Shown here in pieces: positions 1 to 64,000 of a stretch of DNA of 64,000 nucleotides (its first letter is position 1; each line of letters starts with the position of its first letter). The DNA lies in NCBI GenBank assembly GCA_022402465.1, contig JAKRSH010000028.1:1-64000 (forward strand), in the 5' to 3' direction. The notes under the pieces are model-generated. The model saw only the letters and a program-made list of their open reading frames with translations, ran no database searches and was not told the origin of the DNA. Origin of the DNA: Leptospiraceae bacterium. GTDB lineage: Bacteria > Spirochaetota > Leptospiria > Leptospirales > Leptospiraceae. The position numbers and the translations under genes are program-made.

Positions 1-456
1 GGGGTATGCCAGTCAACCTGTCATTTGTTGCACTTATTGGTTTAATCCGCTTAATCTATTAACTCAAAATTTTCTATTTCGCTATTGGAAGTGATGAAAA
101 GTTTTCTAATACTTCAGGTATGCATTTTGATGAGAATTTAAGAAGTGTTTCTTTTCCAAAATTTGCAAATGACGAGAACAATATTTCAAAGCTTATGGAT
201 TTAACAAGGACATATATAAATCTATAAGAAATAAATTTTAAATTCATAACCCTACCACTTAAATTCCTACTATTTCCAAAAACCGAGTTGCCTGAATTTT
301 CAGTTAACCTACCTTTATCCATACTTGGGTTAGAATTTAATTCGCCTGAGAATCATTTATCATTTGTTTAAGCCAGATTGATTCTGGCTATTTTATAACT
401 TTACTGCCATATTTACATAACTAATTTTTTGCATTTTTCTTTGTGAAAATTGGATT
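1..456. other. Intergenic / no supported gene
   Basis: AT-rich segment without a convincing gene. The only structured element I see is a short hairpin at 371-389 (listed separately) downstream of the minus-strand lipoprotein gene. A small minus-strand open frame at 74-322 has no recognisable motif and no good ribosome site, so I did not call it. Confidence 0.5.
371..389. terminator. Hairpin, candidate terminator downstream of lipoprotein gene
   Basis: AGCCAGA (371-377) and TCTGGCT (383-389) form a perfect 7-bp stem with a 5-nt loop. On the plus strand it is followed by ATTTTAT, so it could end transcripts from either side. It lies about 70 bases downstream of the minus-strand gene ending at 457. 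Confidence 0.45.
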
Positions 457-1002
457 CTATTTATAGTTAACAGTTATATCATTAGTAGTTGTATCATTTG
501 ACGAAACAGGGTCAATGAATAGTCTGATATTGTAAAAACCTGAAGCTGAAGTAGTAAATACTTGGTATGAGGAATTACTAGTTTCTGTGGAAAAATCGCC
601 TTTAATAGCTGAAGGAGGCGTGTTTTTTACATTTTGCATTGAGTTACCTACTGCAGTTCTAGAATCAAAAACACAGTTTTCACTTTTGAAATATCCAAGT
701 CTCATATTATCTAGGTTTGTATTTATAGAGCGGAACTCTAAAGACTGACCAGGATTAAGAAAAACTCTTAGAAAGATGCCATTTGAGCCTCTTAAGGCTG
801 GAACATTTACTGAATTTGTTCGAACGAAAATTGCATTATATCTTTCTTCAGTCCCGTCAAGGGCGATAATTGAGCAGGTTGTAGCTTTTTGGTATTCTCC
901 GACTACTAATAATAGTGCGAAATCATTATCTTGAGGAGATTGTGTGGGATTGCTACAAGTTAAAACTGGAAACAAAAGTAGAAGTATGATTAAATTTTTC
1001 AT
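457..1002 (-). CDS. Putative lipoprotein, unknown function
   Basis: A 181-residue protein starting with a short lysine, a hydrophobic run and the lipobox-like VLTCS around residue 16, so it is probably exported and lipid-anchored in the envelope. The mature part is Ser/Thr/Asn-rich and ends with a predicted beta-rich segment (YNIRLFIDPVSSNDTTTND), similar in flavour to the small PPC-like lipoprotein at 53.5 kb. I recognise no family. An AGG ribosome site precedes the ATG. It sits beside a decayed mobile-element patch, so it could be recently acquired. The lipoprotein call is good and the function is unknown. Confidence 0.7.
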   Translation of the reverse strand: MKNLIILLLLFPVLTCSNPTQSPQDNDFALLLVVGEYQKATTCSIIALDGTEERYNAIFVRTNSVNVPALRGSNGIFLRVFLNPGQSLEFRSINTNLDNMRLGYFKSENCVFDSRTAVGNSMQNVKNTPPSAIKGDFSTETSNSSYQVFTTSASGFYNIRLFIDPVSSNDTTTNDITVNYK

Positions 1003-1179
1003 ATTTACCTTTCAATATATTTATGTTTATAATATATAATTCAATTCGGTTAGTGTAAAGAATTTCTATAACTGTTTTATAAAAAAGTTAATTTCAATTT
1101 GACTTCTATGCAATAACCATAATGACTGGTACAAATTCATCGAAATGACCTGCCCCCATTTTCAGTACAAGTAAATAAG

Positions 1180-1320
1180 TTAGTTTTCAATAAAATGGAT
1201 ATCTATACCTTTATTTTCAGCCCATTCTCTAAATGCTATAGAGGTAAATTCCGTTCCATTATCTAAGACAAAAGATCTTGGAAGATTTTCTAGAGAATCT
1301 AAACCAAAGACATATCCCAC
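1180..1320 (-). pseudogene. Remnant of IS3-type transposase (integrase core)
   Basis: Read on the minus strand, this stretch encodes about 46 residues containing RSFVLDNGTEFTS and FREWAENKGIDIHFIE, the typical region around the second catalytic Asp of IS3-family OrfB (rve/DDE integrase fold). It stops at a TAA right after the conserved HFIE, where an intact protein would continue with a PGKP-type motif. Its upstream side merges into the 49-bp repeat at 1313. The first Asp, the catalytic Glu and the terminal inverted repeats are missing, so this is a dead fragment. Confidence 0.75.
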
Positions 1321-1361
1321 TGATGCCACGGGTTTTAAACCGTGGTGAAGTATTCAAAAGA
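1313..1361. repeat. 49-bp hairpin repeat, copy 1 (IS200/IS605-end-like)
   Basis: The segment from TATCCCACTGATGCCACG to GTGGTGAAGTATTCAAAAGA is shared with 2712-2760. Its centre forms a stem, CCACGG (1326-1331) with CCGTGG (1340-1345). Differences from copy 2 fall in the stem and largely keep pairing. A GTGG stem followed by a TTCAA tail resembles the imperfect palindromes at the right ends of IS200/IS605 elements. No tnpA or tnpB gene is nearby. The element origin is inference. Confidence 0.65.
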
Positions 1362-1371
1362 AGAAGCCCGA

Positions 1372-1438
1372 CCTAGCAGTATTTCTCATTAATTAAGAAG
1401 TATTCTAATGGAATAAAATTTCGAGAAATGCTGCTGGG
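1372..1438. repeat. Long inverted repeat (16-bp arms)
   Basis: The arm at 1372-1387 (CCTAGCAGTATTTCTC) pairs with 1423-1438 (GAGAAATGCTGCTGGG), with G-T wobbles at two positions and a 35-base AT-rich loop. It directly follows the first 49-bp repeat and may be part of the same mobile-element debris or a folded RNA from it. There is no T-run characteristic of a terminator. Confidence 0.5.
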
Positions 1439-1580
1439 GATCGCCCATATCATAGGATTGTTATTTGTAAAGACTAATTACTAACAAACATTTCGTTAAA
1501 ATGATTGATTTTTTTGTAATTCACATTCTACTTGTTCCATGTCCAAGATCACCTTTCAATCCTTAGTTGAATAAATAGCA

Positions 1581-2422
1581 TTGATCCAGGAATCTGCATT
1601 AGCCGATGGAGATATGAATTGGAATCTATCTATTCTTGCATCCAATTGGAAAATAGGCCGAAGGATTATTGAAGTAGAGCAAGATTCCAAACTTCGTGCT
1701 AAGTATAGTGAAAGATTGTTGATTACTTTGTCTCAGGAGTTGAATAGAAAGCTGGGTAGCGGATTTTCTGCCAGGAACTTGCGCTATATGAGGCAGTTTT
1801 ATTTGGTTTATAAAAAGCAAAATTTTCAGCCAAAGGTATCCTGGTCGCACTATAGAGAAATTGTATCCCTCGAGAGCAAGAGTGAGCGAGATAAATTGGA
1901 AAAGCTTGTTCTAGAGCAACAGATTACAGTTAGGGAATTGAACGAGATAAAAAATGAGTTATTGAGTTCTAATTCTGGGCAGACAGATAATGGTTTTTAT
2001 TCTGAAGAAGATGAGTCAGTAAATGGCGCTAAATTGCTAAGGAAGCCTGTTTTACAGCTTTTTACGTATAGGGTGGATAGAAAATTTTCGATGAATTTGG
2101 CACACAGTGTGCCAAATCTAGCTTTCATTTTACAATATTTAGTAGTGTTTGAGAATTGTACACATACAAAGCCTATCTAGAACGTGTGGTTGATGGAGAT
2201 ACCCTTCTCGTACATATTGATCTAGGATTTGGGATCTTTATCCAGCAGAGACTAAGGCTACGAGGTCTAGATGCTTCCGAGATAGATTCAAATGATGGGC
2301 AAAAGGCTAAAAAATTTGTTGAGTCCGAATTGAAGGATACTAATTTTCTAATACTTAAGACTCATGGTTCTGATATTTATGATCGCTACTTGGTAGATGT
2401 TTTTTATCTAAAAGATGAATAA
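1581..2422 (+). pseudogene. Broken DUF1016_N / staphylococcal-nuclease (SNase) fusion gene
   Basis: The 5' part (1581 to about 2080, TTG start) encodes a DUF1016_N (YhcG N-terminal) domain: WKIGRRIIEVEQ, LSQELNRKLGSGFSARNLR, MRQFYLVYK and SWSHYREIV are visible. The frame then runs through a 21-bp palindrome and ends at 2180. The 3' part, in another frame (about 2153-2422), encodes an SNase core (YKAYLERVVDGDTLLV, RLRLRGLDASEI, YDRYLVDVF) that stops before its usual C-terminal helix. Proteins joining these two domains exist, so I read one gene with an internal deletion/insertion and a truncated end. The intact protein would be a DNA-associated nuclease; this copy is unlikely to be functional. 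Confidence 0.75.
2096..2116. repeat. Perfect 21-bp palindrome inside the broken nuclease gene
   Basis: TTTGGCACAC (2096-2105), a single A, then GTGTGCCAAA (2107-2116). The left arm and flank (GATGAATTTGGCACACA, 2090-2106) recur at 2498-2514 after the SNase fragment, where the right arm is absent. It sits exactly where the DUF1016 and SNase frames are disjoined, suggesting an insertion or deletion scar. Confidence 0.7.
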
Positions 2423-2497
2423 AAGATATATTCTTTTCTTAAGTTTTCTGCGATTGGAAATGATACGTACAACATACAGACAAATTAAAATTTTACT

Positions 2498-2514
2498 GAT
2501 GAATTTGGCACACA
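2498..2514. repeat. Second copy of the palindrome left arm
   Basis: The 17 bases GATGAATTTGGCACACA match 2090-2106 exactly, and both are preceded by AAAATTTT. The two copies flank the SNase fragment in direct orientation about 408 bp apart. This is the arrangement expected for recombination between short repeats or for ends of a small element. Confidence 0.6.
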
Positions 2515-2605
2515 CTATCCATGATGATTTCTTATAATTAAGAATAACATATGTTACATGATAATATTTAGAATACGGTGAGACCTCTCTTCTTTCGTCC
2601 CATCT

Positions 2606-2640
2606 CATCCTGTCGTTGGGCTTTAGCCTAATGCAGGATG
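2606..2640. repeat. Long hairpin with TTTA loop
   Basis: CATCCTG (2606-2612) pairs with CAGGATG (2634-2640). Above a one-base bulge, CGTTGGGC (2614-2621) pairs with GCCTAATG (2626-2633) through Watson-Crick and wobble pairs, leaving a TTTA loop. The apical GC-TTTA-GC resembles the 49-bp repeat copy 2. It could be a subterminal hairpin from an IS200/IS605-like element or a remnant RNA structure. Confidence 0.55.
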
Positions 2641-2711
2641 AAACTTAGAATCGAATTATCAACTAACATTTTTATATTGGTAGCATAGAATAATGTTCCT
2701 AAACAACAGCC

Positions 2712-2760
2712 TATCCCACTGATGCCACGTGCTTTAGCGCGTGGTGAAGTATTCAAAAGA
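2712..2760. repeat. 49-bp hairpin repeat, copy 2 (IS200/IS605-end-like)
   Basis: The second copy of the repeat at 1313-1361, in the same orientation. The stem here is CCACGTGC (2725-2732), TTTA loop, GCGCGTGG (2737-2744). Relative to copy 1, one pair changes from T-A to C-G and another from G-C to a T-G wobble, so folding is kept while sequence differs. It lies about 175 bp before thiC and might contribute to the thiC leader. Confidence 0.65.
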
Positions 2761-2837
2761 CCAGCCCATGCACCCCAGATCGAGCGGGGTCAATAAATTT
2801 ATAATTTATTGACCAAAGGGAGAGCTGGAAAAGGTGC
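2761..2837 (+). promoter_or_regulatory. Structured leader candidate upstream of thiC
   Basis: Several complementary segments are packed here: ACCCC (2772-2776) with GGGGT (2786-2790); a 10-bp perfect stem GTCAATAAAT (2789-2798) with ATTTATTGAC (2804-2813); CCAGC (2761-2765) with GCTGG (2824-2828); and GCACC (2770-2774) with GGTGC (2833-2837). Some are mutually exclusive and the last two would form a pseudoknot. None of the conserved TPP riboswitch core (CTGAGA, ACCTGAT) is visible. A regulatory role is inference; it may instead be mobile-element debris. Confidence 0.35.
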
Positions 2838-2935
2838 CCAAAGTATTTTATTCTTACAATGAATAGTCTAGCACACTAGCAATTCACAGGGAATATTTAC
2901 TAGACATAAGTTTTTGCCATGAAAATATTGAATGA

Positions 2936-5283
<2,348 letters not shown>

Positions 5284-5378
5284 GAATTTTAGGATAAATC
5301 TTTTGATTTTATAGTCAAGAGTTTTCTACTTTTGTTTACAAGCTTCCGACTCCATATAAGATTGAACAAAAGAAAGAT

Positions 5379-7274
5379 ATGAATCGTTTACAGAAAAGAT
5401 ATTTAGTATTCCCTATAGATCTAGCCTTTATGATGGCATCCTTTTTTCTTGCTCATTTAATTCGTTATGAAAACCTAAGTTTTTTAGAAGATCGCGACCT
5501 CTTTTTTACTTCTCTTTTTATTGTAATCTCTGTTCGTTCTATTATCTTTCTCTTCTCTGGGATCTACCGCTCTCTTTGGTCCTATGCATCCATTCATGAT
5601 CTGGTAGAGATTATTAAGGTTACCATGCTCTCGTCCTTGGTTTCTACCACAGCCTTACTATTCTACAATAGATTCTCTCAGCTTTCCAGAATGGTTCCAA
5701 TTCTAGACACTTTGTTGCTACTTAGTTTTCTTTGTTTAAGATCCTTCTCCTGGAGAATGATGCGTGACGAAATCTTTCGAAAGAAGACTTTTGAAGAAGG
5801 GAACATACCAGTAGTTCTTGTTGGTGCTGGCAAATTGGGTGCTACCTTTTTAGGTGAGATTAGACGTCATGGAAATTTAAATCTTCTACCTGTTGGATTT
5901 ATAGATGAGGATACTTCAAAGATTGGTGGGCATATCCAAGGTATTCCCATTTTAGGAAATTTAGATATTCTTGAACATGTTATTCGTACCAACTCTGTTA
6001 AACAAGTAATCATTACTATGAACCAACCGAACGGTTCTGTAGTTTCAAGAATAATGAAAATTTGTGAAGAGCTTAAGGTTGTGTACAAAATTCTTCCTAA
6101 TTTTAATGAAATATTGAATGAAACTCCCAAGATCAATCAACTTCGCGAGGTGGAAGTACAAGATTTATTAGGACGACCGACAGTTAATTTGGAAATCGAT
6201 AATATTAAATCTTATTTGAAAGGGAAGACCATTCTTATAACAGGTGCAGGCGGTTCTATAGGATCAGAACTTTGTCGTCAGGTGATGTATTTTGAACCAG
6301 AGAATTTAATCCTTTTGGATAATGCTGAAACTGCTCTCTACGAAATCGATTATGAGATGAGAACTAAATTCCCAGATAAAACGAAAATTTTTCCCGTAGT
6401 AGCTGATGTGAAAAATCTATCTCGACTTTCAACTGTCTTTAATGAGCACCAACCACAGGTAGTATTTCATTCCGCTGCCTACAAACATGTTCCCATGATG
6501 GAGATCAATCCCTGTGAGGCTGTTCTGAACAACATCAATGGAACCAAAAATGTTGCCGATGTTTCTCGTTTAACTGGCGTTGAGCGTTTTGTATTAATTT
6601 CAACCGATAAAGCAGTGAACCCAGTCAACATAATGGGTGCTTCCAAAAGGATAGCTGAGCTTTACTTACAACATATCTCCATCAACTCACGAACTAAATT
6701 CATCACAGTTCGTTTTGGAAATGTTCTCGGTTCAAATGGTTCTGTAATCCCAAGATTTCGCGAGCAAATTAAGAAGGGTGGACCTGTTACTGTCACCCAC
6801 CCTGATGTAATCCGATATTTCATGACAATACCTGAGGCATCCCAATTGGTACTCCAAGCAGGTTCTATGGGAGAACATGGTGAAATTTTTATTCTAGATA
6901 TGGGCGAGCCAGTAAGAATCACGAATCTAGCAGAAGAAATGATCCGACTCTCAGGCTACACACCTTATAAAGATATACAAATAGAGTTTACTGGATTAAG
7001 ACCAGGTGAGAAATTATTCGAAGAACTTATGTTAGGTCAAGAAGGAATTAAAAAGACCCACCATCCTAAGATACGCATTGCTGCTCCCTTGGAAAGTTAT
7101 AATTTACTTCTCTTTCAGAATAAATTAAACACTATGTTTAGCATGGCTAAGGCGAATAAAGACCAAGAGATTTATAGACTTTTCCAAGATTTGGTACCGG
7201 AATATGTGATTCACACAGATTATATGCAGACAACGACCAATACCAAAAAAGAATCCAATCAAAATCTTTCATAA
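5379..7274 (+). CDS. Membrane nucleoside-diphosphate-sugar 4,6-dehydratase/epimerase (CapD/WbpM type)
   Basis: A 631-residue enzyme. About four transmembrane helices fill residues 1-125, followed by a nucleotide-binding domain (LVGAGKLGATFLGE) and a second SDR domain starting near residue 285 (ITGAGGSIGSELC). Motifs AAYKHVPMMEINP and STDKAVNPVNIMGASKR match CapD/FlaA1/WbpM-type UDP-GlcNAc 4,6-dehydratases, in which the usual catalytic Tyr is Met. It likely makes the 4-keto-6-deoxy intermediate for LPS or surface-glycan sugars at the inner face of the cytoplasmic membrane. A GAAAGAT ribosome site precedes the ATG. The next gene starts 15 bp downstream. Confidence 0.92.
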   Translation: MNRLQKRYLVFPIDLAFMMASFFLAHLIRYENLSFLEDRDLFFTSLFIVISVRSIIFLFSGIYRSLWSYASIHDLVEIIKVTMLSSLVSTTALLFYNRFSQLSRMVPILDTLLLLSFLCLRSFSWRMMRDEIFRKKTFEEGNIPVVLVGAGKLGATFLGEIRRHGNLNLLPVGFIDEDTSKIGGHIQGIPILGNLDILEHVIRTNSVKQVIITMNQPNGSVVSRIMKICEELKVVYKILPNFNEILNETPKINQLREVEVQDLLGRPTVNLEIDNIKSYLKGKTILITGAGGSIGSELCRQVMYFEPENLILLDNAETALYEIDYEMRTKFPDKTKIFPVVADVKNLSRLSTVFNEHQPQVVFHSAAYKHVPMMEINPCEAVLNNINGTKNVADVSRLTGVERFVLISTDKAVNPVNIMGASKRIAELYLQHISINSRTKFITVRFGNVLGSNGSVIPRFREQIKKGGPVTVTHPDVIRYFMTIPEASQLVLQAGSMGEHGEIFILDMGEPVRITNLAEEMIRLSGYTPYKDIQIEFTGLRPGEKLFEELMLGQEGIKKTHHPKIRIAAPLESYNLLLFQNKLNTMFSMAKANKDQEIYRLFQDLVPEYVIHTDYMQTTTNTKKESNQNLS

Positions 7275-7289
7275 TCAATTAGGGGAACT

Positions 7290-7781
7290 ATGGACGGCGA
7301 AATAACGCAAGAAGAGATTAAGAATATTAGATCATTTAAAAGTGATCTATTTACTTTGTATTGGGAAAAGTTTGGAACCTTCTACATGCATGTTCTCCCT
7401 CACCCTCAACTAAAGATTGGAACAAGAGGACTGGTAGGTGAAGAAAAAGAATCAGGCATAGTACTTGTCTTCGGACCTCGTGCTGTAAGAGAGGTTCAGG
7501 CTTTGGAGAAAGAACTTTTCGCTGAACTTCAATTTGGTTATAACTGGGAGAAAGTTGTTATACCCTGGGATAGTGTATTTCGAATCTATGATAAAGCGCA
7601 ATCCTCACTGGTGCAGTTAAGAATCCTACCCATTACAAATGAATCATCTAAGCCTGGAAGTGAGTCACCGAATGCACACCAAGAGCCTACTATTAAAGTG
7701 AAGAAAGAAGCGAAAGTTTTAGATAGCAATAAAGATAATGTGATCCGAGTCGACTTTGGAGGCAAGAAAAATGAAACCTAA
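7290..7781 (+). CDS. SspB-like protein, probable ClpXP adaptor
   Basis: A 163-residue protein whose layout matches SspB: an N-terminal beta-rich domain (FYMHVLPHPQLKIGTRGL, GIVLVFGPRAVREVQAL, then VVIPWDSVFRIYD), a low-complexity acidic/Ser-rich linker from about 120, and a short hydrophobic-basic tail (VIRVDFGGKK) like the SspB ClpX-binding tail. SspB tethers ssrA-tagged substrates to ClpX. A strong AGGGGA ribosome site lies ahead of ATG. It overlaps the start of the permease gene by 11 bp, so the two are translationally coupled. The assignment rests on pattern, not a search. Confidence 0.55.
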   Translation: MDGEITQEEIKNIRSFKSDLFTLYWEKFGTFYMHVLPHPQLKIGTRGLVGEEKESGIVLVFGPRAVREVQALEKELFAELQFGYNWEKVVIPWDSVFRIYDKAQSSLVQLRILPITNESSKPGSESPNAHQEPTIKVKKEAKVLDSNKDNVIRVDFGGKKNET

Positions 7782-9378
7782 ATTTTTCGTTCGTGGAGAC
7801 ATAGATGGATTCTTTGGATTGATGATAGATAATCTCATCCAGCTATTAGTTCTTACTGGTTTATGTGTTGGGCTCTGTGGTTTCCCTATGGAATTTATGA
7901 CTACTGTTGTTCTGCCCGGTGTCGCAGTTTCTTTGTTAATTGGGAACTTATTCTATGCATGGCAAGCTTACAAGAAAGGATTAGCTGAAAACCGTGATGA
8001 CATAACAGCATTGCCTTATGGGATCAATACTGTTTCACTATTTGCCTTTGTATTTTTTATTCTCTTTCCTGTTTATAAGGAAACTGGTGATTATATGCAA
8101 GCTTGGAAGGTCGGCTTACTTGCAAGTTTACTTTCAGGTTTAATCGAATTTGCTGGATCATTTGTTGCTCACGCCATTCGCAAGGCTACACCACGTGCTG
8201 CACTGCTCTCTGCACTGGCTGGAATAGCTATTACTTTTATTTCCATGGACTTTCTACTAAGAACTTTCCAGAATCCATTGATAGCCTTTGTTCCTTTTGG
8301 AATTATTTTATTGCAGTATTTTGCAAAAGTACAGTTCCCTTTTCACATACCAGGTGGCCTTTTGTCCGTTCTAGTTGGTACCTGTCTTGCTTGGATGAGC
8401 GGATTCTGGGGAGAAGGCTTTATGAACGCAGCTGCGATTTCTTCTTCCTATGCTACCATAGGATTCTCCATTCCAAAATTATTTATTCCTGAAGTTCTTT
8501 CTGTTATGAATCCCACTTATCTGGCAAGTTATCTTTCTATTATTATTCCTATGGGAATTTTCAATGTGATAGGCTCCTTGCAAAATATAGAGTCAGCTGA
8601 AGCGGCAGGAGATTCTTTTGATACAAGATCTTCCCTTATGGTGAATGGAATTGGAACTATAGTCGGAGCCTTCTTTGGTTCACCCTTTCCTACAACGATT
8701 TACATAGGTCATCCTGGATGGAAAGGTTTGGGTGCTAGAATCGGATACTCTGTGTTAAATGGAATATTTATAACTATTATTTCTTTGTTCGGACTTATTG
8801 CATTTGTTTCAGCTCTAATTCCCATCGAAGCTGGGATGGCTATAGTTCTTTGGATAGGAATCGTGATAGGCTCCCAAGCATTTCAATCGGTACCTTCCAA
8901 GCATTCCCCTGCCGTCATAATAGGCTTATTCCCTGCTTTAGCAGGTTGGGCGGTTCTTATGATACAATCTGTATTCAACTACACAGATGGAATACTGCAG
9001 TCAGTTCTTGCCTCTCATTCCATCAAAGCATCTCACCATATCTGGCTATCCGAGACAGCTCTCAATCAACCTATACTCCCCTATGCCTTAGATGGGATTC
9101 TATCCTTGTCGCAAGGATTCTTACTTTCATCTATGGTTTGGGCAGCAATCACAGTTTATGTTATCGACCGTAATTTTCTTAGGGCTGGTATATGGTGTGC
9201 AATTGGAGCTTTCTTAAGCTTTATTGGCATTGTACATTCTTATACACTTTTTGGAAATGCAATTCTGAATACTTTCACTCTTCCTGCAAGTGGGAAGTTC
9301 ACTATCGCCTACCTAATATTAGGTTTACTTTTGGTTCTGTTTCATTTTTCTAAAAAAGAAAAATCTAGAACTATCTAG
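7771..9378 (+). CDS. NCS2/AzgA-like purine (xanthine/uracil) permease
   Basis: About 535 residues with 12-14 hydrophobic helices. The family marks are the [10 protein letters not shown] segment near residue 80, the [18 protein letters not shown] segment and the [22 protein letters not shown] region typical of the nucleobase carriers. It likely imports a purine base across the cytoplasmic membrane. I place the start at ATG 7771 because GGAGG lies 7-8 bases upstream, inside the end of the preceding gene; an earlier in-frame TTG at 7756 is less likely. Substrate cannot be read from the sequence. Adenine salvage (apt) is encoded at 26 kb. Confidence 0.85.
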
Positions 9379-9389
9379 GTCACAGAAGT

Positions 9390-10223
9390 ATGGGGCAAAC
9401 GCAAAACCAAGTTTACTTTTCAGAACTACTTGAATTAGTTTATGCACCCTTGCCCAAGTTAAAACAAATAGAGAAGACTATCGAATTAGTACATCCTGCA
9501 ACTATCTCAACTGAGATAGAGAAAAATGTAGGCTTTGCTTACATGATGGATTACTATTTTCGAATTATAGATCTCAATTTAGTTAAAAGTATACTGCAAA
9601 ACCCACTCTTTAGCCATGAAGCCCTAACTGAACTTTTCTATTGCCAGATAACTTCTATTCACAAAGCTAAGTTACTGAAGCGACCTATTCCTGAATTGAT
9701 TTCATCGTATTGGAAAAGTCTATCTAAGGCACAATACGCAATTCTACTCAAAGATTCCATCCACAGGACTTATAATCTGGGACCAGCCAAAGACTTGCTC
9801 TCTAAAATTGAATTGGTTCACATCAAACTACTAACGGGCTCAGGTGGAGTCTCTGCCAATAGAATGTTAAATCTTTTTAAATCCTTAGGCTCCGATATTA
9901 AAAAGGTTTTTTCAGAAGATATGAACATCTATGACTACGCCTTCGACTTAGCCGTAGAACAATCCGATAATGATTTTCTAGCTTTTTTGGAAGAGTATAC
10001 TATACTTTTTGTTCAACTAAGAATCGTATCCAGTTTCACTTCGGAAATGGAGTCCTTGATACAGAAAAATGGAGGAAGACTAAACTATTCCGAGGTCTTC
10101 CAGTTTTTTTCCAACATTCCACTGGATGCAATTGAACTCACCCTAGAAATTTTCCAAGATAAGAATTGGTTGAAAAAGAGTGAGGCGGATTTAATTTTAG
10201 AATCTTACTTGGCAAAAAAATAA
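9390..10223 (+). CDS. Hypothetical cytosolic protein
   Basis: A 277-residue protein without signal peptide or transmembrane helix, predicted mostly helical, with many Leu, Ile, Glu and Lys. I do not recognise a domain. It starts 11 bp after the permease stop and is followed by htpX after 41 bp, so it probably belongs to the same transcript. The frame is clean and the codon use resembles the neighbours, so I treat it as real. Confidence 0.7.
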   Translation: MGQTQNQVYFSELLELVYAPLPKLKQIEKTIELVHPATISTEIEKNVGFAYMMDYYFRIIDLNLVKSILQNPLFSHEALTELFYCQITSIHKAKLLKRPIPELISSYWKSLSKAQYAILLKDSIHRTYNLGPAKDLLSKIELVHIKLLTGSGGVSANRMLNLFKSLGSDIKKVFSEDMNIYDYAFDLAVEQSDNDFLAFLEEYTILFVQLRIVSSFTSEMESLIQKNGGRLNYSEVFQFFSNIPLDAIELTLEIFQDKNWLKKSEADLILESYLAKK

Positions 10224-10264
10224 GAATTCCTGTCTAATAGATAATTAAGGAGTATATAAATAAT

Positions 10265-11152
10265 ATGGCTTGGATGAAACGAATTGGATTGTTTCTACTT
10301 ACAAACATTCTAATCATAGCTACAATTTCTATCATTACAAACATTTTGGGTGTAAGATATTGGGTTGAAGCTAATGGAATCAATTATGTATCTCTTATTA
10401 TTTTCTGTTCGCTTTGGGGCTTTATAGGAGCCTTTATTTCTCTAGCCTTGTCCAAGGTCATGGCAAAGTGGACAATGGGTGTCAAAATCATTGATCCAAA
10501 CAAAGCAACAGGAATTGAAAGAGAATTACTTTCTAGAGTTCAAAGACTTGCCAGTTCGGCGAGAATTCCAATCCCAGAAGTTGGGATTTATGAATCACCT
10601 GAGATCAACGCTTTCGCCACAGGTCCAACTAAATCTAGTTCTTTGGTAGCAGTTTCTACTGGTCTACTGCACTACATGGATGATAGAGAAGTGGAAGGTG
10701 TTCTTGCTCATGAAGTTTCTCACATTGCGAATGGTGACATGGTAACTATGACCTTAATCCAAGGTGTTGTGAACTCCTTCACTATGTTTTTATCAAGAAT
10801 TGTTGCTTTTGCAGTGGGACGAATGGTCAGAGAAGACTTAGAACATATTGTACGCTTTGTAGCTACTATCGTGTTCGATATAATTTTCTCTATTCTTGGT
10901 TCTATTGTAGTTGCTTACTTCTCTAGAGCGCGGGAGTTCCGAGCAGATGCAGGGGCTGCAAAGTTAGCTGGTAGAGAATCTATGGTTGCTGCATTAGAGA
11001 AATTACAAAGATACGTGGATGCACCCCAAGACGAAAGAGGAGCTGCTCTTGCTTCCATGAAAATTTCGGGAAAGAGTGGACTCATGGCACTGTTTTCTAC
11101 CCATCCACCCTTACCAGCTCGAATTGAAGCTCTAAGACGTGGAAGAATGTAA
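10265..11152 (+). CDS. htpX: Zinc metalloprotease HtpX
   Basis: A 295-residue M48 membrane protease that cuts misfolded inner-membrane proteins. Two N-terminal helices (residues 5-30 and 42-62) are followed by the soluble domain with VLAHEVSHIANGD, zinc ligands His149 and His153 with catalytic Glu150, and a later FSRAREFRADAGAA motif carrying the third ligand Glu. The C-terminal STHPPLPARIEALR is also family-typical. An AAGGAG ribosome site lies before ATG 10265. A strong bidirectional terminator follows at 11192. Confidence 0.96.
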   Translation: MAWMKRIGLFLLTNILIIATISIITNILGVRYWVEANGINYVSLIIFCSLWGFIGAFISLALSKVMAKWTMGVKIIDPNKATGIERELLSRVQRLASSARIPIPEVGIYESPEINAFATGPTKSSSLVAVSTGLLHYMDDREVEGVLAHEVSHIANGDMVTMTLIQGVVNSFTMFLSRIVAFAVGRMVREDLEHIVRFVATIVFDIIFSILGSIVVAYFSRAREFRADAGAAKLAGRESMVAALEKLQRYVDAPQDERGAALASMKISGKSGLMALFSTHPPLPARIEALRRGRM

Positions 11153-11191
11153 TCGAATTAAAATTGAAAAAGATTAAATTTTTTTGATTAA

Positions 11192-11221
11192 AAAAAGCCC
11201 TAATATTTGTTAGGGCTTTTT
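11192..11221. terminator. Bidirectional Rho-independent terminator
   Basis: AAAAAGCCCTAA (11192-11203) pairs perfectly with TTAGGGCTTTTT (11210-11221) around a 6-base loop, with A- and T-runs on both sides. It lies between the convergent htpX and alpha/beta-hydrolase genes and can serve both. Confidence 0.92.
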
Positions 11222-11227
11222 AATATC

Positions 11228-12091
11228 TTAATCTGATTCAAGAATAAATTCTTCAATGATCTGCCCTACGGAATCAGGTTCATCCATGTGCAAATGATGA
11301 TTCCCTTTTATTGTAATTTGTTTTAGCGATCTAACAACTTCTGCTCTTTGCTGAAGAACTTTCTTCTCCCATTGGTAACCTTCTTCTCCCCAAATTAAGA
11401 GACTTGGTGATGAAATTCTGCTTAAAAATTCAATGACTTGGGTTTCTGTTAGTCGTAGGAAGGAAGGCAGATTCAATCTAGGGTCTCTCCTCAAACGAAA
11501 AGTTCCATCTGAGAGTAATTCTGTTCCTCTTTCAATTAGCAGTTTGGCAGAATCTAATTTCATTTTACCTGCTCTTAGACGAAGTTTAATCAGTTGGTCC
11601 AAGCTACGAAATCTGCCAGACTCTTCCTCCCTTGAGCTATGATCTAGAAAACGGTTAATGGCTAATGCAAGGTTCTCCGGCGCTTCGGAGGCTTCCCTAG
11701 TTACAGGACCAAGAGCTTCAATTAAGATTAGTTTATCAACTAACTCTGGGAAGGTGCCTGAAAAAAGAGACGCAAGACCGCCCCCCATAGAATGACCAAG
11801 CATAATACAGCTTTTCCATTCTAGATTCAATAAGACTGCTTTGATATCTGCAATATAATCTATAAAAGAAAAAACTGTGCGTTCAGGACGCCAACTTGAA
11901 TAAGCATGCCCTGGGAAATCTATTGCAACAATATGGTAATCTAAATTCTTTTTAGCAAAATAATCAGCTAGGGGTTTAAAACTAGATGCATTATCCAGCC
12001 AACCATGCAAGGCAAGAATGGGTATACCTTCGGGATTCCCCCATTCTAGATAAGCGATTTCTGAAATTGCAGTTTGGATTCTTTTTTGCAT
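11228..12091 (-). CDS. Alpha/beta hydrolase (serine hydrolase-like)
   Basis: A 287-residue cytosolic enzyme. LALHGWLDNASSF near residue 28 gives the oxyanion region, LGHSMGGGLAS near residue 98 the nucleophile elbow, LLIWGEEGY the Asp region and GNHHLHMDEPD the catalytic His. The HGWLDNA form is typical of the SERHL-type subgroup whose substrates are poorly known. The gene is monocistronic and ends just before the shared terminator. Confidence 0.85.
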   Translation of the reverse strand: MQKRIQTAISEIAYLEWGNPEGIPILALHGWLDNASSFKPLADYFAKKNLDYHIVAIDFPGHAYSSWRPERTVFSFIDYIADIKAVLLNLEWKSCIMLGHSMGGGLASLFSGTFPELVDKLILIEALGPVTREASEAPENLALAINRFLDHSSREEESGRFRSLDQLIKLRLRAGKMKLDSAKLLIERGTELLSDGTFRLRRDPRLNLPSFLRLTETQVIEFLSRISSPSLLIWGEEGYQWEKKVLQQRAEVVRSLKQITIKGNHHLHMDEPDSVGQIIEEFILESD

Positions 12092-12223
12092 CTAGGGCTA
12101 GATTTATTCGTTATTAAGAAAATCCAATTTATTTTTCTTTTTACAGAAACTTGAATCCATAGAATCTATGCTATAGTTAGGGCTTTTTCACATAGTTGTC
12201 AAGAACACTAGGATAGAGAAAAA

Positions 12224-13495
12224 ATGAAATTTGATTTTGACCAAGAAATTCTTAAAAGCGAAAAGTTGAGAATTGAAATCTTGATAGTATTCTTTTTTAC
12301 ACTTTTGATTGGCTTCGTATTTGTGTATTTCTTTAGACCACAAGATTTTTTCATTTCTATAGAACAAGTCGAGAAGATTGGACATCTACCAATAATTTAT
12401 TTCGCAGTTGTTATGAGTTATTTTATAGCAATAAGACTTAGAATTATAAAAGCAATTCGCAGAGACGAAAAGGTTCCTATCTTTATCCGCTACCTAAATG
12501 CAACAACTGAGATAACCTTACCTACTCTTTCCATCTATTTTATCTCGCTCAACCTTCCCAGTCCTGATATGGCTTTGCATAGTCCGCCGTTTCAAGTTTA
12601 TTATATTTTCATAATTCTTTCCGTTCTTAGATTGGATCCTTGGCTTGCATTTTATACTGGTTTTCTTGCAGCTTGTGAATACTTCGGTTTATTTCTCTAT
12701 TTAAAGAATTCACTTTCTCTGCAAGAGATAGAAAGCTATTATGCTAATTTTGGACTCCATTTAGCAAAAACGATGTTATTGCTTGCAGGAGGAATGGTTG
12801 CAGGGTTTGTGACCTCACAACTTCAGAAAAGAATTACTGACTCATTAAATCTTATCCAAGAAAGAAATCGAATCACTAGTATATTTGGACAACATGTATC
12901 TCCAGCAGTTGTTGATAAATTGTTGACTCAGAAACAAGGAGAAGATTCTGAGATGAAATATGTTTGTATGTTGTTTTTTGATATTCGAAATTTTACGCAA
13001 TTTAGCGAAGACAAGGACCCCATACAGGTCATAGATTATTTAAACTATGTCTTTGAAATTGTTGTCGATTCGATTTTAAGGCATAGTGGAGTAATCAATA
13101 AATTTCTTGGAGATGGCTTGATGGCTGTTTTTGGAGCACCTATTTCATCTGGAGATGACGTCAAGAGGGCTGTAGATTCCAGTCTTGAAATTTTGCAAAG
13201 AATTGAAAAAGTAAATGAAACAAATCTAAATCATCTTATAGATTTTGGTATTGGTCTTCACTGTGGAGAGGCTGTGACTGGTAATGTGGGCACAAGCCAC
13301 AGAAAAGAATACACAATAATTGGTGATGTGGTCAACCTTGCTTCTAGGATTGAACAATTGAATAAAGAATTTAAAACTAAGATATTAGCCAGTGAAGAAG
13401 TAATACAGTTTGCTGACAAAGAAATTCCTAAATTTCTTTCTAAAGTCCAAGTCAAAGGCAGAGAAAAACCTGTAAAAGTGTACAAACTTGCATAA
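12224..13495 (+). CDS. Membrane-anchored class III adenylate cyclase
   Basis: A 423-residue protein. Several hydrophobic helices occupy residues 20-200, then the short linker FGQHVSPAVVDKLL leads into the catalytic domain. The first metal-binding Asp is in CMLFFDIRNFT, the second in NKFLGDGLMAVFG (the Lys suits adenine recognition), and the transition-state Asn/Arg lie in VVNLASRIE. It therefore has what is needed to make cAMP. GGATAGAG precedes ATG. A second cyclase of the same plan lies at 45.4 kb. No sensor domain is recognisable in the membrane part. Confidence 0.9.
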   Translation: MKFDFDQEILKSEKLRIEILIVFFFTLLIGFVFVYFFRPQDFFISIEQVEKIGHLPIIYFAVVMSYFIAIRLRIIKAIRRDEKVPIFIRYLNATTEITLPTLSIYFISLNLPSPDMALHSPPFQVYYIFIILSVLRLDPWLAFYTGFLAACEYFGLFLYLKNSLSLQEIESYYANFGLHLAKTMLLLAGGMVAGFVTSQLQKRITDSLNLIQERNRITSIFGQHVSPAVVDKLLTQKQGEDSEMKYVCMLFFDIRNFTQFSEDKDPIQVIDYLNYVFEIVVDSILRHSGVINKFLGDGLMAVFGAPISSGDDVKRAVDSSLEILQRIEKVNETNLNHLIDFGIGLHCGEAVTGNVGTSHRKEYTIIGDVVNLASRIEQLNKEFKTKILASEEVIQFADKEIPKFLSKVQVKGREKPVKVYKLA

Positions 13496-13509
13496 AAATA
13501 TTCAAACCT

Positions 13510-13535
13510 GTAACATTCATCAAAAATTTCCGAAA
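13510..13535 (+). promoter_or_regulatory. ECF-type promoter, probable autoregulation of the sigma gene
   Basis: GTAAC (13510-13514), 16 bases, then CGAAA (13531-13535), positioned so that transcription would begin about 8 bases before the sigma ATG. The AAC/CGAA pattern is characteristic of ECF sigma promoters, and of the SigF/NrsF type in particular. No housekeeping-type promoter was seen in this 53-bp gap. Confidence 0.6.
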
Positions 13536-13548
13536 CGAGTAGTGTGGA

Positions 13549-14094
13549 ATGCAAGATAAGGAATCAAAATGGAGCCTTTGGGTCAAAGAAGCCCAAGGTG
13601 GAAATAAAATTTCTTATAAGAATCTGCTCAGTGAACTCGCAGTGGAAATAGAAATGATTTTAAATAAACGAATTTTTAATTCATCTGATAGGGAAGATAT
13701 TCTCCAAGAAATACTATTTGGAATCCATAAGGCCTTACCTAGCTTCCAATCTGAGAAAAGATTTAAGCCTTGGTTTCACTCTATTGTAAATTATAAAATT
13801 ATTGATTACATCCGAACGTATCAAAAAACCAGTAACCAAGAAATTCTTCCAGAAGAAATTCTCGATTCAAAATCTGAAAGAGATAATAACGATGAAGTCA
13901 AAGATGAATTAATTCTAAAAATGAATGAAGCAATTGAGCTTCTACCAAATAAACAAAAATTAGTTTTTAAGTTAATGAAATTAGAAGGCAAAAGCATCTT
14001 AGATGTTCAGAAAATTACAGGGATGAGTATCAGTGCCATTAAAGTAACATCACATAGAGCGATGAAGAATATAAAAAAGGAGATTCAGTTATGA
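13549..14094 (+). CDS. ECF RNA polymerase sigma factor
   Basis: A 181-residue sigma factor. Region 2 is visible at about 40-90 (SDREDILQEILFGIHKAL, FKPWFHSIVNYKIIDYIR) and region 4 at about 125-175 (LPNKQKLVFKLMKLEGKSI, MSISAIKVTSHRAMK). It overlaps the next gene by 4 bp; that gene looks like an NrsF/DUF1109 anti-sigma, so the pair is a classic membrane-sequestered ECF module. An ECF-like promoter directly upstream suggests it activates its own transcription. Confidence 0.92.
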   Translation: MQDKESKWSLWVKEAQGGNKISYKNLLSELAVEIEMILNKRIFNSSDREDILQEILFGIHKALPSFQSEKRFKPWFHSIVNYKIIDYIRTYQKTSNQEILPEEILDSKSERDNNDEVKDELILKMNEAIELLPNKQKLVFKLMKLEGKSILDVQKITGMSISAIKVTSHRAMKNIKKEIQL

Positions 14095-14699
14095 AACAAG
14101 ATGCATATATAGACTTGTTGACTAAAGATTGGAAGCCTTCTGCTAAGAAAAATATTTCATATCTTTATTTTGTGCTGATTGGATTGCCTTTATTTCTTTT
14201 GATCCTTGAGACTAACTTTAAATCTATGCAAATCCATCCCATGAGGTTGGATTTCATCATTCCTTATATAGTGATTGTTATTGGAATATATGCGATTTTT
14301 AAGCTTTCTGCGCCTGGGCAAAATCTTAAGTGGGTATTAATCGTATCTATTGGTTTATTATCGATTCGAACTTTTTATATGGTTTGGAATATTGATTGGA
14401 TTGAATTTACGAATCCTTCCTTTTATACCTTGGGTCATACATTTTGTCCATCGCATTTTGCAATTTATGGACTCCCAATACTCTTTGCAATTTTCTTAAC
14501 ATTTCGTTCTAAGTTTACTACACAAATTCCACAGGCGGCTACAGTGAGTATAATTTCTTCTTTCTGCTTAGCAGAAATTATCTTAAATATGTTCTGCCCT
14601 GATACGAGATTTTCACACCTTAGTTTTTGGCATCTCCTATCTTGGATAATCCCCATAACGGTAGGATCTATTTTTAATAAGAGATACTTGGAATGGTAA
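14091..14699 (+). CDS. NrsF/DUF1109-type membrane anti-sigma factor
   Basis: A 202-residue protein with six predicted membrane helices after a short cytosolic N-terminus (LLTKDWKPS). Two Cys-Pro motifs, CPSHFAIYG near residue 125 and CPDTRFSHLSFWH near residue 170, fit the paired Cys of NrsF-like regulators, which in Caulobacter hold SigF until metal or oxidative stress. Translationally coupled to the sigma gene. Function as anti-sigma is inferred from fold, Cys pattern and position. Confidence 0.75.
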   Translation: MKQDAYIDLLTKDWKPSAKKNISYLYFVLIGLPLFLLILETNFKSMQIHPMRLDFIIPYIVIVIGIYAIFKLSAPGQNLKWVLIVSIGLLSIRTFYMVWNIDWIEFTNPSFYTLGHTFCPSHFAIYGLPILFAIFLTFRSKFTTQIPQAATVSIISSFCLAEIILNMFCPDTRFSHLSFWHLLSWIIPITVGSIFNKRYLEW

Positions 14700-14768
14700 T
14701 ATTTCTCGGCAATATAAATAAATTTTTAATTACATTAAGCATGATTTGAGTAATAAGGAAGCAATAGA

Positions 14769-15272
14769 TTGAGTACGAATATTTTTTTAATAAAAAGTTT
14801 AACAAACTTGAATGAGATTCTTAAATGTATGACAGAGGAAGATTATTCTAGAACATTAAGTACCTTACATGGAGCAAGCATAGGACAACATGCGCGGCAC
14901 ATCATTGAATTTGTGGATTGTCTTCTTTTAATTCAAGAAAATGAAACAATCTCATATGATGACAGAAAGAGAGACATCAATCTAGAGCGCAATCTGAATG
15001 ATTATCTTTCTCGGTCGAATGACTTTATCAATTCTTTGCATCAAAAGAGAGATAATTTTCCATTGCGAATCAAATTCTATCTCGATAAAGAATTATATAC
15101 AATAACCGACTCGAATTATTTCCGTGAAGAACTATTTGTTCTAGACCACACCATCCATCACTTAGCAATTATAAAGATTGGTATCACTGAAAATTTCCCA
15201 GATTTAAGGATCCCTGCTGAATTTGGATTTACTGCATCTACCATTCGAGCGAAAAATCTAATACCTTCTTAA
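14769..15272 (+). CDS. DinB-like four-helix metal-binding protein
   Basis: A 167-residue protein of the DinB/YfiT superfamily. The likely metal-binding His are in SIGQHARHIIEF (near residue 40) and DHTIHHLAI (near 140), with an ELNxI-like start. Such proteins are often thiol-dependent transferases or stress proteins; the reaction here is unknown. An AAGGAAGC ribosome site sits ahead of the TTG start. It lies 69 bp after the anti-sigma gene and 11 bp before the DedA fusion, so all four could be one transcript under the ECF promoter. Confidence 0.75.
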   Translation: MSTNIFLIKSLTNLNEILKCMTEEDYSRTLSTLHGASIGQHARHIIEFVDCLLLIQENETISYDDRKRDINLERNLNDYLSRSNDFINSLHQKRDNFPLRIKFYLDKELYTITDSNYFREELFVLDHTIHHLAIIKIGITENFPDLRIPAEFGFTASTIRAKNLIPS

Positions 15273-15283
15273 CAAAAACTCTA

Positions 15284-16867
15284 TTGTTTGTTTTTGTATC
15301 TTTATTCTTAGGAACATTTGTATCTGAAGATCTCACTTGTATAACAGGTGGGATTCTTGCAGAGAAAGGACAAGTTAACCTTTTGCTTGTAATATCTGCT
15401 TGTACACTTGGGATTTTTATTAGTGACTTATGGTTGTTCATTATGGGCAAATTTTTTCTCAATTTATCAAAGAATTGGGAGCGATTCAGTAAGATCTTAA
15501 ATTCACATTTAGTATTAAAAATAAAAAACCAAGTTGAATCTAACTTTGGAAAACTAGTGCTTCTATCGAGATTTACTCCAGGAACTAGATTGCCTGTTTA
15601 TTTTCTTTCGGGAACACTTGGAACTAGTTTCGTTCATTTTAGTTTATATTCTTTCATTGCTTGTTCTATCTGGACACCCGTACTAGTTGTACTATCCTAT
15701 TTCTATGGTAAAGCAATTTTACAAAAATTCAATGATCCTTATTCTTATTCTGCAATTGTATTTACTGCAGTTTCTTTTTTTATAATATTTAGTTTAATTG
15801 CGAAACTTTCTCAAAATCAAACAAGACGTGAAATTTGGATAAAATTACAAAAGATACCTAAACTCGAATTCTGGCCAATTTGGATATTCTATATTCCAGT
15901 GATTCCCTATATCGCCTTATTGATGCTACGTTATAAAGGATTTTTAACCATTACCTGCTCTAATCCAGGAATTGAAAATGGTGGAATGGCTGGTGAATCC
16001 AAATCAAAAATTCTTACTCAGCTACCCCAAGAATGGATTGCTAGATTTATTCTAATAGAGCCAGGATCAAAAGTAACTGAGGAAGCTATACTTCTAGATG
16101 GATTTCAATTTCCTTTGATTCTAAAACCTGATGTAGGAGAAAGAGGAGCATTTGTACAAAAAGTTCAAAATTACCAAGAATTAATTTCAATTCTTGCAAA
16201 TGTTAATGTTCCAACAATTCTTCAAGAATTTCATCCTGGTCCTTTTGAAATAGGCGTCTTTTATTATAGATATCCAAGAAGTGCTAAAGGAAGCATCTTT
16301 TCTATAACTAACAAAATTTTTCCAGAACTTATCTGTGATGGTAAATCTACCATAGAAGAATTAATTTACCAACACCCAAGATACAAATTCCAAGCTACTA
16401 CATTCATAGAAAATAATTTATTACAGCTGAATGAAATTCCTCCTACTGGTGAGATACGAAGAATTGGAATTCTAGGAAATCATATCCAAGGCTGTCTTTT
16501 TAAGGATGGATCACATTTGATCACTAGAGAATTAGAAGAACGCATAGACGAAATTTCCAAGCATTTTACCGGTTTCAATTTTGGAAGATATGATCTCCGT
16601 TATACGAATGAAGATGAACTTAAGCTTGGTACAAATTTTCAAATAATAGAGTTAAATGGTGCTATGAGTGAATCTACAAATTTATATGATCCAGATTTTA
16701 CCATCTTCCAAGCATACTCTTATTTATTTGCTCAATGGAAGCATCTTTTTCAAATTGGATACGAAAATCGAAAATTAGGTGCAGTACCCATAACTTATTG
16801 GGAACTCTATAACACTTTAAAAAGGCACTTTCAATACAAAGAGGAACTTCTTAAAAAGGCTGGATAG
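15284..16867 (+). CDS. DedA (VTT) membrane domain fused to ATP-grasp enzyme
   Basis: A 527-residue fusion. Residues 1-200 are a DedA/SNARE-associated membrane domain (GTFVSEDLTCITGGILA, the Arg-containing LLSRFTPGTRLPVYFLSGT motif). Residues about 230-510 are ATP-grasp: NPGIENGGMAGESKSKIL, FPLILKPDVGERGAF as nucleotide-binding Lys/Gly loop, and FQIIELNGAMSES with the metal-binding Glu and Asn. DedA proteins move lipids or maintain membrane charge; ATP-grasp enzymes make amide-type bonds. A coupled lipid-modifying role is inference. The TTG start is uncertain because the frame is open upstream into dinB. Confidence 0.85.
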   Translation: MFVFVSLFLGTFVSEDLTCITGGILAEKGQVNLLLVISACTLGIFISDLWLFIMGKFFLNLSKNWERFSKILNSHLVLKIKNQVESNFGKLVLLSRFTPGTRLPVYFLSGTLGTSFVHFSLYSFIACSIWTPVLVVLSYFYGKAILQKFNDPYSYSAIVFTAVSFFIIFSLIAKLSQNQTRREIWIKLQKIPKLEFWPIWIFYIPVIPYIALLMLRYKGFLTITCSNPGIENGGMAGESKSKILTQLPQEWIARFILIEPGSKVTEEAILLDGFQFPLILKPDVGERGAFVQKVQNYQELISILANVNVPTILQEFHPGPFEIGVFYYRYPRSAKGSIFSITNKIFPELICDGKSTIEELIYQHPRYKFQATTFIENNLLQLNEIPPTGEIRRIGILGNHIQGCLFKDGSHLITRELEERIDEISKHFTGFNFGRYDLRYTNEDELKLGTNFQIIELNGAMSESTNLYDPDFTIFQAYSYLFAQWKHLFQIGYENRKLGAVPITYWELYNTLKRHFQYKEELLKKAG

Positions 16868-16891
16868 TACTGGGACGATAAACAGGTTGAA

Positions 16892-16921
16892 TTGAGTTTG
16901 GTCTGCAATTGAAAGTATTCT
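16892..16921 (+). promoter_or_regulatory. Candidate sigma-70 promoter for the ncRNA
   Basis: TTGAGT (16892-16897), an 18-base spacer and TATTCT (16916-16921). It lies just ahead of the GC-rich folding segment and not at a suitable distance for the M61 peptidase gene. Confidence 0.4.
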
Positions 16922-16929
16922 AAACCATG

Positions 16930-17156
16930 TTTTTAGTTTAGAAAAAAAGAATTTGAAAGAAAATCCCCAGAAGCATCTGCAATGAATCATTGCCCAGTTG
17001 AGTGACCAGCTCGTGGAACTTTTGGGGATCGGTGGTCTGATGGGATTGCAGTAAGCATAAGCCTACTAACAAGTAGTTGAGCGTATGTCTACTGCTCAGC
17101 CACCTCGCCGGTCATTTGTTTATTACTGTTACTCAATGTGGACCACCTCCTTTTTT
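16930..17156 (+). ncRNA. Candidate structured non-coding RNA
   Basis: A 370-bp gap without a gene contains a block clearly richer in GC than its surroundings, with many nested pairings: ATCCCCAGAAG (16963-16973) with CTTTTGGGGAT (17019-17029); GCAATG/CATTGC (16979-16993); CAGTA (17049-17053) with TACTG (17090-17094); GCATA with TATG(T); CTACT/AGTAG (17063-17076, 4-base loop); GGTGG (17031-17035) with CCACC (17100-17104) or GGTGGTC with GACCACC (17141-17147), followed by six Ts. It does not show RNase P, tmRNA, SRP or known riboswitch signatures that I recognise. Strand is inferred from the T-run. Confidence 0.5.
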
Positions 17157-17239
17157 GCTGGTTCCAAGCTGATCTATGTATGAAAAATGTCAATGGAAAA
17201 CAGATGACAGTTCTATTTTTTTAAAAAATCTGGTGAGTG

Positions 17240-18952
17240 ATGAAGAATTTTTTTCCAATTAATTATAGAGTCGATGCCACTCATACAATTCAGCATTATT
17301 TTCATATAAAATGCCAATTCACAAGCAACCAAAAAGAAACTATTCTTAGGATGCCAAACTGGACACCTGGTTCGTACATGATTCGTGAATATTCGAGGTT
17401 TCTTCATGGGTTCCAATCGGAGAACTCTTGGAGCCAAACAGATCTTGCCGAATGGACAGTACTAGGTGAAGGTCAAATTGAAATTGAATATGCAATATAT
17501 GCATTTGAAGACCTGACGGTGAGAACCAACTATCTAGACTCAGATTTTGGTTTGATAACTCCAGCCGCTTTATTTCTGCAAGTGATTACAGATCAAGATG
17601 TAAACATTTCAATTGAGTGGAAGCTTCCCCAAGATAGACAAGTCTATAGCCCATTAAAAAATAAGAATGACGATCTTCCATTTTTCGTTAAAGGCTATGA
17701 CCTTCTATATGATTCTCCATTTCTAATCACCGACCAGAAGCCAACTTCACTTAACACAGAGAATACTACGCATGAAATACTCATTCAGTCAGAGATGGAG
17801 GATACTTTAAAGAAAAAGTTATGCGAAGATTTAAAAGTGATAGTCGAGCTCCAAGCAAAAATATTAGGCGGAAGTCCAAATGATTATTATCTTTTTATCT
17901 TGATTCTTACAGAAGGAGGCTATGGAGGACTTGAGCATTCTGCTTGCTCAGTAAATATTTTTGATGCATCTAAACTAAAAGATAGAAATGAATATTTGAA
18001 ACTTTTAGAACTACTTTGCCATGAATACTTTCATCTATGGAATATTAAACGAATTCGTCCCAAGGCATTAGGACCCTTTGATTATTCTAAACCAAATTTA
18101 ACCAAAGAGCTTTGGATTGCAGAAGGAATAACAAGTTTCTACGATGCTTATTTTCTTCTGCAGGCTGGTTTCTTAACTATCGATGAATATCTTGCCAAAA
18201 TTTACCAAGATATCAACTTACTGGAAGATAATTCAGGAGAAGAATGGATGAGTTTGGAAGAATCATCCTTCACCGCATGGACTAAATACTACAAAAGAAC
18301 AAGTGATTCGCATAACACTGGAATATCATACTATACAAAAGGAGGAGTCTTGGTATTGTGCATGCAGATTCGCATACTCATTGAAACCAATGGCAAGAAA
18401 TCTTTTATGGATATTATGAAGAAACTCTATCAAGTTTACTATTTAGAGCAGCAGAGAGGATTTACAAAACAAGAATTCTTTCAAATAGCTAGTGATGTTA
18501 CTGGTTTGAATCTACTTGATGAATTCAATATTTATTTGACTCAAAACGTTCGAATCCCAGTTCTCGATTACTTGGCAAAATTAGGAATCTCATCCAAGCT
18601 TGAAAATCCTATCAATGAACTTGGATTCACTTGCCGTGAAAGCAATCGTGGCTTGTTTGTGAATAAAATTTTCCAAAAAAGAATTGATCCCTTGGCTGAA
18701 ATCTACTTAGCCGATGAGATCTTAGCTATCGATGATTTCCGTATAACTTCGAATTCCCAAATGCAATCTGTCCTAGAAACAAAAAAAGAAAATTCTAATA
18801 TTAAAATTCTCTTAGCTAGAAAATCAAAGTTAAAACACATCAATCTAAAGTTGGGAATAAGTTTTAAAGATAGGTCTTTAGTATTTACTAATCAAGAATC
18901 TATGGAAGCAAATCCGTATTGGGATTTATTTTATAAAATCCATAGCAGATAG
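17240..18952 (+). CDS. M61-family glycyl aminopeptidase-like protease with PDZ domain
   Basis: About 570 residues. The N-terminal beta domain has MPNWTPGSYMIREYSR, typical of M61. The zinc site is LLCHEYFHLWNIKRIRP near residue 260, with the downstream WIAEGITSFYDAY carrying the third ligand Glu. A PDZ domain occupies roughly residues 470-550 (GLFVNKIF, LADEILAIDDFRI). No signal peptide is seen, so it may act in the cytosol. GTG 17237 and ATG 17240 are adjacent possible starts. The last 27 bp overlap the convergent mtnB gene. Confidence 0.88.
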   Translation: MKNFFPINYRVDATHTIQHYFHIKCQFTSNQKETILRMPNWTPGSYMIREYSRFLHGFQSENSWSQTDLAEWTVLGEGQIEIEYAIYAFEDLTVRTNYLDSDFGLITPAALFLQVITDQDVNISIEWKLPQDRQVYSPLKNKNDDLPFFVKGYDLLYDSPFLITDQKPTSLNTENTTHEILIQSEMEDTLKKKLCEDLKVIVELQAKILGGSPNDYYLFILILTEGGYGGLEHSACSVNIFDASKLKDRNEYLKLLELLCHEYFHLWNIKRIRPKALGPFDYSKPNLTKELWIAEGITSFYDAYFLLQAGFLTIDEYLAKIYQDINLLEDNSGEEWMSLEESSFTAWTKYYKRTSDSHNTGISYYTKGGVLVLCMQIRILIETNGKKSFMDIMKKLYQVYYLEQQRGFTKQEFFQIASDVTGLNLLDEFNIYLTQNVRIPVLDYLAKLGISSKLENPINELGFTCRESNRGLFVNKIFQKRIDPLAEIYLADEILAIDDFRITSNSQMQSVLETKKENSNIKILLARKSKLKHINLKLGISFKDRSLVFTNQESMEANPYWDLFYKIHSR

Positions 18953-19582
18953 AATATAATCAAAAGCTTCTATACTTCTATTCACATCAATAGAATCCCT
19001 TCCCCAAAAGGTAGGACCGTGGTTCTCAACCATGAGAATAGGAATTTCATTCGACTTATTTTCGGGCTCTTTATCTTTTGCTTTGGATTGAAAATAATTT
19101 TCAATTTCTTGAGCGATTTGCTCTACTTTTCCGTGGTTATAAAACACAGGTATAGAAACCTTTGGATTTTCATCCCAGATACCAAAAGCCTTAATTAATT
19201 CAAGAGGCGGAAGAACAAATCTACCATAGGAATTATATTTTGTTAGGTGAAGCTGAATTCTCATGCTGCTCAAGTTGTGAATATGAAAGATAGTTCTAGC
19301 TTCAGGATGATTTAAGTAAATTGCTCTATGAATGCTCGTTTCAGCGGAGGGCTTGCGATTGCCATTTAGATCTAAGGGACGATTTTCTCTTAAAGAAAAA
19401 GGAAGAAAATCTTCAATTTGAAGATTCCCCTTATCTTGTCCAGAACATGTGATCCAGATCCTATCATCGGATTCCCTAAAGGATAGATTCCCAGCTGTAG
19501 CTGGCAACCAACCCTTATTGAAATATAGCCTTGCATAAGAGATGATGGATTCAAGTTGAAGAATTGGTGCAGCTAAAGTCAT
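18926..19582 (-). CDS. mtnB: Methylthioribulose-1-phosphate dehydratase
   Basis: A 218-residue class II aldolase/adducin-fold enzyme of the methionine salvage pathway; it dehydrates methylthioribulose 1-phosphate. GWLPATAGNLSFR near residue 25 is the MtnB-type signature. Zinc ligands are in FHIHNLSS (near 110) and ENHGPTFWG (near 190), and SIHRAIYLNHPEA is also typical. No other mtn genes are nearby, but it complements the methyl-cycle genes at 58-64 kb. A rhamnulose- or fuculose-phosphate aldolase is less likely given the signature. Confidence 0.85.
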   Translation of the reverse strand: MTLAAPILQLESIISYARLYFNKGWLPATAGNLSFRESDDRIWITCSGQDKGNLQIEDFLPFSLRENRPLDLNGNRKPSAETSIHRAIYLNHPEARTIFHIHNLSSMRIQLHLTKYNSYGRFVLPPLELIKAFGIWDENPKVSIPVFYNHGKVEQIAQEIENYFQSKAKDKEPENKSNEIPILMVENHGPTFWGRDSIDVNRSIEAFDYILSAMDFIK

Positions 19583-19639
19583 ATTGAATCCGCTCTACCT
19601 AAAATAAGATTAACTGAAAGAAAATATGAAAAAAGTTAA

Positions 19640-20206
19640 TTATTTATTTACTCTTTCTACGTAAGAAAGGTCTCTTAAATCAACCTTGATCACATCGCCC
19701 TGCTTTACAAAAATAGGCACGTTCACTTCTCCACCTGTTTCGACAGTAACTCTCTTTAGGGCTGTTCCAGAAGTATCTCCCTTAAGACCTTCTTCTGCAT
19801 AAGTTACTTCCAATACAGCAAAGTTAGGCGGCTCAACACCAATAGGCTTTCCTTCATAAAAAGAAACATCAACCTTGGTGTCTTCTTTCATGTAAGGAAG
19901 AACATCTTCAACATAATCTTTGGAAACGGGAATCTGCTCAAAATCATTTACATCCATAAAGATGATATCATCACCATCGGCATAGCAATAGGTCATAGAT
20001 CTTTTTTCTATATCTACGTTTTCTAATTTCTCAGATGCTTTGAAAGTTCTTTCAATACCAGTACCCCTCATAACATGTTTGAGTTTTGTACGAATAAAAG
20101 CTGAGCCTTTTCCTGGGTTGACGAATTCAGTTTTGATTACACTGTAGAGTTCGCCTTCTACTTTCAAAACCATACCTTTTTTTACTTCTGTGATGCCTAA
20201 TGCCAT
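19640..20206 (-). CDS. efp: Elongation factor P
   Basis: A 188-residue three-domain OB/KOW protein that rescues ribosomes stalled at consecutive prolines. The loop NPGKGSAFIRTKLK near residue 33 has the Lys that is modified in the beta-lysyl type EF-P, and the C-terminus has the GEVNVPIFVKQGDVIKVDL region. It is divergent from a lysine 2,3-aminomutase gene 109 bp away, the enzyme that makes beta-lysine for this modification, which supports the beta-lysylated type. Confidence 0.97.
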   Translation of the reverse strand: MALGITEVKKGMVLKVEGELYSVIKTEFVNPGKGSAFIRTKLKHVMRGTGIERTFKASEKLENVDIEKRSMTYCYADGDDIIFMDVNDFEQIPVSKDYVEDVLPYMKEDTKVDVSFYEGKPIGVEPPNFAVLEVTYAEEGLKGDTSGTALKRVTVETGGEVNVPIFVKQGDVIKVDLRDLSYVERVNK

Positions 20207-20279
20207 AATGATTCTCGATGTTTTCTCCAGAAAATTCCTTATTCATTCTCAGTCAAGGTGGTTTTCTAAATCATTTCGC

Positions 20280-20308
20280 TTGTGAATTGCATAGCCAAAT
20301 AAATTATA
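20280..20308 (+). promoter_or_regulatory. Candidate promoter of the aminomutase gene
   Basis: TTGTGA (20280-20285), 17 bases, ATTATA (20303-20308). Initiation about 7 bases further would fall at or next to the GTG start at 20316, so the mRNA could be leaderless or use GTG 20322. Confidence 0.4.
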
Positions 20309-20315
20309 GAAATAC

Positions 20316-21404
20316 GTGAGTGTGAGAAAGGACAAAGATTGGGGCAATTGGAAGTGGCAACTTCAGAATAAGATTCGTAACAAAGAATCTTTAGAAGCTT
20401 ACATTGTCTTGTCGAATGATGAAATATCAGCCATTGATCAAGCTGATTCCCTTTTTGAGCTTGGAATAACACCATATTATGCTTCATTAATGGATCCAAG
20501 AAATACAGAATGTCCTATAAGATTGCAAGCTATACCTAAGCTCATCGAATTGCAAACAAACGAGAGAGATCAGCAGGATCCTTTGGCAGAAGAAAAATAC
20601 ATGCCTGTGAAAGGTGTAACACATCGTTACCCAGATAGAGCACTATGGTATCTTTCTCATAATTGTGCAGTATATTGCAGATTTTGCACAAGAAAAAGAA
20701 AAGTCTCCAAACCTTTGGGAACCCCCAATCGAAACGAATGGGATTCTGCCTTAGATTATTTTCGCAAAACAGAAGCTATTCGAGAGATAATACTTTCCGG
20801 AGGTGACCCATTGAGCCTCTCTGAAGATCATCTTGAGTGGATACTTTCCGAACTAAAGAGAATTCCGCATATCAACCAAATTAGAATTCACAGTAGACAT
20901 CCCGTAACCTTACCAATGCGCATTACTGATACTCTGTGTGAAATATTCAATAAATACTTTCCAATTTATATGGTTACTCACTTCAATCACCCCAAGGAAT
21001 GTACAACTGAATCTGAACAAGCCATTCTACGGCTTGTGAAGCAGGGAGCAGTTTCTGTGATGAACCAATCTGTACTCTTGAAAGGTATCAATGACTCACC
21101 TGAAATTTTACAAAATTTGAATTATAAATTAATTTCTATGGGAGTGAAGCCATATTATCTTCACCAATGCGATGAAACATTTGGAGTCTCTCATTTCCGT
21201 GTACCAATTCAAAAAGGGAAAGAAATTTACCAAAATCTTCGAGGCAAGCAAAGCGGAATTACAGTTCCTTTGTATGTCGCCGATTTAACAGGAGGTGGAG
21301 GGAAAGTCCCTCTTCTACCAGAATATGAAGTTGAGACAAAAGAATTCACGAACATTTACCGAAACTATAAGGGAGACTATTACGAAATTTCCAATGGTAT
21401 TTAG
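20316..21404 (+). CDS. epmB: Lysine 2,3-aminomutase family radical-SAM protein (EpmB/KamA)
   Basis: A 362-residue radical-SAM enzyme. YCRFCTRKRKV near residue 120 is the CxxxCxxC cluster site; SGGDPLSLSEDHLEWIL, IRIHSRHPV and the C-terminal ADLTGGGGKVPLLPEY carry the SAM, substrate and PLP-binding segments. It converts L-lysine to beta-lysine. The short length (KamA proper is about 410-430) and the facing efp gene favour EpmB, which supplies R-beta-lysine for EF-P. The ligase EpmA is not in this window. GTG start; GTG at 20322 is possible. Confidence 0.85.
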   Translation: MSVRKDKDWGNWKWQLQNKIRNKESLEAYIVLSNDEISAIDQADSLFELGITPYYASLMDPRNTECPIRLQAIPKLIELQTNERDQQDPLAEEKYMPVKGVTHRYPDRALWYLSHNCAVYCRFCTRKRKVSKPLGTPNRNEWDSALDYFRKTEAIREIILSGGDPLSLSEDHLEWILSELKRIPHINQIRIHSRHPVTLPMRITDTLCEIFNKYFPIYMVTHFNHPKECTTESEQAILRLVKQGAVSVMNQSVLLKGINDSPEILQNLNYKLISMGVKPYYLHQCDETFGVSHFRVPIQKGKEIYQNLRGKQSGITVPLYVADLTGGGGKVPLLPEYEVETKEFTNIYRNYKGDYYEISNGI

Positions 21405-21990
21405 AAAAATGTTTTTTAATAAGATATATACAATCAGAATTTTAATTTTACTACTTGCTGCAATACTTCTTTCCTGTTCCAGTTCAGAAGTTTTGCAAGA
21501 TAAAGAATCAAAGGATAATAGCAAATTTTTTGATAAGGAAGATAAACCCGCCCTTCTTCGTCTAAGTTATTATCTGGCCTTTCGACCTCCTCCCGATTAT
21601 AAATTATTAGAAAAAGGAGATGTAGGTGATAAAGGCAATCGCTATAAAATTTCATTTTCCTCAATAGCTGGACTCTTTTCACAAATGATTATTTCTACTA
21701 CCAATACTGAAAATAGAAGTCGCTTCAATTATAGTGTTTCTCAATCAGAACTTGATAAAGCAAAATGGAAGAAATACTTTTACTTAAAAGTACAAGATGA
21801 ACCCAATAAGGCAACACTCACTATTTTTTCATGCAAAAAGAATTTGGCCTGCATCCGATGGGAATGGGTTTATAAAGGTTTTCTGGTTGTGTTCGAAACG
21901 GAAGGCGAGCTACCTGCGCTAGACAAGGCGGAAGAAGAAATGATAAATACTTACCACACTTTAGTGGAAAAGCACTTGTTACTTTATTGA
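21394..21990 (+). CDS. Putative lipoprotein, unknown function
   Basis: About 198 residues with a basic n-region, a hydrophobic stretch and the lipobox LAAILLSCSSS, so it is probably lipid-anchored. The mature part is charged, ends amphipathic (EEEMINTYHTLVEKHL), and has no family I recognise. ATG 21394 overlaps the aminomutase stop by 11 bp; ATG 21409 is an alternative start and gives a shorter signal peptide. Probably cotranscribed with the aminomutase gene. Confidence 0.7.
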   Translation: MVFRKMFFNKIYTIRILILLLAAILLSCSSSEVLQDKESKDNSKFFDKEDKPALLRLSYYLAFRPPPDYKLLEKGDVGDKGNRYKISFSSIAGLFSQMIISTTNTENRSRFNYSVSQSELDKAKWKKYFYLKVQDEPNKATLTIFSCKKNLACIRWEWVYKGFLVVFETEGELPALDKAEEEMINTYHTLVEKHLLLY

Positions 21991-22024
21991 AATATTCTAC
22001 ACTAGACACAATAGGAAGTTTCGC

Positions 22025-22231
22025 ATGTGGTTAAAATTAGGAGATACAGAAGTTATCAACTTGGATTACATTTCATCTATAAAGAAAAATCCGAGTAAAC
22101 CAACTATTGAAATCATATACCATGATTTAACCAATATCAAGGCATTAAATTTTCCTGGCAATGAGGAGCGAGACAGAGCCTTCGCAGCAATTTTAGATAA
22201 TTTATCCAAAATGAGATTGTTTTTTCAATAA
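22025..22231 (+). CDS. Small hypothetical protein
   Basis: A 68-residue acidic/neutral protein, MWLKLGDTEVINL at the start, predicted beta strands then a helix (ERDRAFAAILDNLSKM). AGGAAG lies 7-9 bases before ATG. It sits between two genes on the same strand with short gaps (34 and 10 bp), which supports it being real. No function can be assigned. Confidence 0.65.
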   Translation: MWLKLGDTEVINLDYISSIKKNPSKPTIEIIYHDLTNIKALNFPGNEERDRAFAAILDNLSKMRLFFQ

Positions 22232-22241
22232 TGAATAACCA

Positions 22242-23015
22242 ATGAATAAAATACAAAACCCTAATCCATCTGACTATCTTAAGATTTTTGATAAACTCGA
22301 AGAAATTGAATCGGATCATCCATTTGAAATTTTATTTTATGGTTCTAGAGAAAGAGGAGATTACTCTGAAGATTCCGATTTTAATTTCTATCTATTAGCT
22401 TCTACCCAAGATCAAATGAAGCCTGGTTTTATTCAGAAAGTAACCATGGCTTTAAATATTTTAGAAAAGATAGCGCCCGTTAATCTTATTGCAGGTGATA
22501 TAGACACATTTCGATTGAGATTAAATCTTATGGAACCCACTGTTGTTCATCTTGTAAATTTGGGTTCAGTCTTTTATGGAGATACTCATTTTCATGGCTT
22601 CCATAAAGATTGGCTTCAAATCAGTAAGCATCCTATTCCTAAAGAAAAGCTTGTTCCTTTCATTAACAGAAGAATCCGTTTTTATAAAAACTTAAATACA
22701 AGAACAGAGAAAGAAGAGTCCGTTCAAATGGAACGTGTCTTAACTTTGTCTATTCAATCCTGGGCAATTCAGAACATCAAAGATATTTCCATACAAGAAC
22801 TCATCACTCTAGACATTCCCTCTCGTGCTGAGAAAATGATTCGAATCTTATACAAAAATGAATTGGATACAGAAATACTATCCTTACTTGATAACAAGAC
22901 AGAAGCCATAGCATTGAAGAAATTTTTTCAAAAAGACAAAGACTTCCCCGCCTCCTTAAAAGAGAACCTCAAATCAAGGATGAAGGTTTTGAAAAGTGGC
23001 AAGGTATTCACCTAA
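22242..23015 (+). CDS. Nucleotidyltransferase-fold (MNT) protein
   Basis: A 257-residue protein whose N-terminal half has the pol-beta nucleotidyltransferase motif FYGSRERGDYSEDSDFNFYL (GS, then DxD) near residue 33, followed by a helical domain. This fold transfers nucleotides to proteins or small molecules; the substrate is unknown. No HEPN partner gene is adjacent, so a MNT-HEPN toxin pair is not supported here, although the C-terminal helices might serve that role. Confidence 0.75.
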   Translation: MNKIQNPNPSDYLKIFDKLEEIESDHPFEILFYGSRERGDYSEDSDFNFYLLASTQDQMKPGFIQKVTMALNILEKIAPVNLIAGDIDTFRLRLNLMEPTVVHLVNLGSVFYGDTHFHGFHKDWLQISKHPIPKEKLVPFINRRIRFYKNLNTRTEKEESVQMERVLTLSIQSWAIQNIKDISIQELITLDIPSRAEKMIRILYKNELDTEILSLLDNKTEAIALKKFFQKDKDFPASLKENLKSRMKVLKSGKVFT

Positions 23016-23081
23016 GCTTAGAGAGACTTTTATCTTCCTTAGAAGAAATAAAATTTAGTAAGCTTATCTTTTTTTACTGAA

Positions 23082-23786
23082 TCAATCTATATCAATGGAT
23101 CGCTTCATGTTTTGGATCTTTCCAGGACATTTCGCAAGTTGGGAAATATAATGACTTTTTATTCTATCTCTAAGACATTTTGCGTTGAAATCATCACCGA
23201 AGCAAAGTCTGGAAAAGGTAAGCCCGAAGAATACCATTCGTAGATATTGCATCTCCCCGGAAAGATCCTCGATTCCTAAGGTTGCAAATCTTCCTTCAAC
23301 CCTAGAGAAAAAATCTTCCATGATTTCGGATTGAAATTTAACAATCCAGTCTTGGATGATACTTTTGGTCTCAGGTAAGAGCATCATGCTCATTATCAAA
23401 CGCATCTCTAGACTTTCATCGCCATCAAGACCTTTGGCAAATGGGGTATCCATTTTTGTAAGTATAGTTTCGATAAATTCTTCTATGGTATTGAAGTCTT
23501 TGGGAACTGAGGCCAGGAAATGCTTTTCCCGATCAAAATGCCGTTTTAAAATAAAAAACAACAATCTCTCTTTGGATTCAAAATACAAATAGGGCAACCC
23601 TCTAGAAATACCAGCCCTATCCGCTATCATTTCCATGGTAGTCGATCCATAGCCCTTCATTGAAAAAAGCTCTAAAGAAGCTCTGAGAATGAGTTCTTTG
23701 GATTTTTCTCGGTTTTCTTCCCTCTTATTTCTCTTTTTAGGAGCAGGAGATTCAACTTTCAGGGATGTATTTTTCATTTTTTTCAT
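23082..23786 (-). CDS. TetR-family transcriptional regulator
   Basis: About 234 residues. A basic N-terminus (PKKRNKREENREKSKE) leads into the TetR helix-turn-helix: ILRASLELFSMKGYGSTT and MIADRAGISRGLPYLYFESKERL. The C-terminal two thirds form an all-helical ligand-binding domain. I choose ATG 23786, which has GGAA 7-8 bases upstream, over a TTG start at 23867. Divergent from a glycosyltransferase gene; two copies of an AT-rich palindrome-containing repeat lie in between and may be its operators. Confidence 0.85.
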   Translation of the reverse strand: MKKMKNTSLKVESPAPKKRNKREENREKSKELILRASLELFSMKGYGSTTMEMIADRAGISRGLPYLYFESKERLLFFILKRHFDREKHFLASVPKDFNTIEEFIETILTKMDTPFAKGLDGDESLEMRLIMSMMLLPETKSIIQDWIVKFQSEIMEDFFSRVEGRFATLGIEDLSGEMQYLRMVFFGLTFSRLCFGDDFNAKCLRDRIKSHYISQLAKCPGKIQNMKRSIDID

Positions 23787-23847
23787 TATATTTCCATATG
23801 CCTTAAATTTTCTATCACTTTCTCTGGATTCACTTGCATTATTTTTA

Positions 23848-23900
23848 ATGAATAAATATTTAGTCAATAAATAGATTTTTATTTTATGAATAAATATTTA
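23848..23900. repeat. 15-bp direct repeats, candidate TetR operators
   Basis: ATGAATAAATATTTA occurs at 23848-23862 and again at 23886-23900, 38 bp start to start. Each holds the self-complementary TAAATATTTA. The second copy is also the first five codons of the glycosyltransferase gene. Their position between divergent regulator and target fits autoregulation, but AT-rich repeats arise easily by chance in this genome. Confidence 0.4.
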
Positions 23901-25550
23901 AAAAAATTCATCGATCCATTGTTCCTCTTCTTTATCGCTATAGCCTGCCTTTTGCCTGGAATCCAAAGCGACTCCTTGCTTCTACAAGGGGACGAGGTCA
24001 TGCATATTCGGACAATTCGGGAAAGCTTAAACTCCGGAGCCTTCCTCCATCCTGTCGTGGGAGGTTATACTAACCCTTACAAGCCGCCTTTGTTATTTTG
24101 GTTAGGTATGCTTTCCGATTCCATTTTCGGCAAAAGCTTCTTTTCTGAGAGGTTTCCTTCCGTTCTCATGGGAGCCTGCTCTGTGCTTCTGGTCTTTTTA
24201 ATCCTAAAGAGCCTCAAGGTTAACAGGAAACAGACTTGGATCACTTCAATTATGTATTTATTTTCTCTAGGTCTTTATAAGTTTGCAAAACTTGCAATGA
24301 TGGAGGTTTACCTACTCTTCTTCTTATTGCTTTCTGTTTATTTTTATATCCAGTATCTAAAAAGAGAATATAAAATTTGGTTAGTTCTCTCAGCTTTCGT
24401 ATGTGGCTTAGGCGTTCTATTGAAAGGACCCATACTTATAGCTTATCTTATCATTATCCTTGCTAGTTTTTGGACTTTGAGCCGATTTAGAATCCGTTCA
24501 GGCAAGGCATTGTTCCTACCACGAGGAAGTAAATTCCATTTCCTTAGAGGTGCAAAATGGCATGAACTCTTGTTTATATGGGGGCCAATAAGTATACTGC
24601 CACTTCTTGCTTGGTTTCTTGCGATTTTCTTTTGGACAAGGGAAGGACTTGCTTTCATACAATTTTTTATTGGGACAGAGAATTTAGGAAAATTTGGCTC
24701 AGAAAACCAACCCGAATTACGTCTGTTAATTGGGATTATAGGCTATTCGATTCCATGGACAGTGTTTTTTGGGATTGCATTTTGGAAAATCCTACTTCAG
24801 AAAGAAAGAAATCGCAAGCACTTCATAGCAAAATGGTTAGTTGTTTCATCCATTTTAATATTACTTCTCCATCTTTTACCAAATAGAAAAGATGCATACT
24901 ATACTCTACCTTCGCTTACCTTAGGCTTCGTAGCGATTGGAATAGGATTGAACATGACCACTCTGAAGAAAATTCTTGAGATGAAGTCAAATCTATTCTT
25001 TCAGTTTATAATTATCTTATGTTTAATTGCATTAGGGTTTTTCTTTGAAAGTAAATTTTTAATATTAATCTTCTTTCCCTTGGTCTTATTTCTCTTTGGA
25101 TTTCTCGCACAATTCCTTCTAAAAGCCGAAAGTAGAATCTACCAATCCAGCTATTTCTTGTCTCAGCTTATAGCTATTTTATTCTTACAATTATTTTTAC
25201 TTCCATCGGTTCCAGATAAAATCCCAAATTTAGCAAATAAAAACTTACAAGAACTCTGTGTTGTTTCAGAGAATCCTTGGGATGCTTGGCAAATAGAAAA
25301 TGCTTTCCCCAGATTGAATGTATATTACTCCCCTAATATCAAATCAAATTGTGATAAGATTGATATCCCCATTCTTGCATTAACTGAGGATATTCACAAT
25401 TACTTACCAGAAGACTACCAATTAACTGATATTTGGAGCTTATGGTCTGGGAAATCTTTGGACCTTAAATCAGGAATCCCCCACTTCAAAGATCCTATGT
25501 TTTATACCAAAGCCTATCTATTCAAAAAATTTCAAAAAAAGGATATATAA
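23886..25550 (+). CDS. GT39/ArnT-like membrane glycosyltransferase
   Basis: A 554-residue integral membrane protein with about 11-12 helices. GDEVMHIRTIRES near residue 38 carries the catalytic-type Asp of the first periplasmic loop, and YKPPLLFWLGMLSDSIFGK with ERFPSVLMG match the PMT/ArnT superfamily (GT-C fold). It likely transfers a polyprenyl-linked sugar to lipid A, a glycan or protein at the periplasmic face. It is divergent from a TetR gene and 1 bp upstream of a Cys-rich exported protein gene. Confidence 0.85.
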   Translation: MNKYLKKFIDPLFLFFIAIACLLPGIQSDSLLLQGDEVMHIRTIRESLNSGAFLHPVVGGYTNPYKPPLLFWLGMLSDSIFGKSFFSERFPSVLMGACSVLLVFLILKSLKVNRKQTWITSIMYLFSLGLYKFAKLAMMEVYLLFFLLLSVYFYIQYLKREYKIWLVLSAFVCGLGVLLKGPILIAYLIIILASFWTLSRFRIRSGKALFLPRGSKFHFLRGAKWHELLFIWGPISILPLLAWFLAIFFWTREGLAFIQFFIGTENLGKFGSENQPELRLLIGIIGYSIPWTVFFGIAFWKILLQKERNRKHFIAKWLVVSSILILLLHLLPNRKDAYYTLPSLTLGFVAIGIGLNMTTLKKILEMKSNLFFQFIIILCLIALGFFFESKFLILIFFPLVLFLFGFLAQFLLKAESRIYQSSYFLSQLIAILFLQLFLLPSVPDKIPNLANKNLQELCVVSENPWDAWQIENAFPRLNVYYSPNIKSNCDKIDIPILALTEDIHNYLPEDYQLTDIWSLWSGKSLDLKSGIPHFKDPMFYTKAYLFKKFQKKDI

Positions 25551-25551
25551 A

Positions 25552-25872
25552 ATGTTTAAGAATTGGATACTTCTAACACTACTTCTATTTAGCATGAGTT
25601 TAGTAACGGCAAAGAGAATTTACTCATCCAAAAAAACAAGCAGCCCCTCATTCACTCAAGTGGATCGCTGTCACGAACTCTGTACCTCATTAGAATCTTG
25701 CTCCTTGCACAATTCTGATTTACGAATTGTGAGTAGCTCCAAGGAAATTGGAAGAGCCTGTGAAGTTCTCTGCCAGAAAAATCATCCCAATTTCCAAACC
25801 TGCAGTCCAAGCTTGCAATGCGAAGCCTTATCCCAATGCATCATTACGGGTAGTGCAGAAGAATTAAAATAA
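25552..25872 (+). CDS. Small Cys-rich exported protein
   Basis: A 106-residue protein with a signal peptide ([16 protein letters not shown]) and about nine cysteines after it, in [35 protein letters not shown]. The pattern suggests disulfide-bonded helices in the periplasm. AAGGA precedes the ATG, which starts 1 bp after the glycosyltransferase stop, so the two are an operon. Family unknown. Confidence 0.75.
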
Positions 25873-25881
25873 AAAAGATAT

Positions 25882-25902
25882 TTCTGATAAAATTTATCAG
25901 AA
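25882..25902. repeat. Perfect 21-bp palindrome before apt
   Basis: TTCTGATAAA (25882-25891), A, TTTATCAGAA (25893-25902). It sits 10 bp after the Cys-rich gene and 52 bp before apt. There is no T-run on the plus strand, so an operator or mRNA processing hairpin is more likely than an ordinary terminator. Confidence 0.55.
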
Positions 25903-25954
25903 TAGCGAAAGTCTTTTCACTTGCAGGAAACTTACAGTAAGACAGTTTGGACTC

Positions 25955-26488
25955 ATGTCAATAATCAAATCCAAAATACGTACTATACCAGATTATCCAA
26001 AACCAGGAATCCTTTTTCGTGACATCACTTCCCTTCTCCTAGACCCAGAAGGTCTTAGTCTTTCCATAGGAATGTTCGTGAATCGATACCAAAATCAGGG
26101 TATCACTAAGGTCGCAGGCATAGAAGCAAGAGGATTTATTTTTGGTGCGGCTCTAGCTTTTCAACTTGGAGTTGGTTTTGTTCCCATTCGAAAGAAAGGA
26201 AAATTGCCTGGTGAAACAATATCACAAGAATATATTTTAGAGTATGGAACAGATCATATTGAAATTCATAAAGATGCAGTTCATCCTGGGGATAAATTCT
26301 TAATCCTAGATGATTTGATTGCAACTGGTGGTACCTTGGCTGCTGCCATACAATTGATTCAGAAGCTAAACGGCAAAGTTCATGAAGCTGGGGTTATTGT
26401 AGATTTACCTGACCTAGGAGGTTCTGCAAAAATCAAAAAAGATCTAGGAGTCGAGGTTTATTCAATTTGCCAATTCGAAGGACATTGA
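25955..26488 (+). CDS. apt: Adenine phosphoribosyltransferase
   Basis: A 177-residue purine-salvage enzyme making AMP from adenine and PRPP in the cytosol. [18 protein letters not shown] is the family N-terminus; [15 protein letters not shown] and the PRPP-binding [16 protein letters not shown] loop are intact. Length is normal. Its TGA overlaps the ATG of the downstream Deg protease by one base, so translation is coupled. Confidence 0.97.
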
Positions 26489-27978
26489 TGTACCATCAAA
26501 TACCCAAGATTCTAATTCGAATATTGGGTATGCTCAGTATTGCTTTTTTTACTCTAATAACAAATCCAATACGACCAGAATCTATTGAAGATTTCGATAC
26601 GATTCGAAAATCTGTGGTTCAAATCAAGGTTTTTTCACAAAGTGCTGACCCCTACTCTCCTTGGAATCCTGGTTCACTTTCCGCTTCAGGTGGTACTGGT
26701 TTTCTTATAGACGGCAACAGAATCCTAACGAACGCACATGTTGTTTCTAATGCCAAATACATTCAAATCCAAAGATACAACCAAACAGAATGGTATGAGG
26801 CTAGACTGAATTATATCGCTCATGATTGTGATCTGGCAATCTTGCAAGCTATCAAACCAATTTTTTATAAAGATGCAGAATTTTTAGAATTTGGAGGAAT
26901 TCCAGAATTAAATACTCCTATCACAATCATTGGTTATCCAATTGGCGGTTCACGAATTTCTGTTAGTCGAGGAATAGTATCTAGAAAAGAACAATCTACT
27001 TATGCACATTCTCAAGTGGACAACCATTTAGTCATCCAGGTAGACGCTGCCATTAATCCAGGAAATTCCGGTGGCCCTGCAATCCAAAATGGCAAGGTAG
27101 CTGGAGTAGCTTTTCAAGTAGCTGCTAAGGGTGAAAACATTGGTTACATCATCCCAACTACTGTAGTAAACCATTTTCTTAAAGATATAGAAGATGGTGT
27201 CTATGATGGCTACGTCGAGTTAGGAATTCAATTCCAAAATACATTCAACTCGAAACTTCGCGAATACTATAAAATACCTGAAGAAACTGAAGGTGTACTC
27301 GTGAATAAAGTTTATTCAGGAGGGTCTGCCTTTGGATATCTGAAACCTAAAGATCTTCTCATATCTCTTGATGGAAAGAAAATCGCAAGAAATGGTTCTA
27401 TAAATCTCGATACAGATACTCGCATTGATTTTGTAGAACTCATAGATAATAAATTTGCTGGAGATAGTATAAGCTTTGAGCTCATACGTGATGGTAAATT
27501 AGAGAAAATTGTTTTTCCAGCCAAGAAAATGCCAGACTTTGATTTCATGAGGTTTTCTTACGATCAAAATATAGATTATGTAATGTTTGGTGGTTTAATC
27601 TTCCAAGAAGTCAATCGTAATTTGCTTTCTGTGTGGAGTCGATCTTCCAATACTTCTGGAGGCAGCCAACTGCTTTATAGATTCTATAACTTTATTTCTG
27701 ACCAATGGAATAGTAAGAAAAAAGCCGATGTTGTTTTATATCGTAAGCTAGATCACCCTGTAAATACTCATACGGATCACTTCTTAAACCTTATTATTCA
27801 TAGATTTGATGGTAAAGAAATTCAATCTTTAGATGATCTGAAACTTGCTATTCAAAATTCCAAAAATCGCTATGTAAGATTAGAATTTATGGACTTAGAT
27901 TTTCCTCTCATTCTTGATAGAGAAGAAATCATAAAAGCAAATCCCATTATAAAGAAAACCTATAATATGGAACAATAA
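26488..27978 (+). CDS. Deg/HtrA-type serine protease with C-terminal PDZ-like region
   Basis: A 496-residue exported protease. After a membrane-type signal segment (LIRILGMLSIAFFTLI), the trypsin fold shows all three catalytic residues: His84 in TNAHVV, Asp115 in HDCDLAIL and Ser194 in INPGNSGGPA. A PDZ domain follows from about 235 (GVLVNKVYSGGSAFGYLKPKDLL) and a second PDZ-like stretch lies near the C-terminus (LDHPVNTHTDHFL to LDDLKLAIQ). I start at ATG 26488, overlapping the apt stop, with GAAGGA upstream. Its downstream neighbour is a same-length paralogue without the triad. Confidence 0.9.
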   Translation: MYHQIPKILIRILGMLSIAFFTLITNPIRPESIEDFDTIRKSVVQIKVFSQSADPYSPWNPGSLSASGGTGFLIDGNRILTNAHVVSNAKYIQIQRYNQTEWYEARLNYIAHDCDLAILQAIKPIFYKDAEFLEFGGIPELNTPITIIGYPIGGSRISVSRGIVSRKEQSTYAHSQVDNHLVIQVDAAINPGNSGGPAIQNGKVAGVAFQVAAKGENIGYIIPTTVVNHFLKDIEDGVYDGYVELGIQFQNTFNSKLREYYKIPEETEGVLVNKVYSGGSAFGYLKPKDLLISLDGKKIARNGSINLDTDTRIDFVELIDNKFAGDSISFELIRDGKLEKIVFPAKKMPDFDFMRFSYDQNIDYVMFGGLIFQEVNRNLLSVWSRSSNTSGGSQLLYRFYNFISDQWNSKKKADVVLYRKLDHPVNTHTDHFLNLIIHRFDGKEIQSLDDLKLAIQNSKNRYVRLEFMDLDFPLILDREEIIKANPIIKKTYNMEQ

Positions 27979-27979
27979 A

Positions 27980-29470
27980 TTGAAATATATAACAATCTCT
28001 CTTTGTCTATTTTTTCTATCATACTCAGGTATATTCTCTACTAAGAATGAGAAGCCAAAATTAGATAAACACCAATTTCTAGTTAAAGTCACTTACCAAA
28101 ACCCTAACTATTTAAATCCATGGAAGAAGAAAACACCCGATATAAGAATTGGAGTTGGTACTTACATAGGTAAAAATCAGTTGCTACTGCCTGGAAGTCT
28201 ACTAGAGCATAGTACCTTGGTAGAAGTTCAATCCCCACAAGATTCCATATCTAAAATCGCAAGTATTAAGAAAATAAATGTAGAAGCCAATCTTGGTTTA
28301 ATAGAAGTGATAGATGCCGATAGTATCTTTGATAAGACTGAGATTATTGAATTTAAATCTAATATTGTTTCAAATACAGCAGTAAAAGTTCTTAGCCAAG
28401 ACAGCCAAGGTGAAGTATCGAATAAATCAGCAGAACTTGGGAAAATTCAAATGGAGACTTATGCAGATGGCCGAATAGAATTGCCATCTATTGAATTATC
28501 ATCCAATGAAAAACTGCATGGGAATGGAGAATTAATACTAGACAAATCTTCTAAACAAGCTTTAGGAATTTTATATTATTTCAATAATACCAAGAATAAT
28601 GGAAGAATTATTCCTGGCAAAATTATTAATCTTTTTCTAAACATGAAATCAAAATTTCCTTTTAAGGGGTTTTTCTTTCAACCTATCAATAACCAAGTCA
28701 CTCAAGATTTTTATGGCTTAGGAGATAAGCAAACGGGCGTTTTAGTTGCAGAGGTAATTCTGGATTCAACTGCCTATAATCTTCTAAAAACTGAAGATGT
28801 AATTATTAAAATTGGAAATTACTCAATAGATAACCAAGGACGTTTCCAACACCCAGTCTATGGGAACTTGCCCCTTAGCTATCTATTTCATTCAGGGGAA
28901 GATTTGGGATTTACTTATGGATCCAAAATTCCTTTAGAAATCATTCGAAACAAAAAAAAAGAAAATATAAGTTTAGTACTAAAAGAATTCCCTGAATCAT
29001 CTATTCAGATTCCATTCGGGAATCCGCAGAATTACAAACCCGGTTACTTAATGGTAGGTGGTTTTGTGTTCATGGAGTTAAATGAATTTTATCTGAAAGA
29101 ATGGGGCCGAAATTGGAGAAGTAGTGTTGATAAAAAAATGCTCTACAAATTAGATTATCATAAATTTAGAAAATCAAAATCTTCTGCTAAACGAATTATA
29201 TTTATTTCTCAAATATTTCCAGATGAATCGAATAATGGCTTCCATGATATGCGACAAGAGTATGTTGAGAAAATCAATGGTAAAGAAGTTTCTGATTTGA
29301 GTCAAATTTATTCAGAAATTGGGAAACTGAAAGATGAAGATTGGATTGTTTTCACTCTTGATAGTGGAACCGAAATTCCCATTCCAGCTAAGGATTTAAA
29401 TAACTTAAATCTAAGAATTATGAAAAATTTTCAAATCCAACAGCCTTATATTCAACCTTCTGCTGAATAA
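27980..29470 (+). CDS. Deg-like pseudoprotease paralogue (catalytic triad lost)
   Basis: A 496-residue exported protein, the same length as the upstream protease and matching it in layout: GVGTYIGKNQLLLPGSL replaces GTGFLIDGNRILTNAHV so the His becomes Ser near 73; VEANLGLIEV replaces HDCDLAIL so the Asp is Asn; SNEKLHGNGELIL replaces NPGNSGGPAI so the Ser is gone. The PDZ-type parts remain (GVLVAEVILDSTAYNLLKTEDVI). It cannot be a serine protease of this class. TTG start 1 bp after the upstream stop. A scaffold or regulator of the active partner is my inference. Confidence 0.82.
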   Translation: MKYITISLCLFFLSYSGIFSTKNEKPKLDKHQFLVKVTYQNPNYLNPWKKKTPDIRIGVGTYIGKNQLLLPGSLLEHSTLVEVQSPQDSISKIASIKKINVEANLGLIEVIDADSIFDKTEIIEFKSNIVSNTAVKVLSQDSQGEVSNKSAELGKIQMETYADGRIELPSIELSSNEKLHGNGELILDKSSKQALGILYYFNNTKNNGRIIPGKIINLFLNMKSKFPFKGFFFQPINNQVTQDFYGLGDKQTGVLVAEVILDSTAYNLLKTEDVIIKIGNYSIDNQGRFQHPVYGNLPLSYLFHSGEDLGFTYGSKIPLEIIRNKKKENISLVLKEFPESSIQIPFGNPQNYKPGYLMVGGFVFMELNEFYLKEWGRNWRSSVDKKMLYKLDYHKFRKSKSSAKRIIFISQIFPDESNNGFHDMRQEYVEKINGKEVSDLSQIYSEIGKLKDEDWIVFTLDSGTEIPIPAKDLNNLNLRIMKNFQIQQPYIQPSAE

Positions 29471-29475
29471 TTAGT

Positions 29476-30663
29476 TCAGTTCCAGATAATTGAAGTTAAT
29501 GGTTTTGATACAAAAAAGATTTTAATTAGAAACAATGCTAAAATTCCATACACTAAGTATTCAAAAGGCTTAATGTAAAGAGATTCATCTTCATTTTTCC
29601 ATAGAATCAAAATTGGAATGGATATGGTAAACATACGAGATATGTTTTCATAAACAGACCAAAAGTGATAATGACCTGCCGTTCCAACCATAAATAAGGA
29701 AAGCAGCATTGCTAATCTAAAATTCCATCCTTTTTGAATATTCTTGGAGAGCAAAAGAGTGAGACCAAATGCAAACAAAATCACTAGAGGAAATCTACCT
29801 AAAAGTCTTGCTAAATTTCCAAATCCCATGCCATCACTTCCTACTAAAACTAAGATATCTTGGATCTCAAGGAAATAAGTAGAAATTCCTTCCAACGGTA
29901 GTATAAAATCTGTTAGGCGCATAGCTGACCAATTGGGAAAAGTTATCCTTAGATAAGCTTGCCAAAGAATCGGGATAGCCAATGAACTTGCAAGAGCTAG
30001 TATTTTGCGTAGATCCTTTTCAAATAGAACTTTTAATCCCAAGGGGAAGAGAAAGAACAAGGCAGGTTCCTTAGTTAAAATTGCTAAACCAGCAAGTATA
30101 GAAAATGAAATATATTTTTCTTTAAGAAATAAAACATAGGCGATGACCACCAAAGATACCATTACCGTATCACTTACCAGAACAGAATATGATCCCAATG
30201 CAAAGGGTGATAGCAAATACAATAAAGAAAGATTTTTAATCTGAGGCTTAAGTATAGATCTAAGAGCTATAAAAGAAAAAAATAATAAACTAATATTTAG
30301 AAAATACATTCCAAAGATCGCAGACTTCTGTCCTATTAATCCAAAGATTGAGATCAAGAAGGGGTATCCAATTCTTGGTGCTCTATAGCTTTCATCAAAG
30401 CCTACTGGCCAATTTAAATTAAAATTAGAAATTGGGCGGGAGAAGTAATAAAAAATTTGCCCATCATACCCAGCACCAAGATTACCATCCTCCCCTTGAA
30501 AAACAATTGCACCCTTAGGAGTTTCCGATGCGTTTTGCGTAGCAAACTCATACCCAAAATTTACCATAGAAGTCGGATTAAAATTATACCTCTTCCATAT
30601 TGCAAAAGTAGTTAATCCATAGAGTAAAATAAATAATATCGAATAACGGATGGTCTGATTCAT
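29476..30663 (-). CDS. Multi-TM glycosyltransferase-like surface-glycan protein
   Basis: About 395 residues with 9-10 helices. The first periplasmic loop has GAGYDGQIFYYFSRPI, and ILTKEPALFFLFPLGLK lies mid-protein. The pattern resembles bacterial GT-C mannosyltransferase-like proteins and the AZOBR_p60025-type surface glycopolymer proteins. I start at ATG 30663 because AGGAAAG lies just upstream; a TTG at 30690 would overlap the preceding gene. It is the last gene of the minus-strand glycan cluster. Confidence 0.7.
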   Translation of the reverse strand: MNQTIRYSILFILLYGLTTFAIWKRYNFNPTSMVNFGYEFATQNASETPKGAIVFQGEDGNLGAGYDGQIFYYFSRPISNFNLNWPVGFDESYRAPRIGYPFLISIFGLIGQKSAIFGMYFLNISLLFFSFIALRSILKPQIKNLSLLYLLSPFALGSYSVLVSDTVMVSLVVIAYVLFLKEKYISFSILAGLAILTKEPALFFLFPLGLKVLFEKDLRKILALASSLAIPILWQAYLRITFPNWSAMRLTDFILPLEGISTYFLEIQDILVLVGSDGMGFGNLARLLGRFPLVILFAFGLTLLLSKNIQKGWNFRLAMLLSLFMVGTAGHYHFWSVYENISRMFTISIPILILWKNEDESLYIKPFEYLVYGILALFLIKIFFVSKPLTSIIWN

Positions 30664-30673
30664 AAAACTTTCC

Positions 30674-32170
30674 TCAATCTCCCTGTTCAAATTCCCATTC
30701 TAAAACTTCTTTGAGCTTTTTTGTAAATTGTTCTGCACCTTTATAAGTTAGATGGTGTGGATCGGAGAAATACCTAGGATCCTTGAAAAGATCTGTGAAG
30801 TCATAAAAATGACCCTGAGATTGATTTCCTAAATGATCAACCATCCCATTGTACCATCTACTGTTTTTGTATTTAACAACTTCCAAGGGATTCTCAGGAC
30901 TCATTACTAAAATAAAACGAATTCCTCTTTGTTCGAGTTTTGTTTGAATCGCTTCCAGACGACTAAATTCTAACCAGTTGGAAAACTCGGTATCCTTTAA
31001 CAGTATTTTTTGTTCAGATAGGGTTTTCATTCTAAGTAATTCAGGTCTGTCTTTGGCATCTTGGTATAGTCTTTGAAAATAATCTTCTTTGTATTCTGCA
31101 AGACTCATATTTTCAAACCTAACTTCATCTAAATAATTTGGTCTTATATAGGCCTGATTTACTTTTCTCTCAAGCGAACAGAAATTTTGGGAAAGTCGAA
31201 TCCCAACTTCATAGTCTTTACCATAAGGCTTCCTTTCTTCTTCTTTATAGGAGGAGGCTTTGTTTATAATAAATTTCAACCGGAGTCCCTTCTCATTCTG
31301 ATCTCGGAAATTAATATTTATAATTTGCCAGCCTTTTTTTTCAAAATGCAAATTTTCAATTCTACCATTCGCATATGTTATACTAATATCCGTATCATCC
31401 TTGGGGATAAATACTATTTCTCTCCAAGCTCCCATTTCATTGCTATCACAGGTTAGGTGAAATTCTTTTTTGGTCCATCCACTCTGCCATATCCCTTCTT
31501 CAGGAATTTTCCCTGAATAAATGTGATAAGATCTACCGCTACGAAAGTTTGTTTCTATGTAAGCATCGATTGGATCCCAGAAGAATTCACGAAAACGATT
31601 CATTCTCAGAAAAGATTTTCCAAGTAATTTATAAGAATCATTTTTAGGAAGATCTTTCCAGTAATCTTCGAAAAAAGAAAAAGCATAGATGATTCTTGCA
31701 GGATTTCTCCAATGAAAATATGCCAACCATTGCTCATAATTAAATTTTGGAATTTCAGTATTCTCTGCTGTGAGATTTAGATATTCAAGTTGAAAGTCCG
31801 CAGGATTGAATACATAAACAACAATCCCCGGATCATGAGAAATAATATCATCTAAGTAATAATAGAAATCCGTAGGAGTCATAGCTACATGCGAATATAA
31901 TTCTGCATGCAATTTATTTTCTGTCTGAGGCTCATTGATCAAATGAGGAAGAGTTGAATACAAGGCGATAGAACTTCCTACAACCAAAGCCTTGTTATCT
32001 TTTTCTTGAAATTGAATCTTCTTCCTATGGTGGATAAAATTATACCAAGGAGATGTATCCCATTCTGTATAATTTGGAAGCTTAAAATACAAGACTTCCA
32101 TTAAAATCCAATCCAAAGCCTGTAAGGAAATTAGAAATAGAAAGCTAATGACGAGAATTCGTTTCTTCAT
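30674..32170 (-). CDS. SGNH/DltD-like membrane-anchored protein
   Basis: A 498-residue protein with one N-terminal membrane anchor and a large extracytoplasmic part. VVGSSIALYST near residue 65 resembles the nucleophile block and SDPHHLTYKGAEQF near 475 the D-x-x-H block of SGNH hydrolases; the arrangement resembles DltD or AlgX proteins that acylate polymers. A beta-rich insert lies between. It lies in a glycan cluster, 10 bp upstream of the multi-TM gene and 3 bp after the GT2 gene. Acyl transfer to the glycan is inference. Confidence 0.65.
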   Translation of the reverse strand: MKKRILVISFLFLISLQALDWILMEVLYFKLPNYTEWDTSPWYNFIHHRKKIQFQEKDNKALVVGSSIALYSTLPHLINEPQTENKLHAELYSHVAMTPTDFYYYLDDIISHDPGIVVYVFNPADFQLEYLNLTAENTEIPKFNYEQWLAYFHWRNPARIIYAFSFFEDYWKDLPKNDSYKLLGKSFLRMNRFREFFWDPIDAYIETNFRSGRSYHIYSGKIPEEGIWQSGWTKKEFHLTCDSNEMGAWREIVFIPKDDTDISITYANGRIENLHFEKKGWQIININFRDQNEKGLRLKFIINKASSYKEEERKPYGKDYEVGIRLSQNFCSLERKVNQAYIRPNYLDEVRFENMSLAEYKEDYFQRLYQDAKDRPELLRMKTLSEQKILLKDTEFSNWLEFSRLEAIQTKLEQRGIRFILVMSPENPLEVVKYKNSRWYNGMVDHLGNQSQGHFYDFTDLFKDPRYFSDPHHLTYKGAEQFTKKLKEVLEWEFEQGD

Positions 32171-32173
32171 TTT

Positions 32174-32893
32174 CTATTTTTTAGCTAGACCAAATTTTCG
32201 TAGGAATAGTTTACCTGCGAATTGAATTGCAAGTTTAAGAACTTTTTTATTGAAAGAAGAATTGGAGAAAATATAAGTTATATCAATTTCTTTGCATTTT
32301 GCTTTGTTTTGAATTGCAATAGAAAGTGCTTCCATATGAAAATCAAAGGCAACTGACTCTAATTTTGCCTCAGCTATTTTTGAATAAATTCTTTTGGAAT
32401 ACCTACGGTAACCTGAGGTACAATCTTTTAGACCAGGACCCCAAAGATTCCATATAGATGGCGCAAGACAGTAGTTCATGACTCTTGCTGCAAGCCAGGA
32501 AATTATTTTACGATAGAAAGGCACACCTTGTACCTTACCCCTTCTCCCAATCACCAAATCATATTCCGTAGATTGTTCCAAGAATAGGGGAAGTTCTTTA
32601 GGATCATGACTCATACCAGCATCCATAGTAATCACCCATTCATAAGAATTTGCTAAAGCAAATTTCATTCCATCTTGGATCCCGCCGGGAATATGTGTAT
32701 TCTTCTCGTGGCGAATTGTGAAAAACTGTTTGGGGTATTTCTTTGACAGCTCTTGCAAAATTTGTGGACTGGAATCTTTGGATGCATCATCCACAACCAT
32801 TACATGAGAATATTTGATAGCGCCTTCAACTACTTCACGAATAGTCGATTCTTCATTATAGGCAGGTATGACAATAAGTGATTTAAATTGCAT
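32174..32893 (-). CDS. Family 2 glycosyltransferase (dolichyl-phosphate-sugar synthase-like)
   Basis: A 239-residue GT-A enzyme: LIVIPAYNEESTIREVV at the start, VMVVDDASKDSS, then MDAGMSHDPKELP as the DxD-type metal site and DCTSGYRRYSK in the acceptor region. It probably moves a sugar from a nucleotide donor to a polyprenyl phosphate at the cytosolic face. No C-terminal membrane helices are seen. Separated from the epimerase by a hairpin at 32917-32950. Confidence 0.85.
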   Translation of the reverse strand: MQFKSLIVIPAYNEESTIREVVEGAIKYSHVMVVDDASKDSSPQILQELSKKYPKQFFTIRHEKNTHIPGGIQDGMKFALANSYEWVITMDAGMSHDPKELPLFLEQSTEYDLVIGRRGKVQGVPFYRKIISWLAARVMNYCLAPSIWNLWGPGLKDCTSGYRRYSKRIYSKIAEAKLESVAFDFHMEALSIAIQNKAKCKEIDITYIFSNSSFNKKVLKLAIQFAGKLFLRKFGLAKK

Positions 32894-32916
32894 AGGTTTT
32901 GTTTTTAGTTTTTAAA

Positions 32917-32950
32917 AGTAGACTTTCATTATTTCTAAAAAAAGTCTACT
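32917..32950 (-). terminator. Hairpin between epimerase and GT2 genes
   Basis: AGTAGACTTT (32917-32926) and AAAGTCTACT (32941-32950) form a perfect 10-bp stem with a 14-base loop. On the minus strand it is followed by TTTTAAAAA, so it may partly terminate or stabilise the upstream mRNA. Confidence 0.5.
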
Positions 32951-32963
32951 CTGGTTTTTTGAA

Positions 32964-33992
32964 TTACGAAATATTGAAAACAGATTTATTTGCTTCTATC
33001 CATTTCAATAATTTAGTAACTCCTTCTTTTGGTAGAATAGATGGATTGAATCCGAATTTCTTTGCTTCTTTGATGTCACAAATGAAATATCTCATATCAC
33101 CAGGACGCTCTACTTCGAAAACGATCTCTTGCTTTTTCCCTAGAATCTCACCTATTAAGTGTATGCATTCCAACAAAGAGATCTTATGTGGGCTGGAACC
33201 ACCAATATTATACACACCAGGAATTTGCTTATTAAAGAAGTTCAAATAAGACATGGCTCCATCCCTTGCATGCAAAATATCTCTAGTCTGCTTTCCTGTT
33301 CCAAAAATTCTTAAAGGCAAGCCGAATACCGATCTGATTCCAAAATTTGCTACCCAACCGTGGTCTTCACCACCAAATTGTCTCTCGCCATATATACCTG
33401 TGAAACGAAAACTTGCAGCCTTGAGACCATACATATCTGTATAAGCGCGGACATAATGTTCAGCACTCATCTTCGATGCATGTAAGGGAGACAATTGGCC
33501 AACCATAACAGCCTGGGTCTCAGGGATTTCTACTGGTTCACGAATATAAGCAGTTTCACCTTCTTTGAGACTATCGTTGATAGAATTGCCGTAAACGTGA
33601 ATTGAGGAAGTATTCACAACGGGAATCTTGCGCTTGCGAGCAACCTCTAAGACATTGAAGGTACCAAGTACGTTAGTTGAAAAATCTAAGGCAGGATCTT
33701 CCCATGAAATTGTCATAGCTGGTTGTGCCGCAGTATGAATGATATAGTCGCAGCCTTCTGTTCTATCCATTAAGTGTTCAAGGTTGATAATATCACCCTT
33801 AACCATTTCAACACCTAGAGCCTTTAAATAATTCCAATTGAAATCTCTGGTTGCATCTGTTCCATACCCAGTTCTTTTTAATTCGTATTTGGTCATATTG
33901 TCATAACTTACAACATCCCAACCTTTTTCTCGAAATAGCTCACAAACATGAGAACCAAGGAATCCACATCCACCTGTAACTAAAACTTTCAT
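32964..33992 (-). CDS. NAD-dependent sugar epimerase/dehydratase (extended SDR)
   Basis: A 342-residue SDR. The NAD site is VTGGCGFLGSHVCEL; IIHTAAQPAMTISWEDP and NVLGTFNVLEVAR are typical of CDP-tyvelose epimerase-like members. SFRFTGIYGERQFGGEDHG is the substrate region. The usual YxxxK reads LHASK, so residue 170 is Leu where the catalytic Tyr is expected, while Lys174 remains. The reaction is uncertain. It overlaps nothing and is 2 bp after the nucleotidyltransferase gene. Confidence 0.8.
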   Translation of the reverse strand: MKVLVTGGCGFLGSHVCELFREKGWDVVSYDNMTKYELKRTGYGTDATRDFNWNYLKALGVEMVKGDIINLEHLMDRTEGCDYIIHTAAQPAMTISWEDPALDFSTNVLGTFNVLEVARKRKIPVVNTSSIHVYGNSINDSLKEGETAYIREPVEIPETQAVMVGQLSPLHASKMSAEHYVRAYTDMYGLKAASFRFTGIYGERQFGGEDHGWVANFGIRSVFGLPLRIFGTGKQTRDILHARDGAMSYLNFFNKQIPGVYNIGGSSPHKISLLECIHLIGEILGKKQEIVFEVERPGDMRYFICDIKEAKKFGFNPSILPKEGVTKLLKWIEANKSVFNIS

Positions 33993-33994
33993 TA

Positions 33995-35488
33995 TTAATC
34001 TTTTCCTATATTCATTTTCTTTTTAATTATCAATCCAAAAATACGCATAATATCTGAGAGAGCATCCAACCATTTTCGAGATTTTACTTCCACAGGTTTA
34101 TAATAAGATACAGGGATCTCTATGCATCGCATATGAGATCTTACCATTTCAATCATCAATTCCACAATATAGAATTCGCTTTTTACTTCTAAAGAATCAG
34201 CTACTTTCAAATAAGAATCTTTCCATATGGCAAAAAACTGGCAATCTACATCTGTAAACCTAGGTTCTTGGCTCCACCAAAACACCTCTACAATTTTTCC
34301 CATTATTAAATTCATCAATCGATCTAGAGATTGTAGATTAGATCCTTGTTCTATCATTTGCCTTGTAGTTCTTGTACCTATGACCATGTCGGAGTCTTTC
34401 ATGTATTCCATAAGTTTTGGATAATCCTTAGCTCTAAAAGATCCATCCGAAGAAACTACAACGATAATATCACCTTTTGCATTTTCAATTCCATACCGAA
34501 CTTGGGAACCAGGCTCGGATTTTAGAACCTCAGGAAGTTCTAATACTTTAGCTTTGTTTTTGATTGCAATTTCTTTGGTTAAGTCAGTTGAATGATCATC
34601 AACAACTAATAATTCTTTGGCTTTGGAAGCAAAATCAACAAGCACATCAGCGATTGATCTTTCATTATTTTTGGCGGGTATCAAAATAGAACTAGTAAAC
34701 TTAGAAAATTGATCATTACGAATTTCATAAACGGCATGGTGGAAATCTTGCATGGAATTAATATTGAAATATTCACAATCCATGAAACTTGCATAAACTC
34801 CACCTTGGGATTCTTTAGCCATCTTATCAATAACATCTGTTATTTCAACAACTCCTGATTTAGGAGATGGACTCGTCTTGTCAAAAAAAGTAAAATACTC
34901 CGGGGTAAACAAATAGGAGCCTAAACCCAAAAGATCATTAGGTGGATCAGATGGCTTTTCAATTAGGTTGATTATTTTATCTTTATTGAGTTCAACGGAG
35001 TAATTCTTACGTATTCGTGATGTTAGACTTGTTTTTTGTACACCAATAGACGCGGCTAATTTGGGGTGTTTCTTGAATGTACTTAAAAAATTCTCATGCG
35101 TTGTTTTATAATAAAATTCATCACCGAGAATCGTAACAAAGGGTTCTTGGATATGCTCTCTAAGACTTGCTATATCCGCACCTAATCCTTTCGTAGTCCA
35201 AAGAGCAGGTACTAGTTGAGGGCCTTTCTTAGAGAAGAACCGGATTTTCTCAATTTCTTCCAGAACTACTTCTTTCAAATGTCCCACAAGTATATAAATG
35301 ACCTCTACTCCAAATTTCTGTTGTAAGAGATCAATATTTCTATGCAAAATAGTTTTTCCCTCGATTTCAAATAGAGGTTTGGGAATAAAGGTAGTACGAG
35401 GGTAGGCTCTAGTTCCTTTCCCGGCAGCTGCTATGACACCTATACGTATTTTTTTCAACTTAGGACTAGAATTTCTACGGAAAATCAT
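33995..35488 (-). CDS. Nucleotidyltransferase-GT2 fusion for glycan synthesis
   Basis: A 497-residue fusion. Residues 15-255 are a sugar-phosphate nucleotidyltransferase (GVIAAAGKGTRAYPRTT, FIPKPLFEIEGKTIL, VTILGDEFYY, EKPSDPPNDLLGLGSYLF). Residues about 270-490 are GT2 (SSILIPAKNNERSIADVL, LLVVDDHSTDLT, VVVSSDGSFRAKDYP). One protein would thus activate a sugar and transfer a sugar to a lipid carrier or glycan. First gene of the cluster. The start may be TTG 35458 rather than ATG 35488, because the divergent LRR gene overlaps here. Confidence 0.88.
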   Translation of the reverse strand: MIFRRNSSPKLKKIRIGVIAAAGKGTRAYPRTTFIPKPLFEIEGKTILHRNIDLLQQKFGVEVIYILVGHLKEVVLEEIEKIRFFSKKGPQLVPALWTTKGLGADIASLREHIQEPFVTILGDEFYYKTTHENFLSTFKKHPKLAASIGVQKTSLTSRIRKNYSVELNKDKIINLIEKPSDPPNDLLGLGSYLFTPEYFTFFDKTSPSPKSGVVEITDVIDKMAKESQGGVYASFMDCEYFNINSMQDFHHAVYEIRNDQFSKFTSSILIPAKNNERSIADVLVDFASKAKELLVVDDHSTDLTKEIAIKNKAKVLELPEVLKSEPGSQVRYGIENAKGDIIVVVSSDGSFRAKDYPKLMEYMKDSDMVIGTRTTRQMIEQGSNLQSLDRLMNLIMGKIVEVFWWSQEPRFTDVDCQFFAIWKDSYLKVADSLEVKSEFYIVELMIEMVRSHMRCIEIPVSYYKPVEVKSRKWLDALSDIMRIFGLIIKKKMNIGKD

Positions 35489-36161
35489 TAGTCAATCCAA
35501 AAGACCGCTTATGGTTTTCCTTATATCCTCTCTTACGTTTCTTCAGAACTGTAGAACCTATCCCCTGCCTCCTGAAAAGAAACTGGGGATGGATTATTTC
35601 CCACTCAAACTTATCTATGAAATTCAGAATAGAGAAAATCTCTCTTTCTTGGAATTGCATTCTCCTAAATTTAAAAATTCTGATTTAGAAGAATTACCAC
35701 CCATGCCCGAACTAGAAATTCTTTCTATTTCAAGATCCAATTTAACCTACCTTAAGCATTTTACAAAAAATAAATACCCCAACCTTACTACGATTTATGC
35801 GAATCATACCTTCATCTCAAATCTCGATTTAGAAGATTGGAAAGACCCCCCACCTTTAGATAAACTCTTTCTCAATGATACAAGAATCACAGATTTATCT
35901 TGGACTCAGAATTTTTCAAAAATTAGAAGATTGAGTATAGAAGACAACAAAATCACAGATATTTCTATGCTTGCTCTTCAGAAAAATCTCGTAGAACTTT
36001 GGCTTGGTGGAACTCAGGTTAACAGCATAGAACCACTACTTGGAACGAATAGTTTGAATTACATCGGAATTGATGGCTTAAATATTCCTGAACAGGCTAT
36101 TAAAAATTTCCAAAAGTCTATGCCCTATGTTAAAATAGTTCGTAGATCGCCCATCTTTTGA
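35433..36161 (+). CDS. Leucine-rich repeat lipoprotein
   Basis: A 242-residue exported protein. A basic stretch and hydrophobic core lead to the lipobox-like LTFLQNC, then LRR units: LPPMPELEILSISRSNL, LDKLFLNDTRITDLSW, IRRLSIEDNKITDIS and LVELWLGGTQVNSIEPL. LRR lipoproteins are typical surface-interaction proteins in this genus. The only start giving a basic n-region is ATG 35433, which overlaps the divergent gene; ATG 35511 would leave a short signal without charge. Confidence 0.72.
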   Translation: MTPIRIFFNLGLEFLRKIISQSKRPLMVFLISSLTFLQNCRTYPLPPEKKLGMDYFPLKLIYEIQNRENLSFLELHSPKFKNSDLEELPPMPELEILSISRSNLTYLKHFTKNKYPNLTTIYANHTFISNLDLEDWKDPPPLDKLFLNDTRITDLSWTQNFSKIRRLSIEDNKITDISMLALQKNLVELWLGGTQVNSIEPLLGTNSLNYIGIDGLNIPEQAIKNFQKSMPYVKIVRRSPIF

Positions 36162-36246
36162 TTTAGTCGAATACAAATATTTTTTTGAGCAGTTTTTGAT
36201 CTTACATCCTAAAGAAGAACCAGTAGAATTCGTGCTAAAGTTTAAA

Positions 36247-37005
36247 TTATCGTTTCGGCAATTGGATAATATCGCCGATCTTAATGGAGTTAGACTTAGT
36301 TGGAGTAAAACGAAAGCTAGTCTCTATAACCTCTTTTAAACTAATCTCTTGTAGAGGAATCCCGACATCGGATAAGATGATCCCCCTTTGCCCTGGTTTA
36401 TAAAAACTCAATCCTATACCCCAAGCAATCAAATCATCGTTACTTGAGAGAACTACTGCAATTTGTGTATTGTTTGCATTTTTAAAACGATGCATGAATT
36501 CGCCATGCTTTGCGCCGTATTGGTCCGGCCTCAATTCAAATCTCTCCAATTGGGCTTGGGTTTTTGAAGGATTTATTTGTCTGGAAAAAATCATTTCCAC
36601 ATGATCACAATCAAAGGCACGTGTTAATGCTCTTCTATCAACCAGGGTTCTACTCGTATAAACTCTGCAAGAATTGGGCCTAAGCATAATCTTATCATCA
36701 GAAAGCTGTTTCCATTTTCCTTCATACCGGGACTCTTCCCAATTCCTTTTTGAGTGTAAAAGTATTCTGTAGAGTTGGAATTTCCCATTTTTATGTAGTC
36801 TAAGATGTTGGGTGTAGGAAGTATTAACCAAGGTGATAATTTCTGTGAAATAATCATTTGCCCAGATTTGGTTAGTTTGGGGTGAAGAATCCTTAAGATT
36901 CTTACTGGATAAAGAAGGTTGTAATTCCAAGATGAGAATCAAAGAAATAAATAAAATAACTGTAATACGACGTAGCAGCTTAGTTCTAATTTGCAGCATC
37001 TTCAT
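36247..37005 (-). CDS. Exported hypothetical protein
   Basis: A 252-residue protein with a signal peptide (RRITVILFISLILILELQP). The mature part is beta-rich: LHKNGKFQLYRILLHS, WEESRYEGKWKQL, then a segment with two Cys (SCRVYTS and FDCDHVEM) that could form a disulfide. No family recognised. Its signal-peptide codons overlap those of the divergent metalloprotease gene on the other strand by 74 bp. Confidence 0.65.
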   Translation of the reverse strand: MKMLQIRTKLLRRITVILFISLILILELQPSLSSKNLKDSSPQTNQIWANDYFTEIITLVNTSYTQHLRLHKNGKFQLYRILLHSKRNWEESRYEGKWKQLSDDKIMLRPNSCRVYTSRTLVDRRALTRAFDCDHVEMIFSRQINPSKTQAQLERFELRPDQYGAKHGEFMHRFKNANNTQIAVVLSSNDDLIAWGIGLSFYKPGQRGIILSDVGIPLQEISLKEVIETSFRFTPTKSNSIKIGDIIQLPKR

Positions 37006-38482
37006 CCATTTTCAATGTGGTCTCTCTTTCTCCAACAAAGAAAACTCCCAAGACAAAGTTTTACAAGATCTATTCGGCCTCTACCTCTTGAGTTCTTTAT
37101 TTTGCACGAATGGACTTTGGGCGAGAAATGTATCAACCAATAGACCTGAATGTATACCAGCTACCAAGGTAATCACTAGCCAATTTGCAAATATCTATAT
37201 AGAGAATGGTTTGAACTTAAAACTTGATATCAATCTACTTGCCAGTGATTTCGATACCAAAATCCATCCAGCTCTAACTAAGACATTCGGGCAGCCTAGC
37301 GACATAAATGGAGATGGACGGATAGATATTTTCATTTTAGATATTCGGGATGGAGCTAGACCCAATGGTCCTTTTGTAGCTGGATTCTTTGATCCGAGTG
37401 ACCTGGCAACAGGAGTATCTTCATCGAACAATCGAAGAGAGATTCTTTATATGGATGGAAAGGAGTTAATTGCCTTACTTACTAGGGATCCATCAGCCTT
37501 CGAATCTACAGTTGCTCACGAATACCAACATTTGATTCGATATCCTAGAATACAGGCTTCCGGTGGAACGGATGATATTTGGATCAATGAAGGAACAAGT
37601 GAGGTAGCAAGTGATATAGGTGGGTTCTTCCCTCAAACCAGTCGTATTCGATGTTTCCAAGGAAGCATAGATTCACCTTGCAGCGGTGGAGGGAATGGTG
37701 TTTCCTTATTGGAATGGTCTAGCAACCCAACGAATGATTCCAGTTATATCTTGAAACAATATTCTTATGCTTACGTATTTACTCGCTATCTCTATGATAC
37801 AGCCGGACCAAGTTCCGAATCCAAAAGATTGTTCTTCTTCAATTCTGTAAATGGGAACTCTTCAAGAATCCGAGGAAATACAATTTTAAATCTCATGCAA
37901 TTGTATAGAGAATCCAACTCATTGGATGCAAATCTTGGACCAAGCAATTCAGAAGCTTTTCTAAGAATGCTTAATTCTTTTTGGTTGCAAATGATTCCAG
38001 GAAGTACTTCAAATCCTGTCGTCAGGTCAGGATCCCCGAGTACAAATCTTGATTTGTCAACACTTGTAACAAATTACCCACTTTCATCAACTCTAATCTC
38101 TGCTAATTCAAGTGTATTTCCTGTCCTTTCTGACATCCCCAATAGAATCTCTGCCTCAGCGGGAGTACGAGTTGCAAATTCTATCGATGTAAATGGTACT
38201 GTTCAAGCAATATCAGCAAGTAATAAGATCACTTCTATAACGAATCCTTCATCTCGAACACTTTTATTTGCGGAAGCGAATGCGAATATTTCTCTACAAA
38301 GAGGACTGCACTCACATGAATCTCAACTAGAAAATGAATTTGTAGGTAGTGGTAAGCTCGGTGGCAAATGGAATTCATGGAGCAAAGATTTTGAAAGAGA
38401 CCAAGAATCTGGATTCGCCAAAGGAAACCAAACCTCTCCCAGCCCTCTTCCAGTCTGCGGACATCCCTTCTTAATGGAATAA
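36932..38482 (+). CDS. M30-like secreted zinc metalloprotease lipoprotein
   Basis: A 516-residue exported protein. SLVLICSIFIHFQCG is a lipoprotein-type signal. The catalytic region is STVAHEYQHLIRY (HExxH, near residue 195) followed by WINEGTSEVASDIGG with the third-ligand Glu, a hyicolysin/M30-like arrangement. An Asp-rich NGDGRIDIFILDI segment upstream may bind calcium. It probably acts at the cell surface on host or environmental protein. Only ATG 36932 gives a proper n-region, so it overlaps the divergent gene by 74 bp. Confidence 0.8.
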   Translation: MRIKEINKITVIRRSSLVLICSIFIHFQCGLSFSNKENSQDKVLQDLFGLYLLSSLFCTNGLWARNVSTNRPECIPATKVITSQFANIYIENGLNLKLDINLLASDFDTKIHPALTKTFGQPSDINGDGRIDIFILDIRDGARPNGPFVAGFFDPSDLATGVSSSNNRREILYMDGKELIALLTRDPSAFESTVAHEYQHLIRYPRIQASGGTDDIWINEGTSEVASDIGGFFPQTSRIRCFQGSIDSPCSGGGNGVSLLEWSSNPTNDSSYILKQYSYAYVFTRYLYDTAGPSSESKRLFFFNSVNGNSSRIRGNTILNLMQLYRESNSLDANLGPSNSEAFLRMLNSFWLQMIPGSTSNPVVRSGSPSTNLDLSTLVTNYPLSSTLISANSSVFPVLSDIPNRISASAGVRVANSIDVNGTVQAISASNKITSITNPSSRTLLFAEANANISLQRGLHSHESQLENEFVGSGKLGGKWNSWSKDFERDQESGFAKGNQTSPSPLPVCGHPFLME

Positions 38483-38490
38483 TTTTTTAC

Positions 38491-38532
38491 TTGCAAGAAA
38501 ATAGACATTAAATAGTTTAGCATTAAACTATT
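38491..38532 (+). promoter_or_regulatory. Candidate promoter/operator of the YceI gene
   Basis: TTGCAA (38491-38496) is a possible -35 element. An inverted repeat AATAGTTTA (38511-38519), GCAT, TAAACTATT (38524-38532) overlaps where the -10 would lie and runs into the AAGGAG ribosome site, so a bound repressor or mRNA hairpin could block expression. Confidence 0.45.
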
Positions 38533-38548
38533 AAGGAGTTTGATTGAA

Positions 38549-39175
38549 ATGAAACAGTTCACATCTAAAGCATTGATCGTATTGAGTTTTGTTCTAGTGG
38601 CAAGTCTAGTAGCATGCAAGGGAAATTCCCCTGCCGAGCTTGCAGGAGACGTCTATCCTGTGGAAGCAGCTAAAGGTACTAGCTATGATATCGATACCGC
38701 GGCATCAATTATTGAATGGGGTGCATCCAAAGTAACAGGTTCTCACAACGGAACAGTAAATCTAAAATCTGGTACCTTTACTGCAGAGGGTGAAACTATA
38801 ACAGGCGGTAACTTTGTAATTGATATGACAACTATTGAGAACAAAGACTTAACCGGCGAATACAAGGGAAAGCTTGAAGGACATTTGAAAGACACTGACT
38901 TTTTCGAAGTTGGGAAATATCCTATTGGAACATTCGAAATCGCTTCTGTTACCAAAACGGAGAATGGATTCGAAGCTCGAGGAAATCTAACTATGAAAGG
39001 CATTTCAAAAGGGATTCGATTTCCAGTGGCTATAGAAACAGAAAATGGAAAACCTAAAAAAGCAACGGGAACTGCCGAAATCAATCGTCAACAGTGGGGT
39101 ATTGTTTACAAAGGTATGCCTGATGATTTGATCAATGATACTATTACTTTGAAATTGTCCTTGGTTGCAAAATAA
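38549..39175 (+). CDS. YceI-family lipoprotein
   Basis: About 208 residues: a signal peptide with lipobox LVASLVACK near residue 22, then a YceI lipocalin-like beta barrel (SYDIDTAASIIEWGASKV, GGNFVIDMTTIENKDL, LEGHLKDTDFFEVGKYP, TMKGISKGIRFPV). YceI proteins bind polyisoprenoid or amphipathic lipids in the periplasm. I start at ATG 38549, 10 bases after AAGGAG, rather than TTG 38540. Followed by a strong terminator. Confidence 0.92.
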   Translation: MKQFTSKALIVLSFVLVASLVACKGNSPAELAGDVYPVEAAKGTSYDIDTAASIIEWGASKVTGSHNGTVNLKSGTFTAEGETITGGNFVIDMTTIENKDLTGEYKGKLEGHLKDTDFFEVGKYPIGTFEIASVTKTENGFEARGNLTMKGISKGIRFPVAIETENGKPKKATGTAEINRQQWGIVYKGMPDDLINDTITLKLSLVAK

Positions 39176-39236
39176 TCAAAACGAATCGATAAAATGAGAA
39201 TCTTTCCATTAGAAGATACATTCATTCATGTTGAAC

Positions 39237-39266
39237 AAAAAAGCCAGCATCCAAGCTGGCTTTTTT
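39237..39266 (+). terminator. Rho-independent terminator after YceI gene
   Basis: AAAAAAGCCAGC (39237-39248), loop ATCCAA, GCTGGCTTTTTT (39255-39266): a perfect 12-bp stem including the A/T flanks, usable in both directions. Confidence 0.9.
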
Positions 39267-39345
39267 GTTTTAGTTCCTTATCTTACATCAAATACCTTAA
39301 ACCTACATCTTAAAAGACCTCAGATCTAATGGATAAGGAAGAAGG

Positions 39346-39825
39346 CTAAAGATTTAAAAATTTTCGAATAGAATTCATATCTTTCTCTAGACTGTGTTTA
39401 TGAATTCCTTCTATTGCTAATTCAACAGCTGGAGCAATAAAGAGAAGTTTAGATTTCACTTCTACCTCATAAACTCTTTCTGAATTATTCTCATCAATTT
39501 TTTTATAAACAGAAACACCCTTGATCGTGACAACGTTTTCTTTGTCTGGTGGAAAAAGCTTAAACTCATGAATCAATGTGTCTGTAAAAAAAGTTGAATC
39601 TTCCATAAGACAAGGTTCGGAAAGTGCCGTGGCAAGAATGGGAGGAAGCGAAGCACCTAGATCAATCTTTCTTGTTTGAAATATCTTATTGCCTTCTTTC
39701 TTTTCTTCAATTAAAGATACATTTTTTAGATCAGGAAATTTATCTAAATGTTTGTATCTATCCTCTCTTGCATGCAAGAGTTTATCTAAGGGGACTTCGA
39801 ATTTTTGTGTTACTTTATACTTCAC
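39346..39825 (-). CDS. DUF2505-like (START/polyketide-cyclase fold) protein
   Basis: A 159-residue cytosolic protein. YKVTQKFEVPLDKLLHAREDRYKHLDKFPDLKN is split here as YKVTQKFEVPLDKLL and KHLDKFPDLKNVSL, followed by a beta-rich core and a long C-terminal helix (AIEGIHKHSLEKDMNSIRKF), which matches DUF2505/START-like proteins that hold a hydrophobic ligand. Its start overlaps the ferritin-like gene end by 4 bp, so the two are coupled. Confidence 0.65.
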   Translation of the reverse strand: MKYKVTQKFEVPLDKLLHAREDRYKHLDKFPDLKNVSLIEEKKEGNKIFQTRKIDLGASLPPILATALSEPCLMEDSTFFTDTLIHEFKLFPPDKENVVTIKGVSVYKKIDENNSERVYEVEVKSKLLFIAPAVELAIEGIHKHSLEKDMNSIRKFLNL

Positions 39826-40610
39826 TTTTTCTTCTTCTTTACAGTTTTTTTAACTGATTTTTTCTTTATTTGTTTCTTTGCCTTAACTTTTGTTTTAGTT
39901 AAAGATGACTTTGCTTTGGGTTTAGTTTTCTTAGGACTTGCAGAAACTTTCTTCTTTGGTTTTGGTTTTTCCTTTTCCTTTGGCTTAACAGCAGCTTTAC
40001 TAGGCTTAGAACTTGCAACTGCTTTTGGCTTTGAGGATGACTTAGATTTCTTGGGGATACCTACCGCAGCTTCATTCATCAAAGCTTCATCTTCCCAAAA
40101 GAATTGGGCTTCTGGTTGAGAAGATTGACCCATGGCCATAATTTGCGCTTCGATCAAATGAGTATTTGTATCTATGAAATCTTGCATCCTAGAAAATAAA
40201 ATATTGATCTTGGTATCTGGGAATTTATCTTTTATCTTTCCATAGAATTTCTTAGCATCCTCTCCATGAGCTACAGCAAGTTCGAGAGCTTTTCTTTCAT
40301 CTGCTTCAATTTCCTGGTTCATATTTCTTTCTAACTTTTCCATTAATTTCTGAATGGTGCTAGAATGAAATTTATGTATTTCTGAAAGAGTCTTCAGATT
40401 GGGCAGTTCCTTCCCTTCAGCTTGTTTATAAATTTCTTTGATGAAAACAATATGTTCATCACCATCAGCAGCAAGTTGCTGGAACAATTCCTTAGTAGCT
40501 CCAGGTTTTAGTTGGTCACTCAAATTTAGAAAAAAGTTGAATGACTTTACCTCATGTTCAATGGCAGCTGCAACAGCTTCCAGATATGTTGTTTTGTTTA
40601 ATGATTTCAT
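39822..40610 (-). CDS. Ferritin-like protein with histone-like Lys-rich tail
   Basis: A 262-residue protein. Residues 1-160 are a four-helix ferritin/rubrerythrin-like bundle: AAAIEHEVKSFNFF, ADGDEHIVFIKEIY, ALELAVAHGEDAKKFYGKI and FIDTNTHLIEAQIMA give Glu and His in the usual places, so a di-iron site is possible but not certain. Residues about 185-262 are low-complexity Lys, Pro, Ala and Ser like histone H1, ending KKTVKKKKK. It may bind DNA while handling iron, like tailed Dps. A GGGGGA ribosome site precedes ATG 40610. Confidence 0.8.
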   Translation of the reverse strand: MKSLNKTTYLEAVAAAIEHEVKSFNFFLNLSDQLKPGATKELFQQLAADGDEHIVFIKEIYKQAEGKELPNLKTLSEIHKFHSSTIQKLMEKLERNMNQEIEADERKALELAVAHGEDAKKFYGKIKDKFPDTKINILFSRMQDFIDTNTHLIEAQIMAMGQSSQPEAQFFWEDEALMNEAAVGIPKKSKSSSKPKAVASSKPSKAAVKPKEKEKPKPKKKVSASPKKTKPKAKSSLTKTKVKAKKQIKKKSVKKTVKKKKK

Positions 40611-40729
40611 AGCCCATTTCCCCCGTTCTTATCTTATCCATATTATAAGATGAGCAAGTAAAAATTACTTGTCACTTCAAAAAACAAAAAAAAGAATCAA
40701 TATTAGAAAACATTTCCTCTGGAGATCTT

Positions 40730-41035
40730 ATGAAACCTAAAATCGCAATTTTATTTTTAATCCTATCCCTTCTCTTTTCTACATCTTTAACTGCTAAGGA
40801 AATTCCCAGTGGTGGGGAAATCATGATAGATGCAATAGTAGCAAGACCATTGGGTCTTGCAAGTGTTGGCCTAGGTCTTGGACTTTTTATTGCCTCAAGT
40901 CCCTTTAGCCTTATTTCAGGAACATTTATCCAAACTGGTCGAAGATTGGTAGTCTATCCTCTCAAGTTTACATTCACAAGAGGTCTAGGAGATTTTCCTG
41001 GCTATATGGAAGAACTAGAACTCGTTCAAGATTGA
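40730..41035 (+). CDS. Small exported/membrane hypothetical protein
   Basis: A 101-residue protein: signal peptide (AILFLILSLLFSTSLTA), then IDAIVARPLGLASVGLGLGLFIASSPFSLISG, a membrane-inserting Gly-rich segment, and a tail LVVYPLKFTFTRGLGDF. It resembles a widespread small-protein family with the VxRPxGL and FTFTRxLGD marks. Function is unknown. It begins 120 bp after the divergent ferritin-like gene. Confidence 0.65.
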   Translation: MKPKIAILFLILSLLFSTSLTAKEIPSGGEIMIDAIVARPLGLASVGLGLGLFIASSPFSLISGTFIQTGRRLVVYPLKFTFTRGLGDFPGYMEELELVQD

Positions 41036-41108
41036 ATTTATAAGAAATTCATAAAGAATTTTCTAACTATAGAATAATTGAAGCTATAAAAAAAATAAGG
41101 ACTCTGAA

Positions 41109-43043
41109 TTGAAAGATATTTTAAAAGACTTTCCTAGCATCACGGTGGAAGAATGGGAAAAACTCATCCAAAAAGATCTCAAAGGCCAAGATTACGAAAA
41201 GAAATTAATTTGGAAAACAGAAGATGGATTTTCATTAAATCCTTATTATACGGAAGAAACAACAGCAGGTAAGAATCTTCCCAATCCTCCAGGCATGCCT
41301 GAGTCTTGGCAAATCATTGAAGAGATAGATGAATCAGATTCTAGAAATGCTTTACAGCATGCAAAGTCAAGTGCTGGTGTTGGTGCCCAAGGTTGGAAGA
41401 TCGTCTCGCAGTGGAACCAAGAAATTTACCAAGGTATTTGTTTAGATTCAGAACTATCGATACAAGATTTTGCAAATTCTCTCTATCAAATTCAAAATAC
41501 GGCATCATACTATTGGGAGACTGGATCATCTTCATTGAGCTACCAAGAGGCTCTTTGCAAAGTTTTTCAAAGCAATCCAGAACTCCCATTTCTAAAGAAC
41601 CTAACAACGAATAATTCCAATCCAAACCAGTCAACCCTAGGTGGATTTTTCCAAGATCCACTTGGGGCTTTAACAATATGTGGAGAACTACCTCAATCCA
41701 AACTTGAGACATTTGAGACTCTTAAGAATAGTATTCTACTTTGCGATGAATCTCTTCCAGGCCATAGAGCATTTGTTGTAAATGCCAATTTGTTTGCAAA
41801 TGTTGGTGCAAGTTTGAGCCAAGAAATTGCATATACCTTAGCTATGGGATCTGAGTACTTAAGCCAAATGCTGAGTCTTGGTCTTCCTGCCAAAGTAACT
41901 GCAAGACAAATCTTCTTCCGTTTTTCAATTGGTGCTAACTACTTCCATGAAATAGCCAAGCTAAGAGCATTCCGATTTCTTTGGGCTAAGGTTTTGGAGG
42001 CATACGAGCTTACCCAAGAAGAACGAATAGCCCATATTTATTCGGAGACATCTCTTTGGAATGCTACTGTCTTTGATCCTAATGTAAATATGATCCGAGT
42101 GACAACAGAGGCTATGTCTGCTATCCTGGGTGGGACCAATGCCTTACACATTCATGCTTTCGATAAAATAAGTATGGGAGCTGGGAATGATTTTTCCAAT
42201 CGTATTGCAAGAAATGTATCTTTACTTCTGAGGCATGAATCCTACTTAGATAAGGTTATAGACCCAAGCAATGGTTCTTATTATATTGACCACCTAACAT
42301 ATACTTTTTCTGAGGCTGCATGGAAGATTTTTCAAGATGTCGAAGCTAGCAAGGGTTACTTACAATCCTTTTTAGATGGTAAAATCCAAAAGGCTATAGA
42401 AGCTACAGTTAAGAAAAAGAAAGATTCGATTTTATCTAAGAAGGAACCCATCCTAGGAACTAGTTTGTTCCCTAACCTATCTGAAAATACAAGCAGTCTT
42501 CCAACTCAAGAATGGCGACGAGGTAAATCTCTTCCCTCCTTTAAACAATACTTAGGCGAGACTGACACTAAGGCAAGACTCATCCCTACCTGGCGTGCAA
42601 GTGAGGCGTTTGAATCTCTTCGTTTTCAAGTAGAAAAGTCTAGTGCTAAATTGGGAAAACCAAAGATCCATCTTTTCATTTTTGGAAACCCAAGCATGAG
42701 AACTGCCAGGGCTTCTTTTGCAACAAATTTCTTCGGAGTCGCTGGTTTTGAAATTGTAAATCCTGGAGCAGTGGAAGACAGCATCAAAAGTTTTGCAAGC
42801 GCTGTAGGATCCAAGCCAGAAGTCATAGTATTCTGTAGTTCTGATGAAGAATATTTGCCTATGGTGCAAAAACTTCTATCAACCAAGGAATGGCAATCGG
42901 ATAGAATAAAATTTGTAATCGCTGGTAATCCAAGTGAAGATATAGATGCCTTGCGTTCAGCTGGAATCTATGATTTTATTCACGCCAAAAGTAATTTATT
43001 CGAGACCTTAGAAGCCTATACGAAAACACTTCTAGGTTCCTAA
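41109..43043 (+). CDS. mutA: Methylmalonyl-CoA mutase small (beta) subunit MutA
   Basis: A 644-residue protein of the methylmalonyl-CoA mutase family. The TIM barrel is complete (GGFFQDPLGALTICGEL, HIHAFDKISMGAGND, ARNVSLLLRHESYLDKVIDPS), but the C-terminal flavodoxin-like domain has FGNPSMRTARASFATNFF where the large subunit has DxHxxG for cobalamin, so it is the non-B12-binding partner. AAGGA precedes the TTG start. The catalytic large subunit MutB usually follows directly but does not here. Role: propionyl-CoA or odd-chain carbon metabolism with the remote partner. Confidence 0.88.
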   Translation: MKDILKDFPSITVEEWEKLIQKDLKGQDYEKKLIWKTEDGFSLNPYYTEETTAGKNLPNPPGMPESWQIIEEIDESDSRNALQHAKSSAGVGAQGWKIVSQWNQEIYQGICLDSELSIQDFANSLYQIQNTASYYWETGSSSLSYQEALCKVFQSNPELPFLKNLTTNNSNPNQSTLGGFFQDPLGALTICGELPQSKLETFETLKNSILLCDESLPGHRAFVVNANLFANVGASLSQEIAYTLAMGSEYLSQMLSLGLPAKVTARQIFFRFSIGANYFHEIAKLRAFRFLWAKVLEAYELTQEERIAHIYSETSLWNATVFDPNVNMIRVTTEAMSAILGGTNALHIHAFDKISMGAGNDFSNRIARNVSLLLRHESYLDKVIDPSNGSYYIDHLTYTFSEAAWKIFQDVEASKGYLQSFLDGKIQKAIEATVKKKKDSILSKKEPILGTSLFPNLSENTSSLPTQEWRRGKSLPSFKQYLGETDTKARLIPTWRASEAFESLRFQVEKSSAKLGKPKIHLFIFGNPSMRTARASFATNFFGVAGFEIVNPGAVEDSIKSFASAVGSKPEVIVFCSSDEEYLPMVQKLLSTKEWQSDRIKFVIAGNPSEDIDALRSAGIYDFIHAKSNLFETLEAYTKTLLGS

Positions 43044-43100
43044 ATTCGGACACGACTTTGCCTGCCAAATTATGATCTTAGAATTTAAAGATTATTTCGG

Positions 43101-43511
43101 ATGCCAATGATAGATAAAATTCATCAGAAGTTTAATCGTTTTATCTATTTTTTGATTCTGATTGCATTGCTATTGAGCAATCAAAGTGCTAAGGTTTTGT
43201 ATGCGGAAAATGGAAAATCCGCAAGCTTCCCTTCAGATCTTGAATTGCTTTTCACCAAACTAGAGGCTTGTCAATGCAGCTTTATTCGGAATGGATCTGA
43301 GCACAGTCCTAAAGAAGCTATAGAGCATATGAGGCTTAAATTGAAAAATTCGGGAGGAAGAATTCAGACTATACCTAACTTTATCCAATACATAGCCACC
43401 AAATCTTCTTTCACTGGATATACTTATAAAATCCGTTTTAAAAATAGAGAAGAAATAGAGGCAGCTCCCTGGCTCATGGAAAGAGCAAAGGAAATGAATA
43501 TCTACCGCTGA
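43101..43511 (+). CDS. DUF5329-like exported protein
   Basis: A 136-residue protein with a signal peptide (RFIYFLILIALLLSNQSAKVLYA) and the family segment LEACQCSFIRNGSEHSP, then EAIEHMRLKLKNSG and IATKSSFTGYTYKIRF, which match DUF5329. Function unknown; probably periplasmic. ATG 43107 is an alternative start. It begins 57 bp after mutA. Confidence 0.72.
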   Translation: MPMIDKIHQKFNRFIYFLILIALLLSNQSAKVLYAENGKSASFPSDLELLFTKLEACQCSFIRNGSEHSPKEAIEHMRLKLKNSGGRIQTIPNFIQYIATKSSFTGYTYKIRFKNREEIEAAPWLMERAKEMNIYR

Positions 43512-43516
43512 AGAAT

Positions 43517-44596
43517 TTAGGAATTGCTTAGTATGGCTCCCAGCTCAGCAGGGAATTTCCCTTCCAAGGTCTCCCAGTATACATTTTCAAAAGAAGATGA
43601 AAAGTCCAAGTTTTTGTATTTCATCCAAGTAGAAGAATCCTTAGAATAACTCCCAAAAGAATGAACTAGCCTTTCTTGGAAACCTGCTAGACCCCACTGC
43701 TTACTCTTCTTTTTGATTTCGGCTGGAGCAAAGAATAGAACTCCTTCCGATTCTTTTTGGTCCTGGGCTTGTTCTTCCCAATGAACGATACCAACTAGAC
43801 AAAGATGTTTGTGATGAGAACCGAAATGCAATTTGATTTCAGATTGGATTCTCTCATTCCCAGAAAAATCTACAACACAGATATCCGATTTATCGAATGA
43901 AACTATGTCTTCATAACATTTTACATCATCATAATACCCCAAAGATTGAACTAAGGAAAAATTACGCTTAGATGTGAGCGCATGAATTTTGAATGAAAAA
44001 TGATTCTTTTCTCGACTCAACTTTAAGAGATAAGCTAAAGCGATGGCTGTCTTACTAGATGCAGATGTAATAAGAATATCTTTGGCTGTAAAGAGTTGAT
44101 TCTCTAATAAATAGGCCTCTAAGAGAAATGATGTTGTGAATAAGGGTCTATAGATCAATTGAAAATCTTCTGATTCCTTAGTATAGAAATCATCTCTTGC
44201 CAGGTTATAATAGAAATTGTAAGCGCTTGGCAATTTTGATCTATGCACTTGTGTATCTGAAAATCCTGTAGGTCTAACTTTACCTGGTTCTAGAATTAGG
44301 TGAGATGCTGTCGGATAATACCCATAGAATCTCTCTCCTAGGGAAATCTCTTTGTGTTTAGATTCAATCACTGTTCCAAAACCCCAAGTCGGGATTATGC
44401 CCCAGTCTTTGTCGACAGGGAAAAAATTCCAATATCCAAATGAATTGCCCAAATTCGCATAAGTGACATTATTCGATGAAAATCCAAATTTATCGATGTT
44501 GATCCTTATTTGACCATCTTTCAACTCAGATTCTGGATGATTGGTCCAGCGAGATTTTCTAAGATCAGAACGATTCACTTCAAATTGGATTCCCAC
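43517..44596 (-). CDS. DUF2855-like oxidoreductase-fold protein
   Basis: A 359-residue cytosolic protein. GERFYGYYPTASHLILEP and SAYNFYYNLARDDFY match DUF2855, a family related to zinc-free medium-chain dehydrogenase/reductases; ILITSASSKTAIALAYLL near residue 170 is the nucleotide-binding-like segment. GTG start with AAGGGGGC upstream. Substrate is unknown. Confidence 0.72.
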   Translation of the reverse strand: MGIQFEVNRSDLRKSRWTNHPESELKDGQIRINIDKFGFSSNNVTYANLGNSFGYWNFFPVDKDWGIIPTWGFGTVIESKHKEISLGERFYGYYPTASHLILEPGKVRPTGFSDTQVHRSKLPSAYNFYYNLARDDFYTKESEDFQLIYRPLFTTSFLLEAYLLENQLFTAKDILITSASSKTAIALAYLLKLSREKNHFSFKIHALTSKRNFSLVQSLGYYDDVKCYEDIVSFDKSDICVVDFSGNERIQSEIKLHFGSHHKHLCLVGIVHWEEQAQDQKESEGVLFFAPAEIKKKSKQWGLAGFQERLVHSFGSYSKDSSTWMKYKNLDFSSSFENVYWETLEGKFPAELGAILSNS

Positions 44597-44754
44597 AAAA
44601 AGCCCCCTTATCTTAATCTATTGTATCATTGCAATTGTAGATATCTCTTCGAAAAAACTAAGAAAGTAAATTGAATTCAGAAAAGATTCAAAAAGAAAAA
44701 TAAATCCGAATTCAATCTACTTAATCAAAAATATTTCATTTACGAATCAAATTT

Positions 44755-45141
44755 TTATAATTTTGGGAAAGGTTCTCCTAACAGAACTCCGTCTGTCTTT
44801 AGATTATTACAAGAAATTATATTTGCTAAAAAAGAACCAAATAAGAAACCTGTAAATCCAGTAATCTCGTCAACGCATTCATCCACAGTTGATTTAATAT
44901 AATATTTATCAGATTCAATGTTTGCTACATCATCCGCGATTAAGCTTAAAATACTAAAACTCGTTCTTCTTGTAAAAAGTGTAGAGTTGATTAAATCTGT
45001 GAGGATAGCCGCGTTGACAATTCTATCTGCTGCTTCTGAACCTTTTTCTCTGCCTGAATTTAAACCAATTGGATTAAGAATAATACAATTATTTAATATA
45101 ATTGTAAATAGTAAAATCCCTAAAACTAAAAATTTTTTCAT
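44755..45141 (-). CDS. Small lipoprotein (TIGR04452-like)
   Basis: A 128-residue exported protein with lipobox LFTIILNNCI near residue 19 and the segment NPIGLNSGREKGSEAADRI, which I associate with a Leptospira-restricted lipoprotein family (TIGR04452). Three further Cys lie in the C-terminal half (ECVDEI, ISCNNL). A strong AAGGAG ribosome site lies 7 bases before ATG. Function unknown. Confidence 0.75.
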   Translation of the reverse strand: MKKFLVLGILLFTIILNNCIILNPIGLNSGREKGSEAADRIVNAAILTDLINSTLFTRRTSFSILSLIADDVANIESDKYYIKSTVDECVDEITGFTGFLFGSFLANIISCNNLKTDGVLLGEPFPKL

Positions 45142-45424
45142 TTAATACTCCTTATGTTTAATGGTCAATGAACCATGCTCTTGAAAAACTGACAAGAAAA
45201 ATATGGTCAAGTTGTAACATTTGTGCATAGCGAAAACCGAGCCAATGTAGGAAGAATAAGGGAATTGGGGAGAAGGCTTGCCTCTAAGTCTATACCTTAC
45301 AGGGAAGAAATAAGAAATGATTACAAAATTAGAAAGCGACCAAAGTTCAATTAGATCTTCCATTCAATCTAGGCTAATCCTGAAATTTCGTTTACTCTAC
45401 TCCGGATTCCTATGAACTCAATGA

Positions 45425-46630
45425 ATGTCCTTAGCATACATAGAAAAAACAATCCAAGACCGTGAATGGAAAAATGAAAAAATCCTATCTTGGATCCGAT
45501 TTTCCACAACAAGTTTATTTTCCTTTTTTGATTGCCTTGCCTATTTTAATATTCTCGCTTTTACCGCTGTAACACCTAATGGTATTACAATTTTATTAGA
45601 TCTATTGTTGTTGACTTATGCGTTAATTGTCTTATCGATTTTAAAGAAAAAATCTTACCTACCCAATTTCAAATATCTAATCATATTTGTGGACTATCTA
45701 ATTCTAGTTCTTATCTTTCACTTTGACGCAACGGTTCCCTTGAAAGGAAGTAGTGGTTTATTTGTACTTGTTCTTGCTAGCATCTATATTTATCTTCTCA
45801 ATCTATTGCGGTATTCCCCAAAAGGAACAAAGTTTGCTATAATTGCTGCAATTCTATTTTTCGAAGGAAGTAGATACCTGTTTATTTCGGAAAATACAGA
45901 AGAACTGGTGCCTATGAGAATTGCCTTATTGATTATACTTTTTCTTGGATATGCAATCACTAAAGGGCAAAATGAAATGATGCAAGAAATTGGAACTAAA
46001 AAGATAATGGAAAGATATCTTTCCTCTGAATTGGTTGGAAGCCTAGATAAAGGAAAAATTGAGGAAATTGGTTTAGGAAAAAGTCAAAATCTTGCAGTGC
46101 TTTTTTCCGATATAAGAGGATTTACATCTCTTACAGAAAAATTGCCTCCTAATGAAACAGTTCAATTTCTCAATGAATATCTCTCCATCATGACTGACCA
46201 AATCCTTTCGGAAAGTGGTATGATAGACAAGTTTATTGGAGATGCAATTTTTGCAACCTTCGGCCTTCAGAATTTTTCGAATCGATCTCTAAATGCTATC
46301 CAGGCTGCGATCAAGATGCAGAAGTCTCTCTCCAAATTATCTTATCCTATCGAAATAGGAATTGGGATTCACAATGGGGATGTTATTCTAGGGAATATTG
46401 GCTCTGAAAAAAGATTCGATTATACTGCAATTGGGGATACTGTGAATCTAACTTCTCGTATAGAAAGTTTAACTAAAATCTACAAATGCAAAATTTTAGT
46501 TTCTCAGTTTATTATTGCTGAGCTCATAGAAAATAATTTTCAATTGAACTTTATCTATCGTGAGATTGATAGAGTTAGAGTGAAAGGAAAACTAGAACCA
46601 ATCACCATTTATGAAATTATTTTTGAATAG
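45425..46630 (+). CDS. Membrane-anchored class III adenylate cyclase (second copy)
   Basis: A 401-residue protein: about five or six membrane helices in residues 25-180, then a helical linker (ERYLSSELVGSLDKGKI) and the cyclase domain. The first Asp is in VLFSDIRGFTSLTE, the second in DKFIGDAIFATFG, and TVNLTSRIESL has the Asn and Arg. Lys in DKFIGD fits ATP as substrate. Same plan as the 12.2 kb cyclase but clearly diverged. Its end overlaps the convergent desaturase by 14 bp. Confidence 0.9.
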   Translation: MSLAYIEKTIQDREWKNEKILSWIRFSTTSLFSFFDCLAYFNILAFTAVTPNGITILLDLLLLTYALIVLSILKKKSYLPNFKYLIIFVDYLILVLIFHFDATVPLKGSSGLFVLVLASIYIYLLNLLRYSPKGTKFAIIAAILFFEGSRYLFISENTEELVPMRIALLIILFLGYAITKGQNEMMQEIGTKKIMERYLSSELVGSLDKGKIEEIGLGKSQNLAVLFSDIRGFTSLTEKLPPNETVQFLNEYLSIMTDQILSESGMIDKFIGDAIFATFGLQNFSNRSLNAIQAAIKMQKSLSKLSYPIEIGIGIHNGDVILGNIGSEKRFDYTAIGDTVNLTSRIESLTKIYKCKILVSQFIIAELIENNFQLNFIYREIDRVRVKGKLEPITIYEIIFE

Positions 46631-47606
46631 TTTTGGTTGATAATGCATTCAATAATCGAAAGTGCTCTCGAAACAATTCCCAAAATCCCAACGCTTCCTT
46701 ATATTGGATCTCATCTATTTGTAAAGTAATTTCTGAATAATAACGACTAGCTAGCTTAGGATATAAATGATGCGCTCTATGATAGTTTAGTCCTCCATAT
46801 AAAAGTGTTACTATTCTAGAACTTGTTCCGAAGTCAATAGTTGTATCTAATTGTCTTTGACGAGAATCAGCGTCTTGCCTCGAAAGAAAATATCTTGTAC
46901 CATTATAAAGATGGCTTGCGCCAATAGGAATAAAGGACCAAAAGGATAATGCAGAGCCCAGCCAAAAGCCAAATAGCATCCACCTTAGGTTAAAATCAAA
47001 AACAAAGACAGGGATAAAGAACCAATAGAAAGTCCAGATTAATTTATTTAGAAAAAATCGAATAACACTTGGTTTCAATTCGTTAGCTTTGGATCTGTAT
47101 ACTCTCAAAAACTGCATAGGATCTTGGATAAGCACTACTATTGGACCTGCAAATGAATATAGTATAGGTGCGTAAAATCCTTGGAAACGATGGTACCAAC
47201 GTAATTCAGAATAAGGTGATAGTCTTATGAACGTTGAATCATCCAAGTCTAAGTCATATCCCTGTGTGTTCGGTCTGGGATGATGGGCACGGTTATGTCT
47301 TTCAGCCCATAAATCTGCATCGATGCCAAATGGTAGAAATACAAATCTATAGTAAAAGCGATTCACTAAAGGGCTTACAAATAATCTCTTATGAACTGCT
47401 TGGTGCCCTGAACTTATCACAGCCCAAGTCCAAAACCAATACGAAAATGCATAGCATAAGGCACTAAATATATCCTTTGTAATTGAAACACCTAACCAAA
47501 ATAAAATCGCTAATAATGGCATCAATATTGAAACAGACAATTCCCTTGCGCCTGCAAAAGGAAAATTCTTATCTCGATCGCATGATAGTATTTTCATTCG
47601 CTTCAA
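46617..47606 (-). CDS. Membrane fatty-acid desaturase (downstream copy)
   Basis: A 329-residue integral membrane di-iron protein. Histidine boxes: HQAVHK near 67, RHNRAHH near 102 and HRAHHLYP near 275, with hydrophobic helices between. It would insert a double bond into an acyl chain or lipid. TTG 47606 overlaps the TGA of the upstream desaturase (4 bp); ATG 47597 is another possible start. The two are translationally coupled and probably act on related substrates. Confidence 0.82.
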   Translation of the reverse strand: MKRMKILSCDRDKNFPFAGARELSVSILMPLLAILFWLGVSITKDIFSALCYAFSYWFWTWAVISSGHQAVHKRLFVSPLVNRFYYRFVFLPFGIDADLWAERHNRAHHPRPNTQGYDLDLDDSTFIRLSPYSELRWYHRFQGFYAPILYSFAGPIVVLIQDPMQFLRVYRSKANELKPSVIRFFLNKLIWTFYWFFIPVFVFDFNLRWMLFGFWLGSALSFWSFIPIGASHLYNGTRYFLSRQDADSRQRQLDTTIDFGTSSRIVTLLYGGLNYHRAHHLYPKLASRYYSEITLQIDEIQYKEALGFWELFREHFRLLNALSTKTIQK

Positions 47607-48685
47607 ATTAGATTGCTTTTCCCTTTGCCTAGCTCATTCAATAGTTTATAATGAGATTGAACACCTTCCCAAAATCTAAATTTTAACAAAGATAATCCCA
47701 CAGAATCACATTCTTCATAGATAATTTTTGAAATTTGAACTAAATGCCTATGGGAAACACCAGGGAATAAATGATGCGCCAAATGAGCGTTAGCCCCACC
47801 CATCCACCATACATAAAAATATGAATCTCCATTCCAATCAGCCGAAGCTAATCTCTGACGATTAAACCAATTGCCTCCAGGTTCTTGTTTATGAAATTCC
47901 GTTCCTACAACAAAATGGTTGAGTGATACTGTCCAAACAAAGAATAAAGATGCAGACACTTGAGAAAAAAAGAAAACAGCAAATGATTTTATCAAATCAA
48001 ATTGAAAGATAATTGCAGGCACAAATAGAAAAACAACGAAAGGTATAAGTTTTAGTGACAAAGCTCGTAACCATGCTACTTTAAAATTTGGAATTTTCTT
48101 AATATAAGGCAAATTTCGAAGAGCTAAATGCTCAAAATCTTGAACTAAAAATGTATGCGGGAGTGCTATCAAATAAAGAAATGGTGCATAAATTGCTTGC
48201 CAACGGAAGTGAGAACGATATTGATGAGTCGGAGAAAGTCGAAGAAATATATTTTCCATTATATCTGGATCTACATTGTGAACGTTCGTATTTCTATGGT
48301 GAGCTTGTATATGTCTCAGTTTCCAAAGAATACCATCTATACCTAATAATGCGAAACTTGAAATTAAGTAAAAAGTATTAGCCCAACTAGAACGAAATAG
48401 AACTCCATGACTCGCATCATGTGCACCATTAATTACTAAAAGTAATAAAAAAACTCCCGTAATTATTGTAGCTAAACAGGATAGCCAAAATATATTTGTA
48501 GACCAGGCTATCCAAACAGAGCTACAAACTATTGAAAAGAAGCAAATTAATTTAAAATGAACATTTAAATTTCCTAATTTGCCTCCATTTTTCATAATAG
48601 ATGTCTTAACTCTTAAGCGTATCTTTTCCCAAACCCTTTGATATACTATATTCTTGTTATCATGGATCAATTCTTTAGAGTTCAT
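47603..48685 (-). CDS. Membrane fatty-acid desaturase (upstream copy)
   Basis: About 360 residues. Histidine boxes: GAHDASHG, RHIQAHHRNTN and NAHLAHHLFPG, with four membrane helices, as in acyl-lipid/fatty-acid desaturases of the membrane di-iron class. I prefer ATG 48685 (MNSKELI) because it gives a length normal for the family; a TTG at 48784 would add about 33 hydrophobic residues. Coupled to the second desaturase gene. Confidence 0.82.
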   Translation of the reverse strand: MNSKELIHDNKNIVYQRVWEKIRLRVKTSIMKNGGKLGNLNVHFKLICFFSIVCSSVWIAWSTNIFWLSCLATIITGVFLLLLVINGAHDASHGVLFRSSWANTFYLISSFALLGIDGILWKLRHIQAHHRNTNVHNVDPDIMENIFLRLSPTHQYRSHFRWQAIYAPFLYLIALPHTFLVQDFEHLALRNLPYIKKIPNFKVAWLRALSLKLIPFVVFLFVPAIIFQFDLIKSFAVFFFSQVSASLFFVWTVSLNHFVVGTEFHKQEPGGNWFNRQRLASADWNGDSYFYVWWMGGANAHLAHHLFPGVSHRHLVQISKIIYEECDSVGLSLLKFRFWEGVQSHYKLLNELGKGKSNLI

Positions 48686-48822
48686 TTCGGTATAATTATT
48701 TTCAATAGCTCTACAAATCATAGTTACACAAAATAAATAAAATATAAGCATAATGTTATATGCTTGATTGGCTGAAATAATCAAAATATATCATCTGTTT
48801 TAATTAGCAATGAATTTTTGGT

Positions 48823-49242
48823 TCAAAATTTCGTAAAAACCAATTCAACAGGTGAATGTAATTCACCAAAGAGATAAGCATTTTGTTCAAAATGAAAGGC
48901 AAGTTGCTCTACGATTTTGCGAGAGATGCCAAGAATCAGAAAGCTTTCCTCAGCTGGCCAGCCACCTAGTTCGTAGGATTTGGCGATTCCAGGTAGCCAT
49001 TGTATTTCTGGAATTTTTTCAAAACATTCAACTAGCTCTTTATTGCGAGAAATATTCACTTCGTCCTTCATGCTGATACTTCTTGGATTCCAAGCGGTAA
49101 GATAAGCATAAGTTTTGAAATTCAACTCCTGCAATAATAAATCAATTTCAGGATGGATCTTCCCGACTACCAAGGGTCTAGTGATTCTTTCGTCAAAAAC
49201 CTTATATTCAGTGTTCGTGTAAACTTGTTTAAAATGATCCAT
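48823..49242 (-). CDS. DUF3293-like small protein
   Basis: A 139-residue cytosolic protein. FKTYAYLTAWNPRSISM, the ISRNKELVECFEKI stretch and GGWPAEESFLILGISRKIVEQLAFHFEQNAYLF match DUF3293, a small fold of unknown function. It is isolated between two intergenic gaps. Confidence 0.75.
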   Translation of the reverse strand: MDHFKQVYTNTEYKVFDERITRPLVVGKIHPEIDLLLQELNFKTYAYLTAWNPRSISMKDEVNISRNKELVECFEKIPEIQWLPGIAKSYELGGWPAEESFLILGISRKIVEQLAFHFEQNAYLFGELHSPVELVFTKF

Positions 49243-49415
49243 AATTTAAGCCCAACAATGGTAATTTAAGCTTCATTTGAAAGTTTTTTACGAAAACTGG
49301 TAATTTTTTTCATGAATTCATGCCTAAGCTTTATTTTTAGATTGATAGTATAACTAAATAAAGATTATCGTTAAGTAATTTAGTCGAATTCAATTTTCTA
49401 TTAACGAGGTATCTA

Positions 49416-49946
49416 ATGATTAAAAAGTCTACACCCTTCTTCCTGGTTAGTTTAGCTATTCTTATTCTAGCTTTCAGCCTACAGTCTTGTGACCAGTTAA
49501 CTGGCAAAAAGTCCAATGAGGATGAGGATACAAATAATCTCATTGCTCTTTTAGCCTTGTCATTACGTACTTCCTCTCCCCTCACGAGCATTACATTTGC
49601 GAAAACAAATAATATTTTTTATACTAGTTTTGCAAATTCTAAACTCAGTCCTACCGTGGTTGGAACACTTAGAACATGTAGTTCGAATCCTACTCTACCT
49701 GCAGGCTTAACAATTGAAGCTGCAACATGTGCAATATCTGGAACTCCAACATCAGGAACTACAGCAACTTTTATTAGCCATAGAATTACAGGTTCAGATA
49801 ATTCTGTAACTAAGGAAGTTACTATTGGAATCAAAATCAAATCTGCACCAGTTTGTGCAGATGGTGATTTGGATTCTGGTGAAACCTGCGATGATGGCAA
49901 TACTGTAAATGGTGATGGTTGCAATAGCACTTGCTCAGGGCCATAA
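49416..49946 (+). CDS. Lipoprotein with putative Ig and Cys-rich repeat
   Basis: A 176-residue exported protein: lipobox LILAFSLQSCD near residue 25, a Glu/Asp-rich linker, an Ig-like stretch (LPAGLTIEAATCAISGTPTSG) and a C-terminal Myxococcus-type Cys-rich repeat (DGDLDSGETCDDGNTVNGD, then GCNSTCSGP). In relatives this repeat is usually followed by more repeats or a membrane tail; here it ends after one unit. Function unknown, probably surface display. Confidence 0.78.
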   Translation: MIKKSTPFFLVSLAILILAFSLQSCDQLTGKKSNEDEDTNNLIALLALSLRTSSPLTSITFAKTNNIFYTSFANSKLSPTVVGTLRTCSSNPTLPAGLTIEAATCAISGTPTSGTTATFISHRITGSDNSVTKEVTIGIKIKSAPVCADGDLDSGETCDDGNTVNGDGCNSTCSGP

Positions 49947-49993
49947 TCAAATAGAGTTTACCTAATTCTTCAGCATATCAGGAACAGCCTCTC

Positions 49994-50030
49994 AAACACA
50001 GACTAAGTGCCCTAAGCTTAGTTTGTGTTT
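49994..50030 (+). terminator. Rho-independent terminator
   Basis: AAACACAGACTAAG (49994-50007) pairs with CTTAGTTTGTGTTT (50017-50030) with one G-T pair and a 9-base loop, followed by GTTTCC. It lies 48 bp after the Cys-rich lipoprotein stop. Confidence 0.78.
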
Positions 50031-50087
50031 GTTTCCATATAAAATTGCAAGTTATTTTCTATAGATTTATTTTCCTCCTGAGGGAAA

Positions 50088-50747
50088 ATGAACAATATGT
50101 GCCTTTGCCAAAGAAAGACTTCCTATCCATTAGTCTTCGTATTTTTAATTCAATTTATAAACTGTGCAAGTTTACTCTTTGAGGAAAAGATCCCAGAACA
50201 AAAATCTTATACCTATCATGGAGTCCTTGCTTATGAGCTTTATGGTTGGCTAGGTAAATCTGATGCTAAACATGCAAATACAATCTTACGTAAACTTCAT
50301 GAGCTAAACTTAGCAGATAGAATTATCTCATTCCAATCTATGGATCATCTTCCAGCAGAATATCTGCTTCAAATCATCTATGAAGATACAGCTTCTCTAG
50401 GAATTCTCTTGGACCAACCCGAACAACCTGTGAGCCATAGAATAGAAAGAAATAGTAAAGAATCAATCATCTACTTTATCAATAGAATCATCAGCTTTAG
50501 GACATTTTTACTATTTCCTACCTTTAAAAGAGAACAAGATAAAATTTTATTTAGAATCTGGAAACAAAATACCTTGATCCAAGAAAAGTATTGTAGCATA
50601 GATCATTTGAATGCTTTTGGATGGCTCGCAATACTCGCTAAGCCCTTTGATGAAAAAAAAGAAATTGAATCTAGGTATGCAAGCTGTGTCTATGAATTTT
50701 CAAAAGAATGGACTAGCATTCATAAGAAAGGTATGAACTCATTTTGA
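50088..50747 (+). CDS. Putative lipoprotein, first of a three-gene run
   Basis: A 219-residue exported protein; LVFVFLIQFINCASLL gives a lipobox Cys near residue 26. The rest is amphipathic-helical with YHGVLAYELYGWLGKSDAKH near the start. No family recognised. GAGGGA precedes ATG. Its stop overlaps the TTG of the next gene by 4 bp, so translation is coupled. Confidence 0.72.
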   Translation: MNNMCLCQRKTSYPLVFVFLIQFINCASLLFEEKIPEQKSYTYHGVLAYELYGWLGKSDAKHANTILRKLHELNLADRIISFQSMDHLPAEYLLQIIYEDTASLGILLDQPEQPVSHRIERNSKESIIYFINRIISFRTFLLFPTFKREQDKILFRIWKQNTLIQEKYCSIDHLNAFGWLAILAKPFDEKKEIESRYASCVYEFSKEWTSIHKKGMNSF

Positions 50748-51283
50748 AAATATCAAATATCTCCACTCAAATCATACTTATAGTAATTAGTTTATTTTCA
50801 AGCTATCAATGTATAGCCTTCCAAGATAGGAAATTAATTGACCAAGAAGGTAGGCACAACTTTGGAAAGAATGCTGTTTCTATCCATTGGCTTGGTTTTC
50901 ATAAATATTTAGTAGAACAAAATCTTATTGAAAAGCAATTGCAGACCCAAGAGATAATAATAGACAAAAAATCTTCCATCATAATGGAAATCATTCTTGA
51001 AGAAAAAAAAGTATTCTATCCAAGTTCCTTACTGCATGGTCTGAATTTTCTTGCAACGGCATTTTCAGGCTCACTCATACCTTATTATACTAAGACAAAT
51101 CATGATCTTATCATTCGATTGAGGGATGAATCTGGAGTCTTTTACCAATCAGTTCAGGAACTAAGGCTACACCAATGGAGAGGGATTCTTTTGATTCCTG
51201 CTATGCCATTCTTTTGGCCTAGTTCGATTTTTCAAAAGAACATTTCTCAAGCTTTAGAGGAAGGATTAAAAGCCAATGAATAG
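50744..51283 (+). CDS. Putative lipoprotein, second of a three-gene run
   Basis: A 179-residue exported protein with signal IILIVISLFSSYQCIAF and Cys near residue 23. Two hydrophobic segments later (LLHGLNFLATAFSGSLIPYY and GILLIPAMPFFWP) suggest partial membrane insertion. No family recognised. TTG start within the previous stop; its end overlaps the esterase gene by 8 bp. Confidence 0.7.
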   Translation: MKISNISTQIILIVISLFSSYQCIAFQDRKLIDQEGRHNFGKNAVSIHWLGFHKYLVEQNLIEKQLQTQEIIIDKKSSIIMEIILEEKKVFYPSSLLHGLNFLATAFSGSLIPYYTKTNHDLIIRLRDESGVFYQSVQELRLHQWRGILLIPAMPFFWPSSIFQKNISQALEEGLKANE

Positions 51284-52217
51284 AATTCAGAAACTATGTT
51301 GTATTTCTATTTCATCAATCTTATTTCTCTCTTTCAACCAATGTGGAGGAATGCAGAAATATAGAGCATCAAAAATACCTAACCTACATTCAATGCAAAT
51401 GGAACACAATGGAAAAAATAGAACCTACCATGTGTATTCTCCCTCTAGCATGAATTCTAATACTTACCAAGCTTTAGTTCTTGTTTTACATGGAAGATTT
51501 GGTTCAGGAATTCAAGTTATGTACCAAACTGAATTTAACAAAATGGCGGACAATTCGAATCTATTAATCATTTATCCTGACGGCTATGAAAAAAGTTGGG
51601 CAGATGGTCGTGGAGGAACCCCAGCAGATCTTGGTGGGATAGATGATGTGGCTTTTCTGGAGAAGCTACTCCAAATCGAAACAAGAAGATACAAGCTTGA
51701 TCCCAACAAGGTGTTCATCATGGGACATTCTAATGGTGGATTTATGACTCAAAGAATGTTGCTGGAAAGAACTGAATTATTTCGTGCAGGAGCAAGTGTC
51801 GTGTCTCAGATATCAGTCAATCTCGCAAAGAAATATAAACCTCAGAAACCAATAAATGTATTATTTCTTAATGGAACAGAAGACCCCTTAGTTCCATATT
51901 ACGGTGGTTATGTGTCCGATCTGGGGGAAATTCTCAGTGTCAATGAAAGTTTTCATAAATGGTTGGAATGGAATGGATGCAAGAATCAAATTCAATTAGA
52001 AACTTTTGATAGAGATCTCTTAGATAAAACCAAAATAACAATAATGAAATCAGAATCTTGTTCTAACAATACAAAAGTATTGAGCTATTCTATTATGGGA
52101 GGTGGCCATAACTATCCGGGCAAGGAAGATACTATTCCATTTGTAAAATTAGGAGAACCTACCTTTGAAATCGATGCTACAAAAATTATATGGGATTTTT
52201 TTAAATCAACACTATAA
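51276..52217 (+). CDS. LpqC-like esterase lipoprotein (PHB depolymerase/feruloyl esterase type)
   Basis: A 313-residue exported alpha/beta hydrolase. ISSILFLSFNQCGG gives a lipobox near residue 23. LVLHGRFGSG is the oxyanion loop, FIMGHSNGGFMTQR the Ser nucleophile near residue 155, LFLNGTEDPLVPYYGG the Asp, and MGGGHNYPGK the His. This is the polyhydroxybutyrate depolymerase/LpqC group, cleaving an ester in the envelope or outside. Coupled with two preceding lipoprotein genes. Confidence 0.85.
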   Translation: MNRIQKLCCISISSILFLSFNQCGGMQKYRASKIPNLHSMQMEHNGKNRTYHVYSPSSMNSNTYQALVLVLHGRFGSGIQVMYQTEFNKMADNSNLLIIYPDGYEKSWADGRGGTPADLGGIDDVAFLEKLLQIETRRYKLDPNKVFIMGHSNGGFMTQRMLLERTELFRAGASVVSQISVNLAKKYKPQKPINVLFLNGTEDPLVPYYGGYVSDLGEILSVNESFHKWLEWNGCKNQIQLETFDRDLLDKTKITIMKSESCSNNTKVLSYSIMGGGHNYPGKEDTIPFVKLGEPTFEIDATKIIWDFFKSTL

Positions 52218-52258
52218 TCTTATATATAATTTATTGCTAGATTTATCACGTATATAAA

Positions 52259-52984
52259 ATGAATTCTATGATATTAAAATTATGTAATTTTTTTGTAATT
52301 GTATTCCTTTCTCTCACATCAATTTATTCCCAAGAGACCAATAAAGAATTTAAATTAAACCCTTCCAAACAAAAAGAAATCTTTGATATTCTTCAAAAAA
52401 ATGCCTTAATAAAGTACAATCAATACAACGGGATACTGAGCAAACGCAAGGTAACGAACCGCCATTATGATCCTACGACTGGTGAATTAACAGAAGTCGA
52501 GGAAGCTTTGGTAGAAAGGATAGAATACTTTTATAAAAAGCCTAAAGTGAAAGCTATAACCTATAAGAAAAATGGAATCGATCTTGATCCAAACTCTTTT
52601 AAACCTCCTTTAACAGACCCTCCACTGCCTTTGTTTGGACCAGACAATGAGAAAAATTATGATCTTAACATAACTGGAGAAACTAAAATCAATGGCTTAC
52701 TTTGCTATATTATAGATATCCAACCCAAATTCAAAACGGATCGCCATTTAAAAGGGAAATTATTTATTGACCAGAAAAATTATAAAGCGGTAAAACTTAA
52801 AGCAAGCTTTGCGAAACTTCCTTTTGGTGCAAAATCTTTAGACATTGATGTAGGCTTTGTTACTATCGATGGATTCAGTATCGCAAATAAAGGAACTATA
52901 CGCTATACTGCAAAGGTTCCATTGATTATTCATGAACGAGTTGAAAATGAATTTGAATCCATAGAAGATAGTTTGGTAAAATAG
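52259..52984 (+). CDS. Exported hypothetical protein (LolA-like fold possible)
   Basis: A 241-residue protein with signal NFFVIVFLSLTSIYSQ. The mature part is beta-rich (YNGILSKRKVTNRHYD, NYDLNITGETKINGLLCYII, HLKGKLFIDQKNYKAVKLKA), resembling outer-membrane lipoprotein-sorting or LolA-like folds. Only the one internal Cys. It follows the esterase gene by 41 bp. Fold guess is weak. Confidence 0.65.
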   Translation: MNSMILKLCNFFVIVFLSLTSIYSQETNKEFKLNPSKQKEIFDILQKNALIKYNQYNGILSKRKVTNRHYDPTTGELTEVEEALVERIEYFYKKPKVKAITYKKNGIDLDPNSFKPPLTDPPLPLFGPDNEKNYDLNITGETKINGLLCYIIDIQPKFKTDRHLKGKLFIDQKNYKAVKLKASFAKLPFGAKSLDIDVGFVTIDGFSIANKGTIRYTAKVPLIIHERVENEFESIEDSLVK

Positions 52985-53060
52985 ATTACGGTGAAATGGA
53001 TATACTTATAAATTGTTAATGTTATCATTTAAAAAAAATATTTCATATTTATATAATTTC

Positions 53061-53396
53061 TTACTTTTGTTTTTCAACAGAAAAGTATATATCCTGCTTA
53101 GTAAGTAAATGTTTAGCCTTTCCCAGTTTTAGAATTCGAACTTTATCCAGTATCTCAGAATCAGACAAAGAATGAAAAAGATTCTTCCCCTGTGGTAAAT
53201 TGGGGATTTCTGTAGCAACAATTATTGTCTCGAATACTGGACACGAATTATCATCGCAGCCAATTTCTTGTATATGCAAAATTTCGGAATCTTTTAAATG
53301 CCAATATTGCTTTAACCAATCTTTAAGCTTAGTATGGTAAGGGATTTCTTGGCCTAGGTTAAAAGTTTCTGAATATACAGGAAGGTGATCGTGCAT
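53061..53396 (-). CDS. Small cytosolic hypothetical protein
   Basis: A 111-residue protein. ILHIQEIGCDDNSCPVFETIIVAT contains a CxxxxCPxxET pattern seen in a small family of unknown role in proteobacteria (segment split here: IQEIGCDDNSCPVFETI). No signal peptide. Isolated gene with AT-rich flanks. Confidence 0.6.
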   Translation of the reverse strand: MHDHLPVYSETFNLGQEIPYHTKLKDWLKQYWHLKDSEILHIQEIGCDDNSCPVFETIIVATEIPNLPQGKNLFHSLSDSEILDKVRILKLGKAKHLLTKQDIYFSVEKQK

Positions 53397-53492
53397 AATA
53401 ATTAGACTCTTTAAATCTCGGAAGGTACAATATCAATCTGAATGATATGGATTTGAATCCACATCATTCATTAAATAGATTAATTATACTAA

Positions 53493-53981
53493 TTAATTAA
53501 CCCTAATAGAAAAGGTAGCTGCACCTCGAAAACCAAGAACTGCGATACATCGAAAAGCCGCATTAGTCGTGATTCGTGTTATAGATTCTGTTCCTGTTCC
53601 ATTGGAAGTCCCGTCAACAGTTGATGTTGATGAATTGGTATCTGCTAATGTACCAGCAAAGAATACAAAAAGATCAGGATCTCCTGATACTGGCGTTACA
53701 GTATAGGTATTTGATTCTGTAGCAACTGCGGTGTATTTATACCATACAAAAGTGCCTCCAGATACTGCTTGGTTGCTAAGCGTTACACCTTTTGTTAGAT
53801 TAGTTGCACTATCACAACTAGAAAAAGGAGCTGTATTTGCAGAATTAAGAAACGCACTTACGATTAACAAATTAAGTAAGTTTTCTTCTTGTTTTTTTTT
53901 GTCTTTTTCAGCTTGTGTTTCACCGCAAGACATTCCAAATGTTAAAAGTGTTATCAATATTAAAAGCGAGATCTTCTTCAT
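53493..53981 (-). CDS. Putative lipoprotein with PPC-like beta domain
   Basis: About 162 residues: lipobox LLTFGMSCGE near residue 17, a helical Lys/Glu stretch, then a beta domain (TFVWYKYTAVATESNTYTV, DPDLFVFFAGTL, FRCIAVLGFRGAATFSI) resembling the PPC-type carbohydrate or protein-binding sandwich. I start at ATG 53981, preceded by AAGGAAA, rather than TTG 54008. A TTGATT-17-TATTGC promoter candidate lies at 54005-54033 on the same strand. Confidence 0.72.
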   Translation of the reverse strand: MKKISLLILITLLTFGMSCGETQAEKDKKKQEENLLNLLIVSAFLNSANTAPFSSCDSATNLTKGVTLSNQAVSGGTFVWYKYTAVATESNTYTVTPVSGDPDLFVFFAGTLADTNSSTSTVDGTSNGTGTESITRITTNAAFRCIAVLGFRGAATFSIRVN

Positions 53982-54338
53982 TTTTGTAGGTATTTCCTTG
54001 TTTGGCAATATTTTAAATTTAACAGTAAATCAAAATCATCTACGATTTTTACAATAACTAGTGAATTTCGATAAAAATTTAACAATCCCTTTACTGTCTG
54101 AACATGATGATGAAATTATACTTAAAATTGCAATTCTATTTTTTTTAATTTAAAAAAAATATTCAAGCAAACAAAGTATTGTATTTTATTATAAGTTTTT
54201 TTGTGAATCAACACTATCCTCATTTAATGTTTGTTTTCTATAAAATGATCAGTTTTTTCTCGTTTTTAGATCTATTTTCTTAAACTCTGGATATTATAGC
54301 TGAATTCCAAGCCTTCAGATAGTATTTATTCAATTTTT
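53982..54338. other. AT-rich intergenic region
   Basis: Divergent spacer between two lipoprotein genes. On the minus strand, TTGATT (54028-54033) and TATTGC (54005-54010) with a 17-base spacer could be the promoter of the gene ending at 53493. The rest is AT-rich without a gene or strong hairpin that I can see. Confidence 0.45.
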
Positions 54339-55082
54339 ATGAATTATAAACCTTTAGAATTCCGAACTTCCAATAGCCTTTTAATATTAAATAATCTCTT
54401 ATTAATTTATTTTTTTTCAATTGGCTGCAACCATAAGTTACAAAATTATATCAAGAATTCGCAAAAAACTAAACCCTCAATGTATGTTTATTTAGAACCT
54501 GTTAGAGTTGGTATTGAAATCGGAAATTTAAGTTCAATAAGCTCCAGAAATGTCAAATCCGATAGGGAAAGTAAAGAAATTGAATATAGCGGGAGAGAAC
54601 ATGCTCGTTGGTTTCAATTACAACTTGCAAATTATCTCGAAGAAAACAATTTTCGAATATCAACTTTAGAAAATGCTGATCTAATTATAAAAACATCAAT
54701 AGTAGACATGTCAGAAATCCGACCTAAAATGTTCATAGAAGGTCTTTCCATAGGTTTAGTATTTGGTCTTATTGCAGGAGAATTATCAGGTGATCCCCAA
54801 GTTGGTTTAGGGGTATTTTTACTCGAAGTTGTCGAAGAATTTGTAATTCTTTATATTTTAAAATCTTATTTTCTTGTTACAACCATAGAAACCGAATTTA
54901 TTTCTGCCAAGGGCGATTTATTAAAATCCACAGAATTCACTGCTTATTCTAACAAAGAATATATTTCAAAACTTCCCAAACAGAAGCAAGATATCCGAGA
55001 GAATAAAGTCAGAGCAAGCTTGGACCAAAATGCAAAGGATATTGTAGAATATCTGAAGAACTATACCAATCAAAACAATTAA
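54339..55082 (+). CDS. Putative lipoprotein, unknown function
   Basis: A 247-residue protein with a hydrophobic signal ending SIGCN near residue 30. The mature part has SMYVYLEPVRVGIEIG, an ENADLIIKTSIVDMS segment and a Gly-rich hydrophobic stretch (LSIGLVFGLIAGELSGD). This resembles lipoproteins with a domain of the DUF4136/DUF4410 type, but the match is loose. Probably periplasmic-facing. Confidence 0.65.
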   Translation: MNYKPLEFRTSNSLLILNNLLLIYFFSIGCNHKLQNYIKNSQKTKPSMYVYLEPVRVGIEIGNLSSISSRNVKSDRESKEIEYSGREHARWFQLQLANYLEENNFRISTLENADLIIKTSIVDMSEIRPKMFIEGLSIGLVFGLIAGELSGDPQVGLGVFLLEVVEEFVILYILKSYFLVTTIETEFISAKGDLLKSTEFTAYSNKEYISKLPKQKQDIRENKVRASLDQNAKDIVEYLKNYTNQNN

Positions 55083-55283
55083 TTTCAAGGTTTTGATAAC
55101 TATAGATTTGAAAAATATGTTGTCGCTACTTGTAACAATACATTTGAAAAAAATATTCTCAGTTTTAAATTAGATTACATTCTTGGATAAAGATTTTTAT
55201 TTTTTAACTTCTAAAGAATCTATATTTTAAATCCTAGATGAACTCTTAGAGATGGATTTTATATCATTGATAGAATTATTATT

Positions 55284-56347
55284 TTAAGATTCTTCAGGAT
55301 TTTGCAAGGGGTGAATTCTAGCCCAAATTGCAAAGTTGAAAAGAAATATGCTAATAATTAAAGTACTTAAACCAACTAAATCCAATTTCACTATAGTTAA
55401 TCCCATCAAAAAGATTCTCATACAAGCTATGAACAAAAAAATACATGTCGTCAATGAAATAATATGCGTCATAGGATCAGATATAGATATAGGGATAAAA
55501 AACCCCATAAGTAGATTCAAGCTTAGCAAATATAAAAAAAAAATTTGAGAATGCATTCAATCGAACGGATCTGATAGGCAAAGAAAGAAATCTTTTAGAA
55601 AAAAGAATCAAGGCTATAAAACTTAGAGAACCAAGAACAACCAAGGATCTACGATTCCATTCTAAGGAATGATTCCAAAAGTATATTCTACCTATTCCAG
55701 TATAGGCAATTTGGTAAATTAGAACAGAAAGTATATGAAAGCAGTAAAAAGTATAATAGTAACAAGAATCGTAAAAAAATAAAAAGATGCAGCTGCAATT
55801 CACTCGCTACTTCATCAAAGTTATCTTCTAAGAATAATAAAGGTTCAATATAAAGACTTGATGCAGAATGGAAAGATAAATAGACATAAGAATCATTTTC
55901 AGAACTCACAGATATATGGAATATTGGATAAGGAAATTTCTTATAGATTTTTCTTTGAATAGGAATTGCTGAACCTGCTGATTGAACTTCATTCTGATCG
56001 ATTATTGATAGATAATCATTGATATCATTTGTATTTTTATCAATAGCTATTTGGTAAAGATATATCTCCTCTACAAACGAGACAGGATTAACTAAATAAA
56101 AAGTCTTGGAATCTTTATGAGAAATTTTGGTTCTAAGCCAATTTGTCGAATGAGTAAATCCTACTGCCTTCGGTAAATCTGTTTCTTCCCATTTCAAGGA
56201 AGAAATATTCCCCAGAGAGAAATTTGAACTTGGGTCTTCTGAAATTTGCTATGCTGAAGGGTATGTGTTTTTATCCCAGGAACAATTTGTAAATAAATAT
56301 GCTGTGAGAATCAAAAGATTCAATTTTATTATAAACTGATTCATCAT
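55284..56347 (-). pseudogene. Decayed 7TMR-DISM-like receptor gene
   Basis: Read on the minus strand from ATG 56347, this encodes a lipoprotein-type signal (ILTAYLFTNCSWDK), an amber TAG at 56251-56249, and then in the same frame a DISMED2-like extracellular domain (WEETDLPKAVGFTH, TFYLVNPVSFVEEIYLYQI). The frame shifts twice. The membrane part continues as LIYQIAYTGIGRIYFWNHSLEW and then, beyond a run of ten As near 55535-55545, as LMGFFIPISISDPMTH. No effector domain follows. The intact gene would be a surface-sensing 7TM receptor. Confidence 0.65.
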
Positions 56348-56376
56348 TTATTAAGTATAATTAAGATGAGCATAGC

Positions 56377-57135
56377 TCAGTTTTTTATGGGATTAGCTAA
56401 TTCTATTGCCTTGTTACAAATTAAAGTTGCGTTTTCTCTCTTTAAAATTCTTTTTATTTCACATAAATTTCGATAGTATTTAACAAATTCGCCTTCTTTT
56501 TGAGAAGTAACAAAATCTAAATCTATTTCTGCCAAGGTAAAAACTCCTCTCCTCATATAGCATTCAGCTCGTAAATTTAGAACAGATAAATTGCCATTAC
56601 CTTCTTTTAAGGATAAAGTTGAATCTTGTATGCACTCAAAATATTTTTTTAAGTAATACTCTGATTTTGCCTTATAATAATAATTTTTATAGTTTTCTGG
56701 ATTTAATTTAATAGAATTTTCAAAATTTATAATTGCTGCAACAAATAAATTTCTATCATAAAGAGATTTGCCTTTATAAAAATAAAAATCGGAAGCAAAT
56801 CCCCCATACTTAGGAGGAGTGTATACATTCAAACCATAAACACAACCCTTGACATTCTCATATTCTACTATGAACCAATAATCCTCAAGACTTTCGAAAA
56901 TTTCGCGTGGCCCAACATTAATAATTTCGAAACTATGATTATATGGAATTAATTTAATTATCTTGTGATCAGATGTACATCCTGTTCGCAATGGCAAACC
57001 ATTAATACCGAGTGAGATACCTTTAGAAGGAACTTGTATTTCTCTTGAGGAAGAACAGTGAACTAAATTAAATAAGACTAAAATTAACAATATAATTCTT
57101 AATGCATAATTATTCGCTATTTTCTTAATCGTCAT
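56377..57135 (-). CDS. SH3/TPR lipoprotein, downstream tandem paralogue
   Basis: About 252 residues with lipobox LVLFNLVHCSSS. An SH3-like part (LPLRTGCTSDHKIIKLIPY, YWFIVEYENVKGCVYG) is followed from about residue 130 by TPR-like helices (FVAAIINFENSIKLNPENYKN split as AAIINFENSIKLNPENY, ECIQDSTLSLKEGN). Pairs of Cys in the SH3 part may form a disulfide. I start at ATG 57135 because it gives a standard signal peptide. Tandem with a diverged paralogue. Confidence 0.7.
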   Translation of the reverse strand: MTIKKIANNYALRIILLILVLFNLVHCSSSREIQVPSKGISLGINGLPLRTGCTSDHKIIKLIPYNHSFEIINVGPREIFESLEDYWFIVEYENVKGCVYGLNVYTPPKYGGFASDFYFYKGKSLYDRNLFVAAIINFENSIKLNPENYKNYYYKAKSEYYLKKYFECIQDSTLSLKEGNGNLSVLNLRAECYMRRGVFTLAEIDLDFVTSQKEGEFVKYYRNLCEIKRILKRENATLICNKAIELANPIKN

Positions 57136-57152
57136 TTCTTGATTATTCAAAA

Positions 57153-57923
57153 TTACCTTGTCATATCCTTTATAAAAGGATAATATTTCAAAATTCTTTT
57201 GCACTCAGGTTTAGTTAAAGCTTCGTTTAGATTATCATCAAAACAATAATCATAGAATAAGGGAGCATAATAATTTTTACTTAAACTTGAAGCTAATCGA
57301 AAATCTAAATCAGCTGCATCCGTTTTCCCTAGCTTTTGATTGCACAATGCCCGAATTTGGAATAATACAGGGAATTCAGAACTATATAATAAGGCATTGT
57401 TAATATTATCAACACACTCAGAATACTTTTTCAGATTAAGATTGATCTCGGCTTTAAAAGCTAATAATTTTCCGTTGATTGGCAGCTTAGGTGAATGAAA
57501 TTCTAATTCAGATAAAGCGGAATCATACTTCTCAGCAACTATATAGTCAAAAATTTTATTTTGGATTTTCGTTTGATTGTAATCTAAAGAATTTTCACCT
57601 TTGTGTAGATATCCACCAAAAACACAGCCTTGTTGATCTTGGTAATTTCCATAATACCAATTATTTGTAATATTATCTATTGTTTCTTCTTTTTCAATTC
57701 GTTCTGCTGTGAAAGTAGATAAAAAAGGGATTACTAAGATACGTTTCGTATTTTGATCACAATGCTCTCGCAATACTAATCCCCCGCTAGCAATTACTTT
57801 AAAATTAACGGGAAATTCATTTTTGAATAAAATAATTTTCTTTTGTAAATTGCAATTCAAGATTAATGAATAAAAAATAACCCTTAAAATTAATGGGTAA
57901 GCATTAATATAAAAAGGTTTCAT
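57153..57923 (-). CDS. SH3/TPR lipoprotein, upstream tandem paralogue
   Basis: About 256 residues with lipobox FYSLILNCNLQ. GGLVLREHCDQNTKRILVI and NWYYGNYQDQQGCVFGGYL are the SH3-like part; KYSECVDNINNALLYSSEFP and KLGKTDAADLDFRLASSLS are the TPR-like helices. The layout and spacing match the neighbouring lipoprotein although identity looks low. It starts close behind the metH stop; ATG 57923 is preferred over TTG 57938. Confidence 0.7.
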   Translation of the reverse strand: MKPFYINAYPLILRVIFYSLILNCNLQKKIILFKNEFPVNFKVIASGGLVLREHCDQNTKRILVIPFLSTFTAERIEKEETIDNITNNWYYGNYQDQQGCVFGGYLHKGENSLDYNQTKIQNKIFDYIVAEKYDSALSELEFHSPKLPINGKLLAFKAEINLNLKKYSECVDNINNALLYSSEFPVLFQIRALCNQKLGKTDAADLDFRLASSLSKNYYAPLFYDYCFDDNLNEALTKPECKRILKYYPFIKDMTR

Positions 57924-57934
57924 TAGAATTGAAT

Positions 57935-60900
57935 TCAAACCTTAGATGCAACTCTCTTCCTATCGTATTCTAAATTAGGTTCAAGCCATTTTTCCACTTC
58001 ATCGACGCTCATGTTTTTGCGTTTCGCATAATCTATTACTTGATCCTTAGATATTTTACCAACTGCAAAGTACCTGGATTCAGGATGAGAAAAATACAAA
58101 CCACTCACTGAACTTGCTGGCCACATAGCACAATTTTCAGTTAGAGTAATGCCTGTATTTTTTGCTACGTCCATTAGATTCCATAAGGTAAATTTCTCTG
58201 TATGATCAGGTGAGGCGGGGTAACCAGCAGCAGGTCGTATGCCTTGGTATTTTTCTCGGATGAAGTCTTCTTTAGTCAGATTTTCATCCTTGCCGTAGCC
58301 CCACTCATCTCTCATTTTCTTATGCATGAGCTCTGCGAATGCTTCGGCAAGTCTATCGCCTAGAGACTTAGCAAGAATTGAATTATAATCATCTGTCTTG
58401 TCTTCAAATGTTTTGGCATATTCCTCAACACCGTGACCTGTAGTCACAGCAAATCCACCGATAAAATCCTGCTTATTGAAATCTTTAGGTGCAATATAAT
58501 CAACTAGTGATTGGTTGAATTGGCCGGACGGTTTGTCCATTTCTTGTCTAAGACAATGAAAGGTTGTTAATACTTCTGATTTAGTTTCGTCTGTATAAAG
58601 ATGGATATCTTCACCCACAGTGTCTGCTGGATAGAATCCAACCACAGCACGTGCTCTAAACCTTTTATTTTCAATAATATCTTTTAACATTTTTTGGGCA
58701 TCCGCGAAAAGTACCCTAGCCTGTTCACCCATATTTGGATCATCTAATATCATTGGATACCGCCCTTTCAATTCCCAAGTATGGAAAAAGGGAGACCAAT
58801 CTATATATTCTGCTATTTCATCCAATGGATAATTATCAAACACTTTTGTACCGATAAAGGACGGTTTGTACGGTTGGTAATTTGCCCAATCGATAGAGGT
58901 ACGATTTTCTTTTGCTTTATCAAAAGAGATTAAGTTTCGTTCATTTTGTCTGTTATAGTAATTCTGGCGAATTCTCTCATGCTCTGTATGAATTTGCTCA
59001 GCATAGGAAATTTTTTCCTTAGGATTGAGAAGAGAACTTACGACATTCACCACACGAGAAGCATCCAATACATGCACTACCGGAAAATCATAAGCAGGTG
59101 CCACCTTAACTGCAGTATGCGCTGGGCTGGTAGTAGCTCCTCCTATCAAAAGAGGAACCTCAAATCCCTGCTTTTTCATCTCTTCAGCAACTCCTACCAT
59201 TTCATCCAAGGAAGGTGTTATCAATCCAGAAAGTCCAATCACATCTACTTTGTGCTTCTTAGCTTCTTCCAAAATTTTATCGGTTGGAACCATTACACCT
59301 AGATCAATCACTTCATAATTATTACATGCAAGTACTACACCTACGATATTTTTACCTATGTCATGAACATCGCCCTTAACAGTGGCTATAAGAAACTTTT
59401 GGCGTTCGGATGTATCTGCATTCAGACGCTTTTCTTCTTCCATAAAAGGAAGTAGATAAGCCACAGCCTTCTTCATAACCCTAGCAGACTTTACAACTTG
59501 AGGTAGAAACATTTTACCAGCACCAAACAAATCTCCTACGATTCTCATCCCATCCATCAAAGGGCCTTCAATCACTTCAAGAGGTTTGTCTAATTTCTGA
59601 CGAGCTTCTTCTGTATCGCGTTCAACAAATTCATCGATTCCTTTGACAAGAGAATGAGCAAGACGTTGTTCAACTGTTCCAGATCTCCATTCGTCCGTTT
59701 TCTTTTCTTCCTTTTCTCCGCCTTCTTTAAATGATTCAGCGCGATCAATCATTCTCTCAGTGGCATCAGGTCTACGGTTGAGTAAAACATCTTCTACTAA
59801 TTCTTTTAATTCTGGTTTAATATTGTCATAAACTTCTAACATACCAGCATTGACAATGGCCATATCCATCCCAGCTTGTATAGCATGGTATAAAAAGGCT
59901 GAGTGCATAGCTTCTCTAACTGGATTGTTCCCTCTAAAGGAGAACGAGATATTTGAAAGTCCACCACTTACTTTCGCACCGGGGCATACTTTTTTTATTT
60001 CACGTGTAGCTTCAATAAAGTCAACTGCATAGTTATTATGCTCTTCTATACCCGTTCCAACGGTCAATATGTTCGGATCAAAAATAATATCCTGAGGATC
60101 GAAATTGATTTTGTTAACTAGAAGATCATATGCTCTTTTGCAAATACGAACCTTATCTTCTTTGGTTGCAGCTTGGCCTTTTTCATCAAAAGCCATTATA
60201 ATAACAGCGGCTCCATATCTCTGAACTTTTCTTGCATGTTCTAGAAATTTTTCTTCCCCTTCTTTCAAAGAGATAGAGTTTACTATTGGCTTTCCTTGGA
60301 TGCATTTCAAACCTGCTTCAATCACTGACCATTTCGATGAGTCTATCATGAAAGGAACCTTGGTAATATCTGGCTCGGCAGCTATCAAATTCAAATAATG
60401 AGTCATAGAAGCTTCACCATCTAAGAGTGCCTCATCAAAGTTTATATCAATGATATTTGCACCCGCTTCAACTTGTTGAACAGCTACAGATACTGCCTCA
60501 TCAAATTTATTCTCTAGTATGAGTTTCTTAAACTTGGGGGAACCCGTAACATTTGTACGTTCACCAACCATTAAAAATCCTTTATCAGGTGTGATGTTTA
60601 ATGGCTCAAGACCAGAGAGTCTTGTATAGTTTATAATGTTTGGTCGTTTGCGAGGCTTATACTTCCTAGCTTGCTCTGCGGCTGCTTTGATATGATCAGG
60701 TGTAGTTCCACAACATCCACCCGCAATATTCAAGTATCCTTCCTTTGCAAATATTCCTATCCATTCTCCAAATTCTTCCGGAGTCTGATCATATCCGCCG
60801 AATGCATTGGGTAAGCCAGCATTGGGGTAACAAGACACATAACAAGAAGCTATGCGAGAAATCTCTGCAATATATGGCTTCATTTCACCAGCGCCCAGTG

Positions 60901-61660
60901 CGCAGTTGATGCCAACACTCAATGGCTTAGCATGTCGTATAGAATTATAAAATGCTTCCGCGGTCTGACCCGATAAAGTTCTTCCTGAATTATCTGTGAT
61001 TGTTACGGACAAGGAGACAGGCAACCGTACATTTCGTTCTTCGAAAACAGATTCAATCGCATAAATGGCTGCCTTGAGATTTAAAGTATCAAAGGTTGTC
61101 TCAGGAAGCAAAATATCGACTCCGGCTTCAATCAAAGCATGTGCCTGCTCGGAATAAATTGCAACTAACTCATCAAAACTTGTCGCTCGGTAAGCTGGAT
61201 TATTTACATCTGGTGACATAGAAGCCGTACGATTTGTAGGGCCCATTGCTCCGGCTATAAAAATAGGTCGCTTTGTATCGATTTCACGATAACGACGAAT
61301 TGCTTCTCTAGCACAGGAAACAGACGCCGTATTCAATTCATAAGAGAGATCTTCCAATTTATAATCTGCTTGGGAAATTCTGTTTGCGGAAAATGTATTG
61401 GTTTCTAGGATATTTGCACCAGCTAACAGAAATTGATATTCAATTTCCGTTATAATATCTGGTCTAGTAATGGAAAGTAGATCGTTGTTACCTTTGAGAG
61501 GAGATCCATGATCCTTAAACCTTTCTCCACGAAAATCTTCTTCTGTCAGAGGATACTTCTGGATCATTGTGCCCATAGCTCCGTCTAGAATCAAAATTTC
61601 TTCTTCTAATAAGCGTAAGATTTCTTTCGAGGATTCAGTGGTGTATTTTGGGAAGTTCAA
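57935..61660 (-). CDS. metH: Cobalamin-dependent methionine synthase MetH
   Basis: A 1241-residue four-module enzyme that methylates homocysteine using methyltetrahydrofolate. Homocysteine domain: [11 protein letters not shown] at the start, and zinc Cys in GINCALG and GGCCGTTP. Folate domain: [17 protein letters not shown]12 domain: [18 protein letters not shown] with the lower-ligand His, and [13 protein letters not shown]. Activation domain: [12 protein letters not shown] near the C-terminus. GGAG lies 7 bases before the TTG start. A ferredoxin gene is 32 bp upstream and may supply electrons for reactivation. Confidence 0.97.
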
Positions 61661-61692
61661 ATGGATCTCCTAGGGATTTGTTCTTTTAAATT

Positions 61693-61992
61693 TTATTTAC
61701 TCGGGTCACTGCATTTTGGCCCTTTCAATGCTTCCTTTGAATTCAAGATTACAGGATGCTTAGCGGACTCATCCGCATTGATCTGAATCCATGATTTATA
61801 TTTCTCAGGAACTTCATAATCTGGGTAGATTGCCTCTATAGGACACTCATACATGCATGCATTGCAATCTATGCAAGTATCTGGATTGATATACAAAGCA
61901 TCAGGTGCTTCATGAAATGCTTCTACGGGGCAGACTGCCGCACAACTTGTATATTTACAATCAACGCAAACTTCTGTTACTACATAAGCCAT
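61693..61992 (-). CDS. FdxA-like 7Fe/8Fe ferredoxin
   Basis: A 99-residue ferredoxin with Cys9, Cys12, Cys17 and Cys21 (CVDCKYTSCAAVCPVE) and Cys40, Cys43, Cys46 and Cys50 (CIDCNACMYECPIE), enough for one 3Fe or 4Fe and one 4Fe cluster, plus a C-terminal extension typical of FdxA. It sits 32 bp upstream of metH on the same strand. Role as electron donor for MetH reactivation is inference. Confidence 0.92.
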   Translation of the reverse strand: MAYVVTEVCVDCKYTSCAAVCPVEAFHEAPDALYINPDTCIDCNACMYECPIEAIYPDYEVPEKYKSWIQINADESAKHPVILNSKEALKGPKCSDPSK

Positions 61993-62146
61993 ATTGTTAA
62001 AGCGGAGTAACTCAATTTATATCATTTGGGCAAAATGATTTTGAGACTCTCCATTTCCTTATTCTAATTTCATAATTTAAAAATTGCCCAAGAATTTTTC
62101 TTTTCGCATTCAATGATCAAGGCTATTCCACCTTACATTTAAATAT

Positions 62147-62181
62147 AGAATCCCAAAGAAAGATAATTTCTCTGGGATTCT
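62147..62181 (-). terminator. Hairpin terminator after ahcY
   Basis: AGAATCCCA (62147-62155) pairs with TGGGATTCT (62173-62181), and inside it AGAAA pairs with TTTCT across a one-base mismatch. On the minus strand it follows the ahcY stop by about 20 bases. The downstream T-run is weak. Confidence 0.65.
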
Positions 62182-62200
62182 CAGCAAAACTCGCTACTTC

Positions 62201-63520
62201 TTAGTAACGATAATGCTCTGGCTTGAATGGGCCTTCAGGATTGATACCTAAGTAATCCGCTTGTTTTTTGTTCAAATGAGTGAGTCTTACACCTAGGTTT
62301 TCTAGATGGAAGGCTGCAACTTTTTCATCCAAATGCTTAGGAAGTCTATAAACTCCTAATTCATATTTATTCGTCCAAAGTTCAATTTGAGCCAATACTT
62401 GGTTAGAGAAAGAAGTTGACATTACGAAAGATGGGTGGCCTGTAGCGCATCCAAGATTTACAAGTCTACCCTCAGCTAATACAAGAATATATTTACCATC
62501 TGGGAAAGTATATTTATCAACTTGTGGTTTAATCTCAGTTTTAGTTACATCTTTTGCAGCATTCAATTGAGCCATTTGGATCTCTGTATCAAAATGTCCG
62601 ATATTACAAAGAATCGCTCCACTTTTCATAGCTTTCATATGCTCAAAAGTAATGATGTCATCATTTCCAGTAGCAGTTACAACTATGTCAGCTTGCTCAA
62701 TAATATCTTCAACTCGTAGAACTTGGTAACCTTCCATACATGCTTGAAGAGCGCAGATTGGATCAACTTCTGTTACTACAACTCGTGCACCAAAATTTCT
62801 AAGTGACGCAGCCGAACCTTTTCCAACATCTCCATAACCACAAACGATACAAAGCTTACCAGCTAACATTACATCTGTAGCTCTTTTGATACCATCAGCA
62901 AGTGACTCACGGCAACCATAGAGGTTATCAAATTTTGATTTAGTTACTGAATCATTTACATTGATTGCTGGAACTTTCAATTCACCTTTCTTCATCATTT
63001 TCATGAGAGCCATTACGCCAGTTGTAGTCTCTTCTGAGATTCCTCTTACATCTTTAAGAAGTTCTGGGTATTTGGTATGCATTACATGAGTCAGGTCACC
63101 ACCATCGTCAAGAATCATATTTGGACCAGTTCCATTCTCATCAAAATAAATTGTCTGCTCAAGGCACCACCAATATTCTTCTTCCGTTTCACCCTTCCAT
63201 GCAAATACAGGAATCCCAGCTTTTGCGATAGCGGATGCCGCGTGGTCTTGAGTAGAGAAAATGTTACAAGAAGACCATCTGATTTCTGCACCTAACTCAA
63301 TTAATGTTTCAATGAGTACTGCTGTTTGAATAGTCATGTGAAGAGAACCAGCGATTCTTGCGCCTTTCAATGGCTTAGATGCTCCGTATTCTTTTCGAAT
63401 TCCCATAAGACCTGGCATTTCCTTCTCTGCGATCTCGATTTCTTTTCTTCCCCATTCAGCGAGAGATAGATCTTTCACCTTGTAAGGGAGTAAATTTGTT
63501 TTAGTTGCTGTTGCGGACAT
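62201..63520 (-). CDS. ahcY: Adenosylhomocysteinase
   Basis: A 439-residue NAD-dependent enzyme that splits S-adenosylhomocysteine into adenosine and homocysteine. [27 protein letters not shown], the [17 protein letters not shown] active-site region, the Rossmann motif [13 protein letters not shown] and the C-terminal PEHYRY are all intact. GGAGG lies 7 bases before ATG. Its start overlaps the upstream methyltransferase-domain gene by 20 bp. With metH nearby the homocysteine made here can be remethylated. Confidence 0.98.
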
Positions 63521-64000
63521 GGTAGTCCTCCTTTTTTGTTGCTTTAATAAATAAAATTTTAAAAACAGTGTTAGTTGAGACAGAATCTCGTTCGATTAAT
63601 TCAAATCCATATGTCTTTAACCAAGATTGGATTAGGTCGGGCTCGAATCCCATCCAGAGGTCAGCGTATTTTTCTCTCATGAATTCTTGGTTGTGCTTAA
63701 CTAGATCTACTAGACAAAATGTACCGCCTAACTTTAAGACTCTATTGATTTCTTCCAAGACTTTGGGCGGATGGGAAACATGGTGTAAGACCATAGATGC
63801 TACAACTGAATCTGCAGTGTTATCATCAACCGGCAATTGCTCTAATTGTGCTTGTAGAATCTCAACTTTAGAGTTACCAAAAAATTCCTTACGGGCAACT
63901 TCAACCATTTTCGTGGATGAATCAAGCCCAATAACTTTATTGGATTTGGACAATAAGTAAGGGATAAGGCCCCCAGGTCCGCAGCCAAGATCCAGCAGTC
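63501..64000 (-). CDS. SAM methyltransferase-domain protein, 5' end outside the window
   Basis: The visible 166 C-terminal residues are a class I methyltransferase: [10 protein letters not shown] as motif [33 protein letters not shown] and [12 protein letters not shown]. The frame is open to the window edge, so the start is missing. Fusion of such a domain to an ArsR-type DNA-binding domain upstream of ahcY is known (SahR-like regulators of SAH recycling), so the unseen N-terminus may be a repressor. It overlaps ahcY by 20 bp. Confidence 0.85.

Follow-up and report, generated by a model that had tools for sequence, protein, structure and literature searches.

The intergenic segment at positions 16930-17156 of the window, the whole 64-kb stretch of spirochaete DNA that was analysed, raises the question of what kind of RNA it encodes and on which strand. 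The original prediction was of a structured non-coding RNA of housekeeping type on the plus strand, with its own promoter and terminator and no match to a known class. Its account of composition and pairing was borne out. The GC content of the segment is 0.423 compared with 0.353 window-wide, only 6% of 227-nt stretches being equally GC-rich, and the named stems were found in the sequence, namely an 11-bp helix (ATCCCCAGAAG/CTTTTGGGGAT) and the pair GGTGGTC (17031-17037) and GACCACC (17142-17148), after which come TCC and a T-run.

Strand and Identity of the RNA

Compared with shuffled sequences, the segment showed a modest gain in folding energy on either strand (z of -2.64 on the plus and -2.29 on the minus strand), and because these values are similar the choice of strand needs more than folding. 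The minus strand of the homologues described below holds a TTGACA box, a Shine-Dalgarno sequence, a reading frame and a terminator (GGGGATTTTC), and the T-run seen on the plus strand is the reverse complement of an A-run and the Shine-Dalgarno sequence at the 5' end of the RNA. When the structure drawn from nine homologues was read on the minus strand, 19 cells were G-U and 6 were A-C, which favours that strand. A non-coding RNA transcribed from the plus strand would fold about equally well, but the promoter box, Shine-Dalgarno sequence, reading frame, terminator and G-U pattern are all conserved on the minus strand, and we regard the probability of such an RNA as close to negligible. Judged by its homologues, the gene lies on the minus strand, at about 17162 to 16954, and the orientation first proposed was wrong.

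No Rfam family reached its gathering score anywhere in the 64-kb window. In a permissive search one sub-threshold match stood out for the RNA, to RF02471 (Ms_IGR-5), which covered the full length of the model (1-184 of 184) on the minus strand at 17160-16956 with 26.8 bits and an E value of 4e-4. Across 100 relatives of the window genome, nine genomes from its family or order, counting that of the window itself, gave sub-threshold full-length matches to RF02471; in eight other spirochaete genomes the full-length alignment had E values of 0.0013 or better, down to 1e-7. Several of these places were also recovered by DNA similarity search. Their sense strands share a TTGAC box, AAAAGGAGGTGRTCY, an A/T-rich linker of 26-45 nt, GAGGTGRCT, CAATCCnnnCAGACCACC and a hairpin with a T-run. 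Since the scores (26.8 bits for the window and 40.8 bits for the best spirochaete) lie below the gathering cut-off of 45 bits, the window RNA is not filed as a member of RF02471.

The relationship was also examined in the opposite direction with R1, a covariance model built from nine spirochaete homologues only, the window copy among them. R1 found all 11 of the actinobacterial Ms_IGR-5 members offered to it, with E values of 6e-12 to 3e-6, so that two independent models detect each other's members. The likeness extends to the full-length alignment, a Shine-Dalgarno-like 5' end, the GAGGUGGCUG/CAGnCACC pairing, the terminator, a micro-ORF and a pseudoknot to the terminal hairpin loop, and the covarying core (P2, pseudoknot and terminator) is the same in the spirochaetes and in the RF02471 actinobacteria. 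In 17 homologous loci outside accepted RF02471 members, the RNA matched no other Rfam family at gathering level. That the window RNA and Ms_IGR-5 are distant homologues is thus well supported by sequence comparison. The statement that the RNA matches no known class holds with respect to the gathering score, and fails in that a distant homologue exists. A tRNA-like domain, considered from the resemblance of GAGGTGGCTGAG to the start of tRNA-Ser, was rejected; no tRNA was detected in the window.

Distribution among Bacterial Groups

R1 added further spirochaete copies, one of them from a more distant family (92 bits). The window genome has a single copy of the RNA; a second R1 match in the window, at 36950-37097 on the minus strand (13.4 bits, E value of 0.09), is most likely due to chance. 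The spread of the RNA within Leptospirales (G001 and G008-G029) is patchy, most sister-family genomes being without an R1 match, which implies that loss or strong divergence must be frequent. This patchy spread, with the RNA in five of the seven further genomes from its family and missing across most of the order, lends no support to a housekeeping type. One spirochaete copy (positions 1501-1777 of locus L105, genome G023) carries a long insertion in the terminal hairpin, bringing its total to 277 nt, with the outer stem strands and terminator kept.

When about 85,000 species genomes were scanned for the pattern AGGAGGTGRTCYN{20,50}GAGGTGGCTGRG, 67 stretches were obtained, compared with about 3 expected by chance on our own estimate. 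Most were from Acidobacteriota, the others being from metagenome-assembled genomes (MAGs) named Deltaproteobacteria, Sumerlaeota/BRC1, Leptospirae and two actinobacteria. R1, in the training of which non-spirochaete loci never figured, matched most of these places with E values of 1e-14 to 1e-2. One actinobacterial locus was a bona fide RF02471 member (60.3 bits, over the cut-off); the other (L054) was discarded as a chance match within a long coding frame. Of 118 genomes sampled from one actinobacterial class, 78 had an RF02471 match above the cut-off, with two copies in one matched genome (G390) and one in each of the others. None of the non-actinobacterial copies tested (spirochaete, acidobacterial, sumerlaeotal and "deltaproteobacterial") reached that cut-off.

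With a relaxed pattern, hits were obtained in 11 of 40 Sumerlaeota genomes with none in the control. Raw hits were level with the reversed control in samples of Acidobacteriota (6 compared with 5) and of one "deltaproteobacterial" phylum (5 compared with 5); five and two of these hits, respectively, carry the hallmark reading frame. No match to the RNA was found by BLASTN against plasmids. Sequence comparison thus places the family in at least five bacterial groups, namely spirochaetes, actinobacteria, Acidobacteriota, Sumerlaeota and MAGs labelled Deltaproteobacteria. Near one sumerlaeotal copy (L040), at a distance of about 2.5 kb, lies an Acido-Lenti-1 RNA (RF01687, over cut-off, 2677-2722).

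Anatomy and Covariation

As matched by R1, of which it is a training sequence, the window copy of the RNA is about 209 nt long (16954-17162, minus strand, as are all features below) and scores 157 bits. A -35-like TTGACA box lies at 17188-17193, with TTGAC at the same place in most homologues; the -10 element of the window copy is weak. An extended Shine-Dalgarno sequence, AAGGAGGTGGTCC (17140-17152), is conserved in all homologues and, with a single G-U pair, is complementary to GGAUCACCUCCUU, the 3' end typical of bacterial 16S rRNA. Neither a 16S gene nor its 3' end was found in the 45-contig assembly of the window genome by pattern or with RF00177, and the complementarity therefore rests on the general bacterial sequence. 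The anatomy common to the groups consists of AAGGAGGTGRTCC, complementary almost throughout to the 16S 3' end, then a linker, GAGGTGGCTG, which pairs with CAGnCCACC to form P2, and a terminator hairpin; a pseudoknot is found in several groups.

Covariation was assessed in an alignment (A3) of nine spirochaete sequences with a hand-built structure comprising P2, P3, the P4 terminator and the pseudoknot. In the window copy, the 5' strand of P2, GGTGGCTGA (17096-17104), coincides with the final codons of a micro-ORF, and its 3' strand, TCAGACCACC (17031-17040, one A bulged), follows a conserved AATCCC (17047-17042). P3 pairs GCAGTA (17090-17095), which overlaps the stop codon, with TACTGC (17048-17053), and P4 pairs ATCCCCAAAAG (17019-17029) with CTTCTGGGGAT, the latter running into the T-rich tail TTTCTTT (16956-16973). 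The pseudoknot pairs GACCGGC (17107-17113), within the micro-ORF, with GCTGGTC (17004-17010) in the loop of the terminal hairpin. In A3, 86% of cells were paired and 16 of 32 pairs had changed on both sides, compared with 77% and 7.5 pairs in shuffles and with 30-44% of cells paired when the structure was slid; none of 500 shuffles matched the 16 two-sided changes. All ten pairs of P4 covary. The predicted structured RNA, equipped with a promoter and terminator of its own, is borne out, with strong support from covariation, on the opposite strand to that proposed.

Similar agreement was obtained beyond the spirochaetes. Among 55 distinct cross-group sequences 90% of cells were paired, a value that leans towards the structure because the sequences were aligned by fitting to the model. 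In 24 actinobacteria aligned with MAFFT, and hence blind to structure, P2, the pseudoknot and the terminator were 96% paired (98.6% for P2) and 12 of 25 pairs had changed on both sides. The structure given by Rfam instead pairs the Shine-Dalgarno sequence with the end of the ORF, and this helix (SD-GCUGCC) showed zero two-sided changes in the same 24 sequences. Judged by covariation, the actual fold is different from the one catalogued. Such a pattern of paired changes implies a functional fold.

The pseudoknot forms between GAC(Y) or GGAC just 5' of GAGGUGG and the hairpin loop. In both of the two actinobacteria that have GGAU for GGAC, the loop has AUCC for GUCC, and in one acidobacterium with GACU the loop has AGUC. 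The loop partner proper to each type was kept in 30 of 35 GGAC-type and 14 of 24 GACC-type copies, compared with 2 of 35 and 2 of 24 for the partner of the other type. A simple loop test found a partner in 55 of 103 loci, copies with none being common outside spirochaetes, actinobacteria and some acidobacteria. The hairpin concerned precedes the 3' strand of P2 in acidobacteria and follows it in spirochaetes and actinobacteria.

In the minimum-energy fold of the window copy, GACCACC closes on the Shine-Dalgarno sequence (GGUGGUC) and does not pair with the ORF, a point against the reading favoured below. Duplex energies for the Shine-Dalgarno and P2 alternatives gave the ORF partner as the stronger in 47 of 59 loci, and closure of the Shine-Dalgarno sequence is for that reason only a suggestion.

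A Conserved Micro-ORF

Between the Shine-Dalgarno sequence and the conserved GAGGTGGCT, and reaching five codons into the latter, the window copy contains a 15-codon ORF (17136 to 17089; TTG AGT AAC AGT AAT AAA CAA ATG ACC GGC GAG GTG GCT GAG CAG TAG) that runs from a TTG start to TAG and translates as MSNSNKQMTGEVAEQ. All 100 distinct loci (10 spirochaete, 60 acidobacterial, deltaproteobacterial or sumerlaeotal, and 30 actinobacterial) have an ATG, GTG or TTG at the distance expected of a start behind a Shine-Dalgarno sequence, in frame and uninterrupted by a stop up to GAG. About 10 were obtained with shuffled linkers, and 1 and 11 in the other two frames. The loci are partly related and so not independent, and the GAGGTGGCTG core was in the search pattern of one set; the linker, start and frame were outside that pattern, and the RF02471 and R1 sets were obtained without it. 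A conserved ORF within the RNA, as looked for in a dual-function RNA, is thus present in 100 of 100 loci compared with about 10 expected. The stop lies at codon +5 from the start of GAGGTGGCT in 99 loci and at +6 in one, with TAG, TAA and TGA interchanging at the same site, and ORF length ranges from 11 to 21 codons. In actinobacteria the start is ATG, GTG or TTG and the length is constant at 12 codons (13 once), the spacing between Shine-Dalgarno sequence and start varying instead.

The RNA is probably read by ribosomes and hence not purely non-coding. A purely non-coding RNA had been considered when the one aligned ATG proved unconserved, and was dropped once the true starts (ATG, GTG or TTG right after the Shine-Dalgarno sequence) were recognised. 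The description as a non-coding RNA is accordingly sound as to structure and incomplete as to coding, given the conserved micro-ORF with an extended Shine-Dalgarno sequence at the 5' end.

UAG is the stop in 62 of 72 and 27 of 31 loci, many of them in high-GC genomes, in which UGA usually dominates; TAA and TGA also occur. The preference may reflect pairing in P3 or a preference for release factor 1.

Conservation of start, frame and stop is what would be expected of a micropeptide gene, that is, an mRNA for a peptide of 11-21 residues ending in EVAE or EVAA whose fold regulates translation or stability, and changes among acidobacterial copies favour codon position 3 over 1 over 2 (238/179/88). 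However, the N-terminal residues vary between phyla, and linker codon changes are mostly non-synonymous (270 compared with 75). The conserved EVA codons form the P2 strand, and in one spirochaete clade GCT has changed to ACT (EVA to EVT) and the P2 partner has changed to compensate, indicating that pairing constrains these codons. A search of NCBIfam with four of the peptides of 20-21 residues gave no match. Constraint seems to fall on pairing, start and stop more than on the peptide, and a micropeptide gene is, in our estimation, rather unlikely.

A second possibility is that the near-perfect Shine-Dalgarno sequence parks ribosomes or 30S subunits, the RNA acting as a decoy and translational counterpart of 6S RNA in which the ORF is incidental or aids holding. 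Complementarity to the 16S 3' end, conserved over 12-13 nt, is consistent with such a role, as are ribosome footprints on the MS_IGR-5 homologues of Mycobacterium abscessus and M. smegmatis (PMC4974804), although these are unspecific, most mycobacterial ncRNAs showing footprints in that study (PMC4974804). For a pure decoy, however, both the conserved spacing of start and stop and a P2 and pseudoknot that use sequence 3' of the stop would be superfluous, and we consider a decoy improbable.

Genomic Context

The RNA is flanked in the window by a divergent gene (17237-18952, plus strand) and a convergent gene (15284-16867, plus strand). Of 107 loci, 61 have their downstream neighbour on the opposite strand, as the window does, and 46 have it on the same strand. 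No neighbour family was shared across loci, neighbours recurring only within close clades, and their functions, assigned by eye, are ordinary housekeeping ones. With no conserved neighbour and a mixed downstream strand, a stand-alone gene is indicated and a leader or attenuator is unlikely. A leader-peptide attenuator controlling a downstream gene would share the classical layout of a strong Shine-Dalgarno sequence, a short ORF, alternative and mutually exclusive pairings and a terminator; the window RNA family differs in having no conserved downstream gene, no co-directional downstream family being shared, and the ORF has no run of codons for one amino acid. Such an attenuator is very improbable.

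Elsewhere in the window, a gene resembling that of elongation factor P (EF-P; 19640-20206, minus strand) adjoins, and is divergent from, a KamA/EpmB-like radical SAM gene (20316-21404, plus strand), both assigned by eye. EF-P and a KamA/EpmB-like radical SAM protein are the usual EF-P modification pairing.

Discussion

There is in our judgement about an even chance that the RNA of the window is a stand-alone, minus-strand relative of Ms_IGR-5 of dual character, the fold of which is gated by translation of the micro-ORF. In this mechanism, 30S subunits would load very efficiently on the extended Shine-Dalgarno sequence, and transit of the ribosome through the ORF would open the pseudoknot and P2, because the 5' strands of both are ORF codons. 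Opening would free the conserved AAUCCCnnCAGnCCACC, which may then act in trans or fold back onto the Shine-Dalgarno sequence. The state of the RNA would then report, or be gated by, translation, and what is conserved would be the event of being translated, with the peptide mattering less. The unspecific footprints on the mycobacterial homologues would fit this reading as well. A further-reaching version, in which an ancient, multi-phylum, ribosome-engaged RNA switches its structure and trans activity with each translation event and the peptide is a by-product, is put forward tentatively.

Dual-function sRNAs such as SgrS/SgrT, SR1/SR1P and RNAIII/hld are likewise stand-alone RNAs of regulatory type with a short ORF. 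The present RNA differs from them in that its frame is much shorter and its codons form the core helices, and in that conservation falls on start, stop and pairing, the peptide being poorly conserved. With 6S RNA and tmRNA it would share a broad distribution and the expected engagement of a core machine by a structured RNA, but it has no Rfam match to either and its anatomy is different.

Published evidence of an expressed small transcript comes from actinobacteria only and includes RNA-seq support for the copy in Streptomyces lividans (PMC8079986), a transcription unit in S. avermitilis (PMC8780764) and detection of IGR-5 in M. smegmatis in a study of cold stress (PMC10454040). Rfam lists Ms_IGR-5 under the sRNA gene type, its output making no mention of an ORF, and neither a conserved ORF nor homologues outside actinobacteria were mentioned in the literature searched, which mostly lay outside subscription journals.

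Sequence and covariation identify the window RNA as a divergent relative of Ms_IGR-5, and not as an unknown orphan or an ncRNA of the plus strand. The family, catalogued as an sRNA of actinobacteria, is far wider than that, and it has an overlooked conserved frame and another fold. An orphan Rfam entry would become a translation-linked regulator open to testing in tractable hosts, for instance M. smegmatis and Streptomyces. The Leptospira-class spirochaetes gain a conserved RNA gene that goes unreported by Rfam at its own cut-off.
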